This document shows positions 1 to 64,000 of a DNA stretch of 64,000 bases, in pieces (positions within the stretch are counted from its first letter, which is position 1; every line of letters starts with the position of its first letter). The notes under the pieces were generated by a model, which was not told where the DNA came from, did not search any database, and saw only the letters and a program-made list of their open reading frames with translations. The DNA comes from Paenibacillus sp. UNC451MF (GTDB lineage Bacteria > Bacillota > Bacilli > Paenibacillales > NBRC-103111). The stretch is taken from contig NZ_JMLS01000005.1 of the NCBI RefSeq assembly GCF_000686845.1, forward strand, positions 287,672 to 351,671, written 5' to 3'. The position numbers were made by a program, and so were the translations under genes.

Positions 1-2
1 TT

Positions 3-1946
3 GAACGAACACAGCGTACGATGTACTGGTTCAGTGGAGCGGGACGCATTCATACTCCGCTGGATGAAGTAGAGGGGAATGTCGATATCTTCAACACCAC
101 CTTGCACGGGATGTTTGCCAGTCTGCTTATCATGGAAGAAACTCCTTACAAAGTACGCGAGCTGACGGCGTTCAAGCTATGGTTAAGCCAATCGCTGCTG
201 CCGGCCAGAGGCCTTCGCGCAGCCTACAAAGTAGATGGCTCTGCGTACCATCATGTAAATCATTATCCTGCTTATGCTGTCGGGGGCTTTCTGGGTGTCA
301 CTCCGGTGATGTACTTTACCAGCGGTACAGAATACCGTATTACGCAAGAGGCACATGAGACGGTCCGTAATGCGCTGCTCGCCATGCGGCTCTATTCGAA
401 CAAGTATGAATGGCTGGTCAGTCTTTCGGCGCGTCATCCTACGGGCAAATGGGCATTAGACATTGAGCCTTTCGAATATATGGCACTATCCGGTACGCCG
501 GACGGGACGAAGGAGATCGACGAGGAGGCTGCCGCCGCTTATTTGCGTCTTCTGAAGCCAGGTGAACCAACTGAAACCGGGGAACTCCTCATGGCGAAGG
601 GAATCAGACCAGAGGCCGATCCAAATGGTCATTGGACGATGAATTATGCTGCGCTAGCCCTTCATCGCAGAGATTCCTGGTTAGCTGGGGTTAGAGGCCA
701 CAGCCGCTACTTGTGGGCTAACGAGACCTATGTGAGCGCGAATCTGTACGGCAGATACATTTCACATGGGCATCTGCAAATTATGAGCCAAGGAGCCCCG
801 ATTAACAACGAAGACAGCGGCTATCATCATGATGGCTGGGACTGGAACCGATGGCCGGGAACGACGACGGTCCACAAGCCTATTGCTGAACTGCGTTCGG
901 ATGTACGCAACGTGGATACGTTTAGCGGGTTCGAGGAGATGCTCATTTCCGATGAAACGTATGCCGGCGGTCTGCACCTTGAAGGGCGCAACGGCATGTT
1001 TGCGATGAAGCTTCACGAGAATCCGAAGTATGAAGGATCGCATCGAGCGAGAAAATCGTTCTTTTTCTTCGATAACCGGATTATATGCCTAGGCAGTGAC
1101 ATTGAAAACGACAATGCTATATACGCGACCCAAACTACGTTGTTTCAAAACCATCTTGCCGATCCAAGTGAATCGATCTATTTGAACTCAGTGGGGTCTA
1201 TTGAAGTATTTCCTTATTCTCGGGATTTGGAATTAGACAACTCCGTATGGATGTTGGATAATAAGGGGAACGGATTTTATATTCCCACTGGTCAGGGCTT
1301 AATGCTATCGAAAGCGGTTCAGCATTCGAAACATCAGTCGACCGATGCTGATACAGAAGGGAACTTTGCAGCCGCGTGGCTCGAACATGGAACAGCTCCG
1401 AAGGGAAGCGGCTACGAATATGCGATGGTTGTCCACACCGATTCCGTGGAGATGGAGCATTTTTACAATGCTATGCTGACACCGGAAAAGGCGGCATATA
1501 CGGTACTGCGCAAAGACCGTTCGGCCCATGCGGTCTACGATAGAACTACCCGAACAACAGCTTACGCACTATTCGAGGCTGATGAAAGCGTAAACATAGG
1601 GCATTTGACTGCCGTCGATACCCCATGCATGGTGATGATTCGCGAAGAGGATGATCAGTTGTTTGTCAGCGCTGTGGATCCAGATCTGCGCTTGTATGAG
1701 GGCATTGAACAGGATCAATACGATGAGCAGGGCAAGCAGGTAGAAGTCAGTTTGTATTCAAGATCATGGGTTCATGCGGAGAGCATTCCGCACACCCTGC
1801 GTATAAAGCTAAAAGGAAGCTGGGCTAAGCAAGCAGAGGACAAGAACATTCGTATCGTCGAGTGCGGGGCAGAAGGCACCGTGATTGAGATGACGTGTAA
1901 GGATGCCATGCCTCTGGAGCTAACGCTTATCAAAGCCATTCATTAA
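3..1946 (+). CDS. Polysaccharide lyase family 8, chondroitin ABC lyase-like (5' truncated by window edge)
   Basis: Secreted-type lyase that would cleave uronic-acid polysaccharides by beta-elimination. The reading frame is open to the first base, so the true N-terminus (signal peptide and start of the alpha/alpha toroid) lies outside the window. Counting from the first internal Met at 21, the catalytic block of the chondroitin ABC lyase type is visible: a His at residue 78, a Tyr at 85 and an Arg at 139 in RHP, followed by the GWDWNRWPGTTT block near 272-283. A beta-sandwich begins with the ARKSFFFFDNRIICLGS signature near 340. It sits just upstream of an AraC sensor and a sugar ABC transporter, which suggests a glycan utilisation locus. 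The exact substrate (chondroitin, hyaluronan, xanthan) cannot be read from sequence. Confidence 0.85.
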   Translation, partial: ERTQRTMYWFSGAGRIHTPLDEVEGNVDIFNTTLHGMFASLLIMEETPYKVRELTAFKLWLSQSLLPARGLRAAYKVDGSAYHHVNHYPAYAVGGFLGVTPVMYFTSGTEYRITQEAHETVRNALLAMRLYSNKYEWLVSLSARHPTGKWALDIEPFEYMALSGTPDGTKEIDEEAAAAYLRLLKPGEPTETGELLMAKGIRPEADPNGHWTMNYAALALHRRDSWLAGVRGHSRYLWANETYVSANLYGRYISHGHLQIMSQGAPINNEDSGYHHDGWDWNRWPGTTTVHKPIAELRSDVRNVDTFSGFEEMLISDETYAGGLHLEGRNGMFAMKLHENPKYEGSHRARKSFFFFDNRIICLGSDIENDNAIYATQTTLFQNHLADPSESIYLNSVGSIEVFPYSRDLELDNSVWMLDNKGNGFYIPTGQGLMLSKAVQHSKHQSTDADTEGNFAAAWLEHGTAPKGSGYEYAMVVHTDSVEMEHFYNAMLTPEKAAYTVLRKDRSAHAVYDRTTRTTAYALFEADESVNIGHLTAVDTPCMVMIREEDDQLFVSAVDPDLRLYEGIEQDQYDEQGKQVEVSLYSRSWVHAESIPHTLRIKLKGSWAKQAEDKNIRIVECGAEGTVIEMTCKDAMPLELTLIKAIH

Positions 1947-1980
1947 GTACGGTGAATAAGTAGCGGAGGATGGAAGCGTT

Positions 1981-2055
1981 ATGGGGAAACCCGCGCAGCG
2001 GACCGTTATGCACCGGACTTTCATCAAGAACAATGCAGAGAGGATGATTGGATGA
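1981..2055 (+). CDS. Possible 24-aa leader peptide coupled to the AraC gene
   Basis: A short frame starts at ATG 1981 behind GGAGG (1965-1969, 11-nt gap). Its TGA stop overlaps the ATG of the following regulator in the arrangement ATGA. The peptide is basic and has no recognisable domain. Overlap of this kind often means translational coupling, so the frame may set the expression level of the regulator. It could equally be a chance frame; there is no comparative evidence here. Confidence 0.3.
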   Translation: MGKPAQRTVMHRTFIKNNAERMIG

Positions 2056-4292
2056 AATCAGCGATTAACCGGCTGCCGGTCTTTTATCGATACCTTTTGT
2101 CCTACATAGTCTTGCTCTTGCTGCCGCTACTTTTTTTGGGGACAACCGGATATTTGCGTTTGGCCGATATTGTGGGCAATGAGGTGGAGCGGAATAATCA
2201 GGCTCTACTGGATAAGCTGCAGGATGAAGTAGATCAAAAGCTGATTCAAATGAACAAAATAGCCGGACAAATTACACAAACGCCGGAGTTGTCCCCCTAC
2301 GTGCTTACTCACGATCCTCTCAGTATGTATGAAGGGAAGAAAATGCTGGAGAGCCGGGTTGTGGACGACAGCATCCGGGAAATTCTCCTTCATATTCGCG
2401 GATCGGACTATTTGTATTCCTCGCTGAGCGTCTATAAGGCGAAAGACTTCGTGACAGATTTTTATCATTACTCCGATTGGAGTGCAGAGCAATTCTCTCA
2501 AGATTTGAACAGCCTGACCAAGCCGTTCTTACGTCCTGCTGAGGATGTGAAGATCGACGGGCTGCCGTTTCAGAGACTTATCACCTATTTGGTTCCAATC
2601 CCGATCAACAGTCAACGCCCTTATGGTACGGTCATGTTCATGATGAAGGAGGACATGCTGCTGAAAGGGTTGAACGCGGAGCTGACGCTTCCTAAGGGTA
2701 ATGCCATCGTATTCGACTCGAAAGGGCAGGTGCTGTCCGCCAATAAACAGGAAGATTACTTGAAGGATCCTGAATTTTACAAGCAGCTGACAGAAGAGAA
2801 GGGCAGCAAGCTGCTCGACATCATGCATAAGCAATACGTAGTTTCTTATCAAAAATCGTCAAAGAGCGGCCTGCTGTACGTTACGATGCAGCCTCAATCC
2901 TTCGTTATGGCACCGGTTAATCGGGTCATTTTCCAATGGATTAATAGTCTGCTGATCATCTTCATTGCGGGCTCCTTGCTTGTCTACCTTGTCATGCTGT
3001 TTAATTATAAGCCTGTTAAGCGGCTGGCTGCGCTTGTCGAAGCGGTCCGAGGGCATTCGATTCGTAGGGCAAATGAAATTGACGCGATCGGCAGCGCTAT
3101 TCACGATATGGCCGACTCGAACCGGATGCTCGGGCGCAAGCTGGAAGAGAACCGTTCCGCTGTCAAGGAGCACTTGCTGGGCAGCTTGTTGAAGGGCGAA
3201 ATGAAAACGCTGCAAGAGCTCAATGATAGGGGCAATGAAGTAGATATTGTTTTTCCGAACCCGCTAACCGCGGTGCTGATTTTGGAATATCCTTCATCCC
3301 TCATTCCTTTCAAGGAGAAGCTGATTTCAGAAATATCCGAGAAATTCGGGGGAGCTTATTTAGGATATTGTAAGGACAGCCTGGAGGAAAAGCGGACGAT
3401 GTTTATTATGTCCGTTGAAGGCTCCCTGGAGGAATGGAAGTCATGGCTTGGCCAATTGCATGAGCATTTGAGCATGGTGTTCGAAGCGCCTATCACGATG
3501 GGCGTCGGGAATATGTATGCAGAGCTGACGCAGGTCGGCAGGTCTTACCTGGAAGCATCCACCGCTATTGACTACAAGCTGATTCGCGGTAGTCAGCGGA
3601 CGATTTTTTTCGACGAATTGCTGGCTCATGATCATGAGGATATGTTTAATCCGAGACGCGTGCTCGATGATCTGGATATCGTGCTGCAGCATGGCAATCC
3701 CGACCGAATCTCGGAGGAGGTTCAGCAAATTGCCGTTCGCATGAAGCAAAGCGGACTGACCTTGTTTATCGCTAGGGAACTTTGCTACGATATGATCCGT
3801 AAATTCATAGCTTTGGTGGAAAAGAAACAGCCAGGGACCTCAAGTGGCAGCTTTCCGGATGTCATGGCGTTGACTGATTTCACCACGCTCGATGAAATAG
3901 CCGATTTGTTCACTACCGCATGCGCTACGCTGTGCGAATCTCTCAAGGAACGCAAGCCTGCCTCCTCTTCGGCCCTCATCGAGCAAATTACACAATATAT
4001 TTTGAAGCATTACAGCGAATCTGACTTTTCCGTTCAAAAGATCGCCGATCATTTCTCTTTGTCTTTGTCCTACTTAAGCCGTTACTTTAAGGAGCAGACA
4101 GGGCGGACTGTTATGGACTACTTGAACGAAATTCGAATTGATCAGGCTAAGCTGCTGCTTCGTACGGATGACCGTTCTGTAAAAGAAATTGTTTTGCAGG
4201 TCGGGTATTACGATGTGTCCAGTTTTATCCGCAAATTCAAGCAGTCGGTTGGAGTTACTCCTGGGGAGTATCGCAAACAGCAGCGTGCGTAA
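2052..4292 (+). CDS. Membrane-anchored AraC-family regulator (YesN/LplR-type sensor)
   Basis: A 746-residue one-component sensor-regulator. A first transmembrane helix spans about residues 14-36, an extracellular sensor region of about 255 residues follows, and a second helix spans about 294-316. A central cytoplasmic region leads to a C-terminal AraC double helix-turn-helix at about 650-746 (SVQKIADHFSLSLSYLSRYF, then VGYYDVSSFIRKF). This layout is common in Paenibacillus beside LplB/YtcP/LplA transporters, where the regulator probably senses an extracellular sugar or the loaded binding protein and activates the adjacent operon. It starts 105 nt after the lyase, is followed by a terminator, and the transporter operon begins about 290 nt downstream on the same strand. 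Confidence 0.88.
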   Translation: MKSAINRLPVFYRYLLSYIVLLLLPLLFLGTTGYLRLADIVGNEVERNNQALLDKLQDEVDQKLIQMNKIAGQITQTPELSPYVLTHDPLSMYEGKKMLESRVVDDSIREILLHIRGSDYLYSSLSVYKAKDFVTDFYHYSDWSAEQFSQDLNSLTKPFLRPAEDVKIDGLPFQRLITYLVPIPINSQRPYGTVMFMMKEDMLLKGLNAELTLPKGNAIVFDSKGQVLSANKQEDYLKDPEFYKQLTEEKGSKLLDIMHKQYVVSYQKSSKSGLLYVTMQPQSFVMAPVNRVIFQWINSLLIIFIAGSLLVYLVMLFNYKPVKRLAALVEAVRGHSIRRANEIDAIGSAIHDMADSNRMLGRKLEENRSAVKEHLLGSLLKGEMKTLQELNDRGNEVDIVFPNPLTAVLILEYPSSLIPFKEKLISEISEKFGGAYLGYCKDSLEEKRTMFIMSVEGSLEEWKSWLGQLHEHLSMVFEAPITMGVGNMYAELTQVGRSYLEASTAIDYKLIRGSQRTIFFDELLAHDHEDMFNPRRVLDDLDIVLQHGNPDRISEEVQQIAVRMKQSGLTLFIARELCYDMIRKFIALVEKKQPGTSSGSFPDVMALTDFTTLDEIADLFTTACATLCESLKERKPASSSALIEQITQYILKHYSESDFSVQKIADHFSLSLSYLSRYFKEQTGRTVMDYLNEIRIDQAKLLLRTDDRSVKEIVLQVGYYDVSSFIRKFKQSVGVTPGEYRKQQRA

Positions 4293-4317
4293 GTCTAAGC
4301 CATAGTCATGAGATTCG

Positions 4318-4381
4318 AAAAAGCCCTGCCATATTTCGAAGCAAACCGCTTAAACCGGACTTCGTTTGTGGCGGGGTTTTA
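4318..4381 (+). terminator. Intrinsic terminator after the AraC regulator
   Basis: AAAAAGCCCTGCCA pairs imperfectly with TGGCGGGGTTTT, enclosing a CGAAG/CTTCG inner stem. The T-run follows the right arm. Confidence 0.6.
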
Positions 4382-4531
4382 TCTGTGACTGCAACTGCAA
4401 AATTAGCATATGAGCAGGTCAATTTTGACTGATGCAGACCCCGAAAAGTCCTATATATCAATATTCGCATAGTCGGTTAGTCGATCTCACTTATATACAG
4501 AGGCAGCGGTAACGGTGTTAAATAAGATTCA

Positions 4532-4545
4532 TAGAAGCGGTTACA
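4532..4545 (+). promoter_or_regulatory. Candidate cre-like operator upstream of the sugar ABC operon
   Basis: TAGAAGCGGTTACA matches the CcpA cre consensus TGWAANCGNTNWCA at all but two positions. It lies 39 nt upstream of the permease start, a plausible site for catabolite repression of a sugar transporter. No clear promoter could be assigned around it. Confidence 0.35.
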
Positions 4546-4583
4546 AGCAAGGCAACGACAACATGCGGAGGTGAACGACAAAC

Positions 4584-5558
4584 ATGGCGCAACAAACCGA
4601 TACGGTCCAGACCGGTCTATTAAAGGGTCAAGGAAACACATCCAAATCCCATTTCGCAAAGACCATCCGAAGTATCCTAATCAACTATGATTTATATTTG
4701 CTGCTGCTCCCGACTCTTGCGTACTTTATTATTTTTCATTACGTACCGATGTACGGATTGCAGATTGCGTTTCAAAATTTCAATCCTATCAAAGGCTACA
4801 GCGGAAGTCCGTGGGTAGGCTTCGACAACTTCGTCCGGTTTTTCGAATCATACCAATTCGGCACGGTCATCAAGAATACGATCGGGATCAGTGTATTTGA
4901 ACTGTTGGTTGCTTTTCCGGCGCCGATCATTTTAGCACTGATGATCAATCAGTTGACCAGTGAACGTTTTAAAAAATTCGTGCAAACGGTTACTTACGCA
5001 CCGCACTTCATTTCAACAGTAGTCGTCGTAGGTATCGTGTATCTGCTGCTCTCTCCAAAAACAGGAGCAGTGAATTCGCTACTCGGCCTCTTCGGCATCG
5101 ATCCTATCTTCTTTATGGGAGATGCTTCCTGGTTCAAGACCGTGTTCGTCTTTTCCGGGGTATGGCAAAGCGTAGGTTGGGGAACCATCATTTATTTGGC
5201 CGCGCTGACGGCGGTTAACCCTGATTTGCATGAGGCAGCGGTGGTGGATGGAGCAACCAAGCTGCAGCGCGTCCTCCACATTGACATCCCATCAATTATG
5301 CCAACGGTCATTATTATGCTGATTATGAATATGGGGCATATGATGAGCGTCGGGTTCGAAAAGGTGTATTTGATGCAAAATCAGCTGAATGTCGATGCTT
5401 CTGAGACCATTCAGACTTATGTGTACAAGGCAGGTCTCGTACAAGCTCAATACAGCTACGCCTCGGCTATCGGACTGTTCAATACCGTCATTAATTTCAT
5501 TTTGTTAATTTCGGTCAACAAAATCGCGAAATCGCTTAAGCAGACGAGCCTATGGTAG
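4584..5558 (+). CDS. Sugar ABC transporter permease, LplB/YtcP type (first permease)
   Basis: A 324-residue inner-membrane permease of the binding-protein-dependent sugar class. It has about six transmembrane helices after a hydrophilic N-terminus of about 35 residues. The ATPase-contacting EAA loop reads EAAVVDGATKLQRVLHIDIP near 220-240. The start is preceded by GCGGAGGTGA. It forms an operon with the second permease (9-nt gap) and the binding lipoprotein. No ATPase gene is present, as is usual for this class, which shares an MsmX-like ATPase encoded elsewhere. Next to a PL8 lyase and a membrane AraC sensor, it probably imports lyase-derived oligosaccharides. Confidence 0.9.
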   Translation: MAQQTDTVQTGLLKGQGNTSKSHFAKTIRSILINYDLYLLLLPTLAYFIIFHYVPMYGLQIAFQNFNPIKGYSGSPWVGFDNFVRFFESYQFGTVIKNTIGISVFELLVAFPAPIILALMINQLTSERFKKFVQTVTYAPHFISTVVVVGIVYLLLSPKTGAVNSLLGLFGIDPIFFMGDASWFKTVFVFSGVWQSVGWGTIIYLAALTAVNPDLHEAAVVDGATKLQRVLHIDIPSIMPTVIIMLIMNMGHMMSVGFEKVYLMQNQLNVDASETIQTYVYKAGLVQAQYSYASAIGLFNTVINFILLISVNKIAKSLKQTSLW

Positions 5559-5567
5559 AGGAGTGAC

Positions 5568-6455
5568 ATGATGAAGCTGGCAAAAACAAAAGGCGATCTC
5601 ACTTTCGACGTGGTGAACTACTCGCTGATAACCATTTTACTGATTCTGGTCATCTATCCGCTCTACTTCGTGATTATGGCCTCGGTTACCGATCCTGATT
5701 TGATTTACTCAGGCAAGCTGTTGTTTTTCCCCGATCATTTGACCTTGGATGGCTATAAAAAGGTTCTTTCCGAACCTTCCATCTGGCTCGGGTTTCGGAA
5801 CTCGCTGCTGTATACTGTATTAGGTACGGCTATCAATGTCGTACTGACGGTTTCTGCTGGCTACGCGCTTTCCAGAACGGATTTGGTCGGAAGAAATGTA
5901 TTCATGTTCCTGCTCGTGTTTACGATGTTTTTCGGCGGAGGACTGATTCCGACCTACTTGTTAATTAAAGATCTCGGGATGCTCAATACCGTTTGGGCGA
6001 TGGTCATTCCGAACGCTGTATCCGTCTTCAATGTGATCATTACGCGGACGTTCTTCCAATCCAACATTCCGGGTGAAGTACTGGAATCGGCGATGATCGA
6101 CGGCTGCACCAACATGAAGTTTTTTGTGAAAATAGCGATTCCTTTGGCGCTTCCGATCGTAGCTGTTATGGTACTGTTCTATGCGGTAGGGCATTGGAAC
6201 TCGTATTTCCAAGCGCTTATCTATTTAAAAAGCAACGCCATGCAGCCGCTTCAGGTGATACTAAGAAACATCCTGATTATGAACGAAGGCTCCGATTTGC
6301 AAAATCTGCAGGATGGCTCTCAAGAGCAGCAGAAACGTATGGAGCTTATGAAATACGCAATCATTATCGTATCCAGTTTGCCGGTGCTTGTGCTGTATCC
6401 GTTCCTTCAGCGGTTTTTCGTTAAAGGCGCACTGGTAGGTTCACTGAAGGGTTAA
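5568..6455 (+). CDS. Sugar ABC transporter permease, YtcP type (second permease)
   Basis: A 295-residue partner permease of the carbohydrate uptake class, with six predicted transmembrane helices and an EAA-type loop (ESAMIDGCTNMKFFVKIAIP) near 180-200. It follows the first permease after 9 nt with its own ribosome site (GAGGAGTGAC) and precedes the binding lipoprotein by about 57 nt. A segment near 245-262 rich in Gln and Glu (LQDGSQEQQKRMELMK) is typical of the YtcP/LplC subgroup. With the preceding gene it forms the transmembrane pore of one importer. Confidence 0.9.
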   Translation: MMKLAKTKGDLTFDVVNYSLITILLILVIYPLYFVIMASVTDPDLIYSGKLLFFPDHLTLDGYKKVLSEPSIWLGFRNSLLYTVLGTAINVVLTVSAGYALSRTDLVGRNVFMFLLVFTMFFGGGLIPTYLLIKDLGMLNTVWAMVIPNAVSVFNVIITRTFFQSNIPGEVLESAMIDGCTNMKFFVKIAIPLALPIVAVMVLFYAVGHWNSYFQALIYLKSNAMQPLQVILRNILIMNEGSDLQNLQDGSQEQQKRMELMKYAIIIVSSLPVLVLYPFLQRFFVKGALVGSLKG

Positions 6456-6512
6456 ATGCGGGCAACCGCTATGAATAGCAGCTAGGGAAGAAGAATAAGG
6501 GGGACTATGTCG

Positions 6513-8135
6513 ATGAACAAGAAGAAATGGCCAGTAGCCACAACGGCATTAACGCTTTCGATTGCACTTGGATTGACGGGCTGCGGAGGGGACAAGAGCG
6601 CCGCGGGAACAAACGACAAGAAGAGCGGTGAGCTGCCGAGCAACATTAATGCAACAGATTTCCCGATTGCTAAGGAAAAGCTGAACTTGAACTTTGCGGG
6701 CTTCAAGCCGCCTTCAGGTAAAGACCTGAATGACTATAAACTGTTCCAGGATATCGAATCCAAAACTAACATTCATATCAACTGGAACTTGACCCCGGGA
6801 AGCAGCTGGGCAGATAAGAAAAACCTGCTGTTTGCTGGAGGAGAGCTGCCTGATGCTTTTTACGGGCACGGGATTTTGAGTGAGGATACGGATATTGTCA
6901 AGTACGGCTCGCAGGGAATCCTTATTCCGCTGGAGGGGTTGATTGATAAGTATGCGCCGAATATCAAAAAGCTGCTTGATGAAAATCCGACCTATAAGAA
7001 GCAGCTGACGGCGCCGGATGGTCATATTTATTCGCTTCCAACGGTTAACGAGACGTATCCGAGAACGAAATCGACGATGTTTATCAACAAGAAATGGCTC
7101 GATCAGTTGAAGCTGCCTATGCCAACGACGACCGATGAGCTGTATGCAACTTTGAAGGCTTTTAAGGAGAACGATCTCGGCGGCAACAGCAAGAAGGATC
7201 AAATTCCATTGTCATTTGTACAAAACAACGGTAGTAACACGGATATCAACTCATTATTCGGTGCCTTCGGGGTTATCGACCGCGACATTCATAAAGTAGG
7301 GCATAACCACCTGTCCGTCGAAAACAATAAGGTTATTTATACAGCTGTACAGCCTCAATATAAAGAAGCGATTCAATTCATTAACAAGCTGTTCGCCGAA
7401 GGCTTGGCCGATCAGGAGAGCTTTACCCAGGACGCGAAGGTGTTCAATGCCAAAACGAGCAAAGGGATCGTAGGCGTTGCTATGGACTGGAACCCGAGCA
7501 ATCAGGACTATGTATCGGTACCTCCATTAAAAGGACCGAACGGACAGAAGGCGGTATGGGCTGATTACCCTGCGGGTATTCTGCTTAGAGGCTCTTTCTC
7601 GATCACCAATGTGAACAAAAATCCGGAAGCGACCATGCGCTGGATCGACTATTCCTTTGACCCGAAAATCTCGCTGCAATTCAGCAGTGGTGTCATCGGC
7701 GGAGATAGCTTGAAAGAACGTTCGGACGGCAAGTACGATGAGATTACGCTTCCATCCGGCGCCAATGAAGAGGAATTCAAGAAGGTTCCTCCTACCGCAT
7801 ACTCAGTATGGTCATTAACGAATAAAGTAAATGAAATGAAAGTGGTTACGCCGAGCGGCAAACGAAGTAAAGTGGACGTTGATAGCGTATATGCTCCATT
7901 CCTCGTAAATAATGGGTTCCCTAAAGCATACTTTACCGCTGAAGAAAGCGACCAGATCTCCCGTTACCTGACCGATATCGATGGCTACGTCGGCAAAATG
8001 AGCGCGAAATGGATGATGTCCGGCGGTATCGACAAAGAGTGGGACGAGTATTTGAAAAAGCTTAATGATATGGGTCTTGATAAAATGATGAAAATTTATC
8101 AAACGGTGTACGATAGATATAATAGTTCCAAGTAA
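6513..8135 (+). CDS. Extracellular sugar-binding lipoprotein, LplA/YtcQ type
   Basis: A 540-residue solute-binding lipoprotein. A lipobox LTGC puts the lipidated Cys at residue 24 of the chosen start. ATG 6513 is preferred over ATG 6507 because the Shine-Dalgarno AGGGGGA (6498-6504) is 8 nt from it but only 2 nt from 6507. A Gly/Ser/Lys-rich linker follows, then a two-lobed periplasmic-binding fold of the large LplA class. As third gene of the transporter operon it probably delivers oligosaccharide to the two upstream permeases. The ligand is inferred from the lyase next door. Confidence 0.9.
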   Translation: MNKKKWPVATTALTLSIALGLTGCGGDKSAAGTNDKKSGELPSNINATDFPIAKEKLNLNFAGFKPPSGKDLNDYKLFQDIESKTNIHINWNLTPGSSWADKKNLLFAGGELPDAFYGHGILSEDTDIVKYGSQGILIPLEGLIDKYAPNIKKLLDENPTYKKQLTAPDGHIYSLPTVNETYPRTKSTMFINKKWLDQLKLPMPTTTDELYATLKAFKENDLGGNSKKDQIPLSFVQNNGSNTDINSLFGAFGVIDRDIHKVGHNHLSVENNKVIYTAVQPQYKEAIQFINKLFAEGLADQESFTQDAKVFNAKTSKGIVGVAMDWNPSNQDYVSVPPLKGPNGQKAVWADYPAGILLRGSFSITNVNKNPEATMRWIDYSFDPKISLQFSSGVIGGDSLKERSDGKYDEITLPSGANEEEFKKVPPTAYSVWSLTNKVNEMKVVTPSGKRSKVDVDSVYAPFLVNNGFPKAYFTAEESDQISRYLTDIDGYVGKMSAKWMMSGGIDKEWDEYLKKLNDMGLDKMMKIYQTVYDRYNSSK

Positions 8136-8172
8136 GGAATTCTACTAGTAAAATAACTAAGGGAATTAAAAG

Positions 8173-8207
8173 AAAGCTGTCCTTCTGAAATCAGAGGACA
8201 GCTTTTT
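8173..8207 (+). terminator. Intrinsic terminator closing the sugar ABC operon
   Basis: AAAGCTGTCCT pairs with AGGACAGCTTTTT around a TCTGAAATCAG loop. It is the end of the 4584-8135 operon; the next gene reads the other way. Confidence 0.9.
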
Positions 8208-8222
8208 GTATGGGATGGTTGA

Positions 8223-9170
8223 TTAATGTGCAGCTCCAGCCGCTGCCAGACTACCACGTCTACGCTGGTACAGGTTGTTGCTGACTAAAGCAGCGATAAT
8301 GAGCAGGGTGCCGCCGATATCATATACGGTCATGGAATGACCTTGAAGTACAGTGATGATGAAGGTTGTTACTGGTACAAAGTTAATAAATAAAATGCCG
8401 TTGACCGGAGTGAGCAGCTTAATGCCCGTATTCCAGCTGATAAGTGCGAAAAGACCGGCAATCAGGATCATGAAGCTAAGCTCGAAGCCCGCAGAGTACA
8501 CCATGTGGAACGTAGGGGCATGCAGTATGCCCAGAGCCGTTAAAGACAGCACGATGGCTGCGGATGTTGCCGTACCCATTACGCAGGTTAAAGTCGAATA
8601 ACGGAGAACCGACCAATCCTTGAATTGGCTGCCGCCGATCGTGTAGACGACCCAGCCGATGACGCCAAGCAAAATGAGAAGTACAGGGAACAGCGCGCCG
8701 CCTTGAACGAAAAATGCACTCATGTCGCCTTTCGTAATGACCATGAAGCAGCCTATCAATGCCACAACAATACAGATAATGGTCGGAGGCTCAGGTTTGC
8801 GCTGCTTGAATATCCAGAGAAGCAGAACGGAAAGAATAGGCATAAGAGCTTCCATGACGGAGGCCAGAATGACACCGGACGTGCCTAACTGGTTTTGCCC
8901 CCAAAATACGAGCAGATTATATACAGTGAAAGCCATCGTACCGAATACCCAAAGTGATTTGGCGCGGCCGCCGAAGCTTAACGCCTTTCTTCCTTCTTTG
9001 ATCCAAAGCATAATCACCAGAATAATGGAGACGGCGGAATAACGAATAACGGAAAAATAAAAAGGGTCCAGATGGGTAAATGCGCTTTCCGCTACCGGAA
9101 ACATCGCGCCCCAGGCAACACTTGCCAATAAGCACATCAATACACCTTTGATGATGTGGTCTTTTCTCAT
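8223..9170 (-). CDS. EamA-family drug/metabolite transporter (DMT superfamily)
   Basis: A 315-residue membrane protein with ten predicted transmembrane segments arranged as two EamA repeats of five. Typical phrases are LLASVAWGAMFPVAESAF at the N-terminus and the conserved SxxEPxxA-like stretch in each half (here ASVMEALMPILSVL near 105-120). Such proteins usually export amino acids or small metabolites. It is divergent from a LysR regulator that begins about 150 nt away, a classic regulator-exporter pair, so it is probably induced by its cargo through that regulator. The cargo cannot be deduced. Confidence 0.85.
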   Translation of the reverse strand: MRKDHIIKGVLMCLLASVAWGAMFPVAESAFTHLDPFYFSVIRYSAVSIILVIMLWIKEGRKALSFGGRAKSLWVFGTMAFTVYNLLVFWGQNQLGTSGVILASVMEALMPILSVLLLWIFKQRKPEPPTIICIVVALIGCFMVITKGDMSAFFVQGGALFPVLLILLGVIGWVVYTIGGSQFKDWSVLRYSTLTCVMGTATSAAIVLSLTALGILHAPTFHMVYSAGFELSFMILIAGLFALISWNTGIKLLTPVNGILFINFVPVTTFIITVLQGHSMTVYDIGGTLLIIAALVSNNLYQRRRGSLAAAGAAH

Positions 9171-9318
9171 TGCTGATATCCTACTTTCTTCCTGAAAATG
9201 TACGATTCACACGATTTCTATCTTATTCCCAAAAACATATCATGTAAAATGATTGAAAATGATTATAAACATCATTATTATTGATATTATAAAAGGAGAA
9301 GAGAGGAGCCGGCAGGAA

Positions 9319-10248
9319 GTGGATATTAACGATTTGAAAATATTTCAAACGGTCGCAGAGCACGGCAGCGTCAGCAAAGCGGCGAGAGAGCTCAGCTATG
9401 TTCAATCCAATGTAACGGCAAGAATCCAGCAGCTTGAGCATGAGCTTGGAACGACATTGTTCAGCAGACACCGCAAAGGCGTAGCACTGAATGCAGACGG
9501 TAGGAAGCTGCTCGAATATACGCAAAAAATATTGAAGCTTATGGATGATATGAAGCAGGCGTTCCATGATCCGGAGGATCCGTCAGGTCCGCTCCTGATT
9601 GGGACAGTAGAGACCGTTTCCAGCCTGCCGGGGCTCTTATCCACATATTGCAAGCATTATCCTCGCGTTGACCTCTCGCTGGTCACAGGAGTTACGGAGC
9701 ATTTGATGAACGAGGTGCTGCAGTATCAGCTGGACGGGGCCTTCGTGACGGGACCGATTCGCCATGCGGAGATGGAGCAGGATTATTTAATTGAGGAAGA
9801 TCTCGTTTTAATTGCTAAAAAGGATGATGACTGCGATTCTCTCGAGCAGTGTCTGGATAAGCCGCTGCTTGTATTCCGGGCAGGATGCGGGTATCGCGCA
9901 AGGCTAGTACAGTGGCTCGGACAGCAGGGTGTTGCGCCCGCTAAAATTATGGAATTCGGGACACTCGAAACGATTCTGGCTATGGTAAGCTCAGGTCTAG
10001 GAATATCACTGGTCCCGAAGTCAACCATTACCCATTTGGAAGCGGCTGGCGGGCTCCGCTGCTTTACGCTTCCGGAGCAGTTCAGCCGGATTACGACCGT
10101 GTTCATCCGCCGCCGTGATTCTTTATTGGGAGCCACGATGCAGAAGTTTCTGGATAATGTTCATGCGTTCCATCAGAGGAACGGAGCTTCTGTGGCTTCT
10201 CCAAATTCGGAGGGAAGGTTTGAATCTGATCGGCTCTCTGCCGGTTAA
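9319..10248 (+). CDS. LysR-family transcriptional regulator divergent from the EamA exporter
   Basis: A LysR-type regulator of about 309 residues. The N-terminal winged helix-turn-helix reads DLKIFQTVAEHGSVSKAARE and is followed by the linker helix and a two-subdomain effector-binding region. I chose GTG 9319 because AGGAG (9304-9308) sits 10 nt upstream and the family begins just before the DLKIF motif. The alternative ATG at 9253 would add 22 mostly Ile-rich residues read from the AT-rich promoter region. The divergent layout suggests that it controls the exporter at 8223-9170. Confidence 0.85.
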   Translation: MDINDLKIFQTVAEHGSVSKAARELSYVQSNVTARIQQLEHELGTTLFSRHRKGVALNADGRKLLEYTQKILKLMDDMKQAFHDPEDPSGPLLIGTVETVSSLPGLLSTYCKHYPRVDLSLVTGVTEHLMNEVLQYQLDGAFVTGPIRHAEMEQDYLIEEDLVLIAKKDDDCDSLEQCLDKPLLVFRAGCGYRARLVQWLGQQGVAPAKIMEFGTLETILAMVSSGLGISLVPKSTITHLEAAGGLRCFTLPEQFSRITTVFIRRRDSLLGATMQKFLDNVHAFHQRNGASVASPNSEGRFESDRLSAG

Positions 10249-10276
10249 ATGCACTACATTCTGTTATAACAAATTC

Positions 10277-10342
10277 GCGCCTCCTGAGTTACTCTTCTAC
10301 AGCGGAATACGCTGTTCGAGGATGTATCAGGAGGTGCTTTTT
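10277..10342 (+). terminator. Intrinsic terminator after the LysR gene
   Basis: GCGCCTCCTGA pairs with TCAGGAGGTGC, with an inner ACAGCG/CGCTGT stem, and is followed directly by TTTTT. It lies between two convergent LysR genes. Confidence 0.8.
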
Positions 10343-10380
10343 GCTGTGCTCTGAATTCCGTGCGCGCTTCAAATATAGTT

Positions 10381-11271
10381 TCACACGGTTGCGAAGCGGT
10401 ACAGATGCTCCTTGAACTGATCCAGGACCGCGGACTGTCGACGATCGACATTATATGCGTAATATACATACCGTTTATATGAGTTTTTAGGGATGGGTCG
10501 GCTTACGAGCTCGCCTCGCTCCACTTCCTTACGGACCGCCAGTTGGGAGACGAATGAGACGCCTTCTCCTAGCATCACCGTCTGCTTGATCGCTTCCAAG
10601 GAGTCCAGCTCCATGTGTGCGTTCAACTGGATACCGTTGCTCTCAGCCCATTTGGCGGTCAATTGACGCGTACTCGATTCGGGGCTATGCAGCAGGAACG
10701 GAACATGCTCGAGCTGCTCAGCACGGAGCTCCGCATATTCCGCCAATCGATGCTGCGGGGAAGTGATCAGCACTAATTCATCCTCGCATAACACTTGGGC
10801 AGCCAGGTGAGGCGCCTGAAATGGTTCGCAGGATAAGATTCCCAGATCAATCTCGTGGTTCAGCAGCATTTCCTTGATGACCGGCGCCGTTTTGACCAGC
10901 AGCGTTAAGCTGATTCTCGGATAAGCTTGGGCAAAACCGCTCAAGATGCGCGGCAGAATGTAAGTACCGGGCACATAGCTTGCCCCGATCCGTAACGAGC
11001 CTCTGCCCAATTGGTCATATTCCTTGACGACGCGTTCGGCTTCATGGGCCAGCGAATTGATTTTGACGGAGTAGTGGTAGAGCGATTGTCCGGCTTCAGT
11101 CAACAATATTTTTCCAAGCCGGGATTCGAATAGCTGAACGCCAAGCTCTTGCTCCAGGCTTTTCATATGAAAGGTGACCGTCGGCTGCTTCAATCCGAGA
11201 GCGTCGGCAACGGGAGTAATCTTTTTATGCTTCTCCAACAGTTCGACAATTTGCAGCTTCAGCAGGTTCAT
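10381..11271 (-). CDS. LysR-family regulator divergent from the Fbp-type ABC operon
   Basis: A 296-residue LysR regulator. The helix-turn-helix segment is PVADALGLKQPTVTFHMKSL near residues 21-40, followed by the effector-binding domain. Two starts are possible. The second ATG (11271) is preferred because AAAGGA lies 8 nt upstream, whereas it abuts the first ATG at 11280. It is divergent from the ABC transporter/metallohydrolase operon beginning at 11441, with about 170 bp between, so it probably regulates that operon. Its closest named type by eye is the CysL/CbbR-like group, but I cannot assign an effector. Confidence 0.85.
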   Translation of the reverse strand: MNLLKLQIVELLEKHKKITPVADALGLKQPTVTFHMKSLEQELGVQLFESRLGKILLTEAGQSLYHYSVKINSLAHEAERVVKEYDQLGRGSLRIGASYVPGTYILPRILSGFAQAYPRISLTLLVKTAPVIKEMLLNHEIDLGILSCEPFQAPHLAAQVLCEDELVLITSPQHRLAEYAELRAEQLEHVPFLLHSPESSTRQLTAKWAESNGIQLNAHMELDSLEAIKQTVMLGEGVSFVSQLAVRKEVERGELVSRPIPKNSYKRYVYYAYNVDRRQSAVLDQFKEHLYRFATV

Positions 11272-11440
11272 ATCGCACATCCTTTTGGGTTAGAGATAGG
11301 TACGGGTTCAGTATAGAGAAAATCTATGGAATTGAATAGAACCCATTGATAAATTTAACAAAGGCTTTACGCAGAGATAATACTTCCCTGCATTTGGACC
11401 TGTACACTGAGGTTAGTTTGGCAGATGGGAAGGGAATTTT

Positions 11441-12415
11441 ATGGATGTCATCATTCAAGGCTTGCAAAAATCGTTCGATCAGGTCCAGGCACTGCAGCCG
11501 ACCGATCTGCGAATTCAAAAAGGCAGCTTCACAACGCTGCTAGGACCGTCAGGCTGTGGCAAAACAACACTGCTGCGCATGATCGCTGGTTTGGAGACAC
11601 CAGACCGTGGCGAGCTGTTCGTAGGCGAGGAATGCTTGTTCTCAAGCTCCCGGAAGGTAGATAAACCTGCTCACCGCAGAAACTTCGGGATGGTGTTTCA
11701 AGACTTCGCGCTGTGGCCGCATATGACGGTATTCGAGAATGTGGCGTTCGGGCTGCGGGCGAAAGGCAGCACGAAGGATTTGAAGCGCCAGGTTCAGGAG
11801 GCCATTGATAAGGTCCGTTTAAGCGGGATGGAGGAGCGTTATCCGCACCAGATGTCCGGAGGACAGCAGCAGCGGGTTGCCTTTGCCCGAGCGGTCGTAA
11901 CAAGGCCGCAGCTCGTCCTGTTTGACGAGCCGCTCAGTGCGCTCGATGCTCTGCTGCGCGATGAGATGAGGCTTGAGCTGATCAGTCTCGTCCGGGATAT
12001 CGGGTTGACCGCGCTTTATGTCACACATGACCAGACGGAGGCGATGTCGATGTCCGACGAAATCGTCGTCATGAAGGAAGGGCGTATTCTTCAGAGCGGA
12101 CAGCCGGAGCAAATATACAATTTGCCAGCACATCCTTTCGTTGCGCAATTTATCGGCAAATCGAACTGGCTGGAAAAGGACAAGCGGATGGTTCGACCGG
12201 AGCATGTCCAGTGGCAGCCCGAAAATGTAGTGAATTCGGATCAAAAGACCTATTCGGGTAACATCCGCAGCGTCAGCTATCTCGGTGACCGATATGAGAT
12301 TCTGATGGATATGGGGACTATGGGCTTTTGGACGGCGTATCATCAAGTGCGTTTGCCGGTCGGGCATCGTACTGAGGTTTATGTATCGCAACGGCACATT
12401 CATCACATTTTGTAA
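11441..12415 (+). CDS. ABC transporter ATP-binding protein, Fbp/polyamine (CUT2-like) class
   Basis: A 324-residue ATPase. The Walker A motif is GPSGCGKTT near residues 33-41, the signature LSGGQ-equivalent is MSGGQQQR near 138-145, and Walker B is LVLFDEPLSALD near 158-169, with the switch His in YVTHDQTEAMSM. A C-terminal extension of about 90 residues carries a reduced TOBE-like domain. It is first of a four-gene operon with a binding lipoprotein and a fused permease, the arrangement of ferric-iron (FbpABC), thiamine or 2-aminoethylphosphonate importers. No Fur box is visible upstream, which weakens an iron assignment. Confidence 0.88.
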   Translation: MDVIIQGLQKSFDQVQALQPTDLRIQKGSFTTLLGPSGCGKTTLLRMIAGLETPDRGELFVGEECLFSSSRKVDKPAHRRNFGMVFQDFALWPHMTVFENVAFGLRAKGSTKDLKRQVQEAIDKVRLSGMEERYPHQMSGGQQQRVAFARAVVTRPQLVLFDEPLSALDALLRDEMRLELISLVRDIGLTALYVTHDQTEAMSMSDEIVVMKEGRILQSGQPEQIYNLPAHPFVAQFIGKSNWLEKDKRMVRPEHVQWQPENVVNSDQKTYSGNIRSVSYLGDRYEILMDMGTMGFWTAYHQVRLPVGHRTEVYVSQRHIHHIL

Positions 12416-12438
12416 CCATATGGGGAGGCTTATAACAA

Positions 12439-13533
12439 ATGAAAATGAGAAGCGGATTGAAAAATGGGGCACTTCTTTTACTGACGGCTATGGTCGGGTT
12501 TGGAGTCGCAGGGTGCGGAACCTCACAGCAGCAAACGGCAGCAACGAATGGAGCGGCACCAAAGGCCGAACAGCCTTCACAGCAGCCTGCTAAAAATGAG
12601 GAAAAGAAAGAAGAGAAGAAGCTGAGCGGCAAGCTGGTTGTTTACAGTGCGGGTCCTAAGGAGCTGGCCGAAAGCATTCAAAAGGGCTACGAAGCAAAAA
12701 CCGGCGTGAAAATTGAAATGTTCCAAGGGACGAACGGCAAAATTTTATCCCGTATGGAAGCCGAGAAGGCCAATCCGGTTGTCGACGTAGTTGTTCTGGC
12801 ATCGCTGCCATCCGCCCAAGGCTTGAAGAAAAGCGGCCTTACATTGGAGTATAAGGAAGCAAAAAATGTGGATAAATTGATTCCTGAGTGGTCCGATAAG
12901 GAAGGCAACTTCTTCGGCTACAGTGCATCCGCGCTAGGTATCGGCTACAATACGAAGCTCGTCAAAACCCCGCCGAAGGAGTGGACGGACTTAACGAAGG
13001 AAGAGTGGAAGGGCAAAGTAAACATTCCAGACCCAGCATTGTCCGGCTCCGCGCTTGATTTCGTTACTGGATATTTGAGCATGAAGGGCGATTCAGGCTG
13101 GGATTTGCTCGATCAATACAAGAAGAACGGCGTAGCTATGGCAGGAGCCAACCAAGAAGCGCTTGATCCGGTTATTACAGGCTCCAAAAGCATCGTGGCG
13201 GCCGGTGTTGATTACATGACTTATCAAGCTAAGGCTAAGGGCGAGCCTGTCGACATGATCTACCCTGCGAGTGGCACTGTTATTAGCCCGCGTCCAGCAG
13301 CAATTATTAAATCCAGCAAAAACGTAGACAACGCCAAAGCGTTTATCGATTATTTGCTGTCCGATGAAGCACAAAAAATGGTGGCTGAAACGTATCTGCT
13401 GCCAGGCCGCAAAGACGTTCCAGCCAAAGACCGTCCGGGTGTGGAGCAAATTCCGCAAATGAAAGTGGATTGGAATTGGATGGACACCAACGGCGATGCT
13501 GTAACCAAAAAATTCACGCAGTTATTTAAATAA
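12439..13533 (+). CDS. Solute-binding lipoprotein, FbpA/2-aminoethylphosphonate type
   Basis: A 364-residue lipoprotein with lipobox VAGC (lipidated Cys26) and a Gln/Ala/Lys-rich linker to about residue 55. A type-2 periplasmic-binding fold then starts at KLVVYSAGPKEL. The GTNGKILSRMEAEKANP stretch (about 95-111) is characteristic of the ferric-ion and phosphonate-type binding proteins of this family. It follows the ATPase by 23 nt and precedes the permease by 9 nt. Fe3+, 2-aminoethylphosphonate or another anion are all possible ligands; sequence alone does not separate them. Confidence 0.85.
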   Translation: MKMRSGLKNGALLLLTAMVGFGVAGCGTSQQQTAATNGAAPKAEQPSQQPAKNEEKKEEKKLSGKLVVYSAGPKELAESIQKGYEAKTGVKIEMFQGTNGKILSRMEAEKANPVVDVVVLASLPSAQGLKKSGLTLEYKEAKNVDKLIPEWSDKEGNFFGYSASALGIGYNTKLVKTPPKEWTDLTKEEWKGKVNIPDPALSGSALDFVTGYLSMKGDSGWDLLDQYKKNGVAMAGANQEALDPVITGSKSIVAAGVDYMTYQAKAKGEPVDMIYPASGTVISPRPAAIIKSSKNVDNAKAFIDYLLSDEAQKMVAETYLLPGRKDVPAKDRPGVEQIPQMKVDWNWMDTNGDAVTKKFTQLFK

Positions 13534-13542
13534 GAGGCAGCT

Positions 13543-15219
13543 ATGTACAGCACAAACACGGGTTCTTTAAAAAAACTGGGGATGACACTGGCGCTGCTGA
13601 TTCTGACGCTGCTGGTGGTCGTCCCGCTTTTTTTCATCTTTTTGACAAGCGTTCATTCTGGTGAGCAGTGGGATTGGATAGCTCCGATTCGAACGATTCT
13701 CGCCAATGAGCTAGGCGAGGTGTTCTGGAATTCCATCTGGCTCGGCTTGTGCGTCATCGTAGGAACGACGGTGTTAGCTCTGCCGTTGGCATGGATATTA
13801 TCTAGAACCGACTTGAAGCGCCATACGTGGCTTGATATTGTCCTACTGATTCCCTTCATGACGCCGCCGTATATTGGCTCGATGGGCTGGATTTTATTTA
13901 TGCAGACGAACGGCTATCTGGAGCAGCTGCTTCCTTCAGCCGCAGTGGTGACTCCGGTGTTTTTCACTTCGTTCGGGATGATCGCTATCATGAGCCTTCA
14001 CTTATTCCCATTCCTGTACTTAATCCTGCGCAATGCGCTCGTACAGATCGGCGGCAGCAAGGAGGAGGCGGCCAGTGTACATGGCGGCGGTTTTCTGTAC
14101 AGCTTTCGCCGCGTAGTGATGCCACTGCTGCTATCCAGCTATGCGATGGGAGCGTTGTTGATTTTCGTCAAAACGATCGCCGAATTCGGCACCCCGGCTA
14201 CCTTTGGCCGCAAGATCGGCTTTTACGTGCTGACGTCGGAAATCCATAAATACATCTCAAGCTGGCCGATCGACTTCGGTAAGGCGACGTCGCTCGCTTC
14301 CATATTGTTAACCTCCTGCTTGCTCATCTGGTACATGCAGTCGATTGTCAGCCAGCGGTTCACCTATTCGCTGGTCGGAGGCAAAGGCTCCCGCGGGAAG
14401 CTGTACCGGCTGAGCGGCTGGATGCGCGGCCTTGTCTGGTTCTATGTGGTAGCCTTGCTAGCAGTTTCGATAGGCATTCCTTACTTCTCGATTATTGCAG
14501 CGTCCTTAATGAAGCTGCGTGGAGTCGGCCTGGCTTGGACGAACCTGACGCTTCAACATTATGTGGAGCTTCTTACATGGGGCTCCAAAAGCATGCAAGC
14601 GCTGATGAATAGTGTGAGCCTGTCGTTGGTGGGGGCGACCGTTTCGGTCATCCTTGGTACTTATTTCGCCCTGATGATCGGGCGTGCTAGATCGTGGCCG
14701 CAGAAGCTGACTGACTTGTTCAGCTTATTACCCAACACGGTGCCGGGTATTGTCATTGTGGTAGGCTTGATTTTGCTATGGAATGCACCATGGAATCCGA
14801 TTCCGTTGTATAACACGTATGGTATGGTCGTGTTGACCTATGTGGTTTTCTTCCTCCCTTATACAGTACAGTATGTCAAAGCGAATTTCGCCCAACTGGA
14901 TGATTCGTTATTTCAAGCGGGTCGGGTATTCGGAGGGAGCGCGATATACATTTTCCGTAGAATTTTGCTGCCGCTTATTATACCAGGGATGTTGGCGGGC
15001 TGGATGATGACCTTCACGATATCGGTTCGTGAGCTAGTAGCGTCTCTGATGATTTTGCCGCCTTCAATGGAAACGTCGGCAACGTATATTTTTTCTCAAT
15101 TCGAGCAGGGCAAGGTATCGCTTGGGATGGCGATGGCGGTTGTCTCCGTCGGGCTAACGACGATTTTGCTCCTTGCCGTGAATACGATAAGCGCAAACAA
15201 AAAGTGGAGTGTGAAATAA
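13543..15219 (+). CDS. ABC transporter permease, fused FbpB type
   Basis: A 558-residue permease made of two homologous halves, each with about six transmembrane helices and its own EAA loop (EEAASVHGGGFLYSFRRVVMP near 178-198, FQAGRVFGGSAIYIFRRILLP near 460-480). Two-in-one permeases of this length are the rule for Fbp-type importers. It lies between the binding lipoprotein and the metallohydrolase with 9-nt and 4-nt gaps, so all four genes are almost certainly one transcript. Confidence 0.88.
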   Translation: MYSTNTGSLKKLGMTLALLILTLLVVVPLFFIFLTSVHSGEQWDWIAPIRTILANELGEVFWNSIWLGLCVIVGTTVLALPLAWILSRTDLKRHTWLDIVLLIPFMTPPYIGSMGWILFMQTNGYLEQLLPSAAVVTPVFFTSFGMIAIMSLHLFPFLYLILRNALVQIGGSKEEAASVHGGGFLYSFRRVVMPLLLSSYAMGALLIFVKTIAEFGTPATFGRKIGFYVLTSEIHKYISSWPIDFGKATSLASILLTSCLLIWYMQSIVSQRFTYSLVGGKGSRGKLYRLSGWMRGLVWFYVVALLAVSIGIPYFSIIAASLMKLRGVGLAWTNLTLQHYVELLTWGSKSMQALMNSVSLSLVGATVSVILGTYFALMIGRARSWPQKLTDLFSLLPNTVPGIVIVVGLILLWNAPWNPIPLYNTYGMVVLTYVVFFLPYTVQYVKANFAQLDDSLFQAGRVFGGSAIYIFRRILLPLIIPGMLAGWMMTFTISVRELVASLMILPPSMETSATYIFSQFEQGKVSLGMAMAVVSVGLTTILLLAVNTISANKKWSVK

Positions 15220-15223
15220 AATA

Positions 15224-16573
15224 ATGCAAGTGACTGTATGGGGCGGTGCCGGGGAGCATGGCCGTTCCTGCTACCTCGTGGAACACCGTCAAACCCGCGT
15301 ATTGTTGGATTGCGGGGTGAAGAAGGAAGGGACAGGGGAATACCCTCTGCTGGATGAGCAGGCCGTATCCAATTTGGATGAGGTGTTTCTTTCTCATGCC
15401 CATGAAGATCATTCCATGGCTCTGCCGCTGCTATACAAGCAAGGCTATGGCGGCAAAGTATGGACGACTCGAGCTACCGTTCGCCAGCTTCCCTCCTATT
15501 TTGACGCCTGGAGGCGATATGTGAGGGATCAAGGCTTTGAGCTGCCTTATGAGGAGGAGCATATCCAAGCGATCCGCTATGCGTTCGTTGAAGAAGAAGC
15601 CCCGCCCGGCGAATGGCTGGAGCTGTCCGAGAAGCTTAGCGTCTGCTGGGGGAGAAGCGGGCATCTTCCCGGCTCTATTTGGCTGCTGCTCAACATGGAA
15701 GGGAGCTTGGCTTTCTTCTCGGGAGACTATACGTCAGAATCGGCGCTGCTCGCGGCGGAAACTCCCAGTGTACCTGCTTATAAAGAGGCTATCCAGAGCG
15801 GGTTGCAGGAGTGCGGCAGCACGGCTTCGCAAGAAGCTATCGATCTTTCTATAGTGGAAGCGGCCTATGGTATCGATGAAGATTTCCAGGAGCATAAGCT
15901 GATGCAATTGAAAGGGGTGTTCGACTCAGCGCTACAGCAGGGCGACACGGTGCTATTACCAGTACCGACCTACGGAAGAGGACAGGAGCTGCTGTTGTGG
16001 GCACTCGATTCATTCCCGCAGGCAAGGATCGTAGTTGAACGAGAGATTATGGACGTATTCGGACAAATGCTGGAATGGCCGGAATGGTTGAAAGAAAATG
16101 CGGCACAGCGCATTAAAAACTGCCTATCGGATGAACGTTTGCTTGTAGTGGATCAAGAGACGGAACGGGCTGAAGCACTCGCCGCTAAACCATCGGGCGG
16201 TGTCATCGTGTTCACGAACGACGGCATGATGCAATCGGCCAAATGCCGATGGTACTATAGCGAGCTTCGTACAACCGGAAGCTACAGAGTAATGCTGACC
16301 GGACATTTGGCCCGGGGAAGCCTAGGCCAGCGGCTGCTTAATGGGGAAGAACCTGGAGAGGACGGCAGCCGAATACATTTTGTCCGATACAAGGTACATC
16401 AAGGCTTGCCTGATGTGAAGGCGATGCTGGAAGCGATGCGAGCTAAGCAGACGGTTCTTGTGCATGCAGGGAAAGCTTCTACGGATGCTCTTTACGCCCG
16501 TTTAAGAAGCGAAGGGTATGAGGGGCTGAACTCCATGATGCCTGGTGAAGTACTGGTTGTGCAGCCTGGCTGA
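15224..16573 (+). CDS. Beta-CASP metallo-beta-lactamase-fold hydrolase
   Basis: A 449-residue metallohydrolase. The signature HAHEDH (residues 58-63) supplies zinc ligands, GHLPGS near 145 the third motif His, and SGDYTSES near 166 the fourth motif Asp. A beta-CASP insert follows (VLLPVPTYGRGQELL near 245-259), and a C-terminal VHAGKAS motif carries a further His. Beta-CASP enzymes are usually nucleases (RNase J, CPSF73), but single-gene relatives of unknown substrate exist. It starts 4 nt after an ABC permease, which is unusual for a nuclease and raises the possibility of a substrate linked to the imported solute. A GC hairpin lies at 16588-16611 without a T-run. Confidence 0.8.
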   Translation: MQVTVWGGAGEHGRSCYLVEHRQTRVLLDCGVKKEGTGEYPLLDEQAVSNLDEVFLSHAHEDHSMALPLLYKQGYGGKVWTTRATVRQLPSYFDAWRRYVRDQGFELPYEEEHIQAIRYAFVEEEAPPGEWLELSEKLSVCWGRSGHLPGSIWLLLNMEGSLAFFSGDYTSESALLAAETPSVPAYKEAIQSGLQECGSTASQEAIDLSIVEAAYGIDEDFQEHKLMQLKGVFDSALQQGDTVLLPVPTYGRGQELLLWALDSFPQARIVVEREIMDVFGQMLEWPEWLKENAAQRIKNCLSDERLLVVDQETERAEALAAKPSGGVIVFTNDGMMQSAKCRWYYSELRTTGSYRVMLTGHLARGSLGQRLLNGEEPGEDGSRIHFVRYKVHQGLPDVKAMLEAMRAKQTVLVHAGKASTDALYARLRSEGYEGLNSMMPGEVLVVQPG

Positions 16574-16632
16574 AGCCTGCTAAAGACCCGGTAGCGGATT
16601 TGCTGCCGGGAAACATTGAAAATGAGAGCCAT

Positions 16633-17054
16633 CTAAGATACACCTTTATAAGGATGAAGTTTTCTACCCGTCTTTTTTTGGTACAAACTATCCATATATT
16701 TATCAAGCTCCTCTTTTTGCGATGAAGGGGACACATATTTTGCATGATTCAAAACCAAGGTAGCGCCGAACCTTACTACTTTATCCCCGTCATAAATATC
16801 TAGATACATAGAAGCACTCCACTTCGGAAAGCCACCTTACCTGCAGCCTCGTCATAAGCCACAGTCGCACCTAAATTGTCCGCCACAAGACGTTCTTTCT
16901 CCTTGTTAGTTGCGCTTCGTAATATTGTTTTGGGATAAGGCCTCAGCATAAAATCCACAGGCTGACGTATCGAAAGGAGTATGGGACGGTAAAATATAGA
17001 AGGGTTTTGCTGTATTGGCGATTTGAAATTTATTGAAATTGTAAAATTTTTCAA
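16633..17054 (-). pseudogene. Unrecognised small gene broken by an apparent single-base frameshift
   Basis: On the minus strand a frame with natural-looking composition runs from about 17054 to about 16826 (through KERLVADNLGATVAYDEAAG, ending KVAF). Coding character then continues in another frame as PKWSASMYLDIYDGDKVVRF and on to a stop at 16633-16635. Adding one C in the minus-strand TTTCCG run (16822-16828) would join the two into one continuous protein of roughly 100-140 residues. The distal piece alone is a 58-residue frame from ATG 16809. I do not recognise the family, and the true start is uncertain. The stretch fills the gap between the metallohydrolase and the amino-acid permease. 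A sequencing error is the main alternative. Confidence 0.5.
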
Positions 17055-17139
17055 TTGATCTTTAACTCCAGCACTACTATTCTATATTAGGCAAGATACA
17101 GTCTTATCGGGAACGGTGACGACAAGGGAGTGTTCTTTT

Positions 17140-18570
17140 TTGAAGGAAGAAAAGCTGAAAAGAGGGCTGAAGGCCCGCCACATGGCCATGATCTCGTTAG
17201 GCGGATCCATTGGAACGGGCTTATTTCTGGCAAGCGGAGGAGCCATACATACAGCGGGGCCAGGAGGCGCCCTGTTTGCTTATTTGACCATTGGTATAAT
17301 GGTGTATTTTCTTGTAACGAGCTTGGGGGAAATGGCAACCTATATGCCGGTATCCGGGACTTTCAGTACGTATGCGACGAGATTCGTCGATCCTGCCTTC
17401 GGCTTCGCGCTGGGGTGGAATTACTGGTACAACTGGGCTATTACCATCGCGGCGGAATTAACGGCTGCCACACTGATTATGAAATTCTGGTTTCCTAACA
17501 GCTCTTCTTTCTTATGGAGTGCGTTGTTTCTTGCGTTGATGACGCTGCTTAATCTGCTCTCGGTCAAAGGATATGGGGAGACGGAATTTTGGTTCGCGCT
17601 TATTAAAGTCATAACCGTTATCGTATTTATTGCTATCGGTCTGCTGATGATCGCCGGCATTTGGTCTCAACAATCGGTCGGATTCCAAAATTGGAAGATA
17701 GGCGACGCGCCTTTTCACGGAGGCTTCTTAGCTGCGTTAAGTGTGTTCATGGCGGCAGGGTTTTCCTTCCAAGGGACGGAGCTTGTAGGTGTTGCCGCCG
17801 GGGAGAGCGAGAACCCGAGGGAAAATGTGCCGCGTGCCATACGTACTGTGTTTTGGCGCATTTTGTTGTTTTATTTGTTGGCAATTCTCGTCATCGGCTT
17901 AATCATTCCTTACACGAATGAAGCGCTATCCAGCGACAACATTACGATGAGCCCTTTTACAATCGTATTTGAAAAAGCAGGCTTGAGCATGGCCGCCTCG
18001 GTCATGAACGCCGTCATTTTGACATCGGTGCTATCAGCCGGCAACTCGGGGATGTACGCATCTACTCGTATGCTATGGGTGCTTGCGCAGGAAGGTAAGG
18101 CGCCTCGCTTTCTGAAGAAATTGACAAGCCGGGGAGTGCCTGTATTTGCTCTACTGGCAACAGCGGCACTTGGAATGTTCGCTTTCTTATCTTCATTCTA
18201 TGGGGATGGTTTGGTGTACGTCTGGCTGTTGAATGCGTCCGGTATGTCCGGATTTATTGCGTGGCTGGGCATTGCCATAAGTCATTACGGCTTCCGCCGA
18301 GCCTATGTAGCTCAGGGGAAATCGTTGAAGGATCTGCCTTATCGTGCCAAATGGTTTCCGTTCGGGCCGATATTGGCTGGAGTGCTCTGCGTCATCGTCA
18401 TTATCGGACAAGCGATGGGGGCCTTCTCGGATGGGAAAGTCGACTGGGCGTATATGTTCGCTTCGTATATCGGGATCCCGCTGTTTCTGGTCATATGGCT
18501 CGGATACAAATGGAAGTACAAGACGAAGGTGTTGAAGCCTGCGGAGTGCGTATTTGACGAAGAGGAATAG
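17140..18570 (+). CDS. lysP: Amino-acid permease, LysP-like (lysine:H+ symporter family)
   Basis: About 476 residues with twelve predicted transmembrane segments of the APC superfamily. The sequence is recognisably close to E. coli LysP throughout: LKARHMAMISLGGSIGTGLF at the N-terminus, FALGWNYWYNWA near 95, GFSFQGTELVGVAAGESENP near 210, NSGMYASTRML near 300 and GFIAWLGIAISHY near 375. The most likely substrate is L-lysine. I chose TTG 17140 because AGGGAG (17125-17130) is 9 nt upstream. GTG 17116 lacks a good ribosome site. No lysine riboswitch is visible in the leader. A terminator follows immediately. Confidence 0.87.
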   Translation: MKEEKLKRGLKARHMAMISLGGSIGTGLFLASGGAIHTAGPGGALFAYLTIGIMVYFLVTSLGEMATYMPVSGTFSTYATRFVDPAFGFALGWNYWYNWAITIAAELTAATLIMKFWFPNSSSFLWSALFLALMTLLNLLSVKGYGETEFWFALIKVITVIVFIAIGLLMIAGIWSQQSVGFQNWKIGDAPFHGGFLAALSVFMAAGFSFQGTELVGVAAGESENPRENVPRAIRTVFWRILLFYLLAILVIGLIIPYTNEALSSDNITMSPFTIVFEKAGLSMAASVMNAVILTSVLSAGNSGMYASTRMLWVLAQEGKAPRFLKKLTSRGVPVFALLATAALGMFAFLSSFYGDGLVYVWLLNASGMSGFIAWLGIAISHYGFRRAYVAQGKSLKDLPYRAKWFPFGPILAGVLCVIVIIGQAMGAFSDGKVDWAYMFASYIGIPLFLVIWLGYKWKYKTKVLKPAECVFDEEE

Positions 18571-18598
18571 AAAAAAGCCGCTGAAAAGCGGCTTTTTT
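18571..18598 (+). terminator. Intrinsic terminator after the LysP-like gene
   Basis: AAAAAAGCCGCT-GAAA-AGCGGCTTTTTT, a near-perfect hairpin with runs on both sides, starting immediately after the stop codon. Confidence 0.92.
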
Positions 18599-18639
18599 AG
18601 TTGGTGAGAAGCCTTCAGAACCTAAATTCGCTAGTGTAC

Positions 18640-18766
18640 ATTTCGGTAGGATATGCCCCTCCAGCCGCTGTTGAAAACCGTAAATTTTCGATTAGAATTA
18701 GTGGTATTTTTACGGATTTCAAAGGCGGACGTAAACTCTTCCGAGGCATACCCTACCTACATTTCT
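18640..18766. repeat. Palindromic intergenic repeat, copy A
   Basis: An imperfect palindrome of about 127 bp, similar to a second copy at 57359-57495. Outer arms contain CGGTAGGATATGCCCCTCC and its approximate complement ending CATACCCTACCTAC. Inner arms TTGAAAACCGTAAA (18671-18684) and TTTACGGATTTCAA (18709-18722) pair at 13 of 14 positions. Shared blocks with copy B are CCGCTGTTG and AAAGGCGGACG. Both copies are followed by TCAAACCAAA and a GC-rich terminator. It contains no reading frame. Confidence 0.75.
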
Positions 18767-18798
18767 GGCGAATTTCTAATAAGGACTCTCATCAAACC

Positions 18799-18824
18799 AA
18801 AAGCCGCCCACGAGGCGGCTTTTT
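18799..18824. terminator. Bidirectional terminator downstream of repeat copy A
   Basis: AAGCCGCC-CACGA-GGCGGCTTTTT. It lies between a plus-strand unit and the convergent EamA gene and has T-rich tails in both directions. Confidence 0.85.
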
Positions 18825-18864
18825 ACTATAAAGAGAGGAGTAGGAAGAGAAGAAGTATCTAAGC

Positions 18865-19770
18865 CTAAGCCGTCTTAAAGTTCTTCTTACTGCGCAAAGC
18901 TTTAGGCTTGGAATTCACCAAAACGATACTAAGCAGGATAAGAATAAGTCCTGCGACCAGTGTAACGGTGATTTTTTCACCTAAAAAGAGCACGCTGCAA
19001 ATAATCGAAATGAGCGGGATAAGGAAGGTAAATGATCCTACTTTGCTTGCTTCACCGGAACCTACAAGCTTGAAGAAGGCAAGCCAGCCAAGAGCAATAA
19101 CGAAAATAGAAATGAACAATAAGCATACAACGAACGGCAAGTTCCAATGAATATCGGACCAGCTTTCAAAAACGGTGCCAGTACCTGATAACACGATACC
19201 GCCGATAAAAATCTGAAGGGCAACGACCCAGATGGCATCTACCTGCCCGGTTGTTTTCTTCATATATAACGTACCTAAGGCCCAACTAATCGCACTGCCG
19301 ATAGCGAGCCAAATCCCCATAGTCGATATAGGACCGGCAAATCCCCCGCTGCTGATGGCGGCGACCCCGAAGAATCCCAGAACCAAGCCCAGCATCTTCA
19401 AACCGAACATAGCTTCTCCAAGCCATAACCAAGAACCTAGACCTAGCAGCACAGGCTGGAAAAACACTAGAGCAGAGAATAGCCCAGCCGGCAAATAGTT
19501 CAGTCCAACGGTCTGAAGCCCATAATAAAGGATAATGTTCAGAACGGAAGAGATGAGGTAAATGTGCCATGTTTGCTTTAAGCGCAGCTTTTTATATCTG
19601 GGTAACGAGATGAGTACCAGGATCAGCCCACCGATGAATGTCCTTAACCCTGCGAATAGCAATGGCGGTGTGTATTGAAGTGCATATTTGGATAGCGGCC
19701 AGTTGATTCCCCATATAATGACGAGAAACGTCAAATAAACGGCAGCCCGTGTACGTGAAAGCTGCGGCAT
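18865..19770 (-). CDS. EamA-family transporter (DMT superfamily)
   Basis: A 301-residue membrane protein with ten predicted transmembrane segments in two EamA repeats (YLTFLVIIWGINWPLSKYAL at the N-terminus, AIGSAISWALGTLYMKK opening the second half near 155). A Lys-rich cytoplasmic C-terminus follows. It is divergent from the LysR gene at 19876, so the two probably form a regulator-exporter pair. It is the second such pair in the window, about 10 kb from the first. It lies 2.2 kb from the Fur-box operon. EamA-type exporters are known for some opine metallophores (CntI of Pseudomonas), but a link here is inference. Confidence 0.84.
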   Translation of the reverse strand: MPQLSRTRAAVYLTFLVIIWGINWPLSKYALQYTPPLLFAGLRTFIGGLILVLISLPRYKKLRLKQTWHIYLISSVLNIILYYGLQTVGLNYLPAGLFSALVFFQPVLLGLGSWLWLGEAMFGLKMLGLVLGFFGVAAISSGGFAGPISTMGIWLAIGSAISWALGTLYMKKTTGQVDAIWVVALQIFIGGIVLSGTGTVFESWSDIHWNLPFVVCLLFISIFVIALGWLAFFKLVGSGEASKVGSFTFLIPLISIICSVLFLGEKITVTLVAGLILILLSIVLVNSKPKALRSKKNFKTA

Positions 19771-19875
19771 GTAAATCCACTCCTTGTTGTCTTATCTTTT
19801 GTCTTTAACCATGATACAATGATTTCTGTAATAAATAAAATGAATGTTAATCATAAGGGGTATACCAAAAACGTT

Positions 19876-20751
19876 ATGACTCATTCTCAACTAAAACTAT
19901 TAGTCAAAATTGCTGACACCGGAAGCTTTACAAGAGCAGGTCAAGAACTGAATATGACGCAGCCTGCGGTAAGCCGCGCTATTTCTACGCTGGAGGCCGA
20001 ATTGGGTGTCACCCTCCTTATTCGTGACCGCCGTAAAGGGATTGTACTCACGGAAGTCGGCAAGCGCATCCTTGTTCTTTTCCGTGATATATTGAAAGGC
20101 TTTGATAAGGTCGATCAAGAGGTAGCAGCGGAGAAAGGCTTTGAAGTCGGGTTGATCCGTATCGGTTCTTTTCCAGCAGCTTCAGCACATTTTTTACCTA
20201 AAATTTTTCGCGTCATTGGCGAGAAGTACCCGCGACTCCGATTCGAGCTTCACGAAGGAAGCATCGATGAGATTAAGGAATGGTTAGCGGCGAGAACGAT
20301 CGATGTCGGTTGGATTATTCCGCCGAACGATGAGTTTGAAGCCGTTCCCTTACTCAAAGAACGAATGTCATTATTTTTGCGGGAAGATCACCCTTTGCAA
20401 AGCCTTGACACCATTCATGTCAAACATCTTGATAATGAACCGATGATCATTTGTAAAGGCGGCTATGAAACTCCAATCTATGAGCTGTTCGAACGAGCTG
20501 GCGCTCGGATTCAAGCCAAATTTGTTGTTCACAACGTCAATACGGCTTTAAATATGATTCAAGAAGGTCTTGGGATGGCTATCATGTCCAATGTCTCATT
20601 ATCACTGTCCTCTTTGCCGCCCAACGTGCGAATCCGCTCTCTGGAGCCGCAGCCTTACAGGGAAATTACATTAGCAGTCCCTTCTCTGGAGGAGTCATCG
20701 TTAGCCGTTAAGCTGTTTATTCAAACTGCCAAGGATATCTTTTCCAACTAG
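19876..20751 (+). CDS. LysR-family regulator divergent from the EamA transporter
   Basis: A regulator of about 291 residues. The helix-turn-helix segment reads GSFTRAGQELNMTQPAVSRA and the LysR effector-binding domain follows (IGSFPAASAHFLPKIFRVIG opens it). I chose ATG 19876 because the family normally begins a few residues before the first helix. The preceding AAGGGGT is rather far at about 14 nt, so an upstream start (19819 or 19840) cannot be excluded. It is followed by about 110 nt without a gene and then a terminator. Confidence 0.8.
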   Translation: MTHSQLKLLVKIADTGSFTRAGQELNMTQPAVSRAISTLEAELGVTLLIRDRRKGIVLTEVGKRILVLFRDILKGFDKVDQEVAAEKGFEVGLIRIGSFPAASAHFLPKIFRVIGEKYPRLRFELHEGSIDEIKEWLAARTIDVGWIIPPNDEFEAVPLLKERMSLFLREDHPLQSLDTIHVKHLDNEPMIICKGGYETPIYELFERAGARIQAKFVVHNVNTALNMIQEGLGMAIMSNVSLSLSSLPPNVRIRSLEPQPYREITLAVPSLEESSLAVKLFIQTAKDIFSN

Positions 20752-20859
20752 TAAAATCTTTAAAATATAAATATCACCCGTACATTCTGTTATCAGCGAC
20801 ACCGAAGCTTCATATGGATAACACGGTGAACCCGCGCGAACTAGTTAAAAGACAGAATT

Positions 20860-20902
20860 AAGCCGCTTTGTTCTCTCAATGAGGGAACGAAGCGGCTTTT
20901 TT
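20860..20902 (+). terminator. Intrinsic terminator upstream of the Fur-box operon
   Basis: AAGCCGCTT with an inner GTTCTCTCAATGAGGGAAC hairpin pairs with AAGCGGCTTTTTT. The rest of 20752-21079 holds this terminator, the Fur box and an AT-rich promoter region; no gene is seen. Confidence 0.92.
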
Positions 20903-20981
20903 GTTGTGGGTTATTGAGTTGGTTCATACGCTTATGAATGCAAACAAGGTTCAGATAATAAAAATAGTCGAAGTAAATGAA

Positions 20982-21002
20982 TGATAGTGATTATCATTAT
21001 CA
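20982..21002 (+). promoter_or_regulatory. Fur box upstream of the OCD/PLP/B12-mutase operon
   Basis: GATAGTGATTATCATTATC (20983-21001) matches the classical 19-bp Fur box GATAATGATTATCATTATC at 18 of 19 positions. In the 7-1-7 view, two overlapping motifs offset by 6 bp are present, TGATAGT-G-ATTATCA and TGATTAT-C-ATTATCA, each with one mismatch. It lies about 80 bp upstream of the first start codon and just upstream of a possible -10 (TATAAC, 21018-21023), a position expected for iron-dependent repression by Fur. The Zur (TCGTAAT half-site) and PerR (TTATAAT) consensuses fit less well. Confidence 0.8.
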
Positions 21003-21079
21003 TAAAATGGGAAAAGCTATAACATAAAGATATGATAATTGTTCTCAGTTATAAAATCAAACCGTTGGGGGATAAGCCA

Positions 21080-22087
21080 ATGCTTTATCTCAATGAATCG
21101 GATGTCGCCGCTAGTGGAGGGCATGATTGGATAGCTGCGTTGGAGGATGTAAGGAGAGCTTTCCAGTGCCATGCCCGAGAAGATAGCGTGCTTCCTCCCA
21201 AGGTGACGCTGCCGATTCCGTATGCAGAGAAAATAGGGCCCTCCTCAGGGCCTCTTCCGCATTATGTGGCGATGCCCGCCTATTTGGGCGGTAACATCCC
21301 TTATGCCGGCTTTAAATGGGTCAGTGTAGGACATCCGTATCAGGTGGATCAACCTGATATTACAGCTGTTATCGTAATCCAATCCCCGGATTCCGGATAT
21401 CCGGCTGCAATAATGGACGGTACGCTGATTACGGCCATCCGCACGGCTGCTGTAACGGCTGTAGCCGCGCAGGAGCTGGCGCCACCGTACGCAGAGGTGC
21501 TTGGGATTATTGGAGCCGGAGCACAGGGAGCCATGCACCTGCGGCTGCTTCCACAGGTTTTGCCGAAGCTTAAGCAAATTCGTCTCTACAATCGGAGCAG
21601 GAGTAAAGCTGAGGAGCTGGCCTCTAGAATGAAGAATGAGGTCAAAGCGGAAATTGTAGTGACTGGGCAAGCTCAAGAGGCGGTCGTAGAATCGGATATT
21701 TTGGTGACCGCTACGTCTTCCTCAGGAGAGCCGATCGTGCATGGGGAATGGCTGAAGGAAGGAGTTTTGTACGTGCAGGTGGGCAGGCATGAAATTGCCT
21801 TCGAAGCCGTACGGCAGTTCGACAAAATCCTTGTCGATGATTGGGAGCAAATCCGACATAGAGGAGTGCAGACGTTGGCTTTAATGGAGCAGGAGGGGGA
21901 GTGGCGCTGCTCTTGCCTTCATGGCACGCTTGGCCAGCGGCTGTTAGGGAGGATTGTCGGGCGTGAGTCCGCTTCCGAACGGATTATGTTTAGCAGCATT
22001 GGCTTAGGTGTGACGGATCTCGCTATAGCAGCCCGAATTTATGAGCAAGCGACGGCTCGAGGCATCGGACAATGGCTAGCCAGATAA
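21080..22087 (+). CDS. Ornithine cyclodeaminase / mu-crystallin family NAD(P)-dependent enzyme
   Basis: A 335-residue protein of the OCD family, whose members include ornithine cyclodeaminase, alanine and ketimine reductases, and SbnB, which makes a siderophore precursor. A Rossmann nucleotide-binding motif GIIGAGAQGAMHL is near residues 135-147, and the N-terminal half carries the substrate region with ITAIRTAAVTAVAAQEL near 116-133. I chose ATG 21080 because GGGGGAT (21067-21072) is 7 nt upstream. It is first gene behind the Fur box, with 24 nt to the PLP enzyme. Under iron control, an imine-reductase role in building a small amino-acid product is more plausible than arginine catabolism, but that is inference. 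Confidence 0.83.
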   Translation: MLYLNESDVAASGGHDWIAALEDVRRAFQCHAREDSVLPPKVTLPIPYAEKIGPSSGPLPHYVAMPAYLGGNIPYAGFKWVSVGHPYQVDQPDITAVIVIQSPDSGYPAAIMDGTLITAIRTAAVTAVAAQELAPPYAEVLGIIGAGAQGAMHLRLLPQVLPKLKQIRLYNRSRSKAEELASRMKNEVKAEIVVTGQAQEAVVESDILVTATSSSGEPIVHGEWLKEGVLYVQVGRHEIAFEAVRQFDKILVDDWEQIRHRGVQTLALMEQEGEWRCSCLHGTLGQRLLGRIVGRESASERIMFSSIGLGVTDLAIAARIYEQATARGIGQWLAR

Positions 22088-22111
22088 TAAAATAGTTAGG
22101 AGATAGATGGC

Positions 22112-23344
22112 ATGCTAGGGAAAGAACAACCATCGGCTGAGCCGAGAAGGTTTCATACGGACATCGTGCATGCAGGTGAAGAGACACGTAACCTTTACGG
22201 CAGTGTAACGACTCCGATTGTGCAGACCGTCAATTTTTATTTTGAAAGCACGGCTGAGCTGGAGGCATTTTATAGAGAGAAGCATGGATTAAACGATTTG
22301 GAAAAGGAAAGATATCCACGGTTCAAATATGGCCGAACGGGGAATCCGACCCAGCAGACCGTGGAGAAAAAGCTGGCCGCACTGGAGGGAGGCGAGGCGG
22401 CCTTATTGACCTCAAGCGGCATGAGTGCCGTCAGCACGGCGCTGCTCGACCTGCTATCTGCAGGCGATCATCTGGTGATGGTCGGTGATCCGTATTTTCA
22501 TATCAAAGAATTCGTCGATCGTTATTTAACGAAATGGAATATTACATCTACCTATGTGCCGATGAATGATTTCACGGCATTGGAACAGGCGATTCAGCCT
22601 AACACTAGGATCGTATTTGCAGAAACGCCGACGAACCCGCATATGCGGGTAATGGATATGAAAAAGGCAGTTCAGCTGTGTCGGGAAAAGGGGTTGTATT
22701 TCATCGTCGACAGCACCTTTGCCACACCATACAATCTTCGTCCCCTGGAGTATGGAGCCGATCTCGTTATTCATAGTGCGACGAAATTTATTAGTGGTCA
22801 TAACGATGTCATTGCGGGAGTATTGATCGGGCGGGCTAGTGATATTCACCGCATGCGAGACAGTCTTGAAATTATGGGCGGTACCATTCAACCGATGATG
22901 GCCTACTGGGTTACTCGAGGTCTCAAGACGCTGGGGCTTCGAATGGAGAGGCACAATGCGACGGCGCTGCGAGTGGCTCAATTTTTGGATGCACATCCCA
23001 AGGTACGCAAGGTGTATTATCCCGGCCTTCCTTCCCATCCGGATTATGCGATCGCTCTATCGCAAATGAGAGGATACGGTGGCGTTGTCACGTTTGAGGT
23101 AGATCATCTGGAACAAGCGAGACAAGTGGTTGACGCGATGCGGATTCCTCGGCTCGCTAGCAGCTTGGGGGGCGTGGAAAGTTTGATCAGCGTAACGGCG
23201 ATGAGCGCGATGGCCTACTTCTTCATGACACAGGAAGAACGGATGGAGCGGGCTATTCCCGATGGGATGATTCGTTTCTCTATCGGTATTGAAGACCCCG
23301 ACGATATTATAGCCGATTTGGCGCAGGCGCTGGATAAGCTTTGA
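22112..23344 (+). CDS. Cys/Met-metabolism PLP enzyme (cystathionine gamma-synthase/lyase type)
   Basis: A 410-residue fold-type I PLP enzyme. The PLP lysine is K225 in HSATKFISGHNDVIAG. The cofactor-binding blocks TSSGMSAVSTALLDLL (near 108) and FAETPTNP (near 170), and the YGRTGNPTQQTVEKKLAALE block (near 73-92), are typical. The family catalyses gamma- or beta-replacement and elimination on amino acids such as O-acyl-homoserine. It sits second in the Fur-box operon with no methionine-pathway gene nearby. A role forming a C-N or C-S bond in a non-protein amino acid is possible. No T-box or S-box precedes the operon, which argues against routine methionine synthesis. Confidence 0.83.
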   Translation: MLGKEQPSAEPRRFHTDIVHAGEETRNLYGSVTTPIVQTVNFYFESTAELEAFYREKHGLNDLEKERYPRFKYGRTGNPTQQTVEKKLAALEGGEAALLTSSGMSAVSTALLDLLSAGDHLVMVGDPYFHIKEFVDRYLTKWNITSTYVPMNDFTALEQAIQPNTRIVFAETPTNPHMRVMDMKKAVQLCREKGLYFIVDSTFATPYNLRPLEYGADLVIHSATKFISGHNDVIAGVLIGRASDIHRMRDSLEIMGGTIQPMMAYWVTRGLKTLGLRMERHNATALRVAQFLDAHPKVRKVYYPGLPSHPDYAIALSQMRGYGGVVTFEVDHLEQARQVVDAMRIPRLASSLGGVESLISVTAMSAMAYFFMTQEERMERAIPDGMIRFSIGIEDPDDIIADLAQALDKL

Positions 23345-23391
23345 ACTCTGGCAGACGAGGCTGAGGCTGATAGGTGTGACGGGAGGCTGAT

Positions 23392-23856
23392 ATGATGGAA
23401 AAGGGACAAGATCCTTACACACGCGGACTGATCAATTTCGACCCGTTCGTTGAGAGAAGGCGGATGATCGGTGAGGTGGTCGCCGTTTTAGAGGGGCGGC
23501 TGAGCAACAGGGGGCTTGCCTTGATTCATGCCCGTTCAAGAGCATGCCGGAAGCACGATATCCATGAGCTGATCTTGACGGCTGATCCCGAGGCGAAGCC
23601 TGGAGTGCAGGTGGATCAGATCGCTTATTTGGCTTTTTTTGAAGTGACGCGGGGAGCCGTGATCGTTGCCGGGGACCGAATAAGGATAGGAGACCGATGG
23701 AGCGGTACGGTCGTCGGCTTCGATGAAACGCATGTGCCTAACCATATTAATATTGTAGTAGCTGGAGAAGAAGTGACCGGACGGGAAGCGGGCTTAGGGG
23801 TAGGAGACGCGGTTCATATTATACCAGAAGGTGATGAAGATGAACTCAGCTCATGA
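23392..23856 (+). CDS. Conserved-looking 154-aa protein in the B12-mutase operon (function unknown)
   Basis: I do not recognise a named domain with confidence; it may belong to a DUF seen beside cobalamin mutases. The protein is soluble with no signal peptide or membrane segment. The C-terminal half (about 95-150) has the alternating beta-strand and Gly pattern of a small barrel (GDRIRIGDRWSGTVVGFDE, then PNHINIVVAGEEVTG). The N-terminal half has an Arg-rich stretch (HARSRACRKHDIHELI). A good ribosome site (GGGAGG) precedes the ATG pair at 23392/23395. Its end overlaps the next gene by 17 nt, so it is co-translated with the mutase genes and may be an accessory or chaperone subunit. Confidence 0.7.
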   Translation: MMEKGQDPYTRGLINFDPFVERRRMIGEVVAVLEGRLSNRGLALIHARSRACRKHDIHELILTADPEAKPGVQVDQIAYLAFFEVTRGAVIVAGDRIRIGDRWSGTVVGFDETHVPNHINIVVAGEEVTGREAGLGVGDAVHIIPEGDEDELSS

Positions 23857-24088
23857 AGCATTGGAGAGAGTCGTTGATGCCATTGATATCGAGACGTTTA
23901 TGATATGCGGCAGTGAGCAGGAGGCAGGGCAGCTTATGCTGGAGCTGCTGAATCAAATGGGCTTTCCAAACGGGGACGTGGTGTTTGTTCAGCATGAGGG
24001 GCCAGGTGCCCGGGTGAGGGGCCGTGCTTATGTCCATACCCCTGAAGAAGCTCCTCTGCAGATGCTATTGAAGGCGGGAGAAAGATGA
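23840..24088 (+). CDS. 82-aa small protein preceding the B12 mutase (function unknown)
   Basis: A small acidic protein (HEALERVVDAIDIETFMICG at the start, ending near APLQMLLKAGER) with no recognised domain. ATG 23840 is chosen because AGAAGG (23826-23831) is 8 nt upstream; GTG 23831 and ATG 23834 sit on or against that site. It overlaps the upstream gene by 17 nt. Its stop overlaps the mutase start in an ATGA arrangement, so the three are translationally coupled. Its size recalls the small subunits of B12 aminomutases (OraS), but I see no sequence similarity to them. Confidence 0.68.
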   Translation: MNSAHEALERVVDAIDIETFMICGSEQEAGQLMLELLNQMGFPNGDVVFVQHEGPGARVRGRAYVHTPEEAPLQMLLKAGER

Positions 24089-25917
24089 GTGTGCAGCGAA
24101 TATTGCTTGTTCCGCTCGATCCTGTACATGATGTCGGCATCAAGCTGATCCGCAATGGACTTGCGGAAGCAGGGCATGAGACGACGCTTCTGCCCCCTGA
24201 CCTGACCGTAGATGAGGTTATCGAACGGGCTTTGCAGGGAGATTATGACTGCATATTGCTCAGCCGGACGATGGGCTACGGGGTGATGGAGCTGCTTGCG
24301 CGGTTCATCGAGCTTATCAAGTCGGCAGGAATTAGAGACCGCGTCAAGCTCGGTGTCGGGGGCATGGCGATTCGGCCAGAAGTTGTCGATCCGCTAGGCT
24401 TTAATGGAAGCTTTGGCCCGGGAACAACGGTAGAGGAGGCCGTTGCCTTCGTAGAGGATAGGCCTGTTAACGAGGCGGTGTCGGGAGCTGTACGGCGGAA
24501 CAAGCCCCAATTGACTGCTGGATTTTCGTACCGCTATGGAGAGAATCGAATGGGCAGCTTGCTCGACGGCATTGCACGCGAGGCGGTTGACTGGGCTGCG
24601 TGCCGTACAACGGCCGCTCTGCAGAGGGCACAGCTTCGCCAGTCCGCCTTCCGGCAGGGAGATCCTGCCGATGGGTTTCGGCTGAGCGGCTCGGCAAAAC
24701 GCGAATATGCTATGCGCTGCTCGCAGGATATTCGCGATTACTATGCTGCCGGCCATCTGCCCGAACGGGTGCGGCGCATTCGCACCTCCCGATTGGAGGA
24801 GGCTGTTTCATTCTGCTTGGCCTCGGCAGGAGGCAAGCAGAGTGTCACGCTGCACCATCAGGGTGCGAAGCCGGTAGTCCTCGTACAATACGGGACCGGA
24901 TCGCCGCTGATGGATATTACTCATCTCAAGGTGGCGGAGGCTTGGGGGGCGGAAGGTGTCATTCATTTCGATCCGGCTTGGGGAGCGCGGTCGGAGGGGC
25001 TGCTCGAGGGCTGCTTATCGTTCCAAGGGGATGGTACGGTCATTACACCGGATAACATTCGGCTGCTTCGTTCCGCCCTATTACCGGAGACCTTGTTCCA
25101 GGTAAGGGCGCACCGCGGTCTTAACACGCCCGAGACAGTGGTCATAGCCGGAGAAGCGGGTGCAGACCTAACCAAGATCAATATTGCCTATGGCTCACTT
25201 GGCGGAGGTACTGATCCTGAGCGGTTGACAGTCGACGGCATTGCTGCCATGACCTATGCCGCTCAGTACGGGTTGCCTTATGACATTGTAACCAATGAGG
25301 AGCTGTGCGGCGTGCCGGCTTACAAAGCATTCGCAGGAATGCTTATCGGCTGTGCATTAGGGAGACTGACCGGAGGCTCTCCGATTCTTCAACCCTTGTT
25401 CTGCCATTCTCCAGAAGCAATGCTTAAGGGGAGAATGAGCGATAATTACATCGATTTCAACGCCGCCAAAATTCAGGCGCTGCGGTGCATCATCGACGCG
25501 CCGATCTGGCCGGGAGCCCCGTTAGGCTTCATGACCCATACCGAGGATCGGGTGCAATCATCGGTCACTACCTCGCTGCATGCCGCGCTGGCTGCATCGC
25601 TACAGGTCGACGCGATGACGATCGCCTCGAGTGACGAAGCATATTCCGGCGGTACGATCTCCGCTCAAGCGAGAGTAGACACGCTTCGCGGAGTGAAGGA
25701 AGCGCTCCGCTTCCTGGGGCATGGGCATATAGCACCGACAGCAGCGGCTCAAGGGATGTCCGAGCAGCTGATCGAGCAGATCGAGCGCGTGCTTGAGCAG
25801 GTGCGGTCGATCGGCTTTGTCGATTCGCTATATCGCGGTGTGCTGGGAAGCACGGAGGAGGGGGCTTATCCGGGCAGAGCGGGGAAAGGGTCGGTAGAGA
25901 CTGCCATCCATTACTAG
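24085..25917 (+). CDS. Fused adenosylcobalamin-dependent mutase, KamE-KamD-like (lysine 5,6-aminomutase superfamily)
   Basis: A 610-residue protein. Residues 1-125 form a B12-binding Rossmann domain that parallels KamE: DPVHDVGIKLIRN (12-24), ILLSRTMG (57-64), ELIKSAGIRDRVKLGVGG (76-93) and GFNGSFGPG (105-113). From about 260 a TIM-barrel-like region parallels KamD: VLVQYGTGSPLMDITHL, a GDGTVITPDNIRLLRSAL block, and GFMTHTEDR near 490. The order B12 domain then barrel is the reverse of OraE. The axial-ligand candidate is His15, but the motif Asp is three rather than two residues before it. The position matching the KamE PLP lysine (His+11) is Leu26. It is last in the Fur-box operon. The exact reaction is unknown. 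Confidence 0.78.
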   Translation: MSVQRILLVPLDPVHDVGIKLIRNGLAEAGHETTLLPPDLTVDEVIERALQGDYDCILLSRTMGYGVMELLARFIELIKSAGIRDRVKLGVGGMAIRPEVVDPLGFNGSFGPGTTVEEAVAFVEDRPVNEAVSGAVRRNKPQLTAGFSYRYGENRMGSLLDGIAREAVDWAACRTTAALQRAQLRQSAFRQGDPADGFRLSGSAKREYAMRCSQDIRDYYAAGHLPERVRRIRTSRLEEAVSFCLASAGGKQSVTLHHQGAKPVVLVQYGTGSPLMDITHLKVAEAWGAEGVIHFDPAWGARSEGLLEGCLSFQGDGTVITPDNIRLLRSALLPETLFQVRAHRGLNTPETVVIAGEAGADLTKINIAYGSLGGGTDPERLTVDGIAAMTYAAQYGLPYDIVTNEELCGVPAYKAFAGMLIGCALGRLTGGSPILQPLFCHSPEAMLKGRMSDNYIDFNAAKIQALRCIIDAPIWPGAPLGFMTHTEDRVQSSVTTSLHAALAASLQVDAMTIASSDEAYSGGTISAQARVDTLRGVKEALRFLGHGHIAPTAAAQGMSEQLIEQIERVLEQVRSIGFVDSLYRGVLGSTEEGAYPGRAGKGSVETAIHY

Positions 25918-26104
25918 CTTTGCGAAGCTCAATGTGCAGTAGGGGTGTTCACTGTTTTTTCTTGTCGAAGAATATAGCCTTGTGAACAGCCCACCGCCAT
26001 GCTCGTGCTGCCGACAACTGCCAAAAGAGAATGGACAAACAGGAGGGTGGAGGATTACTATTAAGCAGAGATTGTAAAATCAACCCAAAGGCAGGGGAAT
26101 TTCA

Positions 26105-26524
26105 ATGACGCAAAGCTGTATTTATTGCACGAAGGACGAACGGATCAACAACCTGATGATCGAAATCGGTCAGCTGCAAGTATCGACATTATTTTTGTTC
26201 AGAGAGCAGACGTACCGGGGACGGTGTGTTGTTGCTTTGAACGAACACGAGACGGAGTTTTTCCACCTTTCCCAAGAGAAGCAGGATGCTTATATGCGGG
26301 ATGTCGCTCAAACAGCACGTGCTATTGAGCAGGCCTTCTCTCCGAACAAAATCAATTATGGTGCTTTCGGTGATACGATGCCTCATGTTCATTTCCACAT
26401 CGTTCCGAAGTATGAAAATGAGTATACTTGGGGAAAAATGTTCGAGATGAATCCGGCTCCTAACAAGCAGCTTAGCGATTCCGAGTATGAAGAAATCATC
26501 GATCTTATCAAAAAGAACTTATAA
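26105..26524 (+). CDS. HIT-family nucleotide hydrolase/transferase
   Basis: A 139-residue HIT protein. The catalytic histidine triad is HVHFH (residues 94-98) followed by IVPK. An N-terminal CIYC pair (5-8) is typical of the Hit-like branch, and FREQTYRGRCVVALNEH (32-48) is the nucleotide-binding strand region. Members hydrolyse adenylylated compounds such as AMP-lysine, ADP-ribose conjugates or dinucleoside polyphosphates. It stands alone, about 190 nt after the mutase operon with its own ribosome site (GGCAGGGGAA), and ends at a terminator. The preceding 25918-26104 gap shows an inverted GTTCAC/GTGAAC pair but no gene. Confidence 0.87.
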   Translation: MTQSCIYCTKDERINNLMIEIGQLQVSTLFLFREQTYRGRCVVALNEHETEFFHLSQEKQDAYMRDVAQTARAIEQAFSPNKINYGAFGDTMPHVHFHIVPKYENEYTWGKMFEMNPAPNKQLSDSEYEEIIDLIKKNL

Positions 26525-26541
26525 ACCAGCTAACCTAAACC

Positions 26542-26570
26542 AAAGACACTCTCGGAAGGGTGTCTTTTTT
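26542..26570 (+). terminator. Intrinsic terminator after the HIT gene
   Basis: AAAGACACTCTCGGAAGGGTGTCTTTTTT, a short perfect stem with six T. Confidence 0.92.
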
Positions 26571-26657
26571 GCACTTCATTTCCCAAAAGAATGAAGATAG
26601 GACACGAAGAAGTGTGTTTCGGTTATCGATTTAAGTTAAGTGAGAAGTTATAATCAT

Positions 26658-26677
26658 TTATGAAATCGATTTCATAA
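26658..26677. promoter_or_regulatory. Perfect 20-bp palindrome matching the CcpA cre consensus
   Basis: TTATGAAATCGATTTCATAA is exactly self-complementary. Its core TGAAATCGATTTCA satisfies every position of cre (TGWAANCGNTNWCA). A -10-like TATAAT lies just upstream at 26649-26654, so the site would overlap the transcription start and early leader of the binding-protein gene, a position where CcpA or another LacI-family repressor blocks transcription. Confidence 0.6.
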
Positions 26678-26732
26678 CGAATCTCGTATGAGACGAAACT
26701 CATAGAACGAGAGAATAAGGGGGATTAGTATA

Positions 26733-28082
26733 GTGCTGCTTAGAAAATGGGGGATCGCTCTGGCTGCGGCTTCGTTCATGGTTCCGACGTTGGCTGCATG
26801 CTCGAACTCAAAAGATGAGAAGGCCGCGGAAGCGCCTAAATCGGCTGAGGTCAATTATAATGAGACCGCGACGCTGACTATCGTATCGCAGTTCGGGGAC
26901 ACACAGGAATATTTCGATAAATTGTACGGCAACCGCATCAAGAGAAAGTTTCCCAACGTGACGATCAACTTCATTCCGAGAGGGACCGGGACGGGGATTA
27001 ATGATCTTGTAGCTGCGGGAACTTACCCGGACATTATGTACGGAAGCTTGTCGGACATCGACGGATTTTTGATCGATAACGGTCTGGCTTACGATATGTC
27101 CGAGCTTGTTAAGAAAAATGCATATGATTTAAGCCGGTTTGATCAAGTCCATATTGACAGCATCAAGAATACGAATCCTGATGGCGCCCTTTACGGGCTT
27201 CCAATGCCATCTTCTCAAGTTCAAGTGCTATTCTACAATAAAGCTTTATTCGATAAGTTCGGCGTGCCCTATCCGAAGGATGGGATGACCTGGGACGATA
27301 CGTATGAATTGGCCAAAAAAATGACCAGAACCGATGGCGGAGAGGTTTATCGCGGCTTCAGTTCCTTTATCGGAAGCGTGCTGAGAGACAATCAGCTGTC
27401 CTACCCGTATCTGGACCCGAAAGCAGATCAAATGTACGACAATGAGAAATGGAAGCAGCTGCTGTCGAATCTAAGCCGGTTCTATCAAATTCCGAATAAT
27501 AACCGCGACCCGAAAAAGAAGTCGCAAACCGAAGAATACACAGCATTCCATGCGAAAATGAATGTTGCAATGCAGGTAAACCAGCTGACGCGATATCTGG
27601 AATTCCCGAAAGAGCTGAACTGGGATATGGTCACGATTCCTACGTTCAAGGAACTGCCTAATGTGGGCAGCCAATCCGGTGCGTATTACTGGTACATCAG
27701 CAACACGAACAAAAACAAGGATCTCTCATTCCATGTCATTTCATACATGCTATCGGATGAAGTTCAGCTCGATATGGCCAAAACGATAGGGTTAGTTCCG
27801 TCATTGAAATCGTCGAGCGATATTTTCAAATCGATTGGTCAAGATGTACCAGAGCTCAAAGGGAAAAATATTCAGGCAGTATACAAATATAAGCCGGCGG
27901 CTGCGCCTCCGAAGAGAGATAAGGGCTTGATCGGCGCCAACCCGAATGAGCTGAAAAAAATAGTGGAAAAAATATTCGACAGAACGACTTTGGATAACGT
28001 TGACATCAATACCGCGTTAAGGGATGCGCAGGAGGAAATGGCCAAACAGGTAGATGCAAAAAAAGCCAATGCGAAGAAATAA
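26733..28082 (+). CDS. Orphan sugar-type ABC solute-binding lipoprotein
   Basis: A 449-residue extracellular binding protein of family 1. Lipobox LAAC places the lipidated Cys at residue 23. Translation starts at GTG 26733, 7 nt after AAGGGGGAT. The mature part has the usual two-lobe features (GTYPDIMYGS near 98, YGLPMPSSQVQVLFYNKALFD near 153). No permease or ATPase gene is adjacent, so it must serve a transporter encoded elsewhere or act as a sensor partner. A perfect cre-like palindrome upstream suggests carbon-catabolite control, and a terminator follows directly. Confidence 0.87.
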   Translation: MLLRKWGIALAAASFMVPTLAACSNSKDEKAAEAPKSAEVNYNETATLTIVSQFGDTQEYFDKLYGNRIKRKFPNVTINFIPRGTGTGINDLVAAGTYPDIMYGSLSDIDGFLIDNGLAYDMSELVKKNAYDLSRFDQVHIDSIKNTNPDGALYGLPMPSSQVQVLFYNKALFDKFGVPYPKDGMTWDDTYELAKKMTRTDGGEVYRGFSSFIGSVLRDNQLSYPYLDPKADQMYDNEKWKQLLSNLSRFYQIPNNNRDPKKKSQTEEYTAFHAKMNVAMQVNQLTRYLEFPKELNWDMVTIPTFKELPNVGSQSGAYYWYISNTNKNKDLSFHVISYMLSDEVQLDMAKTIGLVPSLKSSSDIFKSIGQDVPELKGKNIQAVYKYKPAAAPPKRDKGLIGANPNELKKIVEKIFDRTTLDNVDINTALRDAQEEMAKQVDAKKANAKK

Positions 28083-28089
28083 CTATAAG

Positions 28090-28124
28090 GACTTGCTCCG
28101 GTTTCTAGGGGCAGGTCTTTTTTT
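28090..28124 (+). terminator. Intrinsic terminator after the orphan binding-protein gene
   Basis: GGACTTGCTCC pairs with GGGGCAGGTC through two G-T pairs and is followed by seven T. The rest of 28083-28331 is AT-rich leader with no supported gene. Confidence 0.82.
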
Positions 28125-28331
28125 GCCTTGGGTAGGGCAGGATAGCTCTAAGCGTAGCCAAGGTTTGCAAAATATGTCGATCATACAGCAGCAATCTGGA
28201 TCTTTTCTCCTGTTTTTCATTCCGGTATAGTCCTATCCTCCTGACTTCATCAAATATTATCAAATCTTCCAATGCTTTCGTGATAGAATTCAAATTGGTA
28301 GTTATATACTTTCTAATAATGGAGGAATATG

Positions 28332-31298
28332 ATGAGTAAACCAATGCATTGGAAAGCAAAGCTGTTGAAAACAACGCTCGCCCTTACTCTCGCATTTCCG
28401 CTTCAATCTTTCTTTTTTAGCGGGGGGCAGGAGGCTTTCGCCGAGGGACCTAGTGATCCGGCTCCCTTCATCAACGCGAAGGTTGTCAACGAGAATGCAG
28501 GCAAAAAGATCTTGTTCGATAATACGCACGGACAAACAGCCGGCGCTGCGGACTGGGTTATTGACGGCGCTTTTTCCGATTTCGGTAATGCCTTGGCTGA
28601 CAATGGATACTATGTAAAGGAGCTTCGCAAGTCCAACCCTATCACGGTTGAGGATTTGCAAGGCTACGATGTGTTGGTCATCGGGGAAGCTAATATTCCT
28701 TATAAGCAATCGGAACAAGCAGCAATGAAGCAGTATGTTCAAAACGGAGGCAGCATTTTCTTCATCGCCGACCATTATAATGCGGATAGGAACAAAAACC
28801 GTTGGGACGCGTCCGAGGTTATGAACGGCTATCGTCGGGGTGCTTGGGAAGACCCTGCCAAGGGCATGAGCGCTGAAGAACGCAATTCTGCCGCCATGCA
28901 AGGGGTCGCAAGCTCCGATTGGCTCAATGAAAATTTCGGTGTCAGATTCCGCTATAACGCGCTTGGCGACATCATCACCGATAAGGTTGTGGCACCTGAG
29001 CAAGCGCTTGGGATTACTAACGGTGTATCTACTGTAGCTATGCATGCCGGCTCTACAGTTGAAATTTTAGATCCGACCCGGGCCAAAGGAATCGTGTATC
29101 TGCCCCAAACGAATGCAGCTTGGCCCAATGCAGTCGATCAAGGCGTATATAATGGCGGAGGCGTAGCCGAAGGCCCTTATGTCGCTATTTCCAAATCCGG
29201 CTTAGGTAAAGCCGCATTCATCGGCGACTCCTCTCCTGTTGAGGATGCAACGCCGAAATATTTGCGGGAAGAGAATGGCCAAAGAAAGACAACCTATGAC
29301 GGCTTCAAGGAGCAAAATGACGGCACGCTGCTCGTTAATATTATTAACTGGCTGAGCAAGAAGGAAAGCTACACCAAGCTGAGCGACGTTAGTGGGCTGC
29401 AGCTCGACCAGCCTACGGCATTGCTGCCGTTCGAAGCTCCCGAGGCTTCCACGGAGCCGCAAGCAGAGCCTTGGTCCGCACCGGATGCGGGCTATAGATG
29501 GTGGGATGCCTCCAGCTTCAAGGCTGGCTCCTATGGAGGTGCTACAGCCGCACCGAGCGCAGCGTACAGCTTTGTGCATCAGGCGCAGCTTCCGAACGCG
29601 CAGCAATTTCAAATCCGCGTTGTAGCGGATAATCTGCCAGCCTACGGGACCGTGTCCGGCTTCAGCGCAGGCATTTATTTAACCGGAGGTACTCAGGTTG
29701 CTCAAATTCAAAATGCCGACGGCACTTGGCCGACAGCGTATGGCTATAGTTCCAATTTCAGTGTTACGGCCGACGGTTTAGGCCATGCTTACAAGGATCT
29801 CACGGTCCGCATTAAGCCTGATACTAACGGTGCAGCGAGTCTGCGTCTAAGACAAAATGGCAATAACCTCAAGACCGAAGCGGTCACCCTGGCCAATGTG
29901 CCTGCCGAGCCGCTTCCGGGAGATAAGCCGCCTGTGCCAGACCAAATCTCGATAGCTGAAGCAAGGGCCAAAGCCGATAATACGCTGGTCACTGTAGAAG
30001 GCGTTGTGACTACTGAGCCTGGCGCATTTGGCGGACAAGCCTTTTATCTTCAGGATGCCACCGCCGGGGTGTATGTATTTCAAAGCCAAAGCGGCTTCCA
30101 CCAAGGAGACAAGGTGAAGGTAACCGCTTCGCTTACCCATTACAACTCGGAGCTCGAGCTGGCTACACCTGTAGCTATCGAGAAGACCGGAACAGCGGAG
30201 ATTCCGGCAGCGAAGGCAGCCACAGCAGTGAGCGAGGACAATCAGGGTCAGCTCATTGAGCTGTCGAATGTAGTTATTCATAATGTGGTCGCAGCCACGC
30301 CAGCCGGCTCATTCGAATTTGATGCGACGGCCGGTTCCGCGACGCATCATGTGCGCGTCGACGGCCGTACGGGCCTTACGCTGGATAAGTTCCCTTATCA
30401 GGAGGGGCAAGTCGTGAACGTACGTGGGGTTGCAGCGATTTTCAAAGACACCTACCAGCTGAAGCCTCGCGGTCTGAGCGATTTTACGGCCATCGATATG
30501 ACGGCTCCAATTACGACAGCAGCATTGTCCGAAACTCCTAACAGCGCTGGTTGGTACCATCAGGATGTGAAGGTTACCTTGTCCGCAGCAGATACCGGCA
30601 CCGGTGTCGCCTCGACATTGTATAATACGAATGGCGGAGAATGGCTGGGTTATACGGCTCCGCTGATCGTTTCCTCAGAGGGCACGAGCAATCTGCAGTA
30701 TTATTCTGTCGATGCCGCTGGTAACACGGAAGCTGCTCAATCCCTGCTCATCCGTTTGGATAAAACCGCGCCGATAGTGACCTTGACCCAGTCAGGCCAA
30801 ACCGTTCACGACGTAACCTATGATGTAGCCTTCACTTTCGAGCTCGTCGCAAAAGACGGATTGTCCGGCGTCGCTTTGCAAAAGCTTCTTTTGGACGGAG
30901 TAGAAATCTCTTCAGGCCAAACGCTGCAGGCTAAGCAGCTTGGTCTTGGAACTCATACTGTGAAGTACCGCGTTGAAGATGCTGCAGGGAACATTGCGGA
31001 GCAGGACTTCAGCTTCGAAATCTCGTTCAGCACCAGCTTTTCTGCTGTTCATGCATTAATCACACAGCTGGACAAGGGCGGTCACTTCAAGAACAATGGG
31101 GAAGCCAAGTCGTTGGATGCGAAGCTGTCCACCGCTGAGAAGCAGTATGAGAAAGGGCATAGGGATCAAGCCATCAAGCATTTGAACGATCTTCAGGACG
31201 CAGTGGATAAGGATGCGGACAAAGGAAAAATGACGGCTTCCGCCCAAGAGCAGTTGACCCAACATATTGCTTATTTGCTTCAGTCCATTGCTAAATAA
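28332..31298 (+). CDS. Large secreted multidomain protein (GATase-like, OB-fold, Ig-like, FIMAH domains)
   Basis: A 988-residue exported protein with a signal peptide ending near EAFA (about residue 38). Residues about 55-345 look like a class-I glutamine-amidotransferase-like/DUF4350 fold (KKILFDNTHGQTAG, then YDVLVIGEANIPY and SIFFIADHYNADRN). About 385-520 is a beta-rich module. About 540-720 is an OB-fold of the YhcR nuclease-accessory type (VTVEGVVTTEPGAFGGQAFYLQD). About 725-900 holds Ig-like/OmpL47-type repeats (DKTAPIVTL, YSVDAAGNTE). The last 75 residues are a FIMAH-like helical domain. ATG 28332 is favoured over 28329 by spacing from GGAGG. A cell-surface role in nucleic-acid or glycan processing is likely but not proven. 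Confidence 0.78.
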   Translation: MSKPMHWKAKLLKTTLALTLAFPLQSFFFSGGQEAFAEGPSDPAPFINAKVVNENAGKKILFDNTHGQTAGAADWVIDGAFSDFGNALADNGYYVKELRKSNPITVEDLQGYDVLVIGEANIPYKQSEQAAMKQYVQNGGSIFFIADHYNADRNKNRWDASEVMNGYRRGAWEDPAKGMSAEERNSAAMQGVASSDWLNENFGVRFRYNALGDIITDKVVAPEQALGITNGVSTVAMHAGSTVEILDPTRAKGIVYLPQTNAAWPNAVDQGVYNGGGVAEGPYVAISKSGLGKAAFIGDSSPVEDATPKYLREENGQRKTTYDGFKEQNDGTLLVNIINWLSKKESYTKLSDVSGLQLDQPTALLPFEAPEASTEPQAEPWSAPDAGYRWWDASSFKAGSYGGATAAPSAAYSFVHQAQLPNAQQFQIRVVADNLPAYGTVSGFSAGIYLTGGTQVAQIQNADGTWPTAYGYSSNFSVTADGLGHAYKDLTVRIKPDTNGAASLRLRQNGNNLKTEAVTLANVPAEPLPGDKPPVPDQISIAEARAKADNTLVTVEGVVTTEPGAFGGQAFYLQDATAGVYVFQSQSGFHQGDKVKVTASLTHYNSELELATPVAIEKTGTAEIPAAKAATAVSEDNQGQLIELSNVVIHNVVAATPAGSFEFDATAGSATHHVRVDGRTGLTLDKFPYQEGQVVNVRGVAAIFKDTYQLKPRGLSDFTAIDMTAPITTAALSETPNSAGWYHQDVKVTLSAADTGTGVASTLYNTNGGEWLGYTAPLIVSSEGTSNLQYYSVDAAGNTEAAQSLLIRLDKTAPIVTLTQSGQTVHDVTYDVAFTFELVAKDGLSGVALQKLLLDGVEISSGQTLQAKQLGLGTHTVKYRVEDAAGNIAEQDFSFEISFSTSFSAVHALITQLDKGGHFKNNGEAKSLDAKLSTAEKQYEKGHRDQAIKHLNDLQDAVDKDADKGKMTASAQEQLTQHIAYLLQSIAK

Positions 31299-31334
31299 AA
31301 CAATCTCACTTAAAAGTTCCATTCAATAAAAATT

Positions 31335-31376
31335 GCGGCAGTCAGAACATCTTATCTGTTCTTGACGGCCGCTTTA
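31335..31376. terminator. Bidirectional terminator between convergent genes
   Basis: GCGGCAGTCAGAACA pairs with TGTTCTTGACGGCCGC around TCTTATC. The flanks are T-rich (plus) and A-rich (minus). Confidence 0.75.
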
Positions 31377-31389
31377 TTGTTTTGCACCA

Positions 31390-32889
31390 TTATTTGTTGA
31401 CGGTTTGGGCCAACCTTGCATTCCCTATGGCTAGGCTAGCGAGCAAGCTGACTACCACAAATAAGGCAGCAAGCAAAAAGATATCGTGCAGAGCCCCGCT
31501 AAACGCCCTTTGAAGTTCTAGCAATACCGCGTCCGGCATGGTTGCTCTAATGTCTTGATTTAACAATATCTCAGGGTCGGAGAAGGATTGCAGTTGCTCA
31601 GACATAACCGAATTCTCTTGGCCCATTCTGTTAGTGATTCCTCTAGCAAGAATTCCTCCCATTACGCTAACGCCAAAGGTACCACCAATGGAACGGAAAA
31701 ATTGGTTCGAAGATGTAGCCACCCCCCTCTGGTTCCAACCCACGGCATGTTGGGCTGCCGTCCCCAAGGTCGGGAAGATTGCTCCCAATCCCAGCCCGGT
31801 AATCAGCATGTAAATCACGATCTGGATTGTGGATGTTTCCATGTTCATCTGAGAGAACAGCAAGAAACCAATCAAAGTTAAGATCAAGCTCGACACCAGG
31901 ATCACTCGATAGGAAACTATCATCATCCAGCGTCTGCTTCCCATGGTGGTAACAACCGTCGCCAGCATGAGGGGGACTAAGGTGTAACCGGTGACGGAGG
32001 CCGACACCCCGATAACTCCTTGTACAAATAGTGGGATGTAAGCGATAGCTCCGAACAAAGCCGCGCTTATAAAGAATCCGGCGATATGGCTGCATGAAAT
32101 CGTGCGGATTTTAAATAGCTGTAGAGGAATTAGCGGCTCTTGAGCTCTTGCCTCAGCCCAAATGAACGTAATGAGAAATAGGGTACCGATCAAGAATAAC
32201 CCTAGGATGGGACCGCTATTCCAAGCGTATGAATTGCCTCCCATAACGAGTGCCAAAAGCAAGGATACGACGGCGCCTGTAAAAGTAATTGCACCGAGCC
32301 AATCGATGCTTTGTTTGGCAGCGTTAGAACGCTTTTCTTTAAGAGCGAATGCGAGCATAAGAAATGCTGCTAATCCGAATGGAAGGTTGATGAAGAAAAT
32401 CCAGCTCCAGTTCCAATTGACGAGCATGCCCCCAATGGCTGGTCCACATATACTGGATGCGGCGAACATTGTGCTGAATAATCCCATGAATTTGACCCGC
32501 TGCTCCGGCGGGTAAATGTCCGCAATAATGGTAAAGGAGATCGGCATTAACACTCCCGCCCCGAGGCCTTGTATTCCCCTAAAGATGATTAACTCAGGCA
32601 TCGAAATAGCGTAACCGCACAACAAGGACCCTATTAAGAATAACAACAGACCACATAAAAAAATCCGTTTACGGCCGAATAGATCAGCCAACTTCCCGTA
32701 GATCGGCATCATGGTTGTCGAAGCGAGCATATAGACGGAAAATACCCAGCTGTATAACGACATATCTCCTAATTGTTTGGTAATCGTGGGCATTGCCGTA
32801 GCTAAGATGGTTTGATCCAATGAGGACAAGATCAAACCGGTTAATAGCCCTGTAGTAATCCATTTTGAATTCCGAGTTTCAATCGACAA
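31390..32889 (-). CDS. DHA2-family multidrug MFS exporter (EmrB/QacA type)
   Basis: A 499-residue protein with fourteen predicted transmembrane helices. DHA2 motifs are visible: SSLDQTILATAMPTITKQLG in the first helix, GKLADLFGRKRIFLCG (motif A) near 65-80 and LGAGVLMPISFTIIADIYP (motif C-like) near 112-130. Translation starts at TTG 32889 behind a strong GGAGGTG. It pumps drugs or toxic compounds out using the proton gradient. It is divergent from a TetR regulator 172 bp away; an inverted repeat between them is a likely operator, so expression is probably drug-inducible. Confidence 0.9.
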   Translation of the reverse strand: MSIETRNSKWITTGLLTGLILSSLDQTILATAMPTITKQLGDMSLYSWVFSVYMLASTTMMPIYGKLADLFGRKRIFLCGLLLFLIGSLLCGYAISMPELIIFRGIQGLGAGVLMPISFTIIADIYPPEQRVKFMGLFSTMFAASSICGPAIGGMLVNWNWSWIFFINLPFGLAAFLMLAFALKEKRSNAAKQSIDWLGAITFTGAVVSLLLALVMGGNSYAWNSGPILGLFLIGTLFLITFIWAEARAQEPLIPLQLFKIRTISCSHIAGFFISAALFGAIAYIPLFVQGVIGVSASVTGYTLVPLMLATVVTTMGSRRWMMIVSYRVILVSSLILTLIGFLLFSQMNMETSTIQIVIYMLITGLGLGAIFPTLGTAAQHAVGWNQRGVATSSNQFFRSIGGTFGVSVMGGILARGITNRMGQENSVMSEQLQSFSDPEILLNQDIRATMPDAVLLELQRAFSGALHDIFLLAALFVVVSLLASLAIGNARLAQTVNK

Positions 32890-32912
32890 TATAGTGCACC
32901 TCCATTATAATA

Positions 32913-32942
32913 GACACAGTGTTGTTTTAACGAAGCTGTGTC
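32913..32942. promoter_or_regulatory. Candidate TetR operator between the DHA2 exporter and its regulator
   Basis: GACACAG and CTGTGTC form a perfect 7-bp inverted repeat separated by 16 nt. It lies in the intergenic region shared by both divergent genes. Confidence 0.45.
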
Positions 32943-33060
32943 GATTATATTAAATGCCCTACAAGAAAACGGCAACCAACAAAAACGGTGTGTTTGCCGC
33001 ATATTTGACACAATACTGCGAACTGTCTTGAAAATTCTGAATAATAGACGAAAGGAGAGC

Positions 33061-33681
33061 ATGATGTCGATTAAAGAAACTACGCCCGACCTTCGGGTTC
33101 AACGAACGCTGCAACTGATTCGGGATGCGGTGATCTCTCTGATGGATGAACAAGGGTTCGACCGGACAACGGTCCGCGATATTACGGCTCGCGCTATGAT
33201 TAATCGGGCGACGTTTTATTTGCATTACGAGGACAAGTACGATCTGTTGAAGAAAATCATCGACGGAATGCTTCACGAATTAAAACAGACCATGGCATTG
33301 CCTGTAAGCTTTTCAGCAGAGCAGTTCAATATGAATGCGGAGACCCCTCCGGAATCGTTTGTTCGCCAATTTGAGCACCTAGCTGCCAATGCCCTATTTT
33401 ATAAAGTGATGCTGGGTCCGAATGGCGCGCCGGGCTTCGCCGGGCGTATGGAACAAGTCATCCAGGAGGCGTTGTTTGAAAGGCAGACGTTGGCACAGCC
33501 CAATGAACAGCAGCTCTCCCTCCCACGGGAGTTGATTATTCGCTATGCGACGTCGGCCCATATTGGCCTCATGAAGCATTGGCTGGAGAATAACATGCCT
33601 TATTCGCCCCACTACATGGCTACGCAGTTAAAACGGCTCCATTTGCTTGGACCTACGCGGTTGTCTCTTCCGTTGGAGTAG
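33061..33681 (+). CDS. TetR-family repressor
   Basis: A 206-residue regulator. The N-terminal helix-turn-helix (TVRDITARAMINRATFYLHY, about 36-55) is typical of TetR, as is the following EDKYDLLKKIIDGM. The C-terminal ligand domain resembles the TetR_C_33 group found in DhaS/YxbF-like regulators of Bacillus. The start at ATG 33061 is behind AAAGGAG. The reading frame is open for 41 more codons upstream, but those overlap the promoter/operator region. It is probably the repressor of the divergent DHA2 exporter. Confidence 0.87.
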   Translation: MMSIKETTPDLRVQRTLQLIRDAVISLMDEQGFDRTTVRDITARAMINRATFYLHYEDKYDLLKKIIDGMLHELKQTMALPVSFSAEQFNMNAETPPESFVRQFEHLAANALFYKVMLGPNGAPGFAGRMEQVIQEALFERQTLAQPNEQQLSLPRELIIRYATSAHIGLMKHWLENNMPYSPHYMATQLKRLHLLGPTRLSLPLE

Positions 33682-33763
33682 AAAAGAATAGAAAAAAAGA
33701 CGAGCAAAAGATTTGCCCGCCTTCATTGTGAAGCTGTGAGTCTATTCCTTCAACACGTTCTAA

Positions 33764-33937
33764 TTAAAGGGATTCGGAGCTTTGGATGGCATGCTCCCAG
33801 CTAGGAAAGTAATACAAAGCGTTCTGTAACAGCTCCGGATGCGATTGCTTAATTTTTTTCTTGCTCAACGTATCACCGTTTTGTTTGAGCTGCTGAATTT
33901 GCGATACGACATCGACTGCACTCATATTAGCTTCCAT
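33764..33937 (-). CDS. 57-aa protein with a homing-endonuclease-repeat-like helical motif
   Basis: A small minus-strand gene below the usual size cut-off. ATG 33937 lies 9 nt after AAGGGGTG. The protein (VSQIQQLKQNGDTLSKKKIK at 11-30, then HPELLQNALYYFPSWEHAIQ at 33-52) has the pattern of a three-helix unit with G-x-x-L-S-K-K-x-I and F-x-S-W-x-x-A-I. By eye this resembles the repeats that accompany HNH/homing endonucleases and some DNA-binding proteins. Base composition and codon use look coding. It stands alone between TetR and the CAP/SLH gene. The remaining 33682-34042 gap shows nothing else. Confidence 0.6.
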   Translation of the reverse strand: MEANMSAVDVVSQIQQLKQNGDTLSKKKIKQSHPELLQNALYYFPSWEHAIQSSESL

Positions 33938-34042
33938 GAATGAACACCCCTTTTCTCAAGTTACTGTCAATTTTACCCTTATGAGTACAATTTATACGGT
34001 TACTTTTGAATTTAGGGGTGACATTTGATGTCATTTAGCCGC

Positions 34043-36166
34043 TTAATAAGATGTCGCAGTTTCGGGTTTCTTCTGTAGCTGGTTGAACCCTTTCTCCTGA
34101 AGATTCCTCAGAAATTGCAGCGCTTCAGCTCTGGTTAAAGGATCGTTTCCACCATAGCCCTCTACGGTAGCAGCCGTCTTGCCCTCCGAATAGCCGCTGC
34201 TGAGCAGATAACGAATGGCATCGCGATCCTCCACATAATGTTTACCGCTTAAGCCGGCAATAACCTGGGCAACTTGAACTCGCTGAATGGCTTGATCGCG
34301 TGCGTCTCCCGTGAGACCAAGCTGGAAGTGGTTTGCATAGCTATAAAAGGTATCGCTCCAGTCCCCGCCGGTGGGTACATTCAAATCCTTAGTGCTGTTC
34401 GGATACATGCGGAAAAGCATGGCCAGAAATTCGGCTTCGGTTACCTTTCCATCCGGATGGAAGTTTCCGTCGGAGTAGCCGTCGACAATATGGTACTGCT
34501 GTGCCCACTCAATTGAGGCTTTCGCCCAATGGGAGCCGATATCCCCGAAGGCAGCTGTTTTTGGCCCAGGTGGAGATATATTGACGATTCCATCTGCGGA
34601 AACGCCGGATTTTTCTTTTACGTAAACCGTATAGCTAAAGGTTGTGCCTTCAAAGCTCGCCGTAATTTTAGCTGATCCGGCTTTAATCCCCAGAATTGCA
34701 CCGTTACTGATACTCACATTTTCTGAATCTGATGTAAATTGTACGGAAGAGGACACGTCCGTTTTCGTTCCGCTTATATAATTGGCGGAGAAAGCGGGAA
34801 CTTTGATCGTACCGCCTACTTCGACTGAAGTAGAGTAATATCCAGGAGGCACCAGGGATTCGATGCTGTCAGCCAGGGTCGTAAAGCTCCACGTTTTATT
34901 TTCCTCTGATGAAGAACTCTCATACCGGTTGCCTGCTTGGAAGCGGGCCGTTACGGTATAGGTAGTATTCGGCTTAAGCGGCTCCTTAGGGATGTACAGG
35001 ATAGCATCCTCGTTGCCGGAATGCTTCGAATCTACCAAATAATAATCGACCTGATTGCCGGAGGCATCGGTAATTTGAGCGCTTATATGATCGAGCTTGC
35101 CACCCGATGTTGTACTGATTGAGATCGGATAACCGACCTTGGCGCCGTTTTTGCCGTAGTATTGCAGCGGATTAGGAGTTTCATAAGCGTGCCAGAATGG
35201 AGGGACCCCTGTCTGACCGTTATAAGGATAATAGACCTGCTTATAGTTTTGGGCGTTATACACATAATCTTTCGTTCCAGGATTTATAACCGTATAGCCA
35301 TTGGAAACTCCTATCCCCAAATCGCGGAAAGACGGCATGAGCAGGATAACCCGGTGAAAAGGAGCGTCAATCAACACTTGGGTTGCCCCCGACGGAGCCG
35401 TACCGGTGGAGGCTACGGTTTCACCAACGCTGCCTGCTGAGGCATAGCCGAAAGCTTTGGCGCGGTCCCAAGGGCCAACACCGGAGAAGCTTGGTCTGCC
35501 TTGTTCCTCGCTATGTCCCATCTTCTTATCGATGTCCTGATAATTGGCATGAGCCTGGGATGCCTTGTTCAAATTTTCATTGAGAGACACTGTCGGAACG
35601 CCTACTGCTCTTCTGAGCGTATTTAGCAAATCCAGCGAAGCCTGGCGATGTGCCGCAAGCCGGGTCATATCGATGCCGGAATACACATCAAGGGTGGAAG
35701 TAGGAACGATAGGATCGTTTACAACAGGCTTAACGATAGGGGTCTGCTGTCCTTGCTGCTGCTGTTGTTGCTCTTGCGGTGTGTTCTCCACCGTAACCGG
35801 TATGGATGCAGTCAAATCGTTGTAACGGATCGTCAGCACGGTAGTTCCCGGACCAACGGCTGTAACGACCCCCCTGGAATTGACGGTAGCCACATTCGTA
35901 TCGGCTATCGAATAGGTGCATAACGCCGTCACTTCAGCAGAGACACCTGGCTCACCGTAGACGTAGTAGTAGGTCGTGTAAACCGTTCTTAACGTCATGG
36001 TCATCTCGAAAACTCCGGGTGCGAGTCGAGTGTATTTGGGCGTTCCGTAAGTTGCATCTGTTACGGATGAGGCTTCCGCTGTGTAGGTGCTTCCGGGAAG
36101 AGCCGTAAAAGGAAGTTGCGAGAGCAGCACGGCTGCCACGAGCGGTTTGACAAAAGGCTTGAACAT
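34043..36166 (-). CDS. Surface protein with Big2, CAP (SCP/PR1) and SLH domains
   Basis: A 707-residue exported protein with a signal peptide ending near residue 28. A Big2-like Ig domain covers about 40-130, and a Gln-rich linker (EQQQQQQGQQTP, about 133-144) follows. A CAP domain covers about 165-320 (RRAVGVPTVSLNENLNKASQ, with His at 215 and 222 regions and GETV). About 335-440 is a Big_5-like module and about 450-530 a second Big2-like module. The last 160 residues hold SLH repeats (DIGSHWAKASIEWAQQYHIV, then DGYSDGNFHPDGKVTEAEF) that anchor the protein to the cell wall polymer. The start follows GGAGGAT by 6 nt. The role is probably envelope or spore/sporangium-related; the substrate is unknown. 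Confidence 0.83.
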   Translation of the reverse strand: MFKPFVKPLVAAVLLSQLPFTALPGSTYTAEASSVTDATYGTPKYTRLAPGVFEMTMTLRTVYTTYYYVYGEPGVSAEVTALCTYSIADTNVATVNSRGVVTAVGPGTTVLTIRYNDLTASIPVTVENTPQEQQQQQQGQQTPIVKPVVNDPIVPTSTLDVYSGIDMTRLAAHRQASLDLLNTLRRAVGVPTVSLNENLNKASQAHANYQDIDKKMGHSEEQGRPSFSGVGPWDRAKAFGYASAGSVGETVASTGTAPSGATQVLIDAPFHRVILLMPSFRDLGIGVSNGYTVINPGTKDYVYNAQNYKQVYYPYNGQTGVPPFWHAYETPNPLQYYGKNGAKVGYPISISTTSGGKLDHISAQITDASGNQVDYYLVDSKHSGNEDAILYIPKEPLKPNTTYTVTARFQAGNRYESSSSEENKTWSFTTLADSIESLVPPGYYSTSVEVGGTIKVPAFSANYISGTKTDVSSSVQFTSDSENVSISNGAILGIKAGSAKITASFEGTTFSYTVYVKEKSGVSADGIVNISPPGPKTAAFGDIGSHWAKASIEWAQQYHIVDGYSDGNFHPDGKVTEAEFLAMLFRMYPNSTKDLNVPTGGDWSDTFYSYANHFQLGLTGDARDQAIQRVQVAQVIAGLSGKHYVEDRDAIRYLLSSGYSEGKTAATVEGYGGNDPLTRAEALQFLRNLQEKGFNQLQKKPETATSY

Positions 36167-36279
36167 GACGTAATCCTCCAGTTTTTGAATTGTGTAATGT
36201 ACTATTCTCTACTGGAGGACTAAATCCTTCCAAAATTCGACATTATTTAGGCTGTGTGGGTACTTTGTCCTATGTGAGT

Positions 36280-37113
36280 TTAGGAAGATTTGCGATAATC
36301 GCTTGGAGACTGTTTTCTAAGCTTCTTGAACATTTTTGAGAATAACAGCTGATCTTTATAACCTACGGAGTATGCGATCTCACCTATCGAAAGGGATGGA
36401 TTGCTCATCAACTCACATGCTTTGCTTATCCGAAAATGGATTAGGTAATCCTGTGGAGTCAGTCCGGTAGCTGATTTGAACAGCTTCGACATATATTTGC
36501 GCTCCAAGCCGATCCAATCGGCCATCTCGCCAATAGTAATCGCTTGAGAATAATTGTTATGAACGAATTCGATGGCTTTTTTTACATACAGATCCTGCGT
36601 ATTTTCCTGCTTGGTTTCAGGGTGTTTGCTTTGGGCGTCTTCGATCAGAACGGACAAAAAGCTGTATAAAGCGCTCAACAAGCGCGTATCTCGGCTGGTG
36701 CTCATTTTGCTTGCTTCATAGACCTGCTGAAAGCAGCTTTCGAGAGCTTCTCTCTGTGTACATCGGAATACGGGGTGCTCCAACGATAAGTGAGCCCGTC
36801 GTAAATACAGCTCGGAATTGAGCCCATTAAAGGCGATCCAGGAGTAGGTCCAAGGGTCTTGTTCGTCGGCTCGGTAGTAAGCAACGGCTTCAGGACTGAG
36901 CAGGAAAACGTCCCCAGAGGTTAAACTGTAGGTTTGCTCGCCCACACGGTAAATGCCTTTTCCACTGTGGACATACAGTATTTTGTAATGGTCCTTTAAT
37001 CCAGGTCCCCAGGAGTGTCCTGGCGAGCAATGCTCGAACCCGGAGTAAAAAAGCTTTAATTCTATAGTGCGGATTGAGCGATCCGAGTGGAATCTATAGT
37101 CGTTATAACCCAT
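36280..37113 (-). CDS. AraC-family regulator with cupin sensor domain
   Basis: A 277-residue cytoplasmic regulator. An N-terminal cupin (AraC_binding; HYKILYVHSGKGIYRVGEQT near 42-61) is followed by the C-terminal AraC double helix-turn-helix (ITIGEMADWIGLERKYMSKLF near 193, IGEIAYSVGYKDQLLFSKMF near 241). Such proteins usually sense a sugar. It is divergent from the aldo/keto reductase at 37296 (182 bp between), so control of that gene is plausible. GGAGG precedes the start. Confidence 0.85.
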   Translation of the reverse strand: MGYNDYRFHSDRSIRTIELKLFYSGFEHCSPGHSWGPGLKDHYKILYVHSGKGIYRVGEQTYSLTSGDVFLLSPEAVAYYRADEQDPWTYSWIAFNGLNSELYLRRAHLSLEHPVFRCTQREALESCFQQVYEASKMSTSRDTRLLSALYSFLSVLIEDAQSKHPETKQENTQDLYVKKAIEFVHNNYSQAITIGEMADWIGLERKYMSKLFKSATGLTPQDYLIHFRISKACELMSNPSLSIGEIAYSVGYKDQLLFSKMFKKLRKQSPSDYRKSS

Positions 37114-37295
37114 GAGCAGCCTCCATAGTTAGGTGCGATATTTACTGAGAGACATTATACCATATAATGAACTCATGCTGACATATGGAATAGTTGTCCT
37201 AGGTTATAGAATGGAATAAAGCTTTGGGTAAGGGTAAGAGGATACCCCACCGGGGACACATGTAATTTGGATAAAAACTCTAAGGAGGAAAAATA

Positions 37296-38288
37296 ATGAG
37301 CTACATTCCAAGCAATGAAAGATACGATTCAATGGTATATAACCGTTGCGGGAGAACCGGCCTCATGCTGCCGGCTGTATCGCTAGGGCTTTGGCATAAT
37401 TTCGGCGGGCATGATTCATACGAGAATGGCAGAGCGATGATACGCCGTGCGTTCGATTTGGGCATTACGCATTTTGACTTGGCGAATAACTATGGCCCGC
37501 CTCCGGGCAGCGCGGAAGAAAACTTCGGCAAAATTTTGCAAGCGGATTTTGCAGGCTACCGCGATGAAATGATCATTTCCACCAAAGCGGGATATCGTAT
37601 GTGGCCGGGACCTTATGGGGATTTCGGCTCGAAGAAATATATCGTGTCCAGTCTCGATCAAAGCTTGAAGCGGATGAACTTGGATTATGTCGATATTTTC
37701 TACCATCACCGCCCGGATGCCAATACTCCGTTGGAAGAAACGATGGGAGCGCTCGATTTGCTGGTGCGTCAAGGTAAGGCACTGTATGTCGGGATTTCCA
37801 ACTACAGAGCGGATCGTGCCAAGGAAGCTATTGCGATTCTGAAAAGCATGGGTACGCCAATTGTGATTCATCAGCCTAGATACTCGATGCTGGATCGCTG
37901 GGTCGAGGATGGTTTGCTGGATGTGCTGGAGGAGCAAGGTGTGGGTAGCATTGCTTATTCCCCGCTGTTCAAAGGCATTTTGACCGACCGTTATTTGAAC
38001 GGAATTCCGCAGGATTCCCGTGCTGCAGGCTCCAGTGTGTTCCTCAAGCCGGAGGAGTTGACGGATGAAGTACTCGGTAAAGTGCGTCGTCTCGACGAGC
38101 TGGCCAAGCAGCGTGGACAAAAGCTATCGCAAATGGCCATTGCTTGGGTATTGCGAGGCGGCCGTGTGACTACGGCATTGATCGGTGCGAGCAAGGTGAG
38201 CCAGATTGAAGACGCGGTGGCAGGTCTTAGCAACCTTGCGTTCAGTGAAGAAGAACTGGCTACAATCGAAAGCATCCTGAAAGGGTAA
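37296..38288 (+). CDS. Aldo/keto reductase, YghZ-type (L-glyceraldehyde-3-phosphate reductase-like)
   Basis: A 330-residue NADPH-dependent TIM-barrel oxidoreductase. The AKR catalytic tetrad is visible: Asp in FDLANNYGPPPGSAEENFG with Tyr, Lys in ISTKAGYRMWPGPYGDFGSK, and His in IFYHHRPD. The WPGPYGDFGSKKY stretch is a hallmark of the AKR14/YghZ branch, which reduces short aldehydes such as L-glyceraldehyde 3-phosphate and methylglyoxal. It begins 10 nt after TAAGGAGG. It is divergent from an AraC regulator and is followed by the trpS leader. Confidence 0.9.
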   Translation: MSYIPSNERYDSMVYNRCGRTGLMLPAVSLGLWHNFGGHDSYENGRAMIRRAFDLGITHFDLANNYGPPPGSAEENFGKILQADFAGYRDEMIISTKAGYRMWPGPYGDFGSKKYIVSSLDQSLKRMNLDYVDIFYHHRPDANTPLEETMGALDLLVRQGKALYVGISNYRADRAKEAIAILKSMGTPIVIHQPRYSMLDRWVEDGLLDVLEEQGVGSIAYSPLFKGILTDRYLNGIPQDSRAAGSSVFLKPEELTDEVLGKVRRLDELAKQRGQKLSQMAIAWVLRGGRVTTALIGASKVSQIEDAVAGLSNLAFSEEELATIESILKG

Positions 38289-38305
38289 TTTTCGAATATT
38301 TGGGA

Positions 38306-38334
38306 ATGAACTGGCGATCATTGTATGGTATAAT
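38306..38334 (+). promoter_or_regulatory. trpS promoter (extended -10)
   Basis: TATAAT at 38329-38334 preceded by TGG (extended -10 TGGTATAAT). The -35 at 17-bp spacing (ATGAAC) is weak. It leads into the T-box. Confidence 0.65.
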
Positions 38335-38344
38335 GAGGCAAATG

Positions 38345-38637
38345 AATAGCTCGCGATGATGAAGAAGAGTAGGCGTTGCTAAAGACTTCAGAGAGCGGAT
38401 GGTTGGTGCGAATCCGTGTCGGTGAAACGTTGAATGGGCTTCGGAGTGCGGATCTGAAGGCTTAGGCTGGTAGGTGAAGCGGATGTCTTACCGTTACAAG
38501 AGACAGGGTATCGAGCAAGAACTCGATTGCAGATCTTCTATGCTTCCGTACCTGTTAAGTGAGTCTGCCTGAGTGGCAGGCTAATTAAGGTGGTACCGCG
38601 AAGTCAACTTCGTCCTTTAGAGGACGAAGTTTTTTTG
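38345..38637 (+). ncRNA. T-box riboswitch, tryptophan-specific leader of trpS
   Basis: A complete tRNA-sensing leader. The S-turn AGTA element lies near 38369 and the AGAGAG and GGTTGGTGCGAATCC distal Stem I elements follow. The specifier region GAA-TGG-GCTTCGGAG puts the codon TGG (Trp) at 38435-38437. The T-box sequence AAGGTGGTACCGCG is at 38587-38600. The alternative terminator is ACTTCGTCC/GGACGAAGT with a T-run at 38607-38637. Uncharged tRNA-Trp would stabilise the antiterminator and switch on trpS. It accounts for most of the 500-nt gap before the gene. Confidence 0.93.
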
Positions 38638-38788
38638 TGTTTTCTAGGCTTCGAACACGGCAAATATCAGCTGCATGCCGTTTCACGAGAAAAGTATTTT
38701 TTAAGGGAGGTGATGGCCATGGAGGATGGCTGGTGGTGGCGCAATACTTGCAAAGCAAATCTAAACCTATTTTTGAGGAGGAAGTTCT

Positions 38789-39772
38789 ATGAAAGAACGT
38801 GTGTTAACAGGAGATCGAATTACTGGCAAGCTTCACCTTGGTCATTACGTCGGAAGCTTAAAAAATCGGGTGGAGCTGCAGCATCAATATGAAACATTTA
38901 TTTTGCTCGCGGACGTGCAGGCGCTGACAACTCATTTTGAAAATCCGCAGCTGATTAGAGATAACTTGAGAAATGTGGCGCTAGATTACCTTGCCGTCGG
39001 CATCGATCCTGCGAAGGCAACGTTGTTCATCCAATCAATGATTCCGGAAATCGCCGAGCTGACCGTGTATTTTTCGATGTTCGTCACCGTGAACTCGCTA
39101 CGCCACAATCCAACGATTAAGACGGAAGCCAAGGAACGGGGATACGAGGATATGTACTACGGTTTTCTGGGGTATCCGGTCAGCCAATCGGCGGATATCG
39201 CCTTTTGCAAGGCGTCGTTAATTCCCGTAGGGGAGGATCAAATCCCACATATCGAGCAGACGAGAAAAATTGTCCGGCGCTTCAACGATTTATACGCTCC
39301 AGTGCTTGTGGAGCCGAGAGCTCTTGTAGGTGAGCGCTTGGACGGATTGGATGGCGGGAGCAAGATGAGCAAAAGCCTCGGCAATGCGATCTATCTCGAT
39401 TCGTCTAAGGATGAGCTGACCGATAAAATCAAAAAAGCGAAGACCGACCCGAGCCGCATTCACAAGCATGACCCAGGGCATCCGGATATTTGCCCAATTT
39501 ACGGTTATCATGCCGCTTTCCGGCCGGAGGGCCAACAGGAAATCCATGAGAGCTGCTCTAAGGGACGTATTGGCTGCGCTGATTGCAAGAAGCTGATTAT
39601 CGGCTCAATGAACGAGCTTCTGGAACCCATTCGCGAGCGCAGAGAGAAGTATGCAGTCAAGCAGGGCTTCATTGATGAGATGCTGATGTCAGGAACGGAG
39701 CAAGCACGCGCTATTGCAAAGGAAACCATGCTGGAGGTCCGTGAGGCGATGAATATCCAATATTTTAAATGA
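38789..39772 (+). CDS. trpS: Tryptophanyl-tRNA synthetase
   Basis: A 327-residue class I aminoacyl-tRNA synthetase that charges tRNA-Trp. The HIGH-type motif reads GKLHLGHYVGSL near residues 13-24, and the KMSKS loop reads GGSKMSKSLGNAI near 188-200. A Cys-rich segment (SCSKGRIGCADCKK near 258-271) suggests the TrpS branch that binds a metal or iron-sulfur centre. It starts 13 nt after GAGGAGGAA and about 150 nt after the T-box terminator. Expression is controlled by that T-box. Length fits the family (about 330). Confidence 0.93.
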   Translation: MKERVLTGDRITGKLHLGHYVGSLKNRVELQHQYETFILLADVQALTTHFENPQLIRDNLRNVALDYLAVGIDPAKATLFIQSMIPEIAELTVYFSMFVTVNSLRHNPTIKTEAKERGYEDMYYGFLGYPVSQSADIAFCKASLIPVGEDQIPHIEQTRKIVRRFNDLYAPVLVEPRALVGERLDGLDGGSKMSKSLGNAIYLDSSKDELTDKIKKAKTDPSRIHKHDPGHPDICPIYGYHAAFRPEGQQEIHESCSKGRIGCADCKKLIIGSMNELLEPIRERREKYAVKQGFIDEMLMSGTEQARAIAKETMLEVREAMNIQYFK

Positions 39773-39802
39773 TTGCAAAAATTAGACAATACCATTTATA
39801 AT
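39773..39802 (+). promoter_or_regulatory. Promoter of the SAM-I leader
   Basis: TTGCAA (39773-39778), an 18-bp spacer, then TATAAT (39797-39802). It overlaps the trpS stop region and starts a separate transcript. Confidence 0.75.
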
Positions 39803-39823
39803 CAAAACCATAATTGAAAACTT

Positions 39824-39940
39824 CTCTTATCCAGAGTTCGGCGGAGGGACTGGCCCTATGAAGCCGCGGCAACCGACTTGTCATCAGCAAGCACGGTGCA
39901 AATTCCTGCGAGGCGATGGCTGCCTCGATAGATGAGAGGG
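39824..39940 (+). ncRNA. SAM-I (S-box) riboswitch
   Basis: Canonical S-box sequence order is present: CTCTTATCCAGAG opening P1/P2, GGCGGAGGGACTGGCCC, ATGAAGCCGCGGCAACC, GGTGCAAATTCC, and GATAGATGAGAG closing P1 at 39927-39938. A terminator follows at 39964. High S-adenosylmethionine should end transcription early. The only downstream gene on this strand is a Nudix hydrolase. Confidence 0.95.
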
Positions 39941-39963
39941 ACGGTTATGTTGAATAGACATTA

Positions 39964-39993
39964 TGCCCCCTTTCATTGGAAGGGGGTTTTTCT
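39964..39993 (+). terminator. Expression-platform terminator of the SAM-I riboswitch
   Basis: GCCCCCTTTCATTGGAAGGGGGTTTTTCT, stem CCCCCTT/AAGGGGG with five T. Confidence 0.9.
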
Positions 39994-40022
39994 GTTATCA
40001 CAAATGCAAAGGAGAGGTAACG

Positions 40023-40493
40023 ATGCCTATTCGAGTAAGAGTGGCTTGTATTGGCGTGAGGGAGAACAAGATTGTATTAATGAAGAAACTTATCCGTTCT
40101 TATTTTAATTTCGATCAGCTTACACCACCGGGCGGAGGAGTGGAGCTGCACGAAACGTTAGAGCAGGCGTGCATCCGCGAAATGCAAGAGGAGACGGGGG
40201 TGATTGTTGCCAGCCCGAAGCTCAGGGGAATCCTTTCTTACATTAATCACACGAATGAGGGTCATTCAGTAACTTTGCTTTATGTCAGCACGAACCTGGA
40301 AGGCGAGCTGATCACAATGGAACCGGAGAAGCATGTCCCGGAGTGGGTAGACCTGTCTACGTTGTCGAATAACGAGCGAGTCCCGGATTACTACAGAGCG
40401 ATGATTGCGCGCAGCTTGACGCAGACGGATGTGTTTAACGCAACGATCGAATGGCTAAAGCCGGACGGACGCTTTAGGTGTACGATTCAATGA
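40023..40493 (+). CDS. Nudix hydrolase under SAM-I riboswitch control
   Basis: A 156-residue Nudix protein. The Nudix box is complete: GGGVELHETLEQACIREM then QEETGV near residues 38-61 (G-x5-E-x7-REUXEEXGU). Members hydrolyse nucleoside diphosphates linked to another group. ATG 40023 follows AAAGGAGAGG, and longer upstream frames run into the riboswitch terminator. It is the only gene of its transcript, so it is part of the methionine/SAM regulon, which is unusual for a Nudix enzyme. Its 3' end overlaps the convergent YitT gene by 39 bp. Confidence 0.88.
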   Translation: MPIRVRVACIGVRENKIVLMKKLIRSYFNFDQLTPPGGGVELHETLEQACIREMQEETGVIVASPKLRGILSYINHTNEGHSVTLLYVSTNLEGELITMEPEKHVPEWVDLSTLSNNERVPDYYRAMIARSLTQTDVFNATIEWLKPDGRFRCTIQ

Positions 40494-41345
40494 AGCCGGG
40501 GTCGTGCCGGGCTCATGGTTAAAGCCTTCGCCTGCTACATCGTCAGCATCGGTAAAGACGATAAAAGCATGAGGGTCCAAGGCTTGAACAAGTAACTTCA
40601 GCTTGTGGGCTTTTTCAGAGGCAAGCACCACCATCATAATAACGCGGTGATCGTCGGTATATCCGCCAGTACCGGATAGCTTCGTCATCCCCCGGTCCAA
40701 ATCTTGCAGAACGGCTTTGCTGAGAGCATGTTCATGCTCTGATGAAGTAATGATATAGGCAACCTTGGAGCATCGTTGCAGCTTCAGCACCATTTCCATC
40801 GATTTCCGGGTCACAAATACGCTGATGAGCGCGTATAAAGCCTTCTCCGGAGCAAGCAAAGCGCCTGCGGCAATAACTACGACGGAGTCCATTGCCATAA
40901 TAGCTTGGCTCGGCTTGATGGCAAGCCATTTGTGGAGCAGCTGCGCTATTAGGGTAAATCCTCCTGTATTGCCACGAGCACGGAAGACAATTCCGAGCCC
41001 GATACCCGTCATAACTCCGCCGTAAATAGAGGCAAGGAGAGGATTGTCTGTCAGCTGCTGCCAGGAATGGGTGAGCAGCACGAAGAAAGGCATCAGCACC
41101 GAGCCGACCACGGAGGCAGCGAGAGAGCGAATACCCAGGGCAAAAGCGCTAACCAGCAGAATAAGTAAGCTGCCTATCCATAAAATGATCATAGGGTCGA
41201 TACGGAATATACCTCCAAGCAGAATAGAAGCCCCTGACAATCCGCCGGAGGCAATGTGGTTCGGGCTTAAAAACCAGTTGAAGCCGAGAGCGACGACTAA
41301 GGTGCCTGCCGCTATCATGGTATACCTTTGCAGCTGCCGAATCAT
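40455..41345 (-). CDS. YitT-family membrane protein (DUF161/DUF2179)
   Basis: A 296-residue integral membrane protein. Five to six predicted transmembrane helices (YTMIAAGTLVVALGFNWFLS at the N-terminus) are followed by a cytoplasmic C-terminal DUF2179 domain of about 80 residues (KVAYIITSSEHEHALSKAVL). The YitT family is widespread in Bacillota and its function is not settled. I chose ATG 41345 behind AGAGGGAT; the frame remains open 48 codons further upstream, but that part lacks a ribosome site and family-like sequence. The last 39 bp overlap the Nudix gene on the other strand. Confidence 0.87.
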   Translation of the reverse strand: MIRQLQRYTMIAAGTLVVALGFNWFLSPNHIASGGLSGASILLGGIFRIDPMIILWIGSLLILLVSAFALGIRSLAASVVGSVLMPFFVLLTHSWQQLTDNPLLASIYGGVMTGIGLGIVFRARGNTGGFTLIAQLLHKWLAIKPSQAIMAMDSVVVIAAGALLAPEKALYALISVFVTRKSMEMVLKLQRCSKVAYIITSSEHEHALSKAVLQDLDRGMTKLSGTGGYTDDHRVIMMVVLASEKAHKLKLLVQALDPHAFIVFTDADDVAGEGFNHEPGTTPASLNRTPKASVRL

Positions 41346-41545
41346 CCAAATCCCTCTTCCCGTTTTTTGAGGATTATAAGACGGAATTGCAATCTGCGCA
41401 AGAATTCCCATTAATGCGAAACTGCATCTGTGCATCGGCGCTTTTACGGTGGATTCCTTTATCGCAGCGGGGCGGCGGTGCAGGTTCATCCGCTTGGATC
41501 GCTACGCTATCGCTATACGGTTGCTCTCTAACCGAAGTGCTTTCT

Positions 41546-43885
41546 CTATAGTGGAACTTCTTTGCTCCCTCGCTCCATCGGAGCCTGGCACAGTGGACAA
41601 GCCTTGCTCTTGAGCTGGCTTTCCTTGCCACTGCTGATCCGCGCCCATGCGTGGCAGCTTCCGCTGGTGCATACCCAAGCAGGTACTGTATGGAGCTTCC
41701 TGGTCGCTGAGCTGCGCTCCGGTTTCGGTGCCTGAGCACGGCTCATGATGCCGGAGCTAACCGGCTTCGCAGCAGCCGATGGGGCCGCAGCTTTTGCAGC
41801 CGTGCTTGAGGCTGCAGAGGCATCGGTAAAAGGAGCGAGGATGAACCGCGACACGGTTGCCTTTTTGCCGCGGTAATACGCGGGCGAGCTCACGATGAGC
41901 TCCTCTTTTGCCCGGGTTATCGCAACATATGCGAGTCGCCGTTCTTCTTCTAGGGCGGCTATAGCTTCCTCCTGAATTTGCTGCCTCGTTCTCTTGTCCC
42001 CCTTGCCTGCAGAGCTCCCGGCCTCGACAGCCGAGCTGTGCGGCAAGATGCCTTCCGACAAGCCAATAGCGAATACAACGGGGAACTCGAGTCCCTTGGC
42101 CTTATGAATGGTCATCAAGGTGACTGTATCGGTACCGGGATTGTTGCGCATTTGCTCCATGGCTTGATGCATCTCGACCATGTGATCGATATGCTGCACG
42201 AATGCCGCTAATGTATCGAAACGCTTGGCGGATACCTCCAGCTCATCGAGCGTCTCCTTCAACAGTTCCTTATGCGGAGTCAGCGACCGGCTATCTGCCG
42301 TCTCGAGGAATGCGTCATAGAAGCTCCGGCGTATTTCGCGGACGGCATCCTGAGGCTTCATGTCGGGCAACCGCCGGATGAGCTCGACGCGCTCTTTGAC
42401 CTTTTCTTTCTGAAAATCTTTCAAATCAGGGAAAGATAACAGATGAATCATCGGTCCTTTTTTACGTTGGATACCTTCGCAATGGAGAATGAAATCCATG
42501 CACTTGTCCCGGCTCAAATACAGCGTCTGCAAAATGCCTGCCAGAGCCTCGAAGTCGCGCCGGTTCAAGCCTAACCGCAAATGATCGATGACGGGTCTCA
42601 CCATCCACTGCTCGTAAAACACATCGACACTTCCGTAGTGGACGAACGGAATGCCTTGTATGACAAGCTCTTCGAGCATAGCTCGGCTGCTGCTTGCGGT
42701 TCTATACAATATAGCAAAGTCGCTATAAGTGCGAGTTCCTTGCCCAACTTCCTGCCGTATGAGACTCAGCACGGACTGTGCCTCCTCATCCGTATCTCCC
42801 GGACGCAAGTATTGGGGCGATGTGTGGCTTTGCTTGGTAGCCTGCAGCGTCTTGCTCTTGCGCCGTGTATTATGCCGAATCACCTCATTACCTAATCCGA
42901 CGATACTGGAAGTCGAACGGTAGTTAATGTCGAGCGTGATCGTCTTGGCCCCCGGATATTCCTTATGGAACTGAAGAATGAATTCGTGGTTAGCGCCCTG
43001 GAACGTGTAGATGGTCTGATCGTCGTCACCGACGACCATCAGATGATTTTGCGGAGCAGCAATCATGCGTACCAATTCATACTGCAGCCTGTTCGTATCC
43101 TGAAACTCATCGTTCATAACATAGCGAAATCGGTTTTGCAATGAAGCCAGAAGAGTTGGCGAGCTGTTGAGCAGCTGATGCGCATAGACCAGAATGTCGT
43201 CGAAGTCCATTTTGTTATTGGCGGTTTTCCATTGCTCATATTGTAAAAAAATACGCTTGAGATTGGCCTCATCCGGCGTTCGATCAGGCAAATCGTTCAA
43301 GTCGGTCAAATTCATCTTATAGGAAGATAGCGCAGAGAGCAGCGTCTCCGGCTCGTAATCGTCTTGAAGACCCCGTTCGCGAAGCATACGCTTCAATATA
43401 ATATGCTGATACCGGCCTTCGCTGAAAATCTCCTGCGTATAGCCTTGCTTACGCAGCAGCAGCAGGAAAAAGGAATGAAACGTACGCGCCTGCACCTCCT
43501 GCGCCATTCGGCTTGTAATACCGGGCAGCTGAGCGATCCGCTGCTTCATCTCTGCTGCGGCCTTACTTGAGAAGGTAACAAGCAATATATGTGCCGGCTG
43601 GACGTGACGGACAGACATTAAATAGCCTGTACGCGCAACCAGTACGGACGTTTTGCCGGAACCAGCGCCGGCCAGCGTAAGCATTGGCCCCTCAAAGTGC
43701 CGCACGGCTTGAATTTGCCGGGCGTTCAATGCAATGCCGCGGCTCTCAAGCGCGCGGAAATAAAAAGCATCCGATTGATCATCGGATACCAAGTCCATGC
43801 TTGTTTTGGTCGGTGCAATAGCCGCATGAGGGACTTTCTTGCTGCTTGCCCCGAAGGGTGTTTTATAGTAAATGGCGTTAGTCAT
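41546..43885 (-). CDS. UvrD/Rep-family DNA helicase with C-terminal YdjO-like zinc ribbon
   Basis: A 779-residue superfamily 1A helicase. Walker A is GAGSGKT (73-79). Other motifs are FQDTNRLQYEL (motif II region), VGDDDQTIYTFQGA (motif III) and NYRSTSS (motif IV), with TLMTIHKAKGLEFPVVF (V) and LAYVAITRAKEEL (VI) near the end. Such enzymes unwind DNA in repair or restart. A low-complexity Ala-rich linker then leads to a C-terminal ribbon with C739-x4-C744 and C763-x2-C766, closely like the YdjO-like protein encoded at 47067. The start follows AAAGGTGAT by 9 nt. The gene stands alone. Confidence 0.9.
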   Translation of the reverse strand: MTNAIYYKTPFGASSKKVPHAAIAPTKTSMDLVSDDQSDAFYFRALESRGIALNARQIQAVRHFEGPMLTLAGAGSGKTSVLVARTGYLMSVRHVQPAHILLVTFSSKAAAEMKQRIAQLPGITSRMAQEVQARTFHSFFLLLLRKQGYTQEIFSEGRYQHIILKRMLRERGLQDDYEPETLLSALSSYKMNLTDLNDLPDRTPDEANLKRIFLQYEQWKTANNKMDFDDILVYAHQLLNSSPTLLASLQNRFRYVMNDEFQDTNRLQYELVRMIAAPQNHLMVVGDDDQTIYTFQGANHEFILQFHKEYPGAKTITLDINYRSTSSIVGLGNEVIRHNTRRKSKTLQATKQSHTSPQYLRPGDTDEEAQSVLSLIRQEVGQGTRTYSDFAILYRTASSSRAMLEELVIQGIPFVHYGSVDVFYEQWMVRPVIDHLRLGLNRRDFEALAGILQTLYLSRDKCMDFILHCEGIQRKKGPMIHLLSFPDLKDFQKEKVKERVELIRRLPDMKPQDAVREIRRSFYDAFLETADSRSLTPHKELLKETLDELEVSAKRFDTLAAFVQHIDHMVEMHQAMEQMRNNPGTDTVTLMTIHKAKGLEFPVVFAIGLSEGILPHSSAVEAGSSAGKGDKRTRQQIQEEAIAALEEERRLAYVAITRAKEELIVSSPAYYRGKKATVSRFILAPFTDASAASSTAAKAAAPSAAAKPVSSGIMSRAQAPKPERSSATRKLHTVPAWVCTSGSCHAWARISSGKESQLKSKACPLCQAPMERGSKEVPL

Positions 43886-44040
43886 CCGATCGTATCACCT
43901 TTTATGTAGCATCATTTTAGCATCGTAAAGTTGGGTTAGTCCAAACATACGTACTTATGTGAGTGTACATGAAAAGAGAGGAAAGAACAATTCGTTAATG
44001 AAGCTTCCCTGAATTAGGAAACGAAGGGGAGTTTAGTAGA

Positions 44041-44787
44041 TTAGTATTCTACCGTTATGGCCGGTATTCCAATAGTAATCCGGTTTTGCTGTGTCACGGA
44101 ATTGCGATGGACGGCGACCTGCAGATTCATATCCTGCTTGCCGTTCGTAATATGGTCCTTAAACAATGGGGAATAATAGGTAATGCTCGTACTGCCTGCA
44201 TCTTCATACTGCTCCACTACTTTAGCTTTAAGCTGATTCTTTAACCAATCGTTCAGTGGTGAAGCGTCGGTACGGTAAGCATTCGAAGCGATGCCTTGAA
44301 TCATCACATTCCACTGCGGTTTAATATGTAGGGAAACGAGTTTGTCTGCCAGGTGCTGCTGAACGGAGAGTATGGTGGCAGCTTCATTAGGCTTTGTCGT
44401 CTGAGCAGTAATGATCAGCTCGGATGTGCCATCCGGAAACCCGATCCACAGCAGACTAGTATCAATACCGTCAGGCTGGTCCTGAACGGATGTTTTATAC
44501 AGCAGGTGATCCGTATCGCGAGTGAATTCTTCGGACACGGGAAGCTCGAAGCGTTGACTTAATTGCTGCCCTATTTGTAGGAATTGTAAATCGTTCGTAT
44601 AAGATTGATAAGTGCCAGCGTGCTTGACGATCATTTTTTGCTCTCCGTTCATGAACTGCTCCGACAGAGGCATCAGCAGATCAAAGCTGCTTTCCCCGTC
44701 TGTGGCAGCCTGTACGGCCCAAGCGCTGCCTATGCAGCCTAACACAATGACTAGGCATAAAGCGTACCCTAACAACCGTCGATTCAT
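44041..44787 (-). CDS. YwmB-family protein
   Basis: A 248-residue protein with an N-terminal signal or anchor segment (GYALCLVIVLGCIGSAWAVQ, 7-26). It resembles B. subtilis YwmB (DUF1779, a fold likened to TATA-binding protein), for example in LLWIGFPDGTSELIIT and the closing RITIGIPAITVEY. In B. subtilis ywmB lies near sporulation and murein genes; here it is isolated and divergent from the LTA-synthase-like gene. Extracytoplasmic location is likely; function is unknown. Confidence 0.8.
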   Translation of the reverse strand: MNRRLLGYALCLVIVLGCIGSAWAVQAATDGESSFDLLMPLSEQFMNGEQKMIVKHAGTYQSYTNDLQFLQIGQQLSQRFELPVSEEFTRDTDHLLYKTSVQDQPDGIDTSLLWIGFPDGTSELIITAQTTKPNEAATILSVQQHLADKLVSLHIKPQWNVMIQGIASNAYRTDASPLNDWLKNQLKAKVVEQYEDAGSTSITYYSPLFKDHITNGKQDMNLQVAVHRNSVTQQNRITIGIPAITVEY

Positions 44788-45002
44788 TTTTGTGCACCTC
44801 TTCCAACCTATTCTATGAATCTAGCGATTCTACTAAAAAGGATGCACAAAAACAGCCGATTTTATACGTTCTATAAATCGGGCTTGATCCAATTTGTTCC
44901 ACTTAGCGCATTTTCAGCTGATTTTAAGTTTGAACCTTTACAATATGTTCATATCCTAGGTACACGGTACTTGAAGGAAATGAATAAAGGAGTGAAGGAA
45001 AG

Positions 45003-46976
45003 ATGAAGCTTAAGCGAAAAGCCCGGCAAAAAAAAGCTAAAGTTGTCCAAAACCGGACTCTACAATACGGCCTAATCCTAACTATGCTCGCGATCATACC
45101 AGTATTGCTTGTTTTCGGAGTAGAGCTGTTGCAACGGGGTTCTTTTCAGGAAACATGGGCTTGGATGGTGCAAAATGACAAGTTGGTGCTGATGAACGCA
45201 CTGATCAATCTTTTTGTTCTGGTCTTTTTTTACAGCTTATTTGGAGCTATGATGCCTGGGGTAGCCATAACCTCATTGTTGTTATTTATTATGGCTCTTA
45301 TTACGTATTTTAAAACAAAGCTGATTGGGGAGCCGTTCTTCCCTTGGGATATCTTCTTGAAAAAGGAAAGCATGAACATCCTACCGTTGGTGACCGGAGC
45401 GGCAGCGATCAAGCGCCTCAGTCTGGTAGGGGGCATCGTCATAGTGATGATCGTACTCTGCTTCGTTTGGCCGCGGTTAAAAATGCGCAACGGAAGCCGT
45501 ATTGTGCTCGGGCTGCTATCTCTATTTGCGCTGTATTCCTTTGGCGTAAGAACGCAGTGGGCTAGCCACTGGCTGGATAAGATGGGCGTTAGTGAAATCG
45601 TATGGAATCAGCAGGAGAATTACAGCAATAACGGGATGGCATTAGCTTTTACGATGAATGTTAAAAATGCGATTGTCCCTAAGCCTGAGGGGTATGGCGA
45701 ACCGGCTATGGCTGCTCTGGCGCAAAATTTAGCTAACCAAAGTCAGGTGAAGACGGCATCCGCCAAAGCAACGGCAGATCCGTTTAATGGCAAGCAGCCG
45801 AACGTTATTTTTATAATGAACGAAGCGTTCTGGGACCCGACTTTACTTCCTAATGTGACATATAGCGAGGATCCGGTGCCGACGATTCATAAGCTTCAGC
45901 AGGAAGCTACATCCGGGTACTTATTGTCGCCGCAGTTCGGCGGGGGCACGAGCAATGTCGAGTATGAGGTGCTGACAGGACAGTCGATGAGCTTTTTGCC
46001 GGACGGCTCCGTTCCTTATCAGCAGTACATCAATAAACCTGTACCTAGCTTGGCCAGCTACTTTGAAACTAATGGCTATAAAAGCATGGGGATTCACTCT
46101 TATGAGGGATGGTTCTGGAACAGAGAAAATGTATACAAACAGCTCGGATTCCAAAGCTTTATGAGTAAGGATCAATTCCAAAGTCCGGAGTATAAGGGGT
46201 TATTTATCTCGGATGATGAAGTGTCCCGCAATATTATTAAGCAGGTTGATGAAACCGAAAAGCCGATGTTTATCTATGCCGTGACAATGCAAAATCATGG
46301 GCCTTACGATGATAATCGCTACGGGGAAACCAAGATTAAAGCGGACGGTAACTTGACGGATTCCGCCCGATCTATATTAGAAACCTATACTCAAGGGGCT
46401 CATGATGCCGATCAAAGCTTGCAAATGCTGATCGATCACTTCAAGCAATCAGATGAGCCTACCGTGATCGTATTTTATGGCGACCATCTTCCGATGCTCG
46501 GGATGGATTATGATGTATATAAACAAGGCGGAATGGTAGGCAACAGCTCGTGGACGTTAGAGGAGAACAAAAAAATGCACAGCGTTCCTTTCGTGATGTG
46601 GTCTAACGTGGATCTGCCGAAAGAGCAGGTGCCTACATTGAGCGACTCCTTCCTTGGAACTTACGTTTTGGATAGACTCGGTATGGAAAAACCGGCATCG
46701 CTAGCTTTGAATGAAAGCTTGCTTCAACAGACACCTGGTCTGCTGCGCAATCTGGTTGTTGATGCTAACGGAGGTCTGCACCAGACTGTACCGGAGGAAG
46801 CTCAAGCAGCCGTCAACGAATACCGTGATTTCCAGTATGACCAGCTATTCGGCAAACAATATTTGGCCAAATATATTGATCAGGATTATTTGACCAAAGA
46901 GGCGCTGCCTAATTACAACGAAGAGTTCGCGATTCCTTCGTCAGCGGAGGACCCTAATAGTAAGAAGGGGTATTAG
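45003..46976 (+). CDS. LTA synthase family glycerophosphotransferase
   Basis: A 657-residue membrane enzyme. A basic N-terminus and five predicted transmembrane helices (about 25-190) are followed by an extracellular sulfatase-fold domain from about 260. Catalytic features of LtaS are visible: the metal Glu in FIMNEAFWDP, the nucleophile Thr in GGGTSNVEYEVLTG and the metal Asp/His in FYGDHLPMLG. LtaS-type enzymes polymerise glycerol phosphate from phosphatidylglycerol onto lipoteichoic acid or primer. AAAGGAG lies 11 nt upstream. The gene is monocistronic, ended by a strong terminator. Confidence 0.9.
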   Translation: MKLKRKARQKKAKVVQNRTLQYGLILTMLAIIPVLLVFGVELLQRGSFQETWAWMVQNDKLVLMNALINLFVLVFFYSLFGAMMPGVAITSLLLFIMALITYFKTKLIGEPFFPWDIFLKKESMNILPLVTGAAAIKRLSLVGGIVIVMIVLCFVWPRLKMRNGSRIVLGLLSLFALYSFGVRTQWASHWLDKMGVSEIVWNQQENYSNNGMALAFTMNVKNAIVPKPEGYGEPAMAALAQNLANQSQVKTASAKATADPFNGKQPNVIFIMNEAFWDPTLLPNVTYSEDPVPTIHKLQQEATSGYLLSPQFGGGTSNVEYEVLTGQSMSFLPDGSVPYQQYINKPVPSLASYFETNGYKSMGIHSYEGWFWNRENVYKQLGFQSFMSKDQFQSPEYKGLFISDDEVSRNIIKQVDETEKPMFIYAVTMQNHGPYDDNRYGETKIKADGNLTDSARSILETYTQGAHDADQSLQMLIDHFKQSDEPTVIVFYGDHLPMLGMDYDVYKQGGMVGNSSWTLEENKKMHSVPFVMWSNVDLPKEQVPTLSDSFLGTYVLDRLGMEKPASLALNESLLQQTPGLLRNLVVDANGGLHQTVPEEAQAAVNEYRDFQYDQLFGKQYLAKYIDQDYLTKEALPNYNEEFAIPSSAEDPNSKKGY

Positions 46977-46990
46977 ATTATTAAAATACA

Positions 46991-47024
46991 AAAAAAGCAC
47001 TAACCTCCGCGGTTAGTGCTTTTT
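46991..47024. terminator. Bidirectional terminator after the LTA-synthase-like gene
   Basis: AAAAAAGCACTAACC pairs with GGTTAGTGCTTTT around TCCGC. It also faces the convergent YdjO-like gene. Confidence 0.93.
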
Positions 47025-47066
47025 GCGTTATATCGCCAAGAACGTCACAGCGGATTAACAAGCAAA

Positions 47067-47267
47067 TTAATACGATTTATGGTGATTAAATAAAGTGGGG
47101 AGCATTTTGGTATTCTTAACCATCTCAGAATGACATATAGGGCAGGAAGGGACTTCTTCCAAGGCAAAGTTCTCCCTCATCCAGCAAGAGCATCCTTCGT
47201 TACTGCACATCCACACAGATGTCTGTTCTTCTTGAACCGGTTCCATGGTTTTCTTTGAGAAATACAA
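47067..47267 (-). CDS. YdjO-like cold-inducible zinc-ribbon protein
   Basis: A 66-residue protein. It carries two Cys pairs, C21-x4-C26 (with C28) and C42-x2-C45, in the pattern VWMCSNEGCSCWMRENF and SCPICHSEM typical of the YdjO family, described as cold-inducible in B. subtilis. I chose TTG 47267 because a perfect AAAGGAGGGG stands upstream at correct spacing. The frame is open for 39 more codons, but that region has no better start. It lies downstream of a cold-shock gene on the same strand, with a terminator between, so cold expression would need its own promoter. Confidence 0.83.
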   Translation of the reverse strand: MYFSKKTMEPVQEEQTSVWMCSNEGCSCWMRENFALEEVPSCPICHSEMVKNTKMLPTLFNHHKSY

Positions 47268-47411
47268 TGTAACCCCTCCTTTGGTTTGTGCGCTAAGCGT
47301 TCCTAATGCGAATGACCGGATGGTCTTTGAACGGGGATAAACGACGGCGCCGTCACGAAACGACGGGCATGTTTTCTCTGCCATACAGAGATGTATGAGA
47401 CGGTTTCACTG

Positions 47412-47441
47412 AAAAAGAACTGCCCATTGCCGGGCAGTTCT
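47412..47441 (-). terminator. Intrinsic terminator of the cold-shock gene
   Basis: On the minus strand AGAACTGCCC-GGCAAT-GGGCAGTTCTTTTT, a 10-bp stem with five T. Confidence 0.93.
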
Positions 47442-47460
47442 CCCTTCAAAGTTGCAAACC

Positions 47461-47661
47461 TTACAGTTTTACAACGTTCTCAGCTTGTGGTCCGCGGTTG
47501 CCTTGAACAACGTTGAATTGTACGCGTTGTCCTTCGTCAAGGGATTTGTAGCCGTCCCCTGTGATCGCGCTAAAGTGTACGAATACATCTTTACCGCCTT
47601 CTACTTCGATAAAGCCAAATCCTTTTTCCGCGTTAAACCATTTCACTGTTCCTGTTTCCAT
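47461..47661 (-). CDS. csp: CspA-family cold-shock protein
   Basis: A 66-residue single-stranded nucleic-acid-binding protein of the OB fold. RNP1 is KGFGFIE and RNP2 is VFVHFSAI, with the opening [15 protein letters not shown] 47661 is chosen because GGAGGG lies 10 nt upstream and the family starts here; the frame extends 14 codons further. It melts RNA secondary structure at low temperature. The mRNA leader is about 130 nt and carries a long hairpin, and the promoter has an extended -10. A YdjO-like gene follows. Confidence 0.94.
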
Positions 47662-47712
47662 CTTCTTAAAACCCTCCAATAAATTGTTGCTTAATATTTG
47701 CATGAATAAAAA

Positions 47713-47773
47713 AATTCACACATTAGAAAGAGCACCCTATCGCTTAAGTGATAACCTTTCTAATATGTGAATT
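47713..47773 (-). promoter_or_regulatory. Long hairpin in the csp mRNA leader (candidate cold-responsive element)
   Basis: Arms AATTCACACATTAGAAAG (47713-47730) and CTTTCTAATATGTGAATT (47756-47773) form an 18-bp stem. The one non-Watson-Crick position is a U-G wobble in the minus-strand (csp) transcript but an A-C mismatch in the opposite transcript, which favours function in the csp leader. The 25-nt loop contains a further TATC/GATA inverted pair. It starts about 50 nt upstream of the start codon. Confidence 0.65.
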
Positions 47774-47799
47774 ATTGTCTCCTTTTATTCCAATAATTC

Positions 47800-47828
47800 A
47801 TTATACCATATATTTATGAATAAAAACA
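47800..47828 (-). promoter_or_regulatory. csp promoter (extended -10)
   Basis: On the minus strand TGGTATAAT gives an extended -10 (TATAAT at 47800-47805); the -35 region (TGTTTT) is weak. Transcription would begin near 47793, giving a leader of about 130 nt. The remainder up to 48080 is AT-rich and holds no supported gene. Confidence 0.6.
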
Positions 47829-48080
47829 GTAAATTAGAATGGATATTAGAATTAAAACTTAAGAAAATTCCGAAACATGCTGCAGAATATATTTCGGGCA
47901 ATGAAATCCCGTTTTCAATGAACGAATAGCGGTGCAGCGGTAAGTTCAATTGCCGCTCCGTTGCCTATTTTAACCAAAATAATAAGATTTAATCCTTTCT
48001 GAAGAAGTAAAAAGGACTGCATGATGGGCAGCCCCTTTCCTCCCAACAAATCTCCGTTAATCCAGCTGCAGTTAAGCGCG

Positions 48081-48539
48081 TTAGAGCTCTACGTGTTCGG
48101 CATGAGCTTTGGCAATTTGATCATTGATATGCTCGAATATTTGCAAAAACTTTTCGAATTGCTCCGAATTCAAATCCGCCATGTAGCTTCCGATCATTTT
48201 TTTACGGGTGACATTTACCTCTTCCAACACAGCTCGTCCCTTATCGGTTAGCTCGATCCATACCACTCTACGATCCTTTTGATCATGTCTGCGGGTTGCG
48301 ACTTCGTGCTTAATAAGCCGATCGATCATAACCGTAATTGCGCTCGGCTTCACCTCCATGGTGTCGGCCAAATCCGTTACTTTACAGATTCCTGTGTCGT
48401 TAATGAAGTACAGCATGTAAAATTGCTGCCGGGTTAGCGGTATGGTTAGATTGGCGATTAATTCCGGACTTAATTTACGCGTGGCGCTCCATAGCGCTTT
48501 CTCGAATCGTTCGATTTGGCTTTCACTGATTAAACTCAC
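48081..48539 (-). CDS. MarR-family regulator
   Basis: A 152-residue winged-helix regulator. The recognition region reads CKVTDLADTMEVKPSAITVM, the wing has the conserved DQKDRRVVWIELTDKGR, and the dimerisation helices flank it. MarR proteins are usually repressors released by phenolics, oxidants or drugs. No target can be assigned: it is divergent from tgl, and its own neighbourhood lacks an efflux gene. It ends on the minus strand before the csp leader region. Confidence 0.88.
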   Translation of the reverse strand: MSLISESQIERFEKALWSATRKLSPELIANLTIPLTRQQFYMLYFINDTGICKVTDLADTMEVKPSAITVMIDRLIKHEVATRRHDQKDRRVVWIELTDKGRAVLEEVNVTRKKMIGSYMADLNSEQFEKFLQIFEHINDQIAKAHAEHVEL

Positions 48540-48691
48540 TTGAATATGCCTCCTTGTCTATCCCTTTTTTCATTGAGCCGAGAGTTGGAAAGTCATAGGG
48601 ATTCGTCCAAGCATCTGCACATAGGATGATATTAGGGTATCCATAGGTCCTCATTGTCATAAGTGGGCTGGAAAGGCAGGTGAAGAAGGCG

Positions 48692-49525
48692 ATGATAGTC
48701 ATTAACGGATCCAGTGCTCCACCCGATTTGTCTTCGTTGACCGAAGCTGAAAGAATGGTTTATCGGGAAAAGGACCGCAGCACTCGAACCTATAATTATG
48801 ATTCTTGGAATTCACTGTTATTCGAGTTAAGGGTAAGAGCCGCGATTATTGAAGCTGCGGTCGCAATGAACAGCAGTGAGGTGTCTTTTGCCTCTTTCAA
48901 GAAATCGCGGTGTAACGAAATATTTTGGGAGCGTAAGGAGAACGGAGCGTTTCTTCAAAGAAAAAATGTCAGATCGAGCGAAGCGATTCGGGATATTTTT
49001 GAAAATGGGAGCTTGTATGCTTTTGAGTGCGCCACAGCTATTATCATCTTGTTATATAAAGCGGTGCTGGATATCATTGGAGACGAAAAATTCGATAAGC
49101 TGTTCAACAATTTGTATTTGTATTCCTGGAATTATGATCACGATTTGCGGCTGATTACTCTCCACCACGGAGCCGAGGCATTCGGGGGGGACATTCAATA
49201 TTTCAAAAATCCTGATGTAAACCCGGAGTGGATAGAATGGCAGGGGGAAAATGCAATTAAGATGGGAGCGGGACTCTATTATGGTCATGGAATCGGGATT
49301 AAGACCGGGGATGAAATTATAGAGAAGCTTAATAAGGTTAGAATCGAAGGAAGCACGGTGTCGGCGTATTTGATGGATGAGGTTACGTTCCCCGATTTTG
49401 CCTATTTGGAGAAAATGGTTACGAACGGGAACCCGGAAGGACCGCCGGTATCATCCATTTCGACGATCCCGACGGTGCTTGGGCAAGTCGTTGCGACCAT
49501 TGGAGGCCGCACGAATGTTTATTGA
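48692..49525 (+). CDS. tgl: Protein-glutamine gamma-glutamyltransferase (spore coat transglutaminase)
   Basis: A 277-residue transglutaminase resembling B. subtilis Tgl, which cross-links spore coat proteins through Gln-Lys isopeptide bonds. The catalytic Cys is C113 in YAFECATAI. Matching blocks include the SWNSLLFELRVRAAIIEAA stretch, AIRDIFENGSLYAFECATAI and GAGLYYGHGIGI. I chose ATG 48692, with AGGTGA 8 nt upstream; GTG 48680 has a poorly spaced site. It is about 30 residues longer than the Bacillus enzyme. It points to a spore-former. Its end overlaps the convergent hisJ by 7 bp. Confidence 0.9.
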   Translation: MIVINGSSAPPDLSSLTEAERMVYREKDRSTRTYNYDSWNSLLFELRVRAAIIEAAVAMNSSEVSFASFKKSRCNEIFWERKENGAFLQRKNVRSSEAIRDIFENGSLYAFECATAIIILLYKAVLDIIGDEKFDKLFNNLYLYSWNYDHDLRLITLHHGAEAFGGDIQYFKNPDVNPEWIEWQGENAIKMGAGLYYGHGIGIKTGDEIIEKLNKVRIEGSTVSAYLMDEVTFPDFAYLEKMVTNGNPEGPPVSSISTIPTVLGQVVATIGGRTNVY

Positions 49526-50370
49526 GAGGATGCAGGCTTGAATGCTGTAAGCTGTTCCTCGTACCATTCCCAGCCGGTGCCCACATGCTCCGGTTTGTGG
49601 GAATCAGAGCCGTAAATACAAGGTATGCCCTGCTGCAAGCATGCCTGTATAAACCATTCCGGCGCATACGGTTTGCCGCAGGTGGCTACGCGCAGACCGG
49701 CTGTATTGACATCGATACCAACACCCGCCTTGGCCAGCTTCGGAATGATCGCTTGCAGGCGGCGTTCGATTTGATTCGGATCTATCTCGGGAAGTGCCAG
49801 CCGGAATTTCTCGATAAGGTTGATATGCCCGAGCCTCTTGCGCATAGGCAATCGCGCGGCCCATTCGATAGCTGCCTCCACATGGTTGTAATACTCCTCG
49901 ACTACATTCTCCATTGAGCCATAGTAAGCCAGCAGCCCGCTGCGAAAATCATCCGCTGTGAAATCGATGCAGCGAGTGCCCCCTACCCCCGGCAAATAGT
50001 GGACGGAATAAACAACATCCTCCAGTTCCGACTGCCATCGGTCAACTAGTTGTTCCGTAAAGGAAAGCTGGCCGGGCAAGTAATCGATCTCTAATCCAAC
50101 CGCAACGTCGATTTTGCCGTTGTACAGCTGCTTCATTTGTTGAGCGTAAGCGATATACAGAGGCAGCTCCTCCTCAGGCATGGCCAGCTCTTGGAACAGG
50201 CGGGTATCGGCAATCAAGCCTTGAGGGAGCGGGGGGTGTTCGCTGATAGTGTAGCGTTCGAAGCCAAGCTCAATCGCTCTGTCGATATATTCTTCCTCCG
50301 GTGCGCTGCTGCCATGATAGCAATAGCGCGTATGGGTATGTCCATCCCATTTCAAAATGCTCATAGTCAT
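49519..50370 (-). CDS. hisJ: Histidinol-phosphatase, PHP type
   Basis: A 283-residue PHP-domain phosphatase for the histidine pathway (histidinol phosphate to histidinol). Metal-binding motifs are present: DGHTHTRYCYHG near residues 9-20, ISEHPPLP near 42, GLEIDYLPG near 92, VHYLPGVGG near 123, HINLIEKF near 183 and YGSDSHKPEHVG near 254. GGAGG precedes ATG 50370 by 6 nt. No other his gene is nearby, as is usual for Bacillota hisJ. Confidence 0.9.
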   Translation of the reverse strand: MTMSILKWDGHTHTRYCYHGSSAPEEEYIDRAIELGFERYTISEHPPLPQGLIADTRLFQELAMPEEELPLYIAYAQQMKQLYNGKIDVAVGLEIDYLPGQLSFTEQLVDRWQSELEDVVYSVHYLPGVGGTRCIDFTADDFRSGLLAYYGSMENVVEEYYNHVEAAIEWAARLPMRKRLGHINLIEKFRLALPEIDPNQIERRLQAIIPKLAKAGVGIDVNTAGLRVATCGKPYAPEWFIQACLQQGIPCIYGSDSHKPEHVGTGWEWYEEQLTAFKPASSQ

Positions 50371-50595
50371 TTGCTGCCTCCTTTACACGGATAAAGTACT
50401 ATAACCTCAAGGTACCATTAACCCCACTTTATTGTAAAGCCACCATAGTTGGACAGGCACCGGCCCTATCCATTGAAAATTGTTAGAGAACTATTAGAGA
50501 TTCTCATACAAAGCACATAGGTTTTAAAGAATTATTCTAAACATTGTATGGTACATTCCTTAACATATAGAAGCTTAGCTCAGGGGGATTCATTT

Positions 50596-52284
50596 ATGGT
50601 CATGACCATTGGAAAAAAGCTGATGATATCGTATGCGGTTATTCTGCTCATTATGGGTGTGATGGGGGCAATGGATTTAACCAACATGCGGATATTGCAA
50701 AACAATACCAGACAAATCGCGCAAAATTGGCTGGTCGGAACGCAGATTGCCAACCAGGTAAGCTACGCCAAGGAGCATATCCTGGTTCTGTATTATCAGA
50801 TGGTAACGGAGTCGAATGCGGCAAAGAAAGTAGAAATCAATAATCAGATGACTGAAACGTTCGCAGATATTGATCGAGGATTGGAGGCTTACGAATCATC
50901 GGTAGCCGACCAGCAGGATTTGGCCAATCTGAACCAGCTGAAGACGCGCTGGGATGCTTTCAAGGAAGCTAATAATCGTCAAAAAGCAGGAGGAAAAGGA
51001 ACGGAGGAAGCGTCTGCAGACGTATCCAAAACATTTCAAGATGTCCAGGACAGCATCACTGTCATAGTCAATTACAATAAAAAGGGAGCCGAACAGGCCC
51101 AACAGGATAGCGAAGCATTATACCGCAGAAGCATCATCGAATTTGGGGTTCTGATTGTACTGGCCTTTGCGCTAGTCGCTTTCATAGGCTATTTGGTAAC
51201 CCGGATCATTTCCAAGCCGATGATCGAAGCAACGGACGCATTGGTCCGTATTTCACGTGGGGATCTTACAGGGAAAGAGCTGAGAAGCAGGTCCAAGGAT
51301 GAACTGGGGACGCTCATTACCGCAGTCAATACCGTATCCCATTCCTTAAAAGAGTCTGTGCTTCAAATGCAGCAAACCTCACATCTTGTTGCGGCTTCGG
51401 CTCAACAGCTATCGGCCAGCTCCGAGCAAAATGCTGCCGCGTCGGAGCATGTAACGCAATCCATTCAAGATGTGGCTTCTGGCTCGGAGAATCAGGCTCA
51501 AAGCGCAATGGAGTGCGCAAGAGCTATGGATGAGATGTCCGTGGGCGTGCAACGGATTGCCGAGTCGACCTCCGAAATATCGGAAATTACGATGGAAGCC
51601 ACCCAGCAAGCAGAGCAGGGAGCTGTTGTCATACAGGAGGCGTCCTCCAAAATTCACTCGATCAGCAAGGCTGTCGGAAAAACGGGTGAAGTCATTAAAA
51701 AGCTAGAGGAGCAGTCGCACAGCATTAATCGGATTTCCTTGTTCATTGGTGAAATTGCCCGACAGACGAATCTGCTGTCGCTTAATGCAGCTATAGAAGC
51801 CGCAAGAGCCGGAGAGCATGGCCGTGGCTTTGCCGTAGTCGCCGATGAAATTCGCAAGCTTGCTACTCAAACGGCGGAGTCCATAGAAGAAATTAATCAA
51901 GTTATTGATGGAATCCGGGAAGGAACAGGACGAGCTGTTCTGAGCATGGATGAGGGTATGGCTGAGGTTGAAGGCGGATTAAAGGCTATGACTCATGCTG
52001 AAGAGACCTTCAGCTGGATCGTCAATTCTTCCTTGGAAGTGTCCAGACGAGTCCAGGAAGCAGCGGCAGCTGCTGAACAAATGTCCGCAAGCACGGAAGA
52101 AGTGACTGCCACGATAACGAGCATGGGGTATATTGCAGAGCAAACGTCAGGACTTGCACAGACAGTTGCCGCGACAACCGAGGAGCAGCTGGCGTCCATT
52201 CAGGAAATTACATCCTCAGCTACCATGCTATCCGGTATCTCAGATGATTTACATCAGCTTGTGGTTAAGTTCCGGGTCCAATAA
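50596..52284 (+). CDS. Methyl-accepting chemotaxis protein with 4HB sensor
   Basis: A 562-residue chemoreceptor. Transmembrane helices lie at about 8-28 and about 190-212, enclosing a helical four-helix-bundle sensor. A HAMP domain (about 213-265) and a long coiled-coil signalling domain follow, with the conserved hairpin tip [20 protein letters not shown] and [17 protein letters not shown] near 385-430. It relays ligand binding to CheA/CheW. ATG 50596 follows CAGGGGGAT by 6 nt. Single gene with its own terminator. Confidence 0.92.
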
Positions 52285-52299
52285 TTGTTTATTAAGCAG

Positions 52300-52328
52300 C
52301 AACCTCTTTGGATAAGAGGTTGTTTGTT
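52300..52328 (+). terminator. Intrinsic terminator after the chemoreceptor gene
   Basis: CAACCTCTT-TGGAT-AAGAGGTTG followed by TTTGTT. Confidence 0.82.
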
Positions 52329-52341
52329 GCCCAAAAGATGT

Positions 52342-52392
52342 GCGGTTGGAGAACCGCATAATAAAGTGAGGGCTGGCGACCCTATAAGGGTC
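52342..52392 (+). other. Two perfect small hairpins in the nitroreductase leader
   Basis: GCGGTT-GGAG-AACCGC (52342-52357) and GACCCT-ATA-AGGGTC (52378-52392) are perfect 6-bp stems 20 nt apart, in a region of about 200 nt without a supported gene upstream of the nitroreductase. It does not match a riboswitch class I know. It may be a structured leader or the remnant of a mobile element. Confidence 0.4.
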
Positions 52393-52535
52393 AAGTCCAT
52401 CCGCAAGTCGGTTAACAATAATCCGTCCATTACAAAAGAATGCCTGCTTAACAAAAGTAAGTTGGTAAGTTGTAATTCGGTCTTAGAAAAACAAGCCATC
52501 CTAGTTTATTACCTTATCATAGGAGTGAATACATC

Positions 52536-53153
52536 ATGAATCATACTGAGCAAAAACAAACGGCAGAAGAAACGATGCTGGGTCGCCATTCCGTTCGTCA
52601 ATTTCAACCCGGAGTACAAATTCCGGAAGCGGAGTTGAACGAGATTTTATCTCTGGCTGCAAGCGCACCGTCTTCATGGAATCTACAGCATTGGCGTTTC
52701 CTGGTCGTTAGTGAGCAGGCGAATAAAGAAAAATTGCTTCCGGTCACCTATAACCAAAAGCAAACTGTAGATGCGTCCGTTGTTGTTGTAGTGCTCGGGG
52801 ATCTTCAAGCAAACCTTGTCGCTCCAGCTGTGTATGAGCAAGCAAGTTCCCAAATTCGTGATATGATGCTCGAACAAATCAACGGTGCCTATAACAATAA
52901 TCCGGTCTTGGCACGAGATGAAGCGATCCGAAACGGTTCCTTGGCAGCCATGCAGCTGATGCTGGCAGCTAGAGCCAAAGGCTACGATTCGGTACCTATG
53001 GGCGGATATGACCGTGATGCTCTCATTAAAGAGCTGAATATTCCGGATCGTTATGTTCCTATTATGATCGTCCCAATCGGTAAAGCAGCGGCTCCTGGCC
53101 GTGCGACGGATCGTTTGCCGCTAGAGCAGCAAGTCATTCGCGAAAGCTTCTAA
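52536..53153 (+). CDS. Nitroreductase-family FMN oxidoreductase
   Basis: A 205-residue flavoprotein. The N-terminal FMN-binding signature HSVRQFQPGVQIPEAELNEI leads to AASAPSSWNLQHWRFLVV, and a glycine-rich GYDSVPMGGYDRDALIKEL lies near 150-168. Members reduce quinones, nitro compounds or flavins with NAD(P)H. AGGAGTG precedes the ATG. A FMN azoreductase gene is convergent with it, which suggests a small detoxification cluster. A possible structured leader lies upstream. Confidence 0.88.
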   Translation: MNHTEQKQTAEETMLGRHSVRQFQPGVQIPEAELNEILSLAASAPSSWNLQHWRFLVVSEQANKEKLLPVTYNQKQTVDASVVVVVLGDLQANLVAPAVYEQASSQIRDMMLEQINGAYNNNPVLARDEAIRNGSLAAMQLMLAARAKGYDSVPMGGYDRDALIKELNIPDRYVPIMIVPIGKAAAPGRATDRLPLEQQVIRESF

Positions 53154-53229
53154 TATAGACTGTGTAAGTGGCTTAACAAGGGATGCCTTAGGGTGTCTCT
53201 TTTTCTATATCTTTTTTGCAGCATAACAC

Positions 53230-53265
53230 AAAAAAGCACTAACCCCTCGTTGACGGGCAGTGCTT
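53230..53265 (-). terminator. Terminator between nitroreductase and azoreductase genes
   Basis: On the minus strand AAGCACT-GCCC...GGGG-TTAGTGCTTTTTTG; the T-run is on the azoreductase side. Confidence 0.8.
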
Positions 53266-53281
53266 GTTCCATCTGGGCTTA

Positions 53282-53917
53282 TTAAAAAGATTTGGCTAAA
53301 GAGACGGCTTTATCAATACCTTCCTGCTTGATGGCAGCGGCACGATCCGGGTACTGGTTATGCCCCTCGATGAATAAGCCTTGAAAATCCGTTATTCCGA
53401 AAAATTGCATGATAGCGGCCAAATGCCGATGTCCCATTTCCATATCAGACATAGGTGCTGTTGAATAAATACCGCCACGTGCTTGAATATGCAGAGCCTT
53501 TTTATCCGGAAGCAAGCCAACCGGGCCCTCCGCCGTATATTTGAACGTCTTGCCTGCTGCACAGATGGCGTCGATGTATGCCTTCATAATAGGTGGATAG
53601 GAGAAGTTCCACATCGGCGTTATGAACACATATTTGTCAGCTGCAACAAATTGGTCAACAAGCTCATTCAACCGGTTTACCTTGGATTTCTCTTCCGCTG
53701 ACAGGGTGCTTAGCTCACTACCGGAACGAAGCTTGCCCCAGCCGCTGAATACATCAGCGTCAATATGAGGAATGTGGGCTTTGTATAGATCCAAATGGAT
53801 CACTTCGTCTTTAGGATGGGCTTCACGGTAGGCTTGAACGAAAGCATTACCAGCTGCCATACTGAAGGACTGTGTCTCATCGTTAGGATGCGCAATAATA
53901 TGAAGTAAAGTAGCCAT
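53282..53917 (-). CDS. azoR: FMN-dependent NADH-azoreductase
   Basis: A 211-residue flavodoxin-fold quinone/azo reductase. Family features are the N-terminal [38 protein letters not shown] near 101-119 and the GIYS/GHRHL segment near 150-165. The enzyme reduces quinones and azo dyes by two electrons and protects against thiol and quinone stress. ATG 53917 is chosen because the protein family starts here; AAGGA lies about 12 nt upstream, and the frame happens to stay open much farther. It is convergent with the nitroreductase. Confidence 0.88.
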
Positions 53918-54066
53918 GAGGTCGTATCGTCCTTTTCTGAGCGTTATTATACGAGGGAGCTTCCTTCCCATTCGCATACATACAATTTGCCCATTCCCAA
54001 GAGCTAATATGTTGAATCTTGTCTGGAGAATGGAGCCATGCTGCTTCTTGATTTTCGAAATTTTGA

Positions 54067-54093
54067 CCATCCAGCCCAAGGGATGGTTTTTTT
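54067..54093 (+). terminator. Orphan plus-strand terminator in the azoR-glnQ gap
   Basis: CCATCC-AGCCCAAG-GGATGG followed by seven T. No plus-strand gene precedes it in this 370-nt gap (53918-54286), so it may end a small transcript or stop antisense transcription from the azoR side. Confidence 0.6.
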
Positions 54094-54286
54094 GTGCTTT
54101 CAACGCTCCAAAACCTCGAAATCCCTTCTTTCTTCTGGAAAAAACGTAGATAAAATACAATAAAACGCTTCCAGGTGTCATACTTTTCACATTTGGGTAA
54201 TAACTTGTAATTACCTGTTAGCCCGAAAATCAATGCTTCAGGTTAAGTTGATGTAAAGAAAACTGCTGTACGACGGGAGGTGACCT

Positions 54287-55021
54287 ATGATTCAATTTCG
54301 CAATGTCAATAAGCACTATGGACAATTTCACGTACTTAAGGACATTAACTTATCGATTCAACAGGGCGAAGTCGTCGTGGTTATAGGTCCGTCTGGTTCC
54401 GGCAAGAGCACCTTGCTTCGCTGCATCAATCGGCTGGAGGTTATTACGGATGGGGAACTGAGTGTAGGCGAAGCCAAGCTGCATGACAAGAAAATGGACG
54501 TCAACAAGCTGAGGCGCAATATTGGGATGGTGTTTCAGCACTTTAACCTGTACCCGCACAAGTCCGTGCTGGACAACATTACGCTTGCACCCATGAAGGT
54601 GCTCAAGATTCGCAAGGATGAGGCGGAACGAACCGCCATGCTGTATCTCGATAAGGTAGGCATTCCTGAGAAAGCCAAGGCTTATCCATCCGAGCTGTCC
54701 GGAGGGCAGCAGCAGCGGGTAGCCATTGCCCGGGGACTTGCTATGAAGCCGCAAATTATGTTGTTCGATGAGCCGACATCAGCTCTGGACCCGGAAATGA
54801 TAGGGGAAGTGCTTGATGTCATTAAAGGTTTGGCACATGAAGGAATGACCATGGTGGTCGTGACTCACGAAATGGGCTTTGCCCGCGAGGTGGCCGATCG
54901 CATTGTGTTTATGGATCAAGGACAAATCGTGGAGGAATCAGAGCCTGCTGCATTTTTTTCCAAGCCTCGTGAAGAGAGAGCGCAATTGTTTCTTAAACGG
55001 TTATTACAACATGGATCATAG
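54287..55021 (+). CDS. glnQ: Polar amino acid ABC transporter ATPase (GlnQ-like)
   Basis: A 244-residue ATPase. Walker A is GPSGSGKST near 35-43, the signature is [17 protein letters not shown] near 133-149, and Walker B is [15 protein letters not shown] near 156-170, with the switch in [10 protein letters not shown]. It powers uptake of glutamine, glutamate or a related polar amino acid. First gene of a four-gene operon whose order (ATPase, binding protein, two permeases) equals B. subtilis glnQHMP. GGGAGGTGAC precedes the start. Confidence 0.92.
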
Positions 55022-55036
55022 AGAGGGGACAGGTAG

Positions 55037-55882
55037 ATGGGAATGAGGAAAAGGAAGCTCGGGATTACTGTGTTAGCTTTGTTAACCTTGTTAGCGGTTG
55101 TGGTGGCTGGCTGTGGTACGAAGGATCAAGGGGGAGGCTCATCGACAAGCCCTGCTAAGACGTCGGGTAAAACACTGGATGATATTAAAAAGCGAGGCAA
55201 GCTCGTCGTAGGCGTGAAGTACGATACGAAGCTGTTCGGACTGAAGGACCCGGGAACAGGCGTAGTAGAGGGTTTTGATATCGATATAGCGAAAGCCTTG
55301 GCCAAAAAAGTACTTGGCGACGAGAGTAAGGTGGAGCTGAAGGAAGTAACGTCAAAGACGCGCATTCCGATGCTTAAAAATGGCGATATCGATATGATCA
55401 TCGCTACGATGACCATTACCGAGGAGCGCAAGCAGGAGGTAGACTTCACTGACGTGTATTTCAAGGCCGGACAATCGCTGCTGGTCAAGAAAGGCAGTCC
55501 GATCAAATCGATAGCCGACATAAAAAAAGGCATGAAGGTTCTCACAGCCAAAGGCTCAACCTCTGCGCAAAATATTCGAGAGAAGGCTCCCGATGCGACG
55601 GTACTCGAGTTTGAGAACTATCAGGAAGCGTTCACGGCTCTAAAAGCAGGGCAAGGTGATGCGTTGACAACGGACAATGCTATTCTTTACGGAATGACCA
55701 AGCAGGATCCGAACTACCAGGTGGTGGACGGTACATTCACGGATGAACCTTATGGGATAGCTATTCGCAAAGGAGATACGGAATTTGTGACGTACGTCAA
55801 CGATTTCCTCAAAGCGATGAAATCCAGTGGCGACTACGATAAATTATATGAAAAATGGATCGGAGAAAAGCCGGCGAAGTAG
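55037..55882 (+). CDS. glnH: Glutamine/glutamate-binding lipoprotein (GlnH-like)
   Basis: A 281-residue family 3 binding protein. Lipobox VAGC lies near residues 24-27. The mature protein carries the family signature GVVEGFDIDIAKALAKKVLG near 75-94 and the ligand-binding RKQEVDFTDVYFKAG near 130. It follows glnQ by 15 nt and feeds the two permeases downstream. Substrate is most likely Gln or Glu by operon synteny; Asp or Cys cannot be excluded. Confidence 0.9.
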   Translation: MGMRKRKLGITVLALLTLLAVVVAGCGTKDQGGGSSTSPAKTSGKTLDDIKKRGKLVVGVKYDTKLFGLKDPGTGVVEGFDIDIAKALAKKVLGDESKVELKEVTSKTRIPMLKNGDIDMIIATMTITEERKQEVDFTDVYFKAGQSLLVKKGSPIKSIADIKKGMKVLTAKGSTSAQNIREKAPDATVLEFENYQEAFTALKAGQGDALTTDNAILYGMTKQDPNYQVVDGTFTDEPYGIAIRKGDTEFVTYVNDFLKAMKSSGDYDKLYEKWIGEKPAK

Positions 55883-55968
55883 CACTATCGACTGAAGAAG
55901 CAGAGGGATGGATAGTCACGCAGGCTATTCATCCCTTTCGTTTAACGTTGATGAAAGGAGGGGTGGAG

Positions 55969-56628
55969 ATGGGCGCCATCCAATTCAATATTTTGTGGAA
56001 GTATTGGGATTTGTACCTGGAGGGCTTCCTCAATACGCTGCAGGCAAGCGTCATCGCGTTGGTGGGGAGCTTTGTGCTCGGGACTATAGTAGCCGTCATG
56101 CGGATATCTCCGGTCAAGCCTCTTAATTGGCTCGGCACGGCATATGTCGAGTTTATTCGTAATATTCCGATTCTGTTGATCGTATTCATATTCTTCCTCG
56201 GCCCTTCAGCGCTAGGCTTAAGCTTAAGCGGCTTTGCCGCGGGCACGATCGGGCTTACGATTTATACAGCTTCTTTCATTGCTGAGGCGATCCGCGCCGG
56301 TATTCAGGCCGTGCCGAAAGGACAAACGGAAGCCGCTCGATCCTCAGGGCTTACGTATGCTCAAACGATGGGGCTCATTGTGCTTCCGCAAGCTTTGAAA
56401 ATGGTTGTGCCCGCGCTAGGCAACCAGTTTCTTAATCTGGTGAAAAATTCGTCCGTTCTGAGCGTCGTAGCGGGCTTGGACTTAATGTATTATGCAGATC
56501 TTATTTCGACCAAATCCTTCGTTACGTTCAGTGTGTACATATTCGTTGCTTTATTTTACTTGGTTATTACGATTCCGCTTAGCTTCGGAGTAGCTTACTT
56601 GGAGCGCCGAATGGCGAGAACCCATTAG
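55969..56628 (+). CDS. glnM: Polar amino acid ABC permease (GlnM-like)
   Basis: A 219-residue permease with five predicted transmembrane helices and the His/Glu/Gln-class EAA loop GQTEAARSSGLTYAQTMGLI near 125-144. VEFIRNIPILLIVF near 60 is characteristic. ATG 55969 is chosen because AAAGGAGGGG stands just upstream; the same frame is open from 55855, overlapping glnH, but that segment is not permease-like. Third gene of the operon; pairs with the next permease. Confidence 0.9.
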   Translation: MGAIQFNILWKYWDLYLEGFLNTLQASVIALVGSFVLGTIVAVMRISPVKPLNWLGTAYVEFIRNIPILLIVFIFFLGPSALGLSLSGFAAGTIGLTIYTASFIAEAIRAGIQAVPKGQTEAARSSGLTYAQTMGLIVLPQALKMVVPALGNQFLNLVKNSSVLSVVAGLDLMYYADLISTKSFVTFSVYIFVALFYLVITIPLSFGVAYLERRMARTH

Positions 56629-56651
56629 CTGGAGACGGGAGGTGAGGGCAT

Positions 56652-57302
56652 ATGAATTTTGCGGAAGCGTATACGTGGGATCATATCCGATTTTTGCTTG
56701 AAGGGCTTGGAGTTACGATTAAGGTTGCTTTTTTTGCCATTATACTCAGCTTTATTATCGGCTGCTTGCTGGGCACAATACGTTATACAAAGCTGCCGGT
56801 CGTCTCGCAGTTGACTGCTGTATGCGTAGAAATAATACGGAATCTGCCCTTGCTGTTGATTATTTTCTTTACGTATTTTGCGCTGCCGGAGGTAGGATTA
56901 AAGCTCAGTATTGAAAATGCGGCGATCGTTGCGCTAACCGTATTCGAAGCGGCTATGATTTCGGAAATCGTACGCGGCGGGCTTAACTCCATAGATAAGG
57001 GGCAGATTGAAGCGGCCCGATCCTCGGGAATGAACTACATACAGACGCTTGGCTACATTGTTTTGCCCCAGGCGCTAAGACGGATGATGCCTCCGATGGT
57101 GAGCCAATTTATTTCGCTTCTAAAGGACACTTCTCTTGCGGTTGTTATTTCGCTAGCCGAATTGATGCATAACGCCCAAATCATTAATGGGCAGAATGTG
57201 AATTTCGTCATTCCGACACTGCTTATGACGGCTCTTATGTATTTTATCGTTAATTACACGCTGTCCATTGTAGCTCGGCGATTGGAGGCTCGTCAGGTGT
57301 AA
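56652..57302 (+). CDS. glnP: Polar amino acid ABC permease (GlnP-like)
   Basis: A 216-residue permease with five predicted transmembrane helices. The EAA loop is GQIEAARSSGMNYIQTLGYIV near 117-137, and VEIIRNLPLLLIIF occurs near 58. It follows the first permease after 23 nt with GGGAGGTGA as ribosome site and closes the operon. Repeat copy B and a GC-rich terminator follow. Confidence 0.9.
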   Translation: MNFAEAYTWDHIRFLLEGLGVTIKVAFFAIILSFIIGCLLGTIRYTKLPVVSQLTAVCVEIIRNLPLLLIIFFTYFALPEVGLKLSIENAAIVALTVFEAAMISEIVRGGLNSIDKGQIEAARSSGMNYIQTLGYIVLPQALRRMMPPMVSQFISLLKDTSLAVVISLAELMHNAQIINGQNVNFVIPTLLMTALMYFIVNYTLSIVARRLEARQV

Positions 57303-57358
57303 GGCGGCTGTCCAGTTGCCTTATATCTGACGAGAAACCTATAAAAATAGAATTGCAT

Positions 57359-57495
57359 AGGTGCTTCGGTAAGATATCCCCTCCAACCGCTGTTGTTATA
57401 TGGAAATTTCCAATTTATCTGCTTTACAGCGGTGATTTCCCTATAACAAAGGCGGACGCTATCGCTTTTCCAGGGATATCCTACCTTCGTACCTT
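57359..57495. repeat. Palindromic intergenic repeat, copy B
   Basis: An imperfect palindrome of about 137 bp related to copy A (18640-18766). Outer arms contain TTCGGTAAGATATCCCCTCC and its approximate complement GGGATATCCTACCTTCG. Inner arms TTGTTATATGGAAAT (57393-57407) and ATTTCCCTATAACAA (57435-57449) pair at 14 of 15 positions. These inner arms differ in sequence from those of copy A, yet each copy pairs with itself. AAAGGCGGACG and the downstream TCAAACCAAA plus terminator are shared. Confidence 0.75.
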
Positions 57496-57526
57496 GTCAC
57501 TTCTTTGAGTTGTTTCTTGTCAAACC

Positions 57527-57552
57527 AAAGGCGGCTGCACAGCCGCCTTTTT
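57527..57552. terminator. Bidirectional terminator downstream of repeat copy B
   Basis: AAAGGCGGCTG-CA-CAGCCGCCTTTTT. It lies between the gln operon and the convergent fabF gene. Confidence 0.9.
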
Positions 57553-57570
57553 GAATTAAAGTAAAAGAAG

Positions 57571-58809
57571 TTATTCTTTGTAGCTCTTTAACACAACGAC
57601 CGCATTATGACCGCCGAATCCGAACGAATTCGACATGCCGATAGTCAGATCCGCGCGGCGGGCCGTGTTGGGAACATAATCCAGGTCGCAGATATCGTCC
57701 TGCTGCTCTTGGTTGATCGTAGGAGGGATAAGCCCTTCCTGCAAGCTCTTCACCAGTGCGATGGCTTCCACTCCACCGGCAGCTCCAAGCATATGTCCAG
57801 TCATCGATTTATTCGCCGTGACGGGAATGCGGTAGGCGGCATCGCCGAACAATTTCTTGATGGCGAGTGTTTCCGACTTATCTCCGGCTTCAGTACTGGT
57901 CGCGTGCGCGCTTATGACATCGATGTCTTCTGGATGGATTCCAGCTTCCCCGATGGCCAACTTCATGGCCTGATAAGCACCAATTCCTTCAGGGTGGGTC
58001 GCCACCCGATGATAAGCATCGGAGCTAGCCCCATAGCCGACGACTTCAGCATAGATGCGGGCATTTCTGCGAATCGCGTGGCTTAAGGATTCCAATACGA
58101 GAATGCCGGCACCTTCGGCCATGACGAACCCGTCTCGACCCGCGTCGAAAGGTCGGCTGGCACGTGCCGGCTCGTCATTGCGCGTGGACAAGGCCGTAGC
58201 GTTGCCGAAGCTTGCCAAGGAGATCTCCGTCACTGCGGCCTCGGAGCCGCCTGCCAAAATCACATCGGCCCCTCCATACCGGATGAGGCGCATTGCTTCG
58301 CCGATGGCCGTATTTCCGACAGAGCATGCGGTAACTGGTGATAAAGTAGGGCCTAACGCGCTGAATCTCATACTGATCATGGCAGCAGCCATATTCGAGA
58401 TCATCATCGGAACTAATGACGGACTCACCCGTTCTGGTCCGCGTTCTCGCAGTATGGCATCTTGATCGAGAAGTGTTTGAATACCGCCGATACCGGAGCC
58501 GACGTAAACGCCGAGCCGTTCATGATCCAAATGCTCAAGCTGAAGACCGGCATCATCTACAGCTTGTTCAGCTGCTGCCAGCGCAAATTGGCAGAATCGG
58601 TCCATCTGCCGGGCTTCCTTACGCCCGAAGCGGGCCTCGGCGTCAAAATCCCGGACCAGTCCGGCTATTTTGGCTTTTTGTCTAGAGCAATCAAAAGTAT
58701 CAATAAGGGAAATGCCCGATTCGCCTTGAACTAGACGGTTCCAGAATCGGTCTACATTGTTGCCAAGCGGCGAAATAACACCCATTCCTGTAATAACTAC
58801 GCGTTCCAT
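57571..58809 (-). CDS. fabF: Beta-ketoacyl-ACP synthase II
   Basis: A 412-residue condensing enzyme. The nucleophile Cys is in TACSVGNTAIGEAM near 160-173, and the His pair is in DVISAHATSTEAGD near 300 and NKSMTGHMLGAAGG near 334. A GFGGHNAVVV motif closes the protein. It elongates acyl-ACP with malonyl-ACP in fatty-acid synthesis. ATG 58809 is preferred to 58815 because AAAGGGTGA abuts the latter. It is not with fabH or other fab genes, so it may be a second, specialised copy. It is divergent from an MmyB-like regulator. Confidence 0.9.
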   Translation of the reverse strand: MERVVITGMGVISPLGNNVDRFWNRLVQGESGISLIDTFDCSRQKAKIAGLVRDFDAEARFGRKEARQMDRFCQFALAAAEQAVDDAGLQLEHLDHERLGVYVGSGIGGIQTLLDQDAILRERGPERVSPSLVPMMISNMAAAMISMRFSALGPTLSPVTACSVGNTAIGEAMRLIRYGGADVILAGGSEAAVTEISLASFGNATALSTRNDEPARASRPFDAGRDGFVMAEGAGILVLESLSHAIRRNARIYAEVVGYGASSDAYHRVATHPEGIGAYQAMKLAIGEAGIHPEDIDVISAHATSTEAGDKSETLAIKKLFGDAAYRIPVTANKSMTGHMLGAAGGVEAIALVKSLQEGLIPPTINQEQQDDICDLDYVPNTARRADLTIGMSNSFGFGGHNAVVVLKSYKE

Positions 58810-58940
58810 CGTCATTCACCCTTTCGGATTTGTTGTAATGAAGCTTATGATGTCATATCATTTATCCTATTACAAGTTGTAGTTTATACTAGTATAATAG
58901 GTACCATGATAAGGTTAATACAGGGAAGGGTGTACTGCTA

Positions 58941-59798
58941 ATGAATCATCAGACGAGACTTCAGGCGCTTTCTGCCTTTTTAAAAGCGCAGCGTGCCAAA
59001 ATCGCTCCTGAATCCGTAGGACTGGTGTCGGGGAGCCGAAGAAGAACTCCCGGCTTGAGAAGAGAAGAGGTTGCTCAGCTGGCGGGAGTCAGTGCAACCT
59101 GGTATACGTGGTTGGAGCAAGGACGAGATATTAAAGTATCTGTCTCTGTACTGGATTGTATAGCTGCCGCATTAAAGCTGACGGTGGATGAACGTAAATA
59201 TTTGTTTTCTTTGGCGATGGATACCGGCTCGGGAACCAGTTTGTTGCAGGAAGATCATCCAAAGATCAGTCCATCCTTGCAGACGATATTACAGGAGCTG
59301 CGAAATTGCCCCACGATCATATCGGACAGGCGCTGCCAGATCGTCGGGTGGAACCAGGCGGCCTCCCACATTTTCTTGGACTTTGAACACATACCGGTGG
59401 AGCAGCGGAATATGATCCGTCTTTTGTTCACGAGAAAAGAGTTCCGCAGCCTAGCCGTGAACTGGGAGCATTTTGTCAGCGGCTTTCTCTCGATCTTCCG
59501 GGCTTATTACGGTCAATATGTCGATGACGAGTGGTACGAGCAGTTTCTTGAGGAGATGAAGGCGCTGCATCCCGATTTCCATTCCCTTTGGGAGCAAAGC
59601 AGAGTAAGCTCCGCCCCCGAAGTATTGATCGAATTCCGCCATGCCAAAGCAGGTAAAATGCTGTTCCACCTGACCTCTTTGCAGGTGCAGGGGGACGCGG
59701 ATTTACGCTGCAGTATCTATACTCCGGCCCCAGATACGTCTACAGAAGCCAAAATAAAACGATTAATGGAACGCAAATCCGCAGCAAGCAATATATAA
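58941..59798 (+). CDS. XRE-type regulator with MmyB-like ligand-binding domain
   Basis: A 285-residue regulator. The N-terminal helix-turn-helix carries the family signature RRRTPGLRREEVAQLAGVSA (33-52) followed by WYTWLEQGRD. The C-terminal part is the MmyB-like PAS-related ligand domain (CQIVGWNQAASHIF near 133, then the RNMIRLLF and LFHLTSLQVQ segments). Relatives in other bacteria have been found to bind fatty acids. It is divergent from fabF with about 130 bp between, so lipid-responsive control of fabF is plausible. AAGGGTG precedes the start. Confidence 0.87.
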   Translation: MNHQTRLQALSAFLKAQRAKIAPESVGLVSGSRRRTPGLRREEVAQLAGVSATWYTWLEQGRDIKVSVSVLDCIAAALKLTVDERKYLFSLAMDTGSGTSLLQEDHPKISPSLQTILQELRNCPTIISDRRCQIVGWNQAASHIFLDFEHIPVEQRNMIRLLFTRKEFRSLAVNWEHFVSGFLSIFRAYYGQYVDDEWYEQFLEEMKALHPDFHSLWEQSRVSSAPEVLIEFRHAKAGKMLFHLTSLQVQGDADLRCSIYTPAPDTSTEAKIKRLMERKSAASNI

Positions 59799-60040
59799 GC
59801 TACAAAATAGCAGCCGTGCAGTGCATATCTATAGAAAAGGGAGCGCGGCTGGATATCCAGTCTTTTATTGAAAGCGAATACATATTTAATTGAATGACCG
59901 GTGAGCATAAGTTCTTATTTTGAATCGCTATCGTAAAATGATAGTACGATACATCATCGATGCTCGGATTCCATCAAAACACGCTATTAATGCGGTTCGC
60001 TAGGCAAAACTTGACAAAATACTTTTTTGCAAAAATATTC

Positions 60041-60069
60041 TTGACAGTTGTAATGGATGGAAGTATTAT
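60041..60069 (+). promoter_or_regulatory. Promoter of the DAACS symporter gene
   Basis: TTGACA (60041-60046), a 17-bp spacer, then TATTAT (60064-60069). A second TTGACA at 60011 may mark a tandem promoter. The rest of 59799-60124 is AT-rich and shows no gene. Confidence 0.7.
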
Positions 60070-60124
60070 TCTTGTATCGCATAAATCCTACTAAAATAGT
60101 AGGGTATTGAAGGAGATGGGTAGT

Positions 60125-61480
60125 GTGAACAACAACTTGGTTACCGCGTTTCAAACGAACTGGGTAAGCTTGCTTGTGTCTTTAGTCATTATTGGCTTAC
60201 TTTACTTTTTAGCTAAAAAACGCGTAGGTTTCGGTAATCGAGTGCTCCTCGCTCTTGGATTAGGTCTTATCGCAGGAATTTTCTTCAACACTTATAAGCT
60301 GAGTGCGGTAAGTGTAAGCACGATCGGAACGATCTACGTCAACCTGGTGAAAATGCTTGTTATTCCACTGGTTGTCGTGCTGGTTATCAACAGTATCACG
60401 TCGATTTCTAGCTTGGGTCATTTGCGTAAAATCGGTGTAAAAACGATTTCCTTGTTCTTCATCACAACAGGGATTGCAGCATTAATCGGTTTGATTGTAG
60501 CCTTGATCTTTGATCCAGGTTCAGGTATTGCACAGGAAATTCCTAAGACGTTCAAGCCTCGCGATATTCCAACATTCTCTCAAGTTATTTTGGATTTGGT
60601 ACCAAGCAACCCTATTGGTGATATGGCTGGTGCTAAAGTCGTACCGGTGCTTGTCTTCTCGATCTTCGTTGCTATCGCTATGGTGCAAGTAGGAAGCAAG
60701 AAGCCTGAAGTTATTCAACCTGTTAAACAGTTTATCGAATCTTTTGCACAAGTGATGCATCAGGTTACTAAATACATCATTCGTTTGACTCCGTATGGCG
60801 TTTATGCGCTGATCGGTGCAATGGCTGCCAAGTACGGTCTGGAAACATTGGCTCCGCTTGTAAAAGTTATTTTAGCGACTTACGTAGCGTTGTTGGCTCA
60901 CTTCATTATTACGTTCGGCGGTTTGGTCACTTTCGTTGCGAAAGTAAATCCAATCAAGTTTTTCCGCAAAGCGTATCCAACTATTGCTGTAGCTTTCACA
61001 ACACGCAGCAGCTATGTAACACTGCCAGTAAATATGGAAGTTATTACGAAAAGACTGCGCGTATCACCGCGTATTGCAAGCTTCGTAGCTCCACTAGGCG
61101 CAACGATGAACATGAACGGCTGCGGTGGCGTATGGCCAGCTGTAGTAGCCATTTTCGTAGCACGTGTATATAACATTCCGCTTGGTTTTTCGGAATACAT
61201 TTTGATCGTATTGGTAAGCATGATTTCTTCTATCGGTGTTGCAGGGGTACCTGGACCGGCTGCTATCTCGACAACCGTCGTACTGACAGCGCTTGGTTTG
61301 CCGGTTGAAGGCTTGGGTCTTGTATTGGCTATCGATGCTGTGGTAGATATGGGTCGTACAGCTGTTAATGCGACTGGTACAACCGTGTGCTCCTTGATCG
61401 TAGCTAATTCAGAAGGGGAGTTCGACCGCGAGTCGTTCAACCGTGACGAAGAAGATCAAATGGAATTGAACGCCGTATAA
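60125..61480 (+). CDS. Dicarboxylate/amino acid:cation symporter (DAACS family, possibly TcyP-like)
   Basis: A 451-residue secondary transporter with about eight transmembrane helices and two re-entrant loops. The first hairpin tip reads FTTRSSYVTLP, where glutamate carriers have a serine-rich SSSAATLP-type sequence. VAPLGATMNMNGCG follows, and AVDMGRTAVNATG near the C-terminus corresponds to the conserved DRxRTxxNVxGD region. These features look nearer to the TcyP/YdjN cystine branch than to GltP/DctA, but this is by eye. GTG 60125 is chosen because AAGGAG (60110-60115) lies 9 nt upstream. Single gene with strong promoter and terminator. Confidence 0.85.
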   Translation: MNNNLVTAFQTNWVSLLVSLVIIGLLYFLAKKRVGFGNRVLLALGLGLIAGIFFNTYKLSAVSVSTIGTIYVNLVKMLVIPLVVVLVINSITSISSLGHLRKIGVKTISLFFITTGIAALIGLIVALIFDPGSGIAQEIPKTFKPRDIPTFSQVILDLVPSNPIGDMAGAKVVPVLVFSIFVAIAMVQVGSKKPEVIQPVKQFIESFAQVMHQVTKYIIRLTPYGVYALIGAMAAKYGLETLAPLVKVILATYVALLAHFIITFGGLVTFVAKVNPIKFFRKAYPTIAVAFTTRSSYVTLPVNMEVITKRLRVSPRIASFVAPLGATMNMNGCGGVWPAVVAIFVARVYNIPLGFSEYILIVLVSMISSIGVAGVPGPAAISTTVVLTALGLPVEGLGLVLAIDAVVDMGRTAVNATGTTVCSLIVANSEGEFDRESFNRDEEDQMELNAV

Positions 61481-61501
61481 TAGAGTTTGAAAAAAATGAA
61501 G

Positions 61502-61540
61502 ATGCAGCTTGGTTCCCAAGGGAATCAGGCTGCATTTTTT
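61502..61540 (+). terminator. Intrinsic terminator after the symporter gene
   Basis: ATGCAGC with inner TTGGTTCCC/GGGAATCAG pairs with GCTGCATTTTTTT. Confidence 0.9.
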
Positions 61541-61624
61541 TAGTTGCGCTAAAAGCAACGGTTGCCTTAGGACGGCGTCAAAGGTAACATAAAAAGTAAA
61601 AAAAGCACAAAGGAGGGAATGCCA

Positions 61625-62575
61625 TTGAAGCTTGACCGATTGTTAGCCATCACAATGCTGCTGCTGAATCGTAAACGAGTCGGAGCTCAAGAGCTATCCG
61701 AACGGTTTGAGGTGTCCCTGAGAACCATTTATCGGGATCTGGAGGCGCTGAATCAGGCGGGTATTCCGATTGTTTCTTTTGCAGGTGCCGCCGGAGGCTA
61801 TGAAATTATGGATCAATATCGGCTGGATCGGCAATTTCTTTCTCTGGATGAGCTGCAGTCGATTATTATAGCACTTAGAGGCGTGGGTTCCACGTTCGCA
61901 GATCAGGATATAAGTAGTTTACTAGATAAGGTGGGAGCGCTGGTAGCCCGCTCCGAGCAGCGAGAGCTGAACAATATGAGCCAGCAGCTGATGATCGATC
62001 TGAATCCATGGCATGGAGGCAAGGCGGAAAAGGAAAAGCTCGGTATTCTCCGTTCAGCTGCACGCGATTCGAAAGTCATTCGATTCGCCTATACTACCTC
62101 GCAGGGGGATTCATCCGAGCGGATGTGCGAGCCCATGGGCGTCGTATTGAAGGGTTATGTATGGTATTTGTACGGATTTTGCAAGCTTCGCGAGGATTAC
62201 CGGATATTTCGCTTAACGAGGATAGAGCAGTTAGCGGTCTTGGATGAGACCTTCGTACGCCGGCCCAAGACGCTGGAGCAGCTTGATTTTCAATGGACGC
62301 GTCAGGAGAATCCGCCGAATCTCATTCGGTTGGTACTGCGGTTTCATCCTCGTGCGAAAGCGCGGTTACAGGATTACTTTGCATTTGGGCAAATAGAGAC
62401 GCAGCCTGACGGTACGATTCTGGTAACCGCCAATCAGCCGGACGAGCCCTGGCTTTACGGGATGCTGCTCAGCTACGGCGCAGATGTATTCATTATGGAG
62501 CCCGAATCAGTTGCACAGACGATAAGAGAGATGGCGCAAAAAATAGTGGAGCAATATCAACTAACCTTGACATAG
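61625..62575 (+). CDS. WYL-domain transcriptional regulator (YafY/DeoR-like)
   Basis: A 316-residue regulator. An N-terminal HTH_11 reads LSERFEVSLRTIYRDLEALN (about 23-42). The WYL domain lies at about 140-225 (GYVWYLYGFCKLREDYRIFR contains the W-Y-L core) and the C-terminal WCX extension follows. TTG 61625 is chosen because AAAGGAGGG is correctly spaced from it and almost abuts ATG 61619, and the family begins KLDRLLAI. WYL proteins respond to nucleic-acid or nucleotide ligands. A DinB gene follows by about 85 nt, a pairing often seen. Confidence 0.87.
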   Translation: MKLDRLLAITMLLLNRKRVGAQELSERFEVSLRTIYRDLEALNQAGIPIVSFAGAAGGYEIMDQYRLDRQFLSLDELQSIIIALRGVGSTFADQDISSLLDKVGALVARSEQRELNNMSQQLMIDLNPWHGGKAEKEKLGILRSAARDSKVIRFAYTTSQGDSSERMCEPMGVVLKGYVWYLYGFCKLREDYRIFRLTRIEQLAVLDETFVRRPKTLEQLDFQWTRQENPPNLIRLVLRFHPRAKARLQDYFAFGQIETQPDGTILVTANQPDEPWLYGMLLSYGADVFIMEPESVAQTIREMAQKIVEQYQLTLT

Positions 62576-62659
62576 GGGTGTCAGGGTTAATGATGTATAG
62601 TGAAGGTAAGCAAGTGGGAATACAACATTAGGTGACTATTGAAGGAGGATGTATTGAAC

Positions 62660-63166
62660 ATGTTTACTTCTATACAACAATTTGCAGCAAGCTGGAGCAA
62701 TGAAACGGCTGCCACGCAGCGTGTGATGGATGCATTAACGGACGCTTCGCTAAATCAAAAAATTACCGCTGATCACCGCAGCCTGGGACAGCTTGCTTGG
62801 CACTTGACCACAACCATTCACGAGATGTCATCTCGTACGGGTCTTAAGTTTACACCAGCAGCTGAGGATGAGCATGCGCCTGCACCGGCTTCTGCGCAAG
62901 CTATTGCCGACGCCTACCGCAGTCAGAGAAATGCGCTGCTGGAAGCGGTACAAGCTCAGTGGAAAGATGAGGACCTGGTTCGTATAACCTCTATGTATGG
63001 TGAGGAATGGCCGAATGGATTGACACTCCACTTGCTTATCCAGCATGAAATTCATCATCGCGGTCAAATGACGGTGCTTATGCGTCAGGCAGGACTGCGT
63101 GTGCCGGACATTTACGGCCCTACCCGTGAGGATTGGATCGAACGCGGTATGACTCCGCTCGTATAA
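62660..63166 (+). CDS. DinB-family metalloenzyme
   Basis: A 168-residue four-helix-bundle protein. Three candidate metal-binding His are visible: QLAWHLTTTIHEM near 47-57 and QHEIHHRGQMTVLMRQAG near 129-146. ATG 62660 follows AAGGAGGAT by 9 nt; an upstream TTG in the same frame would lie on the ribosome site. DinB-like proteins include bacillithiol- or mycothiol-dependent transferases, and the specific reaction is not evident. It may share control with the WYL regulator upstream. Confidence 0.87.
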   Translation: MFTSIQQFAASWSNETAATQRVMDALTDASLNQKITADHRSLGQLAWHLTTTIHEMSSRTGLKFTPAAEDEHAPAPASAQAIADAYRSQRNALLEAVQAQWKDEDLVRITSMYGEEWPNGLTLHLLIQHEIHHRGQMTVLMRQAGLRVPDIYGPTREDWIERGMTPLV

Positions 63167-63169
63167 AAA

Positions 63170-63218
63170 CAAAGAGGCTTTTCCTCGAGTGAAGGAGACT
63201 TGAGGGAAAGCCTCTTTG
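63170..63218. terminator. Bidirectional terminator after the DinB gene
   Basis: ACAAAGAGGCTTT with inner CCTC/GAGG stem pairs with AAAGCCTCTTTGT. It faces the convergent Nudix gene. Confidence 0.85.
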
Positions 63219-63254
63219 TCTGTTGATTTTCGTATGACAGCATATAGATCCGAT

Positions 63255-63737
63255 TTACATGGTCCTTTGCAGTTTCAGTTCAAACTGGGGTTTGGTCACA
63301 TATTCCATATAGTAAACCTGACCGCCAAAGTCCAGATATGCCTGATAGCGGGTACGGATTGCCGGTGCTTTAATCAATTCAAGTACTTGATCCTTAGGGA
63401 CCCAGCGGCTGTCCGAGGTCTCCTCTGAGGTACACAGTTCTCCGCCAACCGGCTTGCAGACGTAGTCAAACATGACTTTGGTAGGAACATCCGTTACACC
63501 GTCATGCCATTTGTAGGTGGCTGTATTCGAATATACCCCGATTAATTGAACGGCAAACGCATCGATTCCGCTTTCCTCCTTGATCTCTCTGCTTAATGCA
63601 TCCAGCAGATTCTCTCCGACCTCCACCTGTCCGCCCGGGAATACCCAACCGTCATGGTGGGTCTTCACTAAGAGAATATGTCCGTCTTCGTTTTCTACGA
63701 AACCGCCCACTGCTACAATATGTGTCGGCATTGCCAT
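63255..63737 (-). CDS. Nudix hydrolase (second in window)
   Basis: A 160-residue Nudix protein. The Nudix box GGQVEVGENLLDALSREIKE then ESGI near residues 38-61 is complete. The N-terminus THIVAVGGFVENEDGHILLV resembles MutT/ADP-ribose-type enzymes; substrate unknown. ATG 63737 is chosen because GGAGG lies 9 nt upstream; the frame is open 23 codons more but without a site. It is convergent with DinB. The last 194 bases of the window (63807-64000) show no supported feature. Confidence 0.88.
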   Translation of the reverse strand: MAMPTHIVAVGGFVENEDGHILLVKTHHDGWVFPGGQVEVGENLLDALSREIKEESGIDAFAVQLIGVYSNTATYKWHDGVTDVPTKVMFDYVCKPVGGELCTSEETSDSRWVPKDQVLELIKAPAIRTRYQAYLDFGGQVYYMEYVTKPQFELKLQRTM

Positions 63738-64000
63738 CTTTTTAGCCTCCAAACATAAATTTTTTTGAAACTTTTTAGCGTAATCAATATATGGTAATTT
63801 TACCATTAATCCCCTTGAATTCTTCTGATTTTAGGCTGACACATGGATGATAGGAGCCCGTTAGCAAGTGGTTTGCTTTGCAAGAAAAATATTTTTTTGT
63901 AAACGAAAGCAATTCGTTAAAATAGCATGGCAGATGTTCTGCGATGATGATGTATGCGCTATCATGACTTAAAGCAGACTCAAATGGCGCTATTAGTGAT

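Follow-up and report, generated by a model that had tools for sequence, protein, structure and literature searches.

A domain-permuted, two-gene adenosylcobalamin mutase of the lysine/ornithine aminomutase superfamily with an apparently much reduced PLP site

The window analysed here, a 64,000-nucleotide stretch of the genome of Paenibacillus sp. UNC451MF, encodes a fused mutase which is a real, conserved and uncharacterised variant of the aminomutase superfamily. The reading that best accounts for the data as a whole, to which we assign a probability of roughly 0.6, is that this protein and the product of a small gene overlapping its start constitute a two-protein, permuted adenosylcobalamin (AdoCbl) mutase that operates without PLP in amino-acid catabolism. 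The genes and domains concerned are collected in Table 1.

Table 1. Features of the mutase operon and its surroundings; nucleotide positions are those of the window, residue positions those of the mutase.
Feature	Position	Strand	Evidence
LysR-family regulator	19819..20751	+	domain and family search
Terminator-like stem, 18 pairs, then T run	20860..20898	+	consensus scan only
Ornithine cyclodeaminase/mu-crystallin oxidoreductase (OCD), first operon gene	21032..22087	+	nearest SbnB (PDB 4m54)
Cys/Met-metabolism fold-type I PLP lyase/synthase	22112..23344	+	Pfam/NCBIfam, neighbourhoods
DUF6917 protein (PF21891), conserved operon partner	23392..23856	+	143 bits
Small gene, OAM_dimer-type dimerisation domain	23834..24088	+	Foldseek, VIA, hhalign, PF16554, dN/dS
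Fused AdoCbl mutase, 610 aa	24085..25917	+	domain search, profile, model, 79 full-length family members including window
Mutase domain 1, B12-binding Rossmann domain	residues 1-127		
Mutase domain 2, OraS/KamD-N-like helical segment	residues about 150-250		
Mutase domain 3, KamD-like TIM barrel	residues about 258-610		

The mutase gene is an intact reading frame of 610 codons, present as one copy in the 7.5-Mb genome, and its dN/dS of 0.084 against the nearest ortholog (genome G099) places it under purifying selection. Pfam finds PF02310 alone (residues 13-120, 46 bits), whilst NCBIfam gives sub-threshold matches to KamE (35 bits, cut-off 280), OraE (26 bits, cut-off 800) and methylmalonyl-CoA mutase; no Pfam or NCBIfam model was found that covers the protein beyond the generic B12-binding domain. 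In a phmmer search of the PDB the best named relatives of the N-terminus were KamE (8t0v_C, 1xrs_B) and OraE (3kow), and the KamD barrel was reached at E 0.096 only. The original prediction, made from the sequence alone, had placed a KamE-like B12 subunit at residues 1-125 and a barrel subunit from about residue 260, with the cobalamin domain in reversed order relative to OraE, where it is C-terminal (599-715 of 733); this arrangement holds, with KamD the closest match to the barrel by both profile and structure. The proposal of a separate branch of the superfamily likewise stands, the barrel being nearer to KamD than to GlmE and no characterised model claiming the protein.

An AlphaFold2 model of the mutase built on 79 sequences (mean pLDDT 91.8, pTM 0.88) gave KamD as the top Foldseek match, followed by OraE and GlmE. 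VIA-align superposed model residues 150-610 on KamD residues 9-504 (1xrs_A; Z 34.7, rmsd 3.7, 397 residues), with Z 28.6 for GlmE and Z 27.5 for OraE, the latter over residues 236-608. An hhalign comparison with nine KamD sequences matched residues 157-609 to KamD 17-505 in a single alignment (E 2.7e-5), so that the segment at about residues 130-250, which had initially been said to match neither subunit, is for the most part the KamD N-terminus, equivalent to OraS; a stretch at about residues 128-150 is the sole plain linker. The OraS model PF16552 (OAM_alpha) weakly matches the same segment (E below 1) in 10 of the 79 full-length sequences, window protein included, that make up the family alignment, and the family consensus KTSPGVERA is the counterpart of TTTTVERTV in KamD and TSPSIERSV in OraS. 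PF02310 is present in all 79 members and Lys-AminoMut_A (PF09043) reaches E<1 in 13, the window protein itself falling below Pfam reporting. We regard membership of the lysine/ornithine aminomutase superfamily as almost certain.

With GlmE among the best folds, and arginines and H/R pairs at similar strand ends, the protein might instead be a fused glutamate mutase (GlmS plus GlmE) acting on glutamate, and the GlmE barrel model PF06368 is touched by four of the 79 members (best E 0.099), the window protein not among them. The profile comparison, however, gives E 0.14 for GlmE against the KamD value above, which sets GlmE aside as the nearest relative. The window protein scores 16-20 bits where the GlmS cut-offs are 110-136, the OraS-like segment and a separate OAM_dimer protein are aminomutase features, and methylaspartase is absent among the identified neighbouring genes. 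A glutamate mutase is a very improbable identity for this enzyme.

The enzyme is not the single chain first envisaged. The small gene, whose stop shares a 4-nt overlap with the start of the mutase, encodes 84 residues from the ATG at 23834 or 82 residues from the ATG at 23840, the latter having the better Shine-Dalgarno sequence, and has a dN/dS of 0.078. For the model of its product (pLDDT 87.5) the top five PDB matches in Foldseek are OraE and KamE chains; VIA scores are Z 8.4 to 8t0v_D and Z 8.0 to 1xrs_B (rmsd 1.5, 51 residues), with the next unrelated structure at 6.1, and hhalign against KamE gives E 6e-6. PF16554 (OAM_dimer), the dimerisation domain also carried by KamE and OraE, has E below 1 in 21 of 51 small-protein members (best 8.7e-5). 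The small protein is the dimerisation domain of KamE/OraE as the product of a separate, adjacent gene, which makes the enzyme two-chained; the two proteins would together form one AdoCbl-dependent radical mutase. Of 80 loci, 75 have a detected homolog of the small gene immediately before the mutase and three more have one that precedes it at a distance of about 0.9 kb, such that the two genes occur together in 78 of the 79 testable loci; of the other two loci, one has a mutase truncated by a contig end and falls outside the testable set, and the other is highly divergent. In the three spaced loci, one from Bacteroidota (L084) and two from Ignavibacteriota (L090, L092), a gene of ~305 aa, which looks CorA-like by eye, occupies the 0.9 kb between small subunit and mutase.

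Judged by sequence and model, the domain set corresponds to a circular permutation of OraS-OraE, written as [dimer] + [B12 - OraS-like - barrel], and a permuted architecture with a separate dimerisation domain is very probable. KamDE (PDB 1xrs, 8t0v, 9q1a) shares with it the KamD N-terminal segment and barrel (over residues 150-610), the KamE-like B12 and dimerisation domains and, beside most relatives, a KamB-type reactivase; in KamDE, however, KamE is a dimer-B12 chain and KamD is separate, whereas here the B12 domain precedes the KamD part and the dimerisation domain stands alone. D-ornithine 4,5-aminomutase, OraSE (PDB 3kow, 3kp1), also combines a large chain bearing barrel and B12 domain with a separate small subunit, and has the OraS-like motif (S/T)PxxER, but OraE runs barrel-dimer-B12 with OraS as the small chain, while in the present enzyme the small chain is the dimerisation domain and the OraS part lies inside the large one. 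Glutamate mutase, GlmES (PDB 1cb7, 6h9e), is likewise an AdoCbl barrel mutase without PLP, with a comparable ribose-contact glutamate and Arg/His residues at strand ends, but it has neither the OraS-like nor the dimerisation domain and its sequence relation is insignificant. The fused isobutyryl-CoA mutase IcmF (PDB 4xc6) resembles the mutase in carrying a B12 domain N-terminal to the catalytic barrel in one chain; unlike it, IcmF is a CoA-ester mutase with a G-protein domain in between, an insert unrelated to the segment found here.

The cobalamin site is retained. In the DxHxxG-type motif of the PF02310 domain, spaced D12-x-x-H15-x-x-G18, the Asp and His occur in 79/79 members and the Gly in 73/79, whilst the ribose-contact glutamate, E518, aligns with KamD E412, OraE E338 (E333 in the aligned sequence) and GlmE E330. 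The residues invariant in all 79 sequences include H15, R302, R341, H343, R344, Y369, R380 and E518; K364 is also invariant.

The PLP site, by comparison with KamDE, appears to have been largely dismantled, a feature which the first reading missed and which makes 'aminomutase' doubtful as a name for the function. The position of the lysine that forms the PLP aldimine (KamE K144, OraE K629) is deleted, seen as a four-residue gap in the OraE alignments, and L26, a leucine in 77/79 members, lies at the distance of K144 from the His ligand. The side-chain contacts to PLP reported for 5,6-LAM are R184, S189, Y236, S238, Y263, R268 and N299 (PMC3958899). Mapped by two alignments, at about 15-17% identity, R184, S189, Y236, S238 and R268 correspond to D296, A301, A342, R344 and G/A374, respectively; the stacking tyrosine Y263 is kept as Y369, and N299 falls ambiguously on E405 or, with a one-residue shift, on N404, which is conserved in 78/79. 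One, perhaps two, of eight contacts are therefore left, and the PLP-linking lysine and most PLP-binding side chains seem, on alignment evidence, to be lost. With the defining lysine absent, placing the mutase among the PLP-dependent aminomutases is not warranted, and it probably works without PLP.

It is conceivable that the enzyme is still a PLP- and B12-dependent 1,2-aminomutase of the lysine/ornithine type, acting on another diamino acid, with PLP held by a different lysine such as K364 and a remodelled phosphate site. KamD/KamE is the nearest family, Y369, K364 and N404 are conserved as described, and a KamB-type reactivase occurs in most operons. Against this reading, which we consider unlikely, stand the deleted K144/K629 site, the replacement of the phosphate ligands Arg184, Ser189 and Arg268 by D296, A301 and G/A374, and that of Ser238 by R344.

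In glutamate mutase an arginine 'claw' of GlmE holds the substrate carboxylate(s). R302, R341, H343 and R344 of the mutase sit at barrel strand ends and, in the preferred PLP-free reading, could hold the carboxylate(s) of the substrate in a similar way; the proposed mimicry of the GlmE claw is by analogy and depends on register, as in the alignment GlmE R149 is matched by H343 instead of R341, and GlmE R100 is not matched by R302. The mutase would generate the 5'-deoxyadenosyl radical, abstract a substrate hydrogen inside the barrel and convert an amino acid by a 1,2-rearrangement of the carbon-skeleton or another PLP-free type, the product of which would then be handled by the PLP lyase and the amino-acid oxidoreductase of the operon. 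That a PLP-independent class of AdoCbl mutase has arisen inside the PLP/B12 aminomutase branch, linking carbon-skeleton mutases to aminomutases, is a tentative and rather doubtful extension of this scheme. Few reactions of AdoCbl mutases have, to our knowledge, been described. The permutation, the split-off dimerisation domain and the apparent loss of PLP amount to a natural experiment on the need of aminomutases for PLP and for a covalent tether driving the motion of the B12 domain, and how glutamate mutase and the aminomutases are related in evolution becomes directly testable.

In the window the genes run OCD, Cys/Met PLP enzyme, DUF6917, small subunit and mutase, closely spaced or overlapping. 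The terminator-like stem sets the operon apart from the LysR gene upstream; from its position, the LysR protein may possibly regulate the operon. Of 81 neighbourhoods, window included, 43 have DUF6917 beside the mutase; a candidate relationship of DUF6917 to OrtA gave no signal. The KamB reactivase adjoins the mutase in 64 loci (representative 229 bits, NCBIfam cut-off 210) and in none of the Paenibacillus mutase loci; a KamB search of Paenibacillaceae genomes gave no match, and neither did the control genomes, which makes the absence of KamB from these genomes a provisional result. Neighbours in other phyla are PLP488 (51 loci), RidA (18), and an FAD oxidoreductase (34) or diaminopimelate dehydrogenase (DAPDH; 14); the Cys/Met PLP enzyme takes the place of PLP488 in the present lineage. 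PLP488 is a conserved fold-type I PLP-like family of ~488 aa with no significant Pfam match (L033:2196-3659 and homologs), and co-occurs with DUF6917 and RidA. A membrane transporter of ~460 aa without Pfam or NCBIfam match and often encoded in these operons, Transp8 (L057_4 and 16 other loci), is probably the substrate importer. The genome of the window has a cobalamin adenosyltransferase and two further B12-binding-domain proteins. No cobalamin riboswitch reached the gathering threshold near the mutase in the window or in four further loci. Elsewhere in the window, a T-box leader (RF00230, 38347-38620, +) and a SAM riboswitch (RF00162, 39824-39938, +) score above theirs.

The amino-acid enzymes of the operons (PLP enzymes, RidA, OCD, DAPDH and FAD oxidoreductase) bear on the substrate, and for the catabolism of an acidic or diamino acid we judge the chances to be about even. 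In Paenibacillaceae the pathway could instead be biosynthetic, making a siderophore or natural-product building block: SbnB is the best match of the OCD, this lineage has substitutes for KamB and PLP488 or lacks them, and the distribution there is rare and patchy. Orthologous operons elsewhere, however, carry a transporter, RidA, FAD oxidoreductase and reactivase, as is typical of amino-acid breakdown, and no NRPS gene was seen in the annotated 19-27 kb part of the window, leaving a biosynthetic role distinctly improbable.

For the catabolic reading, the best available guess at the substrate, and a weak one, is a diaminopimelate-like amino acid, suggested by neighbouring genes and, specifically, by the DAPDH copies as its whole basis. 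In nine genomes with this arrangement, the operon DAPDH is the sole copy above cut-off; DapF is encoded elsewhere in seven of the nine, and the Atribacteria genome has a second DapF inside the operon besides one elsewhere. DAPDH is dispensable for lysine synthesis where DapF works, so the operon copies may be catabolic. The guess is weaker for Paenibacillaceae, since OCD stands there in place of DAPDH. If it is correct, the operons would represent an undescribed, multi-phylum pathway that degrades a diaminopimelate-type amino acid by radical rearrangement. We found no literature linking the architecture, DUF6917 or DAPDH to an AdoCbl aminomutase, with subscription journals outside the coverage of the search.

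The scan for relatives covered 84,980 species genomes and yielded 92; 80 of these were retrieved, and 78 proved full length, with identities of 43-88%. The fused family, with at least 80 loci, spans Bacillota (mostly Clostridia and Fermentithermobacillaceae), Atribacterota, Thermotogota, Bacteroidota/Ignavibacteriota and Omnitrophota (one). Its breadth among anaerobes, its conserved operon and the lack of a family model point towards an amino-acid pathway yet to be assigned. Named orthologs sharing 88% and 66% identity belong to Paenibacillus; a full-length mutase gene occurs in three other Paenibacillaceae genomes, and the three Paenibacillaceae rows of the tree form one clade among the Bacillota rows. 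In a sample of 300 genomes of the class, the window's own genome was the only one with the mutase, indicating a patchy presence in Paenibacillaceae. In a sister species (G101), the first part of the OCD gene and two mutase scraps remain; the deletion scar (L005, G101 C5:163241-166342, reverse complement 1310-1572) joins the OCD start to the mutase fragments. The joint loss of the intervening genes fits a dispensable catabolic unit. A plasmid search gave no match.

In Desulfosporosinus sp. BG the operon is present twice, the two copies neighbouring each other on a single contig (NZ_MASS01000050.1; L040, L042). A candidate barrel homolog in another genome (L025 in G073) was a 45-aa chance match within a membrane protein. 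Matches to PF06368 in ~600-aa reading frames of other genomes proved to belong to a different fused family, in which a protein of ~593 aa (L201:3356-5134, +) combines an N-terminal B12-binding domain with a barrel weakly similar to GlmE; the latter scores 25.5 bits against glutamate mutase E (cut-off 26.6), and similar matches occur in G351 and G389, all within one genus.
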